Assembly (NCBI GenBank): GCA_001001705.1
Contig: LCOG01000010.1
Location: 1-35,410, forward strand
Source of the DNA: Parcubacteria group bacterium GW2011_GWA2_47_26
GTDB taxonomy: Bacteria; Patescibacteriota; Patescibacteriia; GWA2-47-26
Length of the DNA: 35,410 nt
Direction of reading: 5' to 3'
Position numbers and translations under genes: made by a program. A model generated the notes under the pieces. It did not search any database, was not told the DNA's origin, and saw nothing but the letters and a program-made list of their open reading frames with translations. Of this stretch, positions 1 to 35,410 are shown one piece after another; positions within the stretch are counted from its first letter, which is position 1; every line of letters begins with the position of its first letter.

Positions 1-72
1 TAGATTGATGAAAGAATGATACGATCAACGCCTCACAGAGGCGATGTGTATGATAATCGCATTATTGTTTGA

Positions 73-432
73 TCAATTTGGGGATTCGGCAACAGTCCCT
101 TGACCTAGCACCTGCTCCAATTCTTGCACCGTTTGGGCACTTTTACAAAGCTCATCTAGTTGCATCTTGATTCCAGCGAGTTCAATACTGGCCTCATTTG
201 GATTTAAAAAATGTCCTTCGTCTTCTGTCGCAGTAGCCAGTTTTTTAAGCCATTGCGTTAGCGTGGCTATGGTAGTTTGTAGGGCAGCTACACGTTCCAC
301 CTCCCTCAAGAAAGGTACTAGCTGATTTATCAGCTCCACCTCTTCAATCGCAGATGCTACTTCTCGTTTTAGATCCTCTACTCCTTTTGGTTCCTCTCTT
401 GGTATGTCTCCATAGGGTATATCTCTTGCCAT
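73..432 (-). CDS. hypothetical protein, 119 aa, predicted helical
   Basis: ORF with ATG start; no recognised motif. Confidence 0.6.
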   Translation of the reverse strand: MARDIPYGDIPREEPKGVEDLKREVASAIEEVELINQLVPFLREVERVAALQTTIATLTQWLKKLATATEDEGHFLNPNEASIELAGIKMQLDELCKSAQTVQELEQVLGQGTVAESPN

Positions 433-515
433 ATTAAAATAATAATTTACAATTTAGCTAACAAAAGCATACTCTCTCTCTAAACTGCAAGCAGTGGGAT
501 GTGGATAACAAAAAA

Positions 516-573
516 GCGGCAGATAAACTGCCGCGCTACATGTCCCGTTTATGCGGCACACGAGGTGCCGTGC
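516..573. repeat. paired hairpins (gcggcag-ataaa-ctgccgc; gcggcacacgaggtgccgtgc) with CGCTACAT-type end
   Basis: Direct inverted repeats; shares gccgcgctacat with copies near 13950 and cgccgctacat near 18455. Confidence 0.65.
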
Positions 574-576
574 TAC

Positions 577-3231
577 TCAAATCACAACCAGTTTTTTGTG
601 TTTCCTTAAAATAAAAACTCCTTTCACCAACTCAATCAGTACAATATTAATTATACCCAATCCTACGAGCGGCAGCCAATCTATAAGACGCAATGGAACA
701 GTGCGTAAAATTGTCTGCAGTTGTGGAAAATATACAGACCCAATTAACACCGCCACTCCCAAAACAGTGGTCCCCGTCAAAAATCTATTTGAAAACGGAT
801 TACTCTGCCAAATTAAATGCCGCAAACTACGACAAGAATAAATGTACATTGTTGAGGCAAGACCTAAACCGACAAAAACCATCGTCCTTATATATTCTAA
901 CGGCCAATCAATGTACAAAAGCAATAAATATAAGCTGAAAAGCAGTAAATCTGTCAATATGCCGACTCCAAACACTAAAGCGCGCATCTCTCCGTCAAAC
1001 AATGACATTGATCTAGGACGCGGACGATCCATCATAATATCTGGGTCACCCTTATCAAAAGCCAAAGCCATATTAGGAAGCGAATCCTGGATTAAATTAA
1101 TCCAGAGAATCTGGGCTGGCAAAATCGCTAACGGAAGCCCAAATAACAAGCTACCGACTATCAAAATCATCTCTGTAAAAGAACTGGATAATAAATACAC
1201 CACGACCTTTCGGATATTCTGATAAATATTCCGCCCGCCTTCAACCGCCCCTACAATAGTCTTCAAATTATTATCAAGCAGAATCACATCAGCCGTCTCT
1301 TTAGCCACATCCGTGCCCGACCCCACGGCTACTCCAATATCAGCCGCCTTTAGCGCCGCGGCATCATTAACGCCATCGCCCGTCATAGCCACCGCTTGCC
1401 CGCGCGCATGAAACATATCTACAATCCGCACCTTGTGTTTAGGCAGGACCCGAGCAAAAATACTTACACTCCCCATATGCTTTGCCAAAGTCTCATCATC
1501 CATCACATCCATCTGCTCGCCGGTGATAACCAAAGATTCTCCCTCCCTTAAGTTAAGGGAGGGTTGGGGAGGGTTATGAAGGGGAGGGACATGGAAAAGC
1601 CCGGCCTCCTGTCCAATCGCTAGAGCGGTTTTTGCATGATCCCCGGTTATCATCACTGTGCGAATGCCGGCGCCTTTAGCAATTGCAACGGTTTCACGCG
1701 TGTTTTCACGCAAAGGATCTCTAATGCCTAAAAGCGCGACAAATTTTAGCTGATCCGGCGGAAGCGTATTATGTTTCAAATCTCTAAGTGTCTTCACCGT
1801 ACTTTCTACTTCGCGATATGCTACCGCAACAATACGCATTCCACGCTCGGCCATTTGTTCAATTTTTTTAGTAAGCGCGCGCTTCTGCTGCGCAATTAAT
1901 TTGCATGCGGCTATGACTTTTTCCGGCGCGCCCCGCACATAAAGTACATTACCCGGTGTTGTGGCTAGGTCACGAGCTACTCGTGACCTAGCCACGCTAT
2001 GCAAAGTTGCGGACCATTTACGCGCACTGTCAAATATAATAGCGTCAATTTCCGGCATGGCGCGATTGAGCTTCAAGGGGTCAAGGCCGGCTTTAACGCC
2101 AACGCGTAACAGCGCTCTTGCGGTTGGATCAATGCCTTCATTTCCAACTACCGCAATCTTGAGCGCAACTTTTTCATCGCCTGCAATTTCCACCACTTCC
2201 ATTTCTCCCGTCGTCAATGTCCCGGTTTTATCCGCGCAAATCACGGACACACTGCCCAGCGTCTCGGCCGCGAGCAAACGTTTCACAATCGCATTGCGTC
2301 GCGCCAAACCGCGCATGCCAATAGCCAAAATCACAGTTAACGAAACAAGCAAACCTTCGGGAATTGCCGCCACAGCCACCGCAACCGCAGTTAAAAACAT
2401 CTCTACGGGCGAGCGCCCCTGAAATGCGCCGATAGCAAAAATACCTATTGCAATAAATACCGTTATCACCCCTAACAATTTAGCCAATTTATGCAACTGG
2501 ACCTGCAATGGCGTTGCTAGGTCCTCCACTTTATGCACCAAAAGCGCAATCTCACCAAATGCCGTGTGTTTGCCAGTAGCTACAACTACAGCCTCGGCCT
2601 TGCCGCGCGCAATTGTCGTACCCTGAAACACCAAATTCGCGCGCTCCATAAGCATTTTTGCCGCCAGGAGCGGTTTAACGTGTTTTTTAACCGGAAGAGA
2701 TTCACCCGTCAACGCCGCCTCATTAGTTTCAAAATCAAAAACTGTTATCAGCCGCGCATCAGCCGCTATCCGATCACCCGCGTGCAAAACTAATATATCG
2801 CCAGGCACAACTTCCGAAGATTCAATCATAATCTCCTGTCCATCCCGGCGAATTCTCGCGCTATGTTTAACCATGGCCGTAAGCATCGCAAACGCTTGAT
2901 CCGCTTTCATCTCCTGCCAAAATCCGATTGTTGCATTCACAACCACTGCCGCCAAAATAACTCCCATGTCAATGAATTCTTGCAGTACGGCTGTAATAAG
3001 CGCAGCGACAAAAAGAACATAAACTAGCGGACTGCGCATCTGCCGCCAAAAAATAGCAAACCACGAGGGCCTTTTCTCCTCGGGCAATACATTGGCGCCG
3101 TACTGACGCAATCTCTGCTTTACCTCGTCATCCGCTAATCCATTTTTTGCAGCGCCTAACTCTTTTAAGGCGTCCTCAATTTTAAGAGTGTGCCACAGAA
3201 TTTTCTGCATATTATCTAGACATCGTTGCAA
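577..3231 (-). CDS. cation-translocating P-type ATPase (Ca2+-ATPase-like, P2 type)
   Basis: CADKTGTLTTGEM phosphorylation motif, TGES, MTGDGVNDAAALKAADIGVA hinge motif, multiple TM segments. Confidence 0.95.
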   Translation of the reverse strand: MQRCLDNMQKILWHTLKIEDALKELGAAKNGLADDEVKQRLRQYGANVLPEEKRPSWFAIFWRQMRSPLVYVLFVAALITAVLQEFIDMGVILAAVVVNATIGFWQEMKADQAFAMLTAMVKHSARIRRDGQEIMIESSEVVPGDILVLHAGDRIAADARLITVFDFETNEAALTGESLPVKKHVKPLLAAKMLMERANLVFQGTTIARGKAEAVVVATGKHTAFGEIALLVHKVEDLATPLQVQLHKLAKLLGVITVFIAIGIFAIGAFQGRSPVEMFLTAVAVAVAAIPEGLLVSLTVILAIGMRGLARRNAIVKRLLAAETLGSVSVICADKTGTLTTGEMEVVEIAGDEKVALKIAVVGNEGIDPTARALLRVGVKAGLDPLKLNRAMPEIDAIIFDSARKWSATLHSVARSRVARDLATTPGNVLYVRGAPEKVIAACKLIAQQKRALTKKIEQMAERGMRIVAVAYREVESTVKTLRDLKHNTLPPDQLKFVALLGIRDPLRENTRETVAIAKGAGIRTVMITGDHAKTALAIGQEAGLFHVPPLHNPPQPSLNLREGESLVITGEQMDVMDDETLAKHMGSVSIFARVLPKHKVRIVDMFHARGQAVAMTGDGVNDAAALKAADIGVAVGSGTDVAKETADVILLDNNLKTIVGAVEGGRNIYQNIRKVVVYLLSSSFTEMILIVGSLLFGLPLAILPAQILWINLIQDSLPNMALAFDKGDPDIMMDRPRPRSMSLFDGEMRALVFGVGILTDLLLFSLYLLLLYIDWPLEYIRTMVFVGLGLASTMYIYSCRSLRHLIWQSNPFSNRFLTGTTVLGVAVLIGSVYFPQLQTILRTVPLRLIDWLPLVGLGIINIVLIELVKGVFILRKHKKLVVI
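1541..1577. repeat. C/G-rich palindromic repeat (ccctcccttaagttaagggaggg...) within P-type ATPase CDS
   Basis: Encodes PPQPSLNLREGE in frame; related to repeats in cysS. Confidence 0.7.
1961..1995. repeat. 35-nt palindrome GTGGCTAGGTCACGAG-CTA-CTCGTGACCTAGCCAC within P-type ATPase CDS
   Basis: Perfect 16-nt arms; related copy at 16796-16829. Confidence 0.85.
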
Positions 3232-3233
3232 TA

Positions 3234-3315
3234 GTCATCCTGAACGCAGTGAAGGATCCCGCGTTGCCCAAAATGAACGAGATTCTTCTCCGCCGCTAAG
3301 GCGAATCAGAATGAC
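3234..3315. repeat. gtcatcctgaacgcagtgaaggatccc...gaatcagaatgac repeat
   Basis: Same family as 9452, 10617 and 17363 copies; inverted ends GTCAT/ATGAC. Confidence 0.75.
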
Positions 3316-3326
3316 AGTAACAGCAT

Positions 3327-4310
3327 TTAACCCCGCACAATAGCATAGATTAAATAAATGATATATATACCAACAAAACCAGCTCCTTGCCAACGCTCCA
3401 AAATATGACGCTTACCAATAAAAAACGCTAAAAAGAGGAGGACCGTCGCGAATACAACGAATAATAAATCAACATTTAGAATCGTGGAAAATGGTATAGC
3501 ACGGATTGTTGCGCTTGTCCCTAATATAAAAAAAATATTAAAGATATTTGAACCAACAATATTCCCCACCGCAATATCAGCCTGACGTTTATAAGCCGCC
3601 ATAGCCGAAGCGGCGAGTTCAGGGAGTGAAGTTCCCACTGCCACAATAGTAAACCCAATAAGCGCCTCGGAAACTCCCCAAATACGCGCAACAGCAATCG
3701 CGCCATCAACCATAAATTTTCCGCCTAAAAATAACATCAATAAACCGCCGGCCACCATAACAACCGAGCGCCGCGGATTAAATATTTTTACTGGCGCGCC
3801 CTCGCCCTCTACTTTACTAATCCCGTAAGTATAGTATAGAAAAATTATGAAGAAAAAGAGCAGGATAATTCCTTCGGATCGCGAAATAACCGTCGCGCGC
3901 GCGCGATCAAACAATATATCATTGGCCATAACACCTACTGCGATGACAGCCAAAAGGCTCATGGGGATTTCTTTCCATACTGTTGATAATTGCACGCGCA
4001 AAGGGTAAATCATCGCGGCAATGCCCAGCATAAGGAATATATTGGCAAGATTACTGCCCAAAACATTGCCGATGGCAATATCAGCGCTGCCTTTAAGACT
4101 CGCAAAAATATTTACAATCAATTCCGGAGCAGAGGTGCCAAAAGCAACCACAGTCAAACCTATTACCAAGAGCGAAACCCCGAATCGACGCGCCAGCGAA
4201 GCCGCGCCGTCAACCAAAAGACGCGCTCCGTAAATTAAAAATCCGACTCCGGCGCCAAGAAATAATATAGCTAGCAACATAGAAACGAGATTATAACGAT
4301 AAACGCGCAA
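3327..4310 (-). CDS. calcium/sodium antiporter, CaCA family (YrbG-like)
   Basis: Two alpha-repeat-like motifs: VVAFGTSAPELIVNIFASLKGSADIAIGNVLGSN and IVAVGTSLPELAASAMAAYKRQADIAVGNIVGSN. Confidence 0.92.
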   Translation of the reverse strand: MRVYRYNLVSMLLAILFLGAGVGFLIYGARLLVDGAASLARRFGVSLLVIGLTVVAFGTSAPELIVNIFASLKGSADIAIGNVLGSNLANIFLMLGIAAMIYPLRVQLSTVWKEIPMSLLAVIAVGVMANDILFDRARATVISRSEGIILLFFFIIFLYYTYGISKVEGEGAPVKIFNPRRSVVMVAGGLLMLFLGGKFMVDGAIAVARIWGVSEALIGFTIVAVGTSLPELAASAMAAYKRQADIAVGNIVGSNIFNIFFILGTSATIRAIPFSTILNVDLLFVVFATVLLFLAFFIGKRHILERWQGAGFVGIYIIYLIYAIVRG

Positions 4311-6543
4311 TTAAATAAGAGATTGTGGATTCTGCGCCTTGATTCAAATTAATATAATTTTTTCCTATACCATCATAGCATCCGCCCGTATTGCGCTCAT
4401 ATACGATTTGCCCTAACACATTGTCACCCAAAAACCAGTTAAAGACTTTATGCATCATTTTTCTATACTTTTCATCTTTGGAAATAGTATACATTATCTT
4501 CAGCGTCTGTACCATTGCGGCGGTGTCTTCAGACTGCTGATCAAAATGCTCACGTTGCCCACCCTTCCTATACCAACCTCCTTGCCCAATCGGCATATAC
4601 ATCTTATCGTTAAATGTCTGAGCAATAAGAAAATCTAGCGTGCTCTTGCCAATGTCCCAATATTTAGTTTCCTTGTTCAACTTATAGGTCAAAAGCAATG
4701 CTTCCGAAAGCACAGAATTTGAATAGGTAAGCTGATCCTCAAACCATTCCCAATCAGTATCATGGCTTTGACCATATAGCCCTAAAAGGCGTTCAGCGTG
4801 AATCCGTAAAAGATCGCTCAACTGAACGTCTTTCCTGCGGCTCAAAATATAAACCAGCCCCTGAATAAAAAAAGCCGCCGCGCGTGGCGAAACAAAGTTA
4901 TTGACCACCGCTATACCTTGCTGATATAGATCCCACGCCCTTTTCCTAAGCACAAATGGCAGACCCACTGTTACAGAAGTTCTTGCCAGAGCAGATAATC
5001 CTCGCGCATTAGCATCCTCTAAATTCTCACTATCATTGCGCACGGTATCAAAAGTGCGATCGCTATTTATATAATTTTCGAAAAATCGCGAGGTCGACTT
5101 TCCCGCCAGCGCTTTTTCTAAATTAGGCCGCGCCGCATATTGTAAAAAATTTAGATAAGTCTCAATTAGCCTAAGGACACTGCGCCTTCGCGTCCTTTCA
5201 AAATATAAATCAACTGCAACTAAGGCCCGGGCATTATCATCCACGGTATACCCGAACTCTGGATTAGGTTCCGCAAGATTTGCAAATTGCAAAATTCCAA
5301 AACTATCACTCAAGTGCATAAGATGCGCTAACTTTATAGGAGGCAATGTCTTGTCTTCTAAATTCAGTCCTGGCAGATATTGGACAAAAACACGCATGTA
5401 AGTAATAGCAACATTAGGCCAGATCATACTACGCGTCCGAAAATAGGCATGCTTACCTTTTTGCAGGCGCAACTCATTATTTTGGGTGAGCGCTAAAATT
5501 GCTTGGGCATAAGCCTGCGGACTACGGAAGTCCACTAAAGCGCCAACTTCCTCCGTCACATATTCTTTGGCCTGGGCAAATGCCGTTGAAATAACCGGTC
5601 TCCCGGCGCCAAGCGCATAACATAAAGTTCCGCTTACTGCATGATCAGGATTAAGAGATGTGGCGATATATATATCTGTAGCTTGCAGAAATTGCAAAAG
5701 CTCTTTTAACGGCAAATAACGATTATAAAATCTAACATGACTCGCGAGCCCCAATTCGTATACCTTACGCATCAGCATGCGACGATATTCTTCCCCCTCA
5801 TCGCGCAATACTGTTGGGTGTGTCGCGCCAATAACAAGATAAATTAAATTGGGCAGACGCTGAACTACCTGCGGGAGCGCCTCAATAACATATTCAATGC
5901 CCTTTCCCCGGCTAAGAAAACCAAAAGTTGAGAGTACAAATCTATTGGACAACTGTAGGCTCTTTTTAGGCGCAACACCGTCAGTGTAAGGCAAAAAATG
6001 AATACCGTGCGGAACTGTATGTATCTTATCTCCCGATATTCCATAATCCTCTTTGAGAATATCCGCTGAACGCCTCGTCATTACAATTATGCCTTTTACT
6101 AAATTCGTTAATCTTCGCACTACTTCAAGAAACTGTTTACTAGGAGACGGGAGAACAGTATGGAAAGTAATAATCGCCGGTTTAGTCAAAAGCTCTAAAA
6201 AATGCAAGAGATAAATGCCATACTCTCCGCCAAATATGCCAAACTCATGCTGAACACTAATCAAAACGACTTGCGGTAAAGCATTAAGCTGCCGCGCGAC
6301 ATCTTGATAATCTGCCAACTTTGGCTCACTAATTTGAGCCAAAACCTTCCGCGGATAACGATCACTAACAAGCTCCTCGACATTCATCGCAATAATCCGC
6401 GACTCTAATTGTGAATGCAGTTCATCAATCGCGATGGTCAAATCATGCGTATAGGTGCCTATACCGCATTGACGCGGTGGAAATGTTGATACAAATACAA
6501 CCAAGGGTTTACTGCGTTGATTATGAACTTGTGATTTCTTCAT
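4291..6543 (-). CDS. glycosyltransferase family 4-type domain fused to C-terminal alpha-helical (glycosidase-like toroid) domain
   Basis: N-terminal STFPPRQCGIGTYTHDL, GALVDFRSP and ALGAGRPVISTAFA; C-terminal GYTVDDNARALVAVDLY. Confidence 0.85.
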   Translation of the reverse strand: MKKSQVHNQRSKPLVVFVSTFPPRQCGIGTYTHDLTIAIDELHSQLESRIIAMNVEELVSDRYPRKVLAQISEPKLADYQDVARQLNALPQVVLISVQHEFGIFGGEYGIYLLHFLELLTKPAIITFHTVLPSPSKQFLEVVRRLTNLVKGIIVMTRRSADILKEDYGISGDKIHTVPHGIHFLPYTDGVAPKKSLQLSNRFVLSTFGFLSRGKGIEYVIEALPQVVQRLPNLIYLVIGATHPTVLRDEGEEYRRMLMRKVYELGLASHVRFYNRYLPLKELLQFLQATDIYIATSLNPDHAVSGTLCYALGAGRPVISTAFAQAKEYVTEEVGALVDFRSPQAYAQAILALTQNNELRLQKGKHAYFRTRSMIWPNVAITYMRVFVQYLPGLNLEDKTLPPIKLAHLMHLSDSFGILQFANLAEPNPEFGYTVDDNARALVAVDLYFERTRRRSVLRLIETYLNFLQYAARPNLEKALAGKSTSRFFENYINSDRTFDTVRNDSENLEDANARGLSALARTSVTVGLPFVLRKRAWDLYQQGIAVVNNFVSPRAAAFFIQGLVYILSRRKDVQLSDLLRIHAERLLGLYGQSHDTDWEWFEDQLTYSNSVLSEALLLTYKLNKETKYWDIGKSTLDFLIAQTFNDKMYMPIGQGGWYRKGGQREHFDQQSEDTAAMVQTLKIMYTISKDEKYRKMMHKVFNWFLGDNVLGQIVYERNTGGCYDGIGKNYINLNQGAESTISYLIARLSL

Positions 6544-7601
6544 ATGCTATTTTCCAGCGCAGCAAGCAAGGTTTTCAAATCTACCGACTTAACCCCTATA
6601 CAGCTATCAGCAGCGCCGTAGTAAATAAAAAGTTTCTTCCCGCGCACAATAGCGCTCGTAGGAAAAACCACATTGGGAGTATCGCCGCTTTTTTCCCATT
6701 TCTCTTGTGGAGAAAATAATGGCTCTTTTAATCTGCCAATAACTTTCTGGGGATTATTCAAATCCAACAAAGCTGCGGCGGCATGATAGATTTTGCCTAT
6801 ACCCGCATCTTGAACCGTATGGTAAATAATAAGCCATCCTTTTTCAGTTTCAATTGGAGGGCAACCCCCGCCAATATTGCGGCTTTCAAACCAAAATTGC
6901 GGATCCATGATAATAAATTTATCTAGATTTTTGCAATAATTTATCCAATATTTATCAGTTAAATCCGAAAATTTATCAAAATAACTAATCTGTATGCCCG
7001 GCAAAATGCGATGCACCAGCGCAAATTTATTATTTATCTTCTTGGGGAAAATAAAAGCATCCTTTTCCCATAATAAAACATCCAACCCGACAATATTTTT
7101 GTAAAATGATTCAAACAAACAGTACCTCTCCTGCAACTTCAGGTTATGAAAATAATCTTCGGCCCTATCATAGGTAATATTAGGCGAGATAACGCCTTGT
7201 TTCTCAAAATGAACCAGATCATCGCTTGCGGCATAAGCTATGCGCGCATTCTTGCCGTCAAAAGCCGTATAAAGCAGGTAGTAAGTATTTTCAAGCTTTA
7301 TAATTCGGGGATCTTCTAATCCCTGCCTTTCATAATCGTATTGGGGAGTTAAAAATGGCTGCGATAATCTTTTTATAACTTTCTTACCGCGAAGCTGGCA
7401 ATACCCAATAGTGGAAAAATTACCATAACGCACCGCGCGATAAAACATGTGCGTAATATCCCCGACGTCAATGCACGCCGGATTTAAAACAGCTTGATTT
7501 TCAAAAACATGTTTCGTTTTCTTCAATATAACGCCCTCATCTTTGATTTTGAGCATACCAAATTGCAGTTTGCTACATCCTAATGAAGCTTTGAATAGCA
7601 A
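6540..7601 (-). CDS. GH130-like mannoside phosphorylase/hydrolase family protein
   Basis: Five-bladed propeller style motifs GLEDPRIIKLENTYYLLYTA, YHTVQDAGIGKIYHAAAALLDL, FIYYGAADSCIGV. Confidence 0.85.
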   Translation of the reverse strand: MLFKASLGCSKLQFGMLKIKDEGVILKKTKHVFENQAVLNPACIDVGDITHMFYRAVRYGNFSTIGYCQLRGKKVIKRLSQPFLTPQYDYERQGLEDPRIIKLENTYYLLYTAFDGKNARIAYAASDDLVHFEKQGVISPNITYDRAEDYFHNLKLQERYCLFESFYKNIVGLDVLLWEKDAFIFPKKINNKFALVHRILPGIQISYFDKFSDLTDKYWINYCKNLDKFIIMDPQFWFESRNIGGGCPPIETEKGWLIIYHTVQDAGIGKIYHAAAALLDLNNPQKVIGRLKEPLFSPQEKWEKSGDTPNVVFPTSAIVRGKKLFIYYGAADSCIGVKSVDLKTLLAALENSI

Positions 7602-8586
7602 AAAAAGCTATATAAATCAAGACTAAAATCAATGCTTCCGTACGGCTAAGCCGATCTCTAGTTCTGAAAAATACCACAACTAAAATTGTCACGGCCATCA
7701 GAATACCGGCCGTAAGCAAAGTACTGGTGTTTCGCAAATTGGATAAAGGGGAAAAAATTGCTAGAAAACCAAGAATAATAACATTCGCCGCGGCTGAACC
7801 AAGAGCGTTGGCCACCGAAATATCACGTGCGCTTTTCTGGCTGCGCAACATAATAGTAAGCTCCGGCAAATTGGTCCCTAGCCCAAGAACCAGCAAACCA
7901 AACAAAAACGAGGAGACATTCAAACGCGTAAGTAAAACTTCCGAACTCAATACAATAACTCTCGCCACGATAACCATCAGTAACGCTCCGGCCATAAAGC
8001 TCCCCACACTGGACAATAAGGATGATTTAATACCATTATTCTCCGCGTGATTTGATTTCTCGCGCAAATAATAATAAAGAAAGAACAAATAAAAAATAAC
8101 GAGAATAATTCCATCCGTACGCGATAACGCGCTGTCAAGAATCAGCAAAGCGGGCATGATCAGAATAAAACCGAGTATGCTCAAATCATGCATAGCTAAA
8201 CGATGACAACCGGGAATCCGGGGCATAATTTGGCATAATGAAAAACGCGCTAATTTACCATCCAGCGAAATACCAGAAAACAACAGACCATTTAAACCAA
8301 CGACCAGAGTTAAAAGGACAACCATGCCTCCCAGCAGATTTCCAAAAGATAGTCGTGGCATACCATCTAAAACCGAATAAACCCCTATTAACATCTCCGG
8401 GAGAGAGGTAGTTAAACCCAGAAGTACGAAACTCAAAACAAAAGTTTTTATATGTAAAATCTTGCCCAAATTCGTTAGCGCCTTAACTACAGTATCCGCC
8501 GCTTTAGCTAAAATAAAAACTGCAACTACCAATATCACAGCCAATATTGTTGATGAAAATGAGGCTAATATCATAAGATTATTCAC
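7573..8586 (-). CDS. sodium/calcium exchanger family membrane protein
   Basis: LGLTTSLPEMLIGV and LGLGTNLPELTIMLRSQKSARDISVANALGSA alpha-repeat-like motifs. Confidence 0.85.
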   Translation of the reverse strand: MNNLMILASFSSTILAVILVVAVFILAKAADTVVKALTNLGKILHIKTFVLSFVLLGLTTSLPEMLIGVYSVLDGMPRLSFGNLLGGMVVLLTLVVGLNGLLFSGISLDGKLARFSLCQIMPRIPGCHRLAMHDLSILGFILIMPALLILDSALSRTDGIILVIFYLFFLYYYLREKSNHAENNGIKSSLLSSVGSFMAGALLMVIVARVIVLSSEVLLTRLNVSSFLFGLLVLGLGTNLPELTIMLRSQKSARDISVANALGSAAANVIILGFLAIFSPLSNLRNTSTLLTAGILMAVTILVVVFFRTRDRLSRTEALILVLIYIAFFAIQSFIRM

Positions 8587-8650
8587 TGATCTCGTTTACC
8601 CTTCGAGCAAGCGCAGCGAGTCGAGAAGCAGCTCTCACTATTGCTCATAC

Positions 8651-9865
8651 TTAAATTTGTTCCTGCAATTCTTGCATAAGGTCCAGATAAAATTTCACAT
8701 TATGAATTGAGGCCAAACGCAAGGCTAACGGCTCACCAACCTTAAATAAATGGCGCAAATATGCCCGGCTGTGATGTGTGCAAGCAAGACACATACAATG
8801 TTTATCAATCGGATTAAAATCTAGGCGATATTTTTCATTAAAAATATTCACCACGGAATAAAATTTTGGATTTTGGATTTTGGATTTTGGATTTCGCACA
8901 TATAGCTGCCCATGCCGAGCATTTCGTGTCGGAAGCACACAGTCAAACATATCCACTCCCTGCCGTACCGCCTCAACAATCTCTTCGGGCTTTCCAAGCC
9001 CCATTAAATACCGCGGCTTATCTTTTGGTAAAAATGGCATCACCCATTCCATAACCTTCATCTTTTCCTTAAATGACTCCCCCACTGAAACGCCGCCAAT
9101 TGCATAACCATCAAAATCTAAATCCACCAAATCGCGCGCCGACTGCTCGCGCAGATCTTTATACACCGACCCCTGAACAATGCCAAACAACAGATTTTTA
9201 ATTTTGTATTTTGTATTTTGTATTTTGCACCTCTCCGCCCATCTAGTCGTCTGTTCAACTGCTTCACGCGCTATTTTTTTCTCTATCGGATAAGGAGCAC
9301 ATACATCAAGCGCCATCATTATATCCGACCCTAGCGTACTTTGAATTTCAACCACTCGTTCAGGCGTTAATAAATCCTTGCGGCCGCCTAAGCGATCAAT
9401 AAATTCAGCGCCATCTTTTGTAATCCGCACATCATAGTCCGCCTCCCCTTTGTCATTCTGAGCATAGCGAAGAATCCCGTACTTTAATCGACGAGATCCT
9501 TCGTCGCCTTGCTCCTCAGGATGACGAGAACGTCGTGCCAAACTAAAAATCTGATACCCTCCACTATCAGTCAATATCGGCCCCTCCCACCCCATGAATT
9601 TATGCAGCCCATGAGCCTTTTTTATTACCTCAAGACCAGGGCGCACAAAAAGATGGTAGGTGTTGGACAGCAAAATCGGCGCGGACAGCCGTCGCATATC
9701 CTCCGCGTCCAAAGTTTTCACCGCCCCGCGCGTAGCGATGGTCATGAAAAAGGGCGTCTTGATAACTCCATGCCGAGTTCTTAATTCTCCAACTCGCGCC
9801 TCACCACGTTTTGCTTCTTTCAGCATCTTAAAATAATCTTGCATAATATTTCGACAGTATATCAC
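8651..9865 (-). CDS. tgt: tRNA-guanine(34) transglycosylase
   Basis: FFMTIATRGAVKTL, LLSNTYHLFVRPG, DSGGYQIFSL, FGIVQGSVYKDLR, GGVSVGE, MFDCVLPTRNARHG, CMCLACTHHSRAYLRHL. Confidence 0.97.
   Translation of the reverse strand: MIYCRNIMQDYFKMLKEAKRGEARVGELRTRHGVIKTPFFMTIATRGAVKTLDAEDMRRLSAPILLSNTYHLFVRPGLEVIKKAHGLHKFMGWEGPILTDSGGYQIFSLARRSRHPEEQGDEGSRRLKYGILRYAQNDKGEADYDVRITKDGAEFIDRLGGRKDLLTPERVVEIQSTLGSDIMMALDVCAPYPIEKKIAREAVEQTTRWAERCKIQNTKYKIKNLLFGIVQGSVYKDLREQSARDLVDLDFDGYAIGGVSVGESFKEKMKVMEWVMPFLPKDKPRYLMGLGKPEEIVEAVRQGVDMFDCVLPTRNARHGQLYVRNPKSKIQNPKFYSVVNIFNEKYRLDFNPIDKHCMCLACTHHSRAYLRHLFKVGEPLALRLASIHNVKFYLDLMQELQEQI
8862..8894. repeat. heptanucleotide tandem repeat (ttttgga)x4 within tgt
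   Basis: Direct reading of attttggattttggattttggattttggattt. Confidence 0.95.
9200..9228. repeat. heptanucleotide tandem repeat (attttgt)x~4 within tgt
   Basis: Direct reading of attttgtattttgtattttgtattttgc. Confidence 0.95.
9452..9525. repeat. gtcattctgagcatagcgaagaatccc...ctcaggatgac repeat inserted in tgt
   Basis: Encodes the extra segment RHPEEQGDEGSRRLKYGILRYAQNDK; family match to 10617-10680. Confidence 0.85.
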
Positions 9866-9866
9866 A

Positions 9867-9897
9867 AAAAAGAGGATTCTGCCCGATTCCTCTTTTT
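9867..9897 (-). terminator. hairpin terminator AAAAAGAGGA/TCCTCTTTTT
   Basis: 10-bp inverted repeat with T-tract between ftsL-like and tgt; potentially bidirectional. Confidence 0.6.
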
Positions 9898-9920
9898 CTC
9901 GCCGTAAAACACAAAGTATT

Positions 9921-10274
9921 TTACCGCACCGCCATCATGCCTGTTGTTTCAGAAATATATTGCACGTTAGAAACCGCGACCATGCCCGATGTCTTAACCC
10001 ATTCCGCAACACGTCCCGGAACTTGCATCTCCGCAACTTTCAAATTAAGTTTTTTGTTTTCAAATTTCAGCTCCTCAATTCTCCGCTCTAATTCACGAAT
10101 TTTATAACCGCGAGTGGACGTTATGCCTAGAGTCATAAGATAGGACGTACCAAGTCCCACTAAAGCAACAAGCAAGATCGCGCGCCAGCTTTTTTTTCGG
10201 CTGATAAATTGCACAAAAAATCCTACGCGGCGCATGGTATGACGAACTTTGGTCAAACGAAAATATCTCGGCAT
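9921..10274 (-). CDS. FtsL/DivIC-like septum formation protein
   Basis: Short protein, single TM then coiled coil (RELERRIEELKFENKKLNLKVAEM), downstream of rsmH in dcw order. Confidence 0.7.
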   Translation of the reverse strand: MPRYFRLTKVRHTMRRVGFFVQFISRKKSWRAILLVALVGLGTSYLMTLGITSTRGYKIRELERRIEELKFENKKLNLKVAEMQVPGRVAEWVKTSGMVAVSNVQYISETTGMMAVR

Positions 10275-10282
10275 AATTATTT

Positions 10283-11272
10283 CTAAATTTTCTCAACTAC
10301 CCGCAATTTTGCGCTTCTTGTTTGGGAATTTACTCTAATCTCCTCCTGCGTCGGCACAAGCGGTTTTTTAGTTAATAATTTCATTTTTACATCGGTCCAA
10401 TCTTTAAAAAACTGCTTAACAATCCTGTCCTCAAGCGAGTGAAAGCCTAGAACGGCAAACCGTCCTCCACTCTGCAATACCTCAAGCGCTTGCGGCAATG
10501 TCTCTTGCAATGCATTAAGTTCATCATTAACAGCAATGCGCAAAGCCTGAAATGTTTTTGTAGCAGGATGAATACCGCCGATCCATGGCACTCTCTGCCA
10601 AACGCTGTCATTCTGAGCCCGTGGCGAAGAATCCCGTCCTTTCTTAATATAGCGAGATCCTTCGCTACGCTCAGGATGACGCTTACGCGCCAGTTTTTCT
10701 CGGTAAGCCATAAGTATAATTTCTACAAGCTGTTTTGTCGTCACAATCGGTCTAGTCTTCCTCCCCGCAACAATCTTATTAGCAATCTCGCGCGCGAGCC
10801 CCTCCTCACCATATTCCTCCAGCAGTTCAGTCAATTGCTGCTGATTCCAACCATTTACAATCTCTGCCGCGCGAATCCCAGTTTTTGGATTAAAACGCAT
10901 ATCCAGCACTTCATCCTTCATAAAGCTAAACCCGCGTTCCCTCTCTAGTGTCGATGTAGAAAACCCTAGATCCAAAAGAATTCCATGCACTGGTCCAAAT
11001 TTATTCTCTTTAACAATTGCTGCCAAATCTCGGAAATTTGCATTCACTGTGATCAACCGCTCACCATATCTAGACGCTGGACGCTGGACGCTGGACGCTT
11101 CCAAAGCCTCTGAATCCGCATCTATCCCGAGCAACCGTCCATTTGGTGCAGTATGTGCTAAAATAGCCTTCGCATGCCCCCCATCCCCTAACGTGCAATC
11201 AATAAAATTCTGATCAGCTTTAGGGTCAAGAAACGTCAGTATCTCGTTGACCATTACGGGAATATGCGGCAT
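10283..11272 (-). CDS. rsmH: 16S rRNA (cytosine(1402)-N(4))-methyltransferase RsmH/MraW
   Basis: HIPVMVNEILTFL, DCTLGDGGHAKAIL, GILLDLGFSTSTL, GRFAVLGFHSLEDRIVKQFF. Confidence 0.97.
   Translation of the reverse strand: MPHIPVMVNEILTFLDPKADQNFIDCTLGDGGHAKAILAHTAPNGRLLGIDADSEALEASSVQRPASRYGERLITVNANFRDLAAIVKENKFGPVHGILLDLGFSTSTLERERGFSFMKDEVLDMRFNPKTGIRAAEIVNGWNQQQLTELLEEYGEEGLAREIANKIVAGRKTRPIVTTKQLVEIILMAYREKLARKRHPERSEGSRYIKKGRDSSPRAQNDSVWQRVPWIGGIHPATKTFQALRIAVNDELNALQETLPQALEVLQSGGRFAVLGFHSLEDRIVKQFFKDWTDVKMKLLTKKPLVPTQEEIRVNSQTRSAKLRVVEKI
10617..10680. repeat. gtcattctgagcccgtggcgaagaatccc...cgctcaggatgac repeat inserted in rsmH
   Basis: Encodes RHPERSEGSRYIKKGRDSSPRAQND in frame. Confidence 0.88.
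11073..11099. repeat. heptanucleotide tandem repeat (gacgctg)x~4 within rsmH
   Basis: Direct reading of gacgctggacgctggacgctggacgctt. Confidence 0.95.
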
Positions 11273-11291
11273 ATTTTTTTCTTATCCTCGG

Positions 11292-11446
11292 GTTGTTGCG
11301 TGGTGATAGTTGCGGTAAAAGTGTCGCGGAGGCCTTGCGGGCATGGTTTCCGCCAAAGGCGGAAGAGCAAGGCCGAGCGCAAGCAGCGGCTCACTCGCTG
11401 GGCGAGCCGACTGCGGCTTTTACGCAATCTATCACCACGCAACAAC
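11292..11446 (-). other. structured element A: candidate three-way-junction RNA or palindromic element in mraZ-rsmH intergenic region
   Basis: 18-bp perfect terminal stem gttgttgcgtggtgatag/ctatcaccacgcaacaac; internal fold and core shared with element B. Confidence 0.7.
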
Positions 11447-11452
11447 TGCCCC

Positions 11453-11893
11453 CTAAATTCCGTATTCCTTTAACTGCTCTGCTGTTTGACTAATATCTTC
11501 AGCCTCGCGCGCATGGTGTGTCTCCCATCGCCCTTTATCCCATACCTCTAACCGGCTGCCAGTTCCAACCACCACAACTTCTTTTTTCAATTGTGCATGC
11601 GCCGCAAGATACTCCGGCACCAGCACTCGCCCCAGCTGATCAAGTTCCGCTTCTACCGCCCCAGAAAAAATAAAGCGCGCCAGTGACCGGGCGCTTGCTT
11701 GAGTAAGAGGCAACTTGCTTATCTTATCCGCCAATTCTGTCCAGGTATTCTGTGGATACACAAAAAGGCAAGATTCAAATCCGCGCGCAATTACAACGGT
11801 TTTTCCCAACATATCGCGAAGACGCGCCGGAAGAGGAATCCGTCTTTTAGCATCCATGGTGTGTTGATAATTTCCCATCAACATAGCCTCCAC
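11453..11893 (-). CDS. mraZ: transcriptional regulator MraZ
   Basis: MGNYQHTMDAKRRIPLPARLRDML; position upstream of rsmH. Confidence 0.95.
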   Translation of the reverse strand: MEAMLMGNYQHTMDAKRRIPLPARLRDMLGKTVVIARGFESCLFVYPQNTWTELADKISKLPLTQASARSLARFIFSGAVEAELDQLGRVLVPEYLAAHAQLKKEVVVVGTGSRLEVWDKGRWETHHAREAEDISQTAEQLKEYGI

Positions 11894-11935
11894 TAAACTA
11901 ACTTTTATTTTCAGTACTCATTCCTCCTTCCCCGT

Positions 11936-12092
11936 AGGATAAATTTCGGCGGCTCGCAGCAAAAATGTTGCGGAATCCGAGCGGGCATGGTGCCCCGACC
12001 GCTGTCGGGGCGAGCGAGGATGAGCACAAGCACCGGTTTCCCCGCTGGGGAAACCGAGTGCGGTTTTTGCGCGAGTTGCCGATATTTATCCT
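11936..12092 (-). other. structured element B: candidate three-way-junction RNA or palindromic element in mraZ leader
   Basis: Terminal stem aggataaatttcggc/gccgatatttatcct; same core as element A. Confidence 0.7.
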
Positions 12093-12098
12093 ATTTAT

Positions 12099-12153
12099 CC
12101 ACAATGTTATCCACTTCTTTCCACTTTTGTTTGCGTGTACCTCTATTATAGCA
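12099..12153 (-). promoter_or_regulatory. mraZ promoter (extended -10 TGCTATAAT at 12145-12153) with GTGG repeats (candidate MraZ boxes)
   Basis: Minus strand: TGCTATAAT then AAAGTGGAAAGAAGTGGATAACATTGTGGATAA. Confidence 0.6.
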
Positions 12154-12352
12154 GAAAATTTACCACTAATCAAACCTGTCAAATAACCAAAAAATGCCTG
12201 AAAATATAAAGAAATTACTAAAATACCGCTTAATCCGCCAATATAGTGTGGATAAAAGCTGTTTCACAACACCAACTAGCGTAAAAAGCCCAAAACCTTT
12301 CCAACTTGACAACTTTTCTATCTAGTATTAATGTATTAACACGTGGTCATTC

Positions 12353-12685
12353 ATGAAACATACCATCGGTTTCAAGAACAATATGCATAAAAAACGAGAA
12401 TATCATTGGGAAAACAAAGAAACCAAAGAACTTTTTGAGGCAATCATGCAATTAAAAAATATTGACGAAGCACACCGCTTCTTCCGCGATCTCTGCACTT
12501 TGGAAGAGATAGACGAAATGGCGAGACGCTGGCAAGTTGCCATGATGCTGGCCAAAAATCGTCCTTACCGCAAAATAGCGCAGGAGGTCTCCGTCAGCAC
12601 ATCAACCGTAACCCGCGTCTCACACTGGATCAATCAAGGCATGGGCGGGTATAAACTTATATTGCAAAGACTAAAACTGCTGTAA
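12353..12685 (+). CDS. YerC/YecD family TrpR-related transcriptional regulator (start possibly at 12383)
   Basis: LFEAIMQLKNIDEAHRFFRDLCTLEEIDEMARRWQVAMML...RKIAQEVSVSTSTVTRV. Confidence 0.9.
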   Translation: MKHTIGFKNNMHKKREYHWENKETKELFEAIMQLKNIDEAHRFFRDLCTLEEIDEMARRWQVAMMLAKNRPYRKIAQEVSVSTSTVTRVSHWINQGMGGYKLILQRLKLL

Positions 12686-12728
12686 GAGGTCATCTAAAAA
12701 CTCCAAGGCCGGATTTTTCTGGCATGTG

Positions 12729-13406
12729 CTATTTGAAAATCTCCTTTTTTAACTTCCATGCCTCCGCAATAAAAAAGTCTTTCCACTCGCGATGGTCAAG
12801 CGGTTTAAGCATGCGGGAAAAATCGGATGACTCGGAGGCCATTAAAAATCGAGATCCAATTTGCACCGAGTCAATGTGCCAATCAAATTTTGTCTTTGCA
12901 AGAACTATGAGCTTGGGGATGGAGTAGTGATACTTTTGAATGATGAAATATAGATCAATAAAGTCACGCGCTCGCGGTTTAATCGCGACTGTGTGCACTT
13001 TGTTAACGGCGATGTTAAGCACGCTATCAACATCTATATTTTTGTAATACATTCCCTTTTCAATACGCCCAAAATGATAATAATTGAAATCCACCTTTAG
13101 TAATTCTTTGCTGGGAAAAGTGAGTTGAAAACTATGCAAACCAAGAAATTGGTGGTAGTCAATGTGAGTTAGCTTTAACGCGGTCTCCACTTTTTTAATA
13201 AAGGTGCGTGTTGAGGGTAAATGAATTTCTTTTTCTGAAAAAAGGTCAACATCTTCAGAAAGACGGTGCTGCAGGTAAAATGCGGAAAGCGGTGTGCCGC
13301 CCGTAAAATAAAAATTCTTGCAAAAATAGGGTTATTTGGATACCATATCAAGCAGTTGTGTCTGCTCCGCGGTCAGGATTGGAAGATTCTCTTTTTGTTT
13401 GGCCAT
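12729..13406 (-). pseudogene. AbiEii/AbiGii-like nucleotidyltransferase toxin, interrupted by in-frame TAA at 13332-13334
   Basis: Extending the 12729-13190 ORF upstream in frame gives KNFYFTGGTPLSAFYLQHRLSEDVDLFSEKEIHLPSTRTFIKKVETAL; further upstream MAKQKENLPILTAEQTQLLDMVSK* PYFC... Confidence 0.75.
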
Positions 13407-13640
13407 AGCAAAAATTCAAGGTAACGGCGGGTTGGTTCATCCATAAAAAGTTTGTCCCAATACTTCCGCACCTTTTTTTCATTTAACTTTTTTCATTTGT
13501 TTTTCGTCAACTGACCAGTTGTACATACCCCTAAAGTGTAGCACATTTTGGGGAATTTTTCAAATAAAAAAATCACCTTGCCTGTCGCATCTTTCTATGA
13601 TACGCCACGGCAAAAGGGCAAAAGGGAAGGTTTCTCTTTT

Positions 13641-14243
13641 TTACCTTTTAATATAAAAGTAAACCGGCGGCGACCGCTTTGAAAAACGAAAAATCTCGGC
13701 TTTCCAGCCGGGGATTGAAAAAGCGCGCGAAATAATGCGCGTACCCGGCTGCAACTCCTTTTCAAATTTCGGCTTCAGATGCTCCATAGCCTTGGGCATA
13801 AGATAGCAAAAAACCACATCAGCATCAGATAAATCTTGTTTCAAATAATTGGCACGAACAAATCGGGCATTGTAGCGCGGGAGCTTGCCTGCCCCGCACC
13901 AATCTCTGCTCTGGTGCGCTTCGTCTCCCGCATGACGGCACATGAAGTGCCGCGCTACATTATACGCAAGCATCTTTGACCACCACACCATCGGCAATGA
14001 TTTTTCATATCCCACTGCCTTTGCTCCCAGCCTTGCCGCGGCACGGACTATGCGCCCATCTCCGCTCCCCAAATCATACACCATTTCCCCGGGCTTTATC
14101 GCAACCAGATTTATCATTCGCTTAAGATCACGACGCCCAGTCGGAACAAAAGGCGCCTCGGACCAAAGGGTGCCAAGCATTGAGCCATAAAACAGTGCGA
14201 GGATCAGTGTAACAAAAAAGAGAAGAAGTAAAACAAGAATCAT
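13641..14243 (-). CDS. class I SAM-dependent methyltransferase, membrane-anchored N-terminus
   Basis: VYDLGSGDGRIVRAAARLGAKAVGYE; N-terminal TM segment. Confidence 0.8.
   Translation of the reverse strand: MILVLLLLFFVTLILALFYGSMLGTLWSEAPFVPTGRRDLKRMINLVAIKPGEMVYDLGSGDGRIVRAAARLGAKAVGYEKSLPMVWWSKMLAYNVARHFMCRHAGDEAHQSRDWCGAGKLPRYNARFVRANYLKQDLSDADVVFCYLMPKAMEHLKPKFEKELQPGTRIISRAFSIPGWKAEIFRFSKRSPPVYFYIKR
13871..13959. repeat. composite palindromic element inserted in methyltransferase CDS
   Basis: 10-bp terminal inverted repeat tgtagcgcgg/ccgcgctaca, nested gcgggag/ctcccgc, gcacc/ggtgc and ggcac/gtgcc hairpins; encodes CRHAGDEAHQSRDWCGAGKLPRYN. Confidence 0.8.
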
Positions 14244-14248
14244 AATTC

Positions 14249-16777
14249 CTACAATCCCCTCTCTCCCATGATCGGCCCTGCTGTTCTTTCCGTCTCTCCT
14301 AGTCGCGTTCTTTCCAAAATTTCCGCCTCCACAATCGTCCGATCCCGGCCATACTTAAGCCGAGAAAGCTGTTTCACTGCTTCAGCAATACGCGGATCGC
14401 CCTTAATCGGCGGATAAGTATGCATGTTGAACGGCTTTGTCGCTTGATTGTCCACTAATAATTTTAAGTAGGCCGTGAATTTTTCCACGTTAATCATGTC
14501 ATACTCATTAAAGACCGGGGCGAACTCTTTAGCCATTACCTCTGCATCTTCAACACCAATCCGGAAACTGACCTCTGTCCCGGCGTTCCCCAGCACGGCA
14601 TCGCGAATCTTAGTATCTTGACCAGTAACTAGTTGGCCCATATACTGGTGCGCAATAATAAGATTCAAGCGATATTTTCTCGCCTCTGATAAAATTGTCG
14701 CAATTGAATCAGTAATAAAGTTTTGAAATTCATCAATATAGAGATAGAAATCATGACGCTCTTCCTCTGGAAGATCTGCGCGGCCAAGCGCCGCCATTTG
14801 CAATTTAGATACAACAATCAAACCCAGCAAATTGGAATTAACCTCGCCAACCCGTCCTTTAGCCAAATTAACCAGCAAAACTTTTTTCTTGTCCATAACT
14901 TCGCGGATATCAAAACCCGAAGCCTGCTGGCCAATAATATTGCGCATCATGTTATTTTCAACAAATCGCCCAACTTTTGAGATCAAATACCCCAACATTT
15001 CCGATTTGTGAAAATCCGAAGTCTTGGCCATCTCTTTTTCCCAAAAAGCGCGAACCATCGGATCCTTGAGCTTGGCGACCCAATATTTTTGATAATCCGG
15101 ATCGGAAAACATGCGCGGAATTTCGGCAATCGTGCCGGTCTCATTCGGATCAGACATCAAAGTCAGCATGACATTGCGCATGTTATGCTCAAATATCGGC
15201 CCGATCATCTCTGGCGGAAAAAGTTTGTAAAAAATCGCGATCATTTCTTGGACAGCAAAATCCTTTTGCTCCTCGCGTTTTGCCTCCAGCATATTCAGTC
15301 CGACCGGCCGCTCAATATCCGAAGGGTCAAAAACAATCACATCGTCAATTCTTTCTTTTGGAATAGCGGCCAAAATATGGTCAATGAGATCGCCATGCGG
15401 ATCAACAACGCAAACACCCTCGCCATTTTTAATATCCTGAATAGCCATATTTTCAATCAGCACGGATTTACCGACCCCGGACTTACCAATAATATAAACG
15501 TGGCGGCGGCGATCCTCTTGTTTTATGTGAATCATAGTATCAAGGCCGCGATAGCGATTATAACCCAGTGTCAATCCTTCTTTTGGAATATTAACTGGCG
15601 CCGGCGCCTTGCGCGCAAGAAGCCACCGGATATTCGGAGTTTCGGTTGTCGGCAAAGGCAAATGCCACAAACTGGCCATCTCCTCGGAACCGACAGTTAA
15701 TTTGCGTTTCTCGCGAAAAGCGCGGTAAATAAAATCGCGAATCATAAAACGGGTAATCCAGGGATAGGATTTTGCCAAGCTATTTCCAAACTCATAAAGA
15801 CTGTATTGGGTAAAAGCATTCATGATATTTTTCAAATATTCATGCGCTTTTTCTTGAGTAGAGGAGGCGGCAATAACGCGGATATTAACATCCACGCCGG
15901 CTTTTGAGGCTTTTTCCTGAATTCCTTTTTGCATTTCCTGCTCCATGGGCGACAAAAATCGTTTGGAAGCCTCCTCCGGCGGCATTCCCTTTGGCCCATG
16001 TTTGGGTTTTAATACTTTCCAAATCTTCCAAGAAGAAGCCGAGCCGACAGCCTCGCCAACAGTCTTGCCTTTTTGCATCTCAATTGCCACTTTTGCCCCA
16101 AAATGTCTCCAGCCCTTTTTTGCCGAACGCACTATATACTGAACAACTACACCATCATTTTTCTCAATCGTGGAAAACGCGATAGTTAAAGCATCCAAGG
16201 GATCGGCCTCAAGTTTGCGATAACTTTTAAGCGGCAAAAATTGTTGCCTCTTAAAAGTTAAATAACCGCCGACAATGTGGCCTTGTGGAGTAAAAATATT
16301 GTAATCCTCGGTTTCTTCAATTTGGGCGTTAGAATAAAGCGCGTGCAATTGTTCTGTTATATAAGTTTTGTATTTCGGCGGAAGAGCAACATAAAAAGAA
16401 ACTAGCCCCTTATCCGCAACAATCTCAAATGAAAAAATATCGTTGTGCCCCAAAAGCCAAGTCAACATCCCCCACTGCGGCCGCAGACCTCCGATTGCGG
16501 CGAAAAGCTTTTCTCCCACGGCAATATCTTCTTGTATCTCCTGCAAAGTTTTGGCGCGTTCAGTCTCGCCTTTCTTTTCCGCCGCCTCTTTAGGAAGAGT
16601 AATCAGCAAAATCGTCTTTTTTACGCCAACAACCTTTTTATACCAGCGTTTAAGCAAAACCCGCGCTACCAAAAGAGCAACCAAAATCCCGCCGTAAAAA
16701 CCAATTAGGATTCCGGCCGTAATTAAATCCGAAGAAGGTATTTCCGGAGGCGAGATATTTAAAGCAAGTTGAAACAT
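14249..16777 (-). CDS. VirD4/TraD-like type IV secretion/conjugation ATPase (CPR type)
   Basis: Walker A IIGKSGVGKSVLI, VVDPHGDLIDHIL, Walker B-like FYLYIDEFQNF, LIIAHQYMGQL. Confidence 0.88.
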   Translation of the reverse strand: MFQLALNISPPEIPSSDLITAGILIGFYGGILVALLVARVLLKRWYKKVVGVKKTILLITLPKEAAEKKGETERAKTLQEIQEDIAVGEKLFAAIGGLRPQWGMLTWLLGHNDIFSFEIVADKGLVSFYVALPPKYKTYITEQLHALYSNAQIEETEDYNIFTPQGHIVGGYLTFKRQQFLPLKSYRKLEADPLDALTIAFSTIEKNDGVVVQYIVRSAKKGWRHFGAKVAIEMQKGKTVGEAVGSASSWKIWKVLKPKHGPKGMPPEEASKRFLSPMEQEMQKGIQEKASKAGVDVNIRVIAASSTQEKAHEYLKNIMNAFTQYSLYEFGNSLAKSYPWITRFMIRDFIYRAFREKRKLTVGSEEMASLWHLPLPTTETPNIRWLLARKAPAPVNIPKEGLTLGYNRYRGLDTMIHIKQEDRRRHVYIIGKSGVGKSVLIENMAIQDIKNGEGVCVVDPHGDLIDHILAAIPKERIDDVIVFDPSDIERPVGLNMLEAKREEQKDFAVQEMIAIFYKLFPPEMIGPIFEHNMRNVMLTLMSDPNETGTIAEIPRMFSDPDYQKYWVAKLKDPMVRAFWEKEMAKTSDFHKSEMLGYLISKVGRFVENNMMRNIIGQQASGFDIREVMDKKKVLLVNLAKGRVGEVNSNLLGLIVVSKLQMAALGRADLPEEERHDFYLYIDEFQNFITDSIATILSEARKYRLNLIIAHQYMGQLVTGQDTKIRDAVLGNAGTEVSFRIGVEDAEVMAKEFAPVFNEYDMINVEKFTAYLKLLVDNQATKPFNMHTYPPIKGDPRIAEAVKQLSRLKYGRDRTIVEAEILERTRLGETERTAGPIMGERGL

Positions 16778-16795
16778 AATATCATGGTCGCGTAT

Positions 16796-16829
16796 GTGGC
16801 TAGGTCACAAAGCTTTGTGACCTAGCCAC
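16796..16829. repeat. perfect 34-nt palindrome GTGGCTAGGTCACAAAG/CTTTGTGACCTAGCCAC
   Basis: Direct reading; related copy at 1961-1995. Confidence 0.9.
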
Positions 16830-16832
16830 ATT

Positions 16833-17306
16833 TTATGAACCCTTCTTCTCCTTTTCCTGCTCTGACAAAAAGAGTATCCTCTGCGTTTTAATAGCCGCTT
16901 CCTGTTCAATAAAAAATCTATTCACACCCGGCACCATTTTTAGCCAATTGATAATCAGTTTTAGAATCTTTTGAGCTTTAACTTTTGCTTGCTTCATCAT
17001 CTCGCGAATACTGCTCGCGACCTCCTCGCCTTTTGCTTTAAACTTCGGTTTTAACTCTGGGGGCAATTCGGCATAAACTGTATCCAAATCTTCAGCAAGG
17101 ATAGATTCAATTTGCTGCAATATCGGCTCTTTAATGGAAACTGCCGCAGGCGCCGGAGTCTGCGGCGCCAGTGCTGGTTTTTCAGGCATCTCTTTAGATG
17201 GCCGGGACGGTTTTTCAGGCATCTCTAATACCGGCGCCTCTTTAGGTGCTTCGGGCACTTTCTCAATCTCGGCCGGACTTGCCGGTAACTTTTCCTCGTT
17301 TGGCAT
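16833..17306 (-). CDS. hypothetical protein with Pro/Glu-rich N-terminus
   Basis: ORF 157 aa adjoining the ATPase gene. Confidence 0.65.
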   Translation of the reverse strand: MPNEEKLPASPAEIEKVPEAPKEAPVLEMPEKPSRPSKEMPEKPALAPQTPAPAAVSIKEPILQQIESILAEDLDTVYAELPPELKPKFKAKGEEVASSIREMMKQAKVKAQKILKLIINWLKMVPGVNRFFIEQEAAIKTQRILFLSEQEKEKKGS

Positions 17307-17315
17307 ATACTTTAC

Positions 17316-17346
17316 ATTATAGCATAGAACTCGGATATGCTATAAT
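17316..17346. promoter_or_regulatory. divergent extended -10 promoters, both TATGCTATAAT
   Basis: attatagcata-gaactcgga-tatgctataat inverted pair between divergent genes. Confidence 0.65.
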
Positions 17347-17362
17347 GGAACTGTTGCCGAAT

Positions 17363-17434
17363 GTCATCCTGAGCGCAGCGAAGGATCCCGAGCATCTAGA
17401 ACATAACGGGATTCTTCACTTCGTTCAGAATGAC
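17363..17434. repeat. gtcatcctgagcgcagcgaaggatccc...cgttcagaatgac repeat
   Basis: Family match to 3234, 9452 and 10617 copies. Confidence 0.85.
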
Positions 17435-18407
17435 AATGGAAAAAAAATACATTTTGCAACAGTCCTATAATAACAATATGACTCCAACAACTATTCACAC
17501 TGTTGAAAATAAAAAATATAAATGGGTAAATGTTGTGCGCACCGGAGAAGAGGAGCTCCAATATCTGGAGAAAGCCTACGGCTTCCACCCCCTTGATCTA
17601 AAGGATTGCCTGCCACCGCTTCAGAGGCCCAAAGTAGTGCCGCGCCAAAACTATCTTTTTGCAATCTTTGTTTTTCCTGTATTTAATGGCCATTCACGCG
17701 AGATTGAACAGCATGAAGTTGACTTCTTCATCATGAAAGACCGTGTTATCACCGTTCATGATAACACCTTCGTTGATCTCAAAAATTTTTTCCAACTCAT
17801 GGAATTAAAACCCGATTACAAGCATGAAATTATGCGCTCACCCGCGCATTTTGTCTCCCAAATTCTCGATGAGCTATTTGATGCTTGCTTCCCCATGCTC
17901 TTTCATGTCTCAAACGATATAGATACTTTACGCGCGCAAGTCTTGCATGGCTACAGCCGCAAAACTGTTCATGAAATTCTGCGCTTAAAAAACAATGTCG
18001 CAGCTTTTCGCAAAACCATGCAGCCGCATCGCGACCTTTTAAGACGGGTCATGAATCTCCTGCCTAAATATATTAAAATGTCTCCTCTGGACCAGCACTT
18101 TTTTGATCGCCTTGTAGACCACACCAAAGAAATCTGGGACCATTTGGAAACCTACTACAATGCGATTGACGCTGTGCAAGATACCCACACCACTTTACTG
18201 CAATTCCGCCTTAACGAGATTATGAAAACCCTCACGATTTTTTCCATTATCATCCTGTCCCTAACTTTCTTTTCCAATCTATTCATTATAGAGGGAATCT
18301 CTACTCCCATCATTGGCAGTTACTTTGATTGGTGGGCAATTATAGGGCTAATGACCATTGGCACCCTCGCGGCTATCGGTATTTTCAAAAAGAAAAAATG
18401 GCTCTAA
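17430..18407 (+). CDS. CorA-family magnesium transporter (true start probably 17478)
   Basis: CorA-like architecture with two C-terminal TM segments; first codons of the listed ORF overlap a repeat. Confidence 0.85.
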   Translation: MTMEKKYILQQSYNNNMTPTTIHTVENKKYKWVNVVRTGEEELQYLEKAYGFHPLDLKDCLPPLQRPKVVPRQNYLFAIFVFPVFNGHSREIEQHEVDFFIMKDRVITVHDNTFVDLKNFFQLMELKPDYKHEIMRSPAHFVSQILDELFDACFPMLFHVSNDIDTLRAQVLHGYSRKTVHEILRLKNNVAAFRKTMQPHRDLLRRVMNLLPKYIKMSPLDQHFFDRLVDHTKEIWDHLETYYNAIDAVQDTHTTLLQFRLNEIMKTLTIFSIIILSLTFFSNLFIIEGISTPIIGSYFDWWAIIGLMTIGTLAAIGIFKKKKWL

Positions 18408-18411
18408 AATA

Positions 18412-18464
18412 ATGTAACGACGGTCTTTAGGCCGCCATAACTGGCGACCTGAAGGTCGCCGCTA
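18412..18464. repeat. palindromic element atgtaacgacgg...ggcgacctgaaggtcgccgctacat
   Basis: Inverted ends and internal hairpins at the cysS 3' end. Confidence 0.65.
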
Positions 18465-20000
18465 CATCCTCTTTTTCAAACGCGGGCCGAAAGCCGTATC
18501 CTCAACAATATAACCGCTCTCTTTAATCTGTGCGCGCAACTCATCAGCGCGTTTCCAGTCTTTTATTTTACGCGCGACCTCCCGCTCTTCCGCTAACTTC
18601 ATAACCCCATCCGGAATGACGGATTTTTTTACTGTACCCAATCCCAGACCCAGTACACTATCAATTTCCTGTAGAAATTTTAACACACCATCACATTTAG
18701 CCGCGGTGAACTGTGAACTGTGAACTGTGAACTTTCGGTTCACCCTGCGCACAAAAGAAAAAAGTACAGCGAGCGTTTTAGGCACATTGAGATCATCATC
18801 CAATGCGGAAATAAAATCTTGCCGGGCTTTTTTAATAAATTTCATAACTCCCCCATTCCCTCTTACCTTAAGAGGGGAATTTGAATTTTCTCCTCCCCGT
18901 GGGTTTTGGGGAGGTTGGGAGGGGTTACGAAGCCTCTCCACCAACTCATCTACCTTCATGAGCGCCGCCTGCGCGCTTTTAAGTCCACCAAAAGTAAAAT
19001 TCAACGTCTCGCGATAATGCGTGCTCACCAAAATATAACGGATGACCCTCGGCGTAAACCCGCGATCCAAAAGATTTTTTAGGGTGTAAAAATTCCCCAG
19101 CGATTTGGACATCTTTTTCCCGTCCACGAGCAAATGCTTAACATGCAACCAAAATCGCGCAAACTGCTTTCCGGTCGCCCCCTCTGACTGCGCAATTTCG
19201 CACTCATGATGCGGAAACTTATTATCCTCGCCGCCCGTATGAATATCAAGAGTCGCCCCCAAATACTTCATGGACATAGCCGAGCATTCCAAATGCCAAC
19301 CCGGGTATCCCCGCCCCCAAGGCGTCTCCCACTGCAAAACATGTTCCGGCTTATAAATCCAAAGCGCAAAATCATAGGGGTTGCGCTTTTCATGAATTAC
19401 TTCCGCCCGCGCGCCCGGAATCAAATCTTCTATCTTGTTGCCGGAAAGCTTTCCGTATTTTTTAAAAGTAGAAAGATCGTAATAGATGGAATAGCCGGGC
19501 ATAACTCCCCCTTCTCCCCCTCTTAATTTAAGAGAGGGTCGGGGGGCGTTATCCTCCAACACCTTATATGCATGCTTGCGCTTCAGCAATTTTTTAATTA
19601 GCTTAATCATCTCCGACACATGCTCGGTCGCGCGCGGATATTTAAATGCCGGCTTCACGCCCAAAATTTTTACATCCTCAAAAAAAGCTCCCTCATAGAA
19701 ACGCGCGATATCAGAAACGCTTTTCCCTTCACGCCGCATGGCTAAAATCATTTTGTCCTCGCCCTGATCCGCGTCCGTAGTCATGTGCCCCACATCCGTA
19801 ATATTCATCACCTGCTTAACTTTATATTTGCGATATTCAAGATACCGCCGCAAAATATCCGCAAACAAAAAAGAGCGCAAATTTCCGATATGCACAAAAT
19901 CATAAACCGTCGGCCCGCAATTATACATCGTCACCGCTTTATCTTTAAACGGCCGAAATACCTCCTTGCGCTTGGTGTAAGAATTATACAAACGCAACAT
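18462..20000 (-). CDS. cysS: cysteinyl-tRNA synthetase
   Basis: MYNCGPTVYDFVHIGNLRSFLFADILRRYL, GGEDNKFPHHECEIAQSEGATG, KMSKSLGNF. Confidence 0.97.
   Translation of the reverse strand: MLRLYNSYTKRKEVFRPFKDKAVTMYNCGPTVYDFVHIGNLRSFLFADILRRYLEYRKYKVKQVMNITDVGHMTTDADQGEDKMILAMRREGKSVSDIARFYEGAFFEDVKILGVKPAFKYPRATEHVSEMIKLIKKLLKRKHAYKVLEDNAPRPSLKLRGGEGGVMPGYSIYYDLSTFKKYGKLSGNKIEDLIPGARAEVIHEKRNPYDFALWIYKPEHVLQWETPWGRGYPGWHLECSAMSMKYLGATLDIHTGGEDNKFPHHECEIAQSEGATGKQFARFWLHVKHLLVDGKKMSKSLGNFYTLKNLLDRGFTPRVIRYILVSTHYRETLNFTFGGLKSAQAALMKVDELVERLRNPSQPPQNPRGGENSNSPLKVRGNGGVMKFIKKARQDFISALDDDLNVPKTLAVLFSFVRRVNRKFTVHSSQFTAAKCDGVLKFLQEIDSVLGLGLGTVKKSVIPDGVMKLAEEREVARKIKDWKRADELRAQIKESGYIVEDTAFGPRLKKRM
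18706..18743. repeat. heptanucleotide tandem repeat (gtgaact)x4 within cysS
   Basis: Direct reading of gtgaactgtgaactgtgaactgtgaact. Confidence 0.95.
18846..18930. repeat. C/G-rich palindromic repeat inserted in cysS (copy 1)
   Basis: Encodes NPSQPPQNPRGGENSNSPLKVRGNGGVM; related to 1541 and 19501 copies. Confidence 0.75.
19501..19552. repeat. C/G-rich palindromic repeat inserted in cysS (copy 2)
   Basis: ataactcccccttctccccctcttaatttaagagagggtcggggggcgttat; encodes NAPRPSLKLRGGEGGVM. Confidence 0.8.
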
Positions 20001-20005
20001 AGCCG

Positions 20006-20269
20006 TTAAAACTCATCATAAATTGAGTGATCGCCAATGGAGTGAAACAGTACCCTATCTGCTTTAATAAATTCAAAAATCACTCTGTAGCGATAATCAA
20101 TATAAAACGACCAGAACCCTTTTAAGGCGCCAGTCAATTTATGCGTTTTAAGTCTTGGATCAAAGGAATCCCGCCTGAATATCTCTACGCGTTCTTCCAC
20201 TGCTCCCCGCAAATTGCGAGGCACTCTTTTCGCCTCACGCGCAAAACGCGACGTGTAAAACACCTCCAT
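20006..20269 (-). CDS. RelE/ParE-family toxin
   Basis: FAREAKRVPRNLRGAVEERVEIFRRDSFDPRLKTHKLTGALKGFWSFYIDYRYRVIFEF...HSIGDHSIY. Confidence 0.88.
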   Translation of the reverse strand: MEVFYTSRFAREAKRVPRNLRGAVEERVEIFRRDSFDPRLKTHKLTGALKGFWSFYIDYRYRVIFEFIKADRVLFHSIGDHSIYDEF

Positions 20270-20275
20270 ACCCTC

Positions 20276-20491
20276 TTACCAGAGGCTTTTCATTGTCTTT
20301 AATATCTTGGCGCTACCGGTACGATACTCTTTCCTCCCCTTTTCTAAATCAATGGCGAGACGTCCTGCCAGCCATTCGCGGAGCAGATACCGAAAAAATT
20401 CGCTTTTTGAGGCGAAGTGCTTGTTTTTCAACTCGTTTTCAACAGCTTTAGTCAGTTGGGATGGGAGGGATATATTGATTACACTGCGCAT
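20276..20491 (-). CDS. ribbon-helix-helix antitoxin
   Basis: INISLPSQLTKAVENELKNKHFASKSEFFRYLLREWL; immediately upstream of toxin. Confidence 0.85.
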   Translation of the reverse strand: MRSVINISLPSQLTKAVENELKNKHFASKSEFFRYLLREWLAGRLAIDLEKGRKEYRTGSAKILKTMKSLW

Positions 20492-20575
20492 ATATTTTAT
20501 GTTTATTAATTACTGTATTACATTGTATTACACCACTAAAATTATGTCAAGCCGCCTGGAACAGTCTGAAACAAT

Positions 20576-20624
20576 CCAAACACCTCCTCGCGCTTGGTGT
20601 AGGAATTATACAAACGCAGCATAA
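20576..20624 (-). pseudogene. duplicated 5' fragment of cysS
   Basis: Reads MLRLYNSYTKREEVF versus cysS MLRLYNSYTKRKEVF. Confidence 0.85.
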
Positions 20625-20697
20625 CCAAAGTTTACCATCTATAAAAGGGACGTTTATGCGTCCCCGTATGACTAACTTAATTCTATACAACAACCCG

Positions 20698-22713
20698 TTA
20701 GTTAATAATCATAAAATTAATTTTACCACCATAATTAGGAGGTCCCCAGAATATTCCAAAATATCCATTAGCTTGTTCATGTACACCCAAACTGTCAAAA
20801 CCATTGATATTAACAGAGCCAGGATTAGGAGCAGGCGTCAGAAATATTTTCGAATTTGAAGTAACATAACTGTTATCAATTCTTATTCTAACTTGACGGG
20901 AAGAATCACTAACAACGGGAATTGTAATAGTTCCAACTGCTGCCCCTCCAACATTAACTCGACTTGTATATATGCCCCCGGTTAGTGTAAGGGTAACAGC
21001 TGTATCAACAGCTCTAACACTAAGTCTGCCGCTATCAATCTTCAACGCTGGGCCATCATCATCATCGCCCGATACACCGTTCGGACCAGAATTATCCGCG
21101 CCAACGCCTGCTTGGCTGCTGGATTTAGATCGTCCATAAACTCCAAAACCACTGCCTGTGTTATTTCCGTAAACCCCTGACTTATTTGCTGCACTTGCCT
21201 GCCCCACAACCCCATCGCCACTATTAGATAGCCCATAAACTCCGGGGCCGATACCACGATTACTGCCATAAATCGCATAAACCTCTGCCCAACCTTCTCC
21301 CCCCGCCTCTGCTTTTAAAGCATCTACATCTCTAAGAGCGCTAACATTTAATTGGGCTACAGGCGTGTTGGTTCCAATACCAACACGACCTTCCGAATCA
21401 ATCACTAAACGTTGTTGCCCGGCTGTTGCATCCCAAATAAATAATTTATCCGCCACGCCATAAGAATTAGTAGCACCACCCACTCCAATATTATATTGTT
21501 TGCTAGCAGTTTGCATGCGTAAGCCGTCAACACCGCTCGCAGGGTTCATGCCTTGAACTTTAAAACCCGGCCAGGCCACAGCAGAAGGCGCAGAAATGTG
21601 TAAATTAGAATCTGGATTATTCGTGCCAATGCCAACCTTGCCATCCACCTGAATAGACATCAACCGTTCTACAATCTCACTGGAGGGATCATAGCTCGCA
21701 AATTGTATACCTTTGCCTGGCAAATTTGGTACTCCAATGGTTAGACGATTCGGCTCCATAAAAATACCCCAACGCCCGCTTCTCTTATAATTACCATCAG
21801 TAAATGGATCATATCCCCGTGTAATCAACGGCCGATCAGCTCCATCTAGCAAAACACCCAAAGGAGACGCTTGGAGATTTATGTTGCCTGAACCGGTTAT
21901 ACCGCCCGTTACGCTCAAGCCATCAGTGACGCTTAAAACCCCTTGGATTTCTGAATTGCCTACAACATGCAGTCTAAACCGGGGATCATTAGTACCGATA
22001 CCGACATTGCCAGCGCTATAATAAATATCCGGCTCTGAACTTAACCATTGACCCTCTGGCCAATTCGTCCTCCTAACACCTCCCAATGTCAGACTATCGG
22101 TCGTCATATTGCCGAAAACTTTTAAGTTCAAACTATCGCCTACCCAATTGCCAATATTCAAACTCGTGGTCCCGTCGCCATCAACCCTAATGGCCTTGTC
22201 GGAATTTAGATAAAGATCGCCTTCTGTGCCATCATCATTTGGTGTAATTCTCACATTACCTTTAATGTTTATGTACCCCTTCTCGGCCGTTCCGGGAGAA
22301 GCATGCTGGCGCGAAACATAGCGCGGGGTTGCTGTGCATGTCAGACTGCATGGGGTACCTGTATATACGCCAGCCGCACCACCGATTGTACAACTCCGTC
22401 CAATTAAATTTTCTATTTCACAGCCATTTGACCTAATATTTCCATCACAGTCAGCCCACCCTGAAGCACATGAAAAAGTACAATTATCGCAATTCAATGC
22501 GGTCTGCGCGGCAGGCGCAATCTCTGACAAAAGATTATCGCAACTTGGCATCACGCCATAGGCAGCACACCGCGTACCGCCAACAATAGATGGACAGTAA
22601 TCAATCCCGCCCGCCAAATCAGAACACTCGGCCAAAACCGATTTGACACCCCCCAACCAAAACGCAACGATAAACACCGCGCTAAATATAATCCAAAATT
22701 TTGACGACCGCAT
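20698..22713 (-). CDS. secreted surface protein with Cys-rich N-terminus and GIGT-type repeats
   Basis: Signal peptide; GDLYLNSDKAIRVDGDGTTSLNIGNW; NVGIGTNDP, VGIGTNNP and VGIGTNTP repeats. Confidence 0.85.
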   Translation of the reverse strand: MRSSKFWIIFSAVFIVAFWLGGVKSVLAECSDLAGGIDYCPSIVGGTRCAAYGVMPSCDNLLSEIAPAAQTALNCDNCTFSCASGWADCDGNIRSNGCEIENLIGRSCTIGGAAGVYTGTPCSLTCTATPRYVSRQHASPGTAEKGYINIKGNVRITPNDDGTEGDLYLNSDKAIRVDGDGTTSLNIGNWVGDSLNLKVFGNMTTDSLTLGGVRRTNWPEGQWLSSEPDIYYSAGNVGIGTNDPRFRLHVVGNSEIQGVLSVTDGLSVTGGITGSGNINLQASPLGVLLDGADRPLITRGYDPFTDGNYKRSGRWGIFMEPNRLTIGVPNLPGKGIQFASYDPSSEIVERLMSIQVDGKVGIGTNNPDSNLHISAPSAVAWPGFKVQGMNPASGVDGLRMQTASKQYNIGVGGATNSYGVADKLFIWDATAGQQRLVIDSEGRVGIGTNTPVAQLNVSALRDVDALKAEAGGEGWAEVYAIYGSNRGIGPGVYGLSNSGDGVVGQASAANKSGVYGNNTGSGFGVYGRSKSSSQAGVGADNSGPNGVSGDDDDGPALKIDSGRLSVRAVDTAVTLTLTGGIYTSRVNVGGAAVGTITIPVVSDSSRQVRIRIDNSYVTSNSKIFLTPAPNPGSVNINGFDSLGVHEQANGYFGIFWGPPNYGGKINFMIIN

Positions 22714-22723
22714 AACAAATCAA

Positions 22724-23923
22724 TTATTTACAGCAAGCAAATTGCAAAGTGCTGGAACAAACTGTCATCCACCCTACCCCTCCAACTCCTTGGTCAAAAT
22801 CCCAATATGTTCCCAAGCCAGAAGTATTGTTCGTCCAGCCCACGCAGTCATTAGCCAGAGCTGTGTACCCCGGCGGCCCTTCAACAATCCAAAAAGATCC
22901 ATCCTGTGGGATTATTGAATTGCATCTAATACTATTCATAATCTCATCCGTAGAACAAACGTGAGTCCCCGTTATCGCGGTATTGCATAATGTATTAACG
23001 CCTCTATACCCACCCTGACTGCCATTATACGAAGCACTCGTTGATCCTGCATACACCGCTCCAAAACAACCAGTCGCGGTAATGGAGCCGTCCACATTTA
23101 TTGTACCACTGGTCTGCGTAATAATAGAATCTCCTAGGGCTGTCAAGCCAGTAAATCTAGGCAACGTGTTAACAGTGCCGCTGCCGCTCAAGCTCCCGCC
23201 AGCCAGCGTATTGCAAGTTAAAGTTCCGCCAACTCCGCTAACATACTGCCCAGCAGGACAAGCCGTTGGAAACCCAGTCAACCGCGCCCATGGCACAAAT
23301 CCGCCTTGCAGTATGCCTGTCCAACGCACATCACCGGCCACATCAAGCGCATATGCTGGGGCCGTTTTCCCACCCTGCTGAAACAACAGCTCTGACATCG
23401 CCATGTCCGGAGCATGAAGACGCAAGCTGAAATTGCCGACATTGCCCAAATAATTCCCAATATTCAAAGCTGTCGCGCCCATACTGTCTACCCGTATTGC
23501 TTTGCCCGAATTTAAATACAGGTCGCCGCCATCGCTCTTCATGTCTCCAGTTATATTAAAGAACGCTGGTTGAGAAGTGTTAGGACTCCGCATAATATAA
23601 GACACGCTTGGACATACTCCTGTACAAGGATCTATAGTCGTGCCTTCCGGACAATTTCCTGTGCGCGGCGACTGGCAAGCGCCACTGCAATTAATCTGTC
23701 CTGATGGGCAAGCGCAAGTACCGCAACGATCCGCGTACTGTCCGCCTGACGGAGAAGGACACAATGCACCAATAGTAGAAACTGGCGCAGTGCAGCCTCT
23801 CCCCGCGCAATAGATTTGCGCACCCGGACAAGGGCCTTCGGCACGGACAGGTGATGCGCTCAACAATGCCAAACCAAGGAAAACTATGCTAATTAATAAA
23901 GCATTTTTTATTAAACTACTCAT
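22724..23923 (-). CDS. secreted Cys-rich modular surface protein with C-terminal lectin-like candidate domain
   Basis: Signal peptide; GDLYLNSGKAIRVD; GGYRGVNTLC...CSTDEIMNSIRC...CVGW...FACCK. Confidence 0.85.
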   Translation of the reverse strand: MSSLIKNALLISIVFLGLALLSASPVRAEGPCPGAQIYCAGRGCTAPVSTIGALCPSPSGGQYADRCGTCACPSGQINCSGACQSPRTGNCPEGTTIDPCTGVCPSVSYIMRSPNTSQPAFFNITGDMKSDGGDLYLNSGKAIRVDSMGATALNIGNYLGNVGNFSLRLHAPDMAMSELLFQQGGKTAPAYALDVAGDVRWTGILQGGFVPWARLTGFPTACPAGQYVSGVGGTLTCNTLAGGSLSGSGTVNTLPRFTGLTALGDSIITQTSGTINVDGSITATGCFGAVYAGSTSASYNGSQGGYRGVNTLCNTAITGTHVCSTDEIMNSIRCNSIIPQDGSFWIVEGPPGYTALANDCVGWTNNTSGLGTYWDFDQGVGGVGWMTVCSSTLQFACCK

Positions 23924-23932
23924 AGAATAAAT

Positions 23933-25256
23933 CTAACGACAACACGCTAAAGGGTAACTTGAATTACAATTTTGCGCCCAACCTACTCCGCCATTGGCAT
24001 CAAAACTCCATATTGTGCCATTAAATGTTGCATCGCTTCCACCATAGGTCCATCCCCGACAATCATTTGTTTGCGTTGGTAACGCAGGCGCGCCATTGGC
24101 AATCCAAGCGCTTCCTGTAGCAGTAAAAATCGGACTGCTCGCAGGATTTTCACAGCGTATACTTTCCAGAATTTCAGCCGTGGAGCAAACGTGAGCGCCT
24201 GGAAAAGCACTAGCACACCGAGCATGTGCGGCACGATATCCTTGCAGGCTTCCACTAGTGATAGCTCCATTCACAGTAGTGGAAGTCATGCCCGCAAACA
24301 CCGGCCCAAAACAACTCGTCGCTGTAATAGAGCCGTCCACATTTATTGTACCACCACTCTCGCTCATAATGGAATCTTCTAAAGTTGTTGCGCTTGTAAA
24401 TTTAGCCACTCTATTGGCCGTACCAGTACCGCTCAAGCTCCCGCCAGCCAGCGTATTGCAAGTTAAAGTTCCGCCAACTCCGCTAACATACTGCCCAGCA
24501 GGACAAGCCGTTGGAAAACCAGTCAACCGCGCCCATGGCACAAATCCGCCTTGCAGTATGCCTGTCCAACGCACATCACCGGCCACATCAAGCGCATATG
24601 CTGGGGCCGTTTTCCCACCACAAATCAATGCTTCCCTGCTGAAACAGTAATTCTGAAATTTTTTGATAAGGAGCATGCAGGCGCAATCCAAAACTATTTC
24701 CGACGGTATCGTAGTTCCCAATGTTTAATGCTGTCGCATTGACATCGTCTATCCTAATCGCTTTGCCATTGCTTAAATAAATATCGCTGGCACTCTGAAG
24801 ATTCCCTTGTATATTAATATAACCGGTTTCTTCAGAACCTGGAAAGGGCACAAATTGCCGTGATACATATTGAGGAGTGGGCGAACAAGCGCGACTGCAA
24901 TCCGGTCCAGTATATGTTCCGGGTTGTCCGCCAATCGTACATGCCCCCGAGAGCACTTGAGTCTCACAGCCCGACGCTCCAGTACAATCCGCAAATCCGC
25001 TATTGCACACCAGAGTACAAGTCAAACAGCTAAAATTCTGATTAGCGCTCAAGGCAGGTTCCGAAGCTCCTGTGTAACAGGTATAATTAGGAGCAATGCC
25101 GCAAATATTTTCGGTAGGGGTACCGGCGCAGGAAAATGTCATAATCCCCCGCGTACCCGCCGTACAGGTGCTGATTGCTTGTGCAACGCCAATAGAAGCA
25201 AGGGAAGCGAGCCCTAAAACTAGTGATACAAAGGTAATAAAACGAAATCTCTCCAT
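23933..25256 (-). pseudogene. modular surface protein split into two ORFs (24588-25256 and 23933-24721) by a frame-breaking junction
   Basis: N-part ends ISELLFQQGSIDLWWENGPSICA*, C-part resumes GGKTAPAYALDVAGDVRW; the intact paralogue reads MSELLFQQGGKTAPAYALDVAGDVRW. Confidence 0.75.
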
Positions 25257-25258
25257 AA

Positions 25259-26716
25259 TTATTTACAACACGCAAATTGGTGGGATGTACTGCATGAAGT
25301 TGCCAGTCCGCGTCCATTTTCAAAATCCCACATTGCGCCATAGGAGACTCCTGCATTACTTTTCCATCCCTGACAATCATTAACAGCCGGAGCGGTAAAT
25401 CCAGGCAGACCATTGGATACCCAAGCAAATAATCCGGCGGTCGGCATTGCTACTCCGCAATTAATGGAATTCAGCAATTCTGTAGCTGTACAAACATGGC
25501 TTCCTTGTACCGCAACCGAACAAAGCGCATTTACTCCGCCATAACCGCCCCGTAAACCGTCATACGGTCCGCCTGTTGTCTGGCCTTGATACACCGGCCC
25601 AAAACAACTCGTCGCTGTAATCGAACCCGCCACATTTATTGTACCACTGCTAGTTTCGGTTATAATTGAATTTCCTAAAGTTGTCGCGCCTGTAAATTTA
25701 GCTAATCTTTTGCCTGTCCCCGTACCGCTCAAGCCGCCGCTACCCGCGCTGGCCGGAGTACTGCAAGTTAAACCTCCACCAATTGCGCTAATATACTGTC
25801 CTGAAGGACACTCTAAAGGAAACCCAGTCAACCGCGCCCATGGCACAAATCCGCCTTGCAGTATGCCTGTCCAACGCACATCACCGGCAATATCAAGCTT
25901 AGACAATGGCGACGTAACGCCAATCCCCATATTGCCACCCACAATAATCCCTCCTTGCACCTGCACAATGTCATTATTATCGCCTATCCATAAATTATCG
26001 GGAGAGCTAGCCGACAATCGCGAATATATAGCATTGGCATAAACATTGCCCGCCGTGATAAGACTGCCTGATGGCGCACCGCTGGGAAATATAAATCCAG
26101 TGCCCACTGCTAAATTGCCGCCGATGGTCCCGTTGCCAATGATATTAAAAAACCCGGATTGAGCTGACGCGGGATTGACAAGCACATAAGCGTCAACGCA
26201 AGAACCTGTGCAAGGGTTATATACCCTTGGCGACGGACAAGATGCGCTGGTATTGGTTTGGCAATTGTATCCCACGCCTGTCTCACAATCAGTAAAGCCG
26301 CCCGCGCATCCGCCGCAGCCCGTACACGAATCATAGCCTCGATTTGATCCGGAAGGACAAACCGCCGCGGTTGGCTGGCATGCACCGCTGCAAAATGTCT
26401 GGCCGCTTTGACAAACGAGGTTTGTACACGCGCCGCATTCGTCAATTGTCCCCACTCGGCCGCCGGAACCACTGCACGGATTTCCCTGACTGCTAGCAGG
26501 CGCCACGCACGCACCGCCACAGGAAACAGAACCCGGGGGACACGCTTGAGCATTTACCCCTACTGGTACCGCGAAAATCACTATTACCGCTACCATCATT
26601 GCGAGCACAGCGAGGTAATCTCGAAATCGCCACGCCCCGTTACGACGGGGCTCGCGATGACATAGGGTATATATTTTTTTTATCGACAACATAAAATTCG
26701 ATTTGCTTCCGAGCAT
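25259..26716 (-). CDS. secreted Cys-rich modular surface protein (start possibly at an internal ATG)
   Basis: Signal-like TM; Cys-rich N-terminus; GGYGGVNALC...VCTATELLNSINCG...FACCK. Confidence 0.82.
   Translation of the reverse strand: MLGSKSNFMLSIKKIYTLCHREPRRNGAWRFRDYLAVLAMMVAVIVIFAVPVGVNAQACPPGSVSCGGACVAPASSQGNPCSGSGGRVGTIDECGACTNLVCQSGQTFCSGACQPTAAVCPSGSNRGYDSCTGCGGCAGGFTDCETGVGYNCQTNTSASCPSPRVYNPCTGSCVDAYVLVNPASAQSGFFNIIGNGTIGGNLAVGTGFIFPSGAPSGSLITAGNVYANAIYSRLSASSPDNLWIGDNNDIVQVQGGIIVGGNMGIGVTSPLSKLDIAGDVRWTGILQGGFVPWARLTGFPLECPSGQYISAIGGGLTCSTPASAGSGGLSGTGTGKRLAKFTGATTLGNSIITETSSGTINVAGSITATSCFGPVYQGQTTGGPYDGLRGGYGGVNALCSVAVQGSHVCTATELLNSINCGVAMPTAGLFAWVSNGLPGFTAPAVNDCQGWKSNAGVSYGAMWDFENGRGLATSCSTSHQFACCK
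26594..26661. repeat. catcattgcgagcacagcgaggtaatctcg...ggctcgcgatgac repeat in the N-terminal coding region of the surface protein
   Basis: Inverted ends TCATTGCGAGC/GCTCGCGATGA; encodes CHREPRRNGAWRFRDYLAVLAMM. Confidence 0.75.
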
Positions 26717-28218
26717 GGACGCGCGTATCCTCCCCCGCCTCGCGCGTCAAATATCCAAACAATGCCTTGCGACTGCAAACCGCTGACAACCCCTGTTTGA
26801 GTCCAACCGTAACAATCGTTTGTCGGGGTCGGGAGAGATGGCGCGCCATTCGCGATCCATGCAAATACGCCGGCGGGTATTGTTGCGCGCAAAGCAGTTT
26901 TAGTCATATCTGTCCAAATTGATCCGCAATGAATACTCGTCATAACTTCCTCGGTCGCGCACTGATGGCTCCCGGCAAACGCCGCACTGCAAAGCGCATC
27001 AACGCCTCGGTATCCGTCAGCAGGAGCGCTCGCGCCATTCAAATTGCCATTGTATGTTCCGCCAGTCGCACCGGCAACCGTTGCCCCTAAACAACCGGAA
27101 ACTGTAAGATCGCCATTTTCAGTAAGCTTCAACCGGTCATTCCCTTTCCAAAATCGCAGCTCATTGCTGGTCTGATCCGAATAAATACCCCAGTGTTGAT
27201 CACTGCCGCTCTTCAAATTTATTTCGGCGTTACCGCTCGGATTGCTAAGATAAATTCTATCACCCTTGACATCCAATGTATAGGCCGGAGTTGAGGTGCC
27301 CGTTCCCACACCAAGACGAAAATTTGTATTATCCCAATGCAAATTCGTATTCTGGCTTAAACTGCTCGCTCCAGTCCAAAACGCAATCATATTGGCCGCG
27401 CCGCCGGAAAGGCCGCCGCCACCGCTTACGGCCGGCGCCTCACATGTCAGAGTTCCACCTACGGCCCTGACATATTGGCCACTTGGACAAGCCGCGGGAA
27501 AACCTGTCAACCGCGCCCAAGATACAGATCCGCCTTCTGCCGCTGTCCAAGAACTTCGACACTCCGCACCGAGACATAAAGTATTTGCAATCAGCCTACC
27601 CTCCCTAATATTAACATCAATTCCAGTTGCCCCTGATCCCCAATTGCCTATGGTCAGCGTTGAGACGCCACCGGCATCAATGTGTATGGCCTTGCCGGAA
27701 TTAAGATAAAGATCACCTCGCCCCGACTCCGTTCCTATAATCCGCAAAGAATCAGCTATACGTAATTCGCCAGGATTATTAAAATTAATATAAGCCGGGG
27801 TCGGGGCAATACAGGACCCAGTAGAATTGGGTGGGTCTTGAATATAGCCAGAACGACAAGAACCACACGCTCCCGTGCATTCATTAGACGTAACGCGTGT
27901 GGCATCCGCACAAGATCGGCGCGGACTGCAAGCGCTCCCGCAAATAATGGGCAGGGCCGCAGGACATAACCAACTGCAACTCGTGCAACTGAATGCCTGT
28001 CCAGTGATAGTACTCGGTCCCGGCAATTCGGCATGACTGCGGCATTGTCCCACACCACCTACTGTTCCGCACGCATACGGACGCGTGGGATCATCGCATG
28101 AAATAGAATATTGCGGCCAGCTTGAAGAACAAGAAACATGACTCGCCTCAACCGGCCGGGCTAAAAACAGAAACAGGAACAGCAGAGCTAGATAAAAATA
28201 ATTTTTCATCGGCAACAT
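26680..28218 (-). CDS. secreted Cys-rich modular surface protein
   Basis: Signal peptide; GDLYLNSGKAIHIDAGGVSTLTIGNW; WARLTGFPAACPSGQYV; YRGVDALC...CATEEVMTSIHCG...ILCCR. Confidence 0.85.
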   Translation of the reverse strand: MLPMKNYFYLALLFLFLFLARPVEASHVSCSSSWPQYSISCDDPTRPYACGTVGGVGQCRSHAELPGPSTITGQAFSCTSCSWLCPAALPIICGSACSPRRSCADATRVTSNECTGACGSCRSGYIQDPPNSTGSCIAPTPAYINFNNPGELRIADSLRIIGTESGRGDLYLNSGKAIHIDAGGVSTLTIGNWGSGATGIDVNIREGRLIANTLCLGAECRSSWTAAEGGSVSWARLTGFPAACPSGQYVRAVGGTLTCEAPAVSGGGGLSGGAANMIAFWTGASSLSQNTNLHWDNTNFRLGVGTGTSTPAYTLDVKGDRIYLSNPSGNAEINLKSGSDQHWGIYSDQTSNELRFWKGNDRLKLTENGDLTVSGCLGATVAGATGGTYNGNLNGASAPADGYRGVDALCSAAFAGSHQCATEEVMTSIHCGSIWTDMTKTALRATIPAGVFAWIANGAPSLPTPTNDCYGWTQTGVVSGLQSQGIVWIFDARGGGGYARPCSEANRILCCR

Positions 28219-29282
28219 GTAAATCTTAATGAAGAATTACAAGGTGTTTGACTCCCCTGTCCTCCGAGAGTATCAAACCTCCAAGTACGCCCAAGCGCAC
28301 CGCTATCGCCGCTGGTCCAACCCTGACAGTCATTCGCCGCCGCAATATAACCCGGCGGTCCGCCCGAGACCCAACCACTGCCGCTTGCCGGCAAGGTCAC
28401 ACCGCTGGGCAGTCTCCCGCTGCAATTTATGGTGTGCAAGATTTCTTCGGCTGTACAAATGTGAGCGCCTGTCCCGCTAGCGCTGCAAAAATCTCGGTTC
28501 GCTGTCAAATAACCTCCTGCGGCACCGGTCGCATTCGTTGTAGAAAACGCTCGAAATACATTAACCAAACAGGGATCAAACGAACCGCCCGGCGGTATAA
28601 CACCACCTCCGCCGCCACCCACTGCATCGTCTCCGCAAACCCATGCACTGCCACCTGAATTACGTTTCAAAATCTGCCCTGACCCGCATTCAGCCCCATC
28701 ACTGGCCGCAAAATTTCCCCGAATTTTACCTGATGCGCGTATATCACCGGCCCCAATACCAGCGACGTCTACTGCTCTAGTGCCCGTTGTGGGGCCAACC
28801 GCAAGACTACCCTGCACACGCAACTTGTCATTATCATCTCCGATCCAAATATCGTCAACATTTCCCGGGATTTCCCGTGAAAGGAGAGCGTTAGTATAAA
28901 TATTTCCAGCCACAATTAAACTCCCATTCACTGCGTTAGATACTAATCCTTCATATGTCCTAGTGGTCGGTGTCGGAATTCCCACCGTTAGCTTTCCTCG
29001 CGCTCGACTATTTAACTCCACATCAAAAGCCGCATCACTTTGCACTCCTCCTAATATAGTGGAGTTCCAAATCGGCGGCGGAACATTGCAACGACCCGAA
29101 ATACAACGCAGGCCAGATCCGCAAGCAGTATCCGCTGTACATGCGGTCTGCGCCAAAACGCCTCGTAAAGCAAAAGTGCCCGCGATTGAAAGTAAAACCG
29201 AGGCTAAACTAACGATAATAATCTGCTTACGCGACATTGCCGTAAAATTATGGCCTAAATCCTCTTTCCAGTATAATACCAC
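28206..29282 (-). CDS. secreted Cys-rich modular surface protein (start probably MSRKQ at 29237)
   Basis: Signal peptide; DDIWIGDDNDKLRVQGSLAVG; HICTAEEILHTINC...FTCCR. Confidence 0.82.
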   Translation of the reverse strand: MVLYWKEDLGHNFTAMSRKQIIIVSLASVLLSIAGTFALRGVLAQTACTADTACGSGLRCISGRCNVPPPIWNSTILGGVQSDAAFDVELNSRARGKLTVGIPTPTTRTYEGLVSNAVNGSLIVAGNIYTNALLSREIPGNVDDIWIGDDNDKLRVQGSLAVGPTTGTRAVDVAGIGAGDIRASGKIRGNFAASDGAECGSGQILKRNSGGSAWVCGDDAVGGGGGGVIPPGGSFDPCLVNVFRAFSTTNATGAAGGYLTANRDFCSASGTGAHICTAEEILHTINCSGRLPSGVTLPASGSGWVSGGPPGYIAAANDCQGWTSGDSGALGRTWRFDTLGGQGSQTPCNSSLRFTCCR

Positions 29283-29909
29283 CTATACGCGCCGCCTCCA
29301 AGTATGCTTAGCAAACACAATCATAGCCACGACCGGCGAAACCAGCCATAAAAACTTTCCCCATTCTGAAGTAAAAACTTCCCGCGTGGCCGGCGCTAAT
29401 TGGATAAGCGATGACGGTGGCAAAAAAGAAAGAGTTATGGAAACCAAAAGCCCAACATGCAAAATACTAAAAATCATCACTTCGGCTAGTCTATCCCCTA
29501 CTCCTGTTACCTGCGCGCTTAAAATATTGGTAAGGGCCGAACGCGAAAGCAGAAAAAACAGCACCACAAAAATTATATAAAAAGAAGTAACCCGAAAAGC
29601 AAAACCTTGCACAGAAACGTCCAAACGAAGACGCTCCAGATACGGAAAAGTCGGTACAACCGCCAGAGCGATATAAATAGAAACCAAAATCACGAGAATG
29701 CGGTCGCGTCCCAAGGAAAACCCGTACAAAAACGCGATAATAAAGAAAAACAAAAAAATGAACAAGTCCCAGGTCGGCCGCGACCAGTTAATTTGCGAAA
29801 ACCATTGCGCAACTTGCTCCCCCATATATGTGTGTATAAGTCCACCAAAGCTCTTGTATATATTACCACAATTCCATTTAAAAAGAAAAACGCATGCCCC
29901 CCTAAGCAT
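29283..29909 (-). CDS. multi-pass membrane protein (start possibly MGEQVAQWF at 29825)
   Basis: Several hydrophobic segments; co-directional with surface-protein array. Confidence 0.65.
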   Translation of the reverse strand: MLRGACVFLFKWNCGNIYKSFGGLIHTYMGEQVAQWFSQINWSRPTWDLFIFLFFFIIAFLYGFSLGRDRILVILVSIYIALAVVPTFPYLERLRLDVSVQGFAFRVTSFYIIFVVLFFLLSRSALTNILSAQVTGVGDRLAEVMIFSILHVGLLVSITLSFLPPSSLIQLAPATREVFTSEWGKFLWLVSPVVAMIVFAKHTWRRRV

Positions 29910-29910
29910 G
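29879..29910 (-). terminator. GCATGC-ttaggggg-GCATGC-GTTTTTCTTTTT hairpin
   Basis: 6-bp stem and T-rich tract on minus strand. Confidence 0.5.
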
Positions 29911-29934
29911 CAAACGAGAAAGAACGCGGGGTTT

Positions 29935-30042
29935 TTATCGCCGCGAACGCCAAGTAGTCAGATCCGCAAAAATAGCTACCACTAGCCAGATGTTAAAAAG
30001 GAGCAACCCCAGCACAACCCAATCCGCAATAAGTTTCCACAC
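29935..30042 (-). CDS. 35-aa single-TM small protein, GTG start: MWKLIADWVVLGLLLFNIWLVVAIFADLTTWRSRR
   Basis: AAGGAGGAAGAC Shine-Dalgarno immediately upstream of GTG; below the ORF-track length cut-off. Confidence 0.6.
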   Translation of the reverse strand: MWKLIADWVVLGLLLFNIWLVVAIFADLTTWRSRR

Positions 30043-30096
30043 GTCTTCCTCCTTGGTCACAGTTCCTACAGGTGCAAGGCAAAATCTATACTAGCA

Positions 30097-31158
30097 CTAA
30101 TCCTCAAACTCTTCAAGTACCTTGCGCTGATGTCTGGATAAATGCTCGGGAACCTTGATCTGTACCTCTACAAAATGATCTCCTCTTCCATGTCCTTTCA
30201 AATGCGGCACGCCTAGTCCTTTAAGTTTCAAAACCGTACCGGATTGCGTCCCCGCCGGAATTTTTAACTCCTTTGAACCATCAACAGTATTTACCTCAAC
30301 TGCTCCACCAAGTGTAGCTATCTTGAAGGGTATAAAAATTTTGCTCAAAATATCATTATCCCGCCGCTCAAATTCTTTATGCACTTTAGCGCGCACATGC
30401 AAATAAAGATCGCCGCTCCGTCCTCCGCGCACCGCCTCTCCTTCTCCGGAAAACCTTATAGTCCCGCCGTCCTCTATCCCGGCAGGAATTTTAACATTCA
30501 AAATCCTCTTACCGCGCGCTATGCCTTTTCCGTCGCAAGCGCCGCAGGGTTTTTCCGGATATTTGCCAATGCCGTGACACGAATGGCAAGTTATTACTGT
30601 TTGTATCGCGCCAAAAAAAGATTGCGTCACTTTGGCAACTTTGCCCGACCCGCCGCAAGTCGGACAATTTTTAAATCCGCTTCCTGGTTCAGCGCCAGTG
30701 CCCCCGCACCGGCCGCACTGATTAATTTTATCAAGCTCAATTTCACGCGTTCCGCCGTGCACAGCTTCCTCAAACGGAATTGCTATTTCTAATTCTATAT
30801 CGCGGCCATGTGCCTCGCGCGCCCTCCCGCGTCCACCCCCGAATCCAAAAATCTCTCCCAGTCCGCCAAATAAATCCGAAAGATCCCCAATATCAAAACC
30901 AAACTCGCGCGGATCAAACCCTGCTCCCTGATAACCCTGACGGCGCATTTGCTCAAAGCTAGAACCATAACGATCATACTGCGCCCGCGCCTCCGCATTG
31001 CCAAGAACTTGGTAGGCCTCATTAACCTCCTTAAATTTTGCCGCATCACCCCCGCGATCAGGATGGTGCTCCAAGGCTTTCTTGCGAAAGGCATCCTTAA
31101 CCTCCGCCTGCGAAGAAGATCTCGCCACCCCTAAAATTTCATAATAATCTTTGGACAT
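30097..31158 (-). CDS. dnaJ: molecular chaperone DnaJ
   Basis: J-domain DYYEILGVARSSSQAEVKDAFRKKALEHHPDRGGD; CxxCxGxG zinc-finger repeats. Confidence 0.97.
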   Translation of the reverse strand: MSKDYYEILGVARSSSQAEVKDAFRKKALEHHPDRGGDAAKFKEVNEAYQVLGNAEARAQYDRYGSSFEQMRRQGYQGAGFDPREFGFDIGDLSDLFGGLGEIFGFGGGRGRAREAHGRDIELEIAIPFEEAVHGGTREIELDKINQCGRCGGTGAEPGSGFKNCPTCGGSGKVAKVTQSFFGAIQTVITCHSCHGIGKYPEKPCGACDGKGIARGKRILNVKIPAGIEDGGTIRFSGEGEAVRGGRSGDLYLHVRAKVHKEFERRDNDILSKIFIPFKIATLGGAVEVNTVDGSKELKIPAGTQSGTVLKLKGLGVPHLKGHGRGDHFVEVQIKVPEHLSRHQRKVLEEFED

Positions 31159-31196
31159 ATGTGAATATCGTAAAAAGAAAAACGTTCTCTTTTATA

Positions 31197-31912
31197 CTAC
31201 AACTCTATTACAGGAATTTCGAGCGGATCCAGTGTTTCTCCGTTCAATAGGGCTATTGTGCGTTCAGGATACACAACACCTTGTTGCTCCCAAAAATATC
31301 GCGCATTGGTAATATCCGACTGGCTAGGAAAATCTTGCACCTCTATTGCAAAATAATCGGCAACCAATTCCCATGCGTTCTGTATATCGCCCCCTTTCTT
31401 GCTGTCTCTGCCAAAAAACGCGGATGAGTAAGTGCTAAGGCATATTCATCGCCACTATACCCACATTTGCCTGCTAAATATTTAACGAATGAAAACTCCG
31501 CCTTCATTGCCGCATTATGTGCAAGGGTTTGAGCTATTTCTTGTTTATCCTTAATGAAAGGAACGTCATGCCAGGAGATTCCTCCGCTTTTAATTTGCGA
31601 TTTTATATGGCCAGGCGTGCCAAACTCTTTATCAGTAAGGGCTTCCAACTCTTCTATTTTAGCACGTTCATGAAATTCTGTAAGCAGGCCTTCGACTGAT
31701 CCAGATCGTATCAATTCAACAGCTCCTTCATTATTAAACAAACGTCGCAAATATACTTCTATATCCTCCCTAGTCCACTTTTCCGCAAGCCGTCTAAATT
31801 CTGGATATGTCTCCGCAATGGCTCGTAATAATTCGCGTGGTGGCTGGTGTTCTGAAACCGAGCCGGGAGGGTTTATGGCTGGATCTTGTTCAGTGCGACG
31901 AGACTTAGACAT
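31197..31912 (-). pseudogene. hypothetical protein with apparent -1 frameshift in a G5 tract at 31390-31394
   Basis: Annotated ORF ends ARKGAIYRTHGNWLPIILQ*; the other frame continues KGGDIQNAWELVADYFAIEVQDFPSQSDITNARYFWEQQGVVYPERTIALLNGETLDPLEIPVIEL*. Confidence 0.65.
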
Positions 31913-31987
31913 AGTGGTATATTATACACAAATTCCCGCTTGCCCACCCGAGGCGGACAGGCCGCGGAATCGAGAAATGACCGCCAT

Positions 31988-32011
31988 TCTACGATTCGGG
32001 CGAAACGGAGA
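31988..32011. repeat. 24-bp direct repeat tctacgattcgggcgaaacggaga (copy 1)
   Basis: Identical copy at 32337-32360. Confidence 0.95.
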
Positions 32012-32019
32012 TAGAACTC

Positions 32020-32286
32020 TTATTTTAAAAACTTATGAATAATCGTTTTAACTTCCAGGCGAAGCGAGGGATGAAGCTTATACCAAACACTCCCAAGCTT
32101 GCCCTGCCCCTCAACAATATTCATGTACGCAAGGATACCCAAATGCTTTGATACTAGCTTTACTCCCTTATCCAGTTTTTGGCAAATCATTTTCACGGAC
32201 AATTCATCATGCTTCACAATCGCCTTTAGTATTGCCAGACGATTTTCATTAGCCAGCGCTTTGAAAATTTTAGTCCACTCTTTCAT
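32020..32286 (-). CDS. ArsR-type winged HTH regulator
   Basis: IFKALANENRLAILKAIVKHDELSVKMICQKLDKGVKLVSKHLGILAYMNIVEGQ. Confidence 0.85.
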   Translation of the reverse strand: MKEWTKIFKALANENRLAILKAIVKHDELSVKMICQKLDKGVKLVSKHLGILAYMNIVEGQGKLGSVWYKLHPSLRLEVKTIIHKFLK

Positions 32287-32336
32287 AATAACTATTCGTA
32301 AAACTATTTATTTGTACAATCGCCAGTATACCACAC

Positions 32337-32360
32337 TCTACGATTCGGGCGAAACGGAGA
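32337..32360. repeat. 24-bp direct repeat tctacgattcgggcgaaacggaga (copy 2)
   Basis: Identical to 31988-32011. Confidence 0.95.
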
Positions 32361-32369
32361 ATGGCTATT

Positions 32370-32774
32370 CTATCTTTCCCAGATTTTGTCGTCCGGAGCA
32401 AAATCCACTTGGTGCTCGGGAATTCCCAACAAGATGCCGCATTGCCTTGCGTCTTTGTAGAGCACGGGATTCTGTAGATCAACTTTAAAAATCTTTCCGC
32501 GATAGATGGTGTAATGGAACTTGTCGTTTTTAAAATCCGCGTACCAATTGTGTTCCTTTTCCAAATCTTCACTCAATTTTTGAGCAACCGCATCGGCCGA
32601 CTGCTCCGCAACCTCAACCGCATGCAATATCCACTGCGTAAGCCACGGCGTTTTGTGTTCTTCCATAACCGGCTCCACCTTAGTAGCAACAATGACCACA
32701 TCCTTGAACACCTCCTTCCGCTCCAGACTTTCCTCAATAATAATACCTTTGTAGTTCATATTTTTAAAACGCAA
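32370..32774 (-). CDS. hypothetical protein (start probably MNYKGII at 32759)
   Basis: ORF; the 5' end is duplicated at 34141-34186 and 34342-34414. Confidence 0.65.
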   Translation of the reverse strand: MRFKNMNYKGIIIEESLERKEVFKDVVIVATKVEPVMEEHKTPWLTQWILHAVEVAEQSADAVAQKLSEDLEKEHNWYADFKNDKFHYTIYRGKIFKVDLQNPVLYKDARQCGILLGIPEHQVDFAPDDKIWER

Positions 32775-32809
32775 ATGTGAGCATTGGCGGGAACTGGTTG
32801 CCCACCATA

Positions 32810-33103
32810 TTATAAACTTCTCCCAAAGGATTTCTGATGTATCTGCTCTAATAATTCCAAAGTCGCTTTTACGGAAGGATTCAGAATATTTACCAGAATC
32901 AGCCTCCTATTATATTCTTTTACCAATGGACTTAAAAATTCATCCCCCCACGAAGGAGAAAATGTAATAACTCCCTCAAAATCCAATTCCAAATTATCGT
33001 GCTCGCCTAGGGAAGTAAGCTGGGATTGAAGAGCCGCAAATGCTTCCCGACCATTTTGCCTAGAGATAAGAGTAGTACCAAATTTTTTCAATTCTATCTT
33101 CAT
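32810..33103 (-). CDS. STAS-like (DUF4325-type) protein
   Basis: LELDFEGVITFSPSWGDEFLSPLVKEYNRRLILVNILNPSVKATLELL; start taken as MKIELKK. Confidence 0.7.
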   Translation of the reverse strand: MKIELKKFGTTLISRQNGREAFAALQSQLTSLGEHDNLELDFEGVITFSPSWGDEFLSPLVKEYNRRLILVNILNPSVKATLELLEQIHQKSFGRSL

Positions 33104-33105
33104 AT

Positions 33106-33825
33106 TTAAAATGTTATTAATGCAAGACATCCTCTAAACGGTTCTGATGAAACCCGCATATCCAGCGCGCTACTATCCTTGGCGAGTATCAACTCCGCAT
33201 TCCCGGTTTGAAATAAAAGACCTATTGAGTTCTCTGCAGTAATTTTGCGCACAAACTTAAGTCCATTGCCGCGATTTTCCGGAGCTCGGCCAGATACTAT
33301 TTCAGTAAACGCAACTTTAAGCGCCCTTGCATCACTATCCAATTCCGGCTTAACTCTTTTAAGTGTAGTCAAAATACCAAGACCTCTGTCCGCTAGCACA
33401 GCACTTCCTTTATGAATATCGTACGCAAAGAATATACCGGGAACGTCCGGCCAATTTCCTAAGTTGTGATCAAATGAATTATTACCGATCTCTCCCGCTA
33501 CTGCAACAATCAAAGGAAATATGAGAGCCAATTCCTTTACTTCCCCAAGAAGATCTTGCATCCGAGTCAGTCTGGTTTGGAATACCGCACTATTGGCACA
33601 ATAAAATTTCGAAGGGAGTTCCGCGCCCAGCAATACCCAATTCTTTGCTAAACCGAAAAGGTCGTTCAAATAGAGTTCAACCTGCGACCGATAATACCGG
33701 CGATGCCCTCCTTCTGATTTAACCGAAGTCAATTTACCGCTTTTGTCCCAACGGCGCAAAGTATCCAAAGAAACCCCCAATATACTTGCCGCTTCGCCAA
33801 TTGAAATCAGGTCTTCTTGGATCAT
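33106..33825 (-). CDS. MerR-type HTH fused to GHKL ATPase-like domain
   Basis: ISIGEAASILGVSLDTLRRWDKSGKLTSVKSEGGHRRYYRSQVE; AVAGEIGNNSFDHN, VLADRGLGI and NRGNGLKFV motifs. Confidence 0.75.
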   Translation of the reverse strand: MIQEDLISIGEAASILGVSLDTLRRWDKSGKLTSVKSEGGHRRYYRSQVELYLNDLFGLAKNWVLLGAELPSKFYCANSAVFQTRLTRMQDLLGEVKELALIFPLIVAVAGEIGNNSFDHNLGNWPDVPGIFFAYDIHKGSAVLADRGLGILTTLKRVKPELDSDARALKVAFTEIVSGRAPENRGNGLKFVRKITAENSIGLLFQTGNAELILAKDSSALDMRVSSEPFRGCLALITF

Positions 33826-33953
33826 AGTATCCCTATAATAGCAGATACTGTAAATCTATGCAAGTATCCTCAAAATCTGTGCAAAGACACGAAAACAAAA
33901 CGGCTTTTTGATAAATCACCCACATGCCCTACTGACTCATGCTCAATCCTAAT

Positions 33954-34113
33954 GGGTCTGTTGCCGAATGCGCTTTCATGACGAAATCGCTCGGAAGCGA
34001 GCGAGGCTAAGTAGAAATTTTGAGGCATATACGCAATATCTGTCGAAGAATTTCTGCAAAGCCGCAGCCGCTTCCGAGCGATTGCAGACGAAATGGCATT
34101 CGGCAACAGACCC
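33954..34113. mobile_element. 160-bp MITE-like element, 18-bp perfect TIRs, 5-bp TSD ctaat
   Basis: gggtctgttgccgaatgc...gcattcggcaacagaccc flanked by ctaat at 33949-33953 and 34114-34118. Confidence 0.85.
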
Positions 34114-34140
34114 CTAATAACCAGTTTCAAATGACCACAC

Positions 34141-34186
34141 CCTTCCGCTCCAGACTTTCCTCAATGATGGTGCCTTTGTAGTTCAT
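34141..34186 (-). pseudogene. 5' remnant related to the 32370-32774 gene
   Basis: Reads MNYKGTIIEESLERK. Confidence 0.8.
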
Positions 34187-34341
34187 AATTTTGCCACTCT
34201 CCCAGTCGTGCGAGTGTGAGACTGTTTGCTTACCATGTCATCGCGAGCAAAACGTGACGATCTTTCATCATGCGATTCTGCGAAATTGAAAAACAAGACA
34301 ATACTGCCATACTGGGAAGTATGGCACTTTGCGCTTATTTA

Positions 34342-34414
34342 CAACAACGACCACCTCCTTAAACACCTCCTTCCGCTCCAGACGTTCCTCAATGATGCGG
34401 GCTTTGGAGGTCAT
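34342..34414 (-). pseudogene. 5' remnant related to the 32370-32774 gene (second copy)
   Basis: Reads MTSKARIIEERLERKEVFKEVVVV. Confidence 0.75.
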
Positions 34415-34417
34415 GGT

Positions 34418-34858
34418 TTACATCCTATACAAAACAAAATATGGCACTGCTTCGATATCGTTCATGCCGATATAGTTAAACATCCAAAGCTCGCGTCCGG
34501 ATTTTTTAATTTTCGTAAACCTCTTTTTCAAATTTTTTCTTGGCACAAAAGGGTAAAAGCGTATTTCTTGCCTCTCTTTCCCTGCATCCGTCCACTTAAA
34601 ATTTAAGATCAAGGGTGGTGTGAGAAATCCTGATTTCAAGACTTTGTCCATAATCTCCCAACCCGCGCCGAACACAATCCCCTTGGGTTTGCTTTGGTTT
34701 GTTTTTACCTGTGCCCGAAAAGAACAGCCCGTACATTGCACATCAAACAACGGATACCCGGACGGCAACAGCATGAGCTTCTTATTGCAATTCGGACACG
34801 GTACAAGATCAATAACTTCTTCTTCTCCCCGATCTCCTGATTGGCGATTCGATGGCAT
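34418..34858 (-). CDS. zinc-ribbon protein, possible DpnI/Dam-replacing-like restriction endonuclease
   Basis: CPNCNKKLMLLPSGYPLFDVQCTGCSFRAQVKT: CxxC...CxxC with D-x-QxK candidate active site. Confidence 0.5.
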   Translation of the reverse strand: MPSNRQSGDRGEEEVIDLVPCPNCNKKLMLLPSGYPLFDVQCTGCSFRAQVKTNQSKPKGIVFGAGWEIMDKVLKSGFLTPPLILNFKWTDAGKERQEIRFYPFVPRKNLKKRFTKIKKSGRELWMFNYIGMNDIEAVPYFVLYRM

Positions 34859-34869
34859 AAGTTGTTATC

Positions 34870-35349
34870 TCATTTAATCCGCTTTAACTTCACAGAAGGA
34901 ATTTTGATCAATCCTTTGTACAAATCTCGCTGTAATTTTGTCGGCCTAACCCTGATAACTGTTTTATGACTTGCGGCGTATCGATCAACCTGCGCTTTGG
35001 TTAGAATATCTAGCTGTACAGGTTTAAATTTTGCATCAATACGCAAAATATACAATCTATCCGCCACTAAATACCACTTACCATATTTCTTGTAAAATTC
35101 CGTACTGTGCATATCGGAAATTCCACCTTGCAAGTTTCCAGTAGTCTTGATTTCGACTTTCAATTTTTTCTTTCCCTTTGAAGCCAAAAGATCAAAACCA
35201 CGTTCTCCATGTATCCGCTTAACTACCTTATAACCTTCCGATTCTAAATGCCTCCTAACATACTCCTCTCCCAATACACCCTTTTTATCATTCCCTAAAG
35301 TGTCCTTCTCCATTGGCAAGTACCCCATTTTTCGGACACTTTTTCTCAT
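34870..35349 (-). CDS. PD-(D/E)XK nuclease-like protein
   Basis: GEEYVRRHLESEGYKVVKRIHGERGFDLLASKGKKKLKVEIKTT (E...D...ExK). Confidence 0.6.
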   Translation of the reverse strand: MRKSVRKMGYLPMEKDTLGNDKKGVLGEEYVRRHLESEGYKVVKRIHGERGFDLLASKGKKKLKVEIKTTGNLQGGISDMHSTEFYKKYGKWYLVADRLYILRIDAKFKPVQLDILTKAQVDRYAASHKTVIRVRPTKLQRDLYKGLIKIPSVKLKRIK

Positions 35350-35410
35350 TATCCACAGGGTGAATAAGTATACATCTTAATTTATACAACCGTTACCAGC
35401 GCGGCTGTTT

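Follow-up and report, generated by a model that had tools for sequence, protein, structure and literature searches.

Two hairpins flanking mraZ apparently belong to an undescribed, cross-phylum family of non-autonomous mobile palindromes

The mraZ-rsmH region of contig C10 in genome G000 (842 kb, 26 contigs) contains two long hairpins on the same strand, raising the question of whether they act on the neighboring genes as RNA or belong to a dispersed DNA element. The window, meaning the whole 35,410-nucleotide stretch analyzed, carries element B in the mraZ leader (11936-12092, minus strand, outer arms included), followed by mraZ (11453-11893, minus strand; Pfam MraZ, 1.6e-37), by element A (11292-11446, minus strand, outer arms included), which fills the gap between mraZ and rsmH, and by rsmH itself (10283-11272, minus strand; Pfam Methyltransf_5, 1.5e-96), as the earlier note had placed them. 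The core of A (11310-11427, minus strand), located 24 nt from the mraZ stop codon, comprises the inner part of stem P1, P2 with a bulged T, and P3, together with conserved unpaired CTC/TC and ACCATGCCC, and matches two models of the family with 132.7 bits (R1) and 126.1 bits (R2). Its 18-nt outer arm at 11292-11309, the 3′ arm on the minus strand, is the perfect complement of the 5′ arm at 11429-11446, forming a perfect 18-bp outer P1 stem. The core of B (11953-12075, minus strand) is also matched by R1 and R2, and its outer arms (3′ arm, 11936-11950; 5′ arm, 12078-12092) pair with a single A·A mismatch. Upstream of B lies a promoter-like TTGATT-17-TATAAT (12145-12173, minus strand), which is a consensus match only, from which B and A would both be co-transcribed with mraZ-rsmH. 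The explanation that best fits the evidence below, at a probability of about 80%, is that A and B are two copies of one mobile DNA element, non-autonomous and approximately 120-170 bp long, which a recombinase would move in trans.

The three-way junction of P1, P2, and P3 claimed for the minus strand is borne out in both elements, as A folds with -93.1 kcal/mol (z = -11.0) and B with -82.4 kcal/mol (z = -6.5), and shuffled sequences were never as stable. A motif search of G000 gave two more copies, and R1 was built from these four. All of their 41 helix positions pair, save two P3b positions that are mispaired in two copies and one end pair with a gap in two. Among 93 distinct rows, 87.7% of paired cells are complementary, compared with 55.4% when partners are shuffled, with covariation scores of 0.719 and 0.196; in a set of 88 distinct rows picked by a short motif alone, blind to P1 and P2, the corresponding values are 81.5% and 51.7%, and 0.633 and 0.165, where both alignments are model-fitted, which favors pairing, and a partner shift of one to three columns reduces pairing to 47% or less. 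Two-sided changes are present in 40/40 pairs in both sets. The covariation that the earlier note had read from helices differing in sequence yet still pairing is therefore real, holds also in motif-selected copies, and became overwhelming once a covariance model made from the copies had found homologs. The architecture of the family consists of the P1 stem, a P2 hairpin with the bulged T and a CCCNGCG loop, and P3 with CTCGCTC and ACCATGCCC(GC) blocks, and the unpaired blocks are conserved across the family. Additional tertiary pairs were considered and dropped since none is prominent: of the 40 strongest mutual-information pairs, 39-40 fall within or near known helices. Six copies in G038 (L021, L030, L042, L045, L046, and L049) hold another repeat (TGTCATCCTGAGC..GAAGGATCT) nested in the P3 apical loop, that is, one palindrome within the hairpin loop of another.

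The class of the elements was not recognized at first reading, and a search of Rfam (4227 families) returned nothing above the gathering threshold in the window, nothing at E<5 in 11200-12200, and tRNAs only at ten further loci. With R1, 5 copies were found in G000, and relatives hold 7-8 (G001), 10 (G022), and 13 (G038). R2 identified at least 29 positive genomes of 389 in the class and, in the phylum set of 389, again at least 29, both being minimum figures since scoring was limited to nine candidates per genome, and the covariance-model searches yielded about 200 copies altogether. GTDB genomes were also scanned with a 21-base motif. The matches listed include many Patescibacteria lineages as well as Omnitrophota, Aminicenantes, Bipolaricaulota, Auribacterota, WOR-3, and others, and R2 recovers the full fold in most of these motif-matched loci. 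In whole-genome searches, one complete Omnitrophota chromosome had about 10 copies, and an Aminicenantes chromosome had 17. A few lone motif matches in unrelated taxa (e.g., Halosaccharopolyspora and Singulisphaera) find no confirmation from the model and probably reflect chance. The element is thus present in several other phyla and in approximately 1/13 of the sampled genomes of Patescibacteria, a group with very small genomes; the bacteria that carry it are mostly uncultured. An origin from phages, plasmids, or E. coli was rejected, as B has no blastn match in the phage, plasmid, and E. coli collections and the element motif has no match in IMG/VR.

If the hairpins served mraZ and rsmH, their homologs would be expected to cluster at these genes. 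Instead, copies are scattered, and mraZ or rsmH lies near a copy in only three other fetched loci, so that an RNA regulator of mraZ/rsmH was set aside as the main reading. The genes upstream of copies are diverse and share no gene or pathway. Close inverted pairs of copies occur on one contig at L073 (G371) and at L079 and L080 (G264), some of them directly past an apparent tRNA 3′ end.

Filled and empty orthologous sites were found within the same genus behind GroEL, between GrpE and DnaK, behind SecA, and behind RNase J, with more at several loci of G451 and G491. Since orthologous sites without the element exist, the element is mobile. Among the options that the earlier note had offered, the dispersed palindromic element is upheld by the scattered copies and orthologous empty sites, while the OMEGA-like RNA and the preference for a transcribed RNA are not supported by the results given below. 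At L325 (G491), compared with the orthologous L321 (G451), a newer copy lies inside an older one, whose right half is missing. The element may also be read as protein: at L005, it lies in frame in a gene for a ComEC/MBL-type protein and encodes approximately 48 additional residues. The comEC-type ortholog in the sister genus (G001) has an element at the identical position and in frame, and the homologs of other class members are without it. The arms of the two comEC-type copies differ by compensatory changes, with GGACAC/GTGTCC in one and AGCCAC/GTGGCT in the other. Orthologous copies are retained across genera or species both here and at the end of AtpD. At L335 (G491), the ortholog of L318, the outer P1 stem alone is left, as though the core had been deleted.

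Whether the pairing is maintained in RNA or in DNA can be approached through the mismatches. RNA helices tolerate G-U but not A-C, whereas the two strands of a DNA duplex or cruciform are equivalent, and G-U and A-C mismatches are expected to be about equal. Counted only where Watson-Crick pairs flank on both sides, G-U and A-C number 34 and 51 among about 2,600 pairs in the helices without P3a (P1, P2, P3b, and P3c), and 14 and 37 in the outer arms. In contrast, 33 tRNAs from the same loci gave 12 G-U and 0 A-C (Fisher p 5e-5, a rough guide because the sequences are related). P3a is an exception, with 39 G-U to 12 A-C. Since G-U is no commoner than A-C outside P3a, the constraint on pairing, or its mutational maintenance, seems to act mostly on the DNA. 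The single G-U of P2 in A, from which the earlier note had argued for a transcribed RNA, accordingly fails as a sign when the whole family is considered. This also serves as a caution for RNA discovery, as overwhelming covariation need not imply RNA and a count of G-U against A-C can discriminate.

The reading that competes most directly over these data is a cis-acting RNA with an effect on the gene before or after it, whether riboswitch-like, an RNase III processing site, or an mRNA-stabilizing 3′ structure. The typical site, a short gap between co-directional genes 5-30 nt past a stop codon, agrees with such a role, as do the conserved unpaired blocks, the covarying helices, and the retention of orthologous copies at comEC and the AtpD end. 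Orientation agrees as well: copies in the class set have the direction of both neighbors in 45 cases and oppose both in 7 (p 7e-8), and two independent sets pooled gave 34 and 16, with genes called as simple ORFs so that individual cases may be wrong. The strong bias of the class set is also expected from RNA function, and no other remaining argument speaks as strongly as gene-sense bias for an effect at the RNA level or for insertion linked to transcription. However, an RNA of this kind would have to serve genes of no shared class or pathway, pair without an excess of G-U over A-C outside P3a, be translated as codons within a protein gene in one copy, and carry unrelated outer arms in near-identical copies, all without an Rfam family, and it is therefore quite improbable as a general explanation. 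As copies are gene-oriented and lie directly past stop codons, a co-opted cis effect may occur at individual sites.

The outer arms provide the most distinctive evidence for the mobile DNA element. Complementary arms scoring at least 9 are found in 72.5% of 204 copies, the control rates in the same loci being 0.8% for random positions and 0.7% for positions past stop codons, and complementarity within a copy is perfect or near-perfect. Yet copies with core identities of 0.90-0.96 have unrelated arms in G000, G038, G223, and G393. For example, the cores of B and of the C5 copy (L007) are 96% identical and their outer arms differ, and L042/L049 (G038) and L278/L289 (G393) likewise combine 90-96% core identity with unrelated or largely different self-complementary arms. 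Slow covariation was rejected as the source of the arms on account of these pairs. By sequence comparison, the arms belong to the site and not to the shared core. Other copies do share arms, and compensatory arm changes are seen in orthologous or sister copies, as in ATCACCCGCAAAGG, ATCACCAGCAGAGG, and ATCGCCAACAAAGG (G038) and in L332 compared with L343. Variable arms beside a constant scaffold superficially resemble the guide and scaffold of an OMEGA or other guide RNA, or a ribozyme, of an RNA-guided nuclease for which the private arms would be the guides. That option, raised by the earlier note, is hardly credible given that the arms are self-complementary within each copy, the pairing is not RNA-like, and the TnpB/Cas12f zinc ribbon (PF07282) has no match over the cut-off in 16 element-bearing genomes.

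Private inverted arms are unlike the direct duplications of most transposons, which makes the mode of insertion a testable question, and the empty sites disagree over the origin of the arms. At SecA and RNase J, the left arm holds host sequence. Because the left arm at SecA continues the host sequence of the empty site, the alignment points to inverted copying as the source of the right arm. The empty allele at L324/L338 forms a short palindrome of its own, with identical flanks, suggestive of hairpin targeting or excision, whereas the empty sites at GroEL and L316/L333 have neither a palindrome nor a trace of one arm. A pre-existing palindrome at every target was therefore rejected as a general rule, since none is present at the GroEL and L333 empty sites and L338 does have one.

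Another alternative, a MITE of a DDE-type insertion sequence, would have terminal inverted repeats and a direct target duplication and would depend on the transposase of the insertion sequence. The inverted termini CTGRYA/TRYCAG in G451 and G491 resemble such ends, and imperfect direct repeats of 9-10 bp are found at two sites, namely GGAGTACTAG/GGACTATTAG at GroEL and GTGCTCGGA/GTCCTCGCA at comEC. However, other lineages have other termini, the direct-repeat score over all copies is close to the control, flank similarity is mostly inverted rather than direct, and no uniform target-site duplication was seen among the copies. A DDE-type MITE is an unlikely reading.

No mobilizing enzyme was found among the TnpB-type zinc ribbons and Y1 transposases searched. 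The Y1 transposase (PF01797) occurs in 10/19 positive and 8/18 negative genomes, is absent from several multi-copy genomes, and is present in 5/5 positive genomes of other phyla. Ten Y1 loci were scanned, and only one element copy was found, approximately 2 kb away in G000. A RAYT/Y1 link was thus rejected, as presence does not clearly differ between positives and negatives and no linkage to copies was seen at the loci scanned. These results bear on a REP/REPIN-type element whose mobility depends on a RAYT (Y1, HUH) transposase, which would also be palindromic, intergenic, and of low to moderate copy number, with RAYT-like Y1 genes in many hosts. Such an element is unlikely here because the inspected Y1 genes have no copy within about 2 kb, their ends bear different short palindromes, PF01797 is missing from 9/19 positive genomes, and the unit is a three-way junction of 120-170 bp. 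A REP unit is described as a tagged hairpin of 20-40 bp (PMC3733652). Small Y1 genes at L306, L312, L313, L314, and L315 have ends marked by their own short palindromes, which are genome-specific and partly overlap the gene start or stop.

A mechanism for the mobile element can be proposed on these grounds. A single strand of the element, or an extruded cruciform, would fold as the three-way junction, and a recombinase acting in trans would recognize the folded single strand and insert it. The private arms would be formed upon insertion or shortly thereafter, and could later be kept complementary by arm-to-arm correction or selection. Their source would be either a palindrome already in place, with the insertion landing at its tip, or fold-back synthesis that makes an inverted copy of the flank. 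Either selection or entry into the non-template strand, exposed behind the last ribosome, would produce the orientation bias. The enzyme would most naturally be sought among HUH/Y1-type single-strand transposases, although that step is doubtful. More tentatively than the mobile-element reading itself, and at somewhat less than even odds, the family may represent a new class of mobile DNA, widespread across bacterial phyla, that targets palindrome tips or inversely copies host flank through an enzyme that would read the folded strand. If so, its insertions would be enclosed by a private inverted repeat in place of a direct target duplication. The G-U excess in P3a, the negative search for a mobilizing enzyme among TnpB-type zinc ribbons and Y1 transposases, the lack of Y1 in several multi-copy genomes, the other palindromes at the ends of inspected Y1 genes, the want of a uniform target-site duplication, the strong orientation bias of the class set, and the conflicting empty sites count against the mobile-element explanation.

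The general kind, a MITE-like or RPE-like dispersed palindrome, is already known. In IS200/IS605, group IIC introns, and integron attC sites, a folded DNA strand or hairpin is the recognition signal. By analogy, the element may work through a similarly recognized folded strand, but it has no transposase, intron, or integrase part, and membership is not claimed. ERIC/IRU, other MITE-like palindromes, and bcr1 are imperfect, roughly 120-170 bp long, intergenic, and probably transcribed. The element is likewise an imperfect intergenic palindrome of similar length, and it is set apart from their descriptions by the site-specific outer inverted repeat and cross-phylum spread. It shares with REP/BIME/REPIN a palindromic form behind genes and hosts that often have Y1 genes, but it is not a GTAG/CGTC-tagged hairpin of 20-40 bp and is unlinked to a Y1 gene. 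Rickettsia palindromic elements (RPE) are about 150 bp, dispersed, and located within protein genes that are read in frame (PMC10969869). Compared by description, the element resembles RPE in being palindromic, dispersed, approximately 150 bp long, and read through in frame once here, in the comEC-type gene of G000 and G001. It differs in being mostly intergenic, in occurring in many phyla rather than one genus, and in having private outer arms. Searches of open-access literature found no account of the element, its fold, its breadth, or its private inverted arms, and an earlier description elsewhere is possible. A and B are real members of what is apparently an undescribed, cross-phylum, non-autonomous mobile palindrome.

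Other features were also noticed in the window. On the minus strand, rsmH and tgt (8651-9865) contain in-frame insertions, RHPERSEGSRYIKKGRDSSPRAQND and SRHPEEQGDEGSRRLKYGILRYAQND, that resemble a dispersed repeat type, CATCCTGAGC..GAAGGA, translated as protein, and the interior of rsmH has a short tandem repeat of gacgctg units (11080-11100). An AbiEii-like nucleotidyltransferase (12729-13190, minus strand; Pfam 2.1e-5) adjoins a trp-repressor-like gene. Further along, a row of related secreted-type genes (22724-29282, minus strand) with the common segment GDVRWTGILQGGFVPWARLTGFP looks like a local family expansion.
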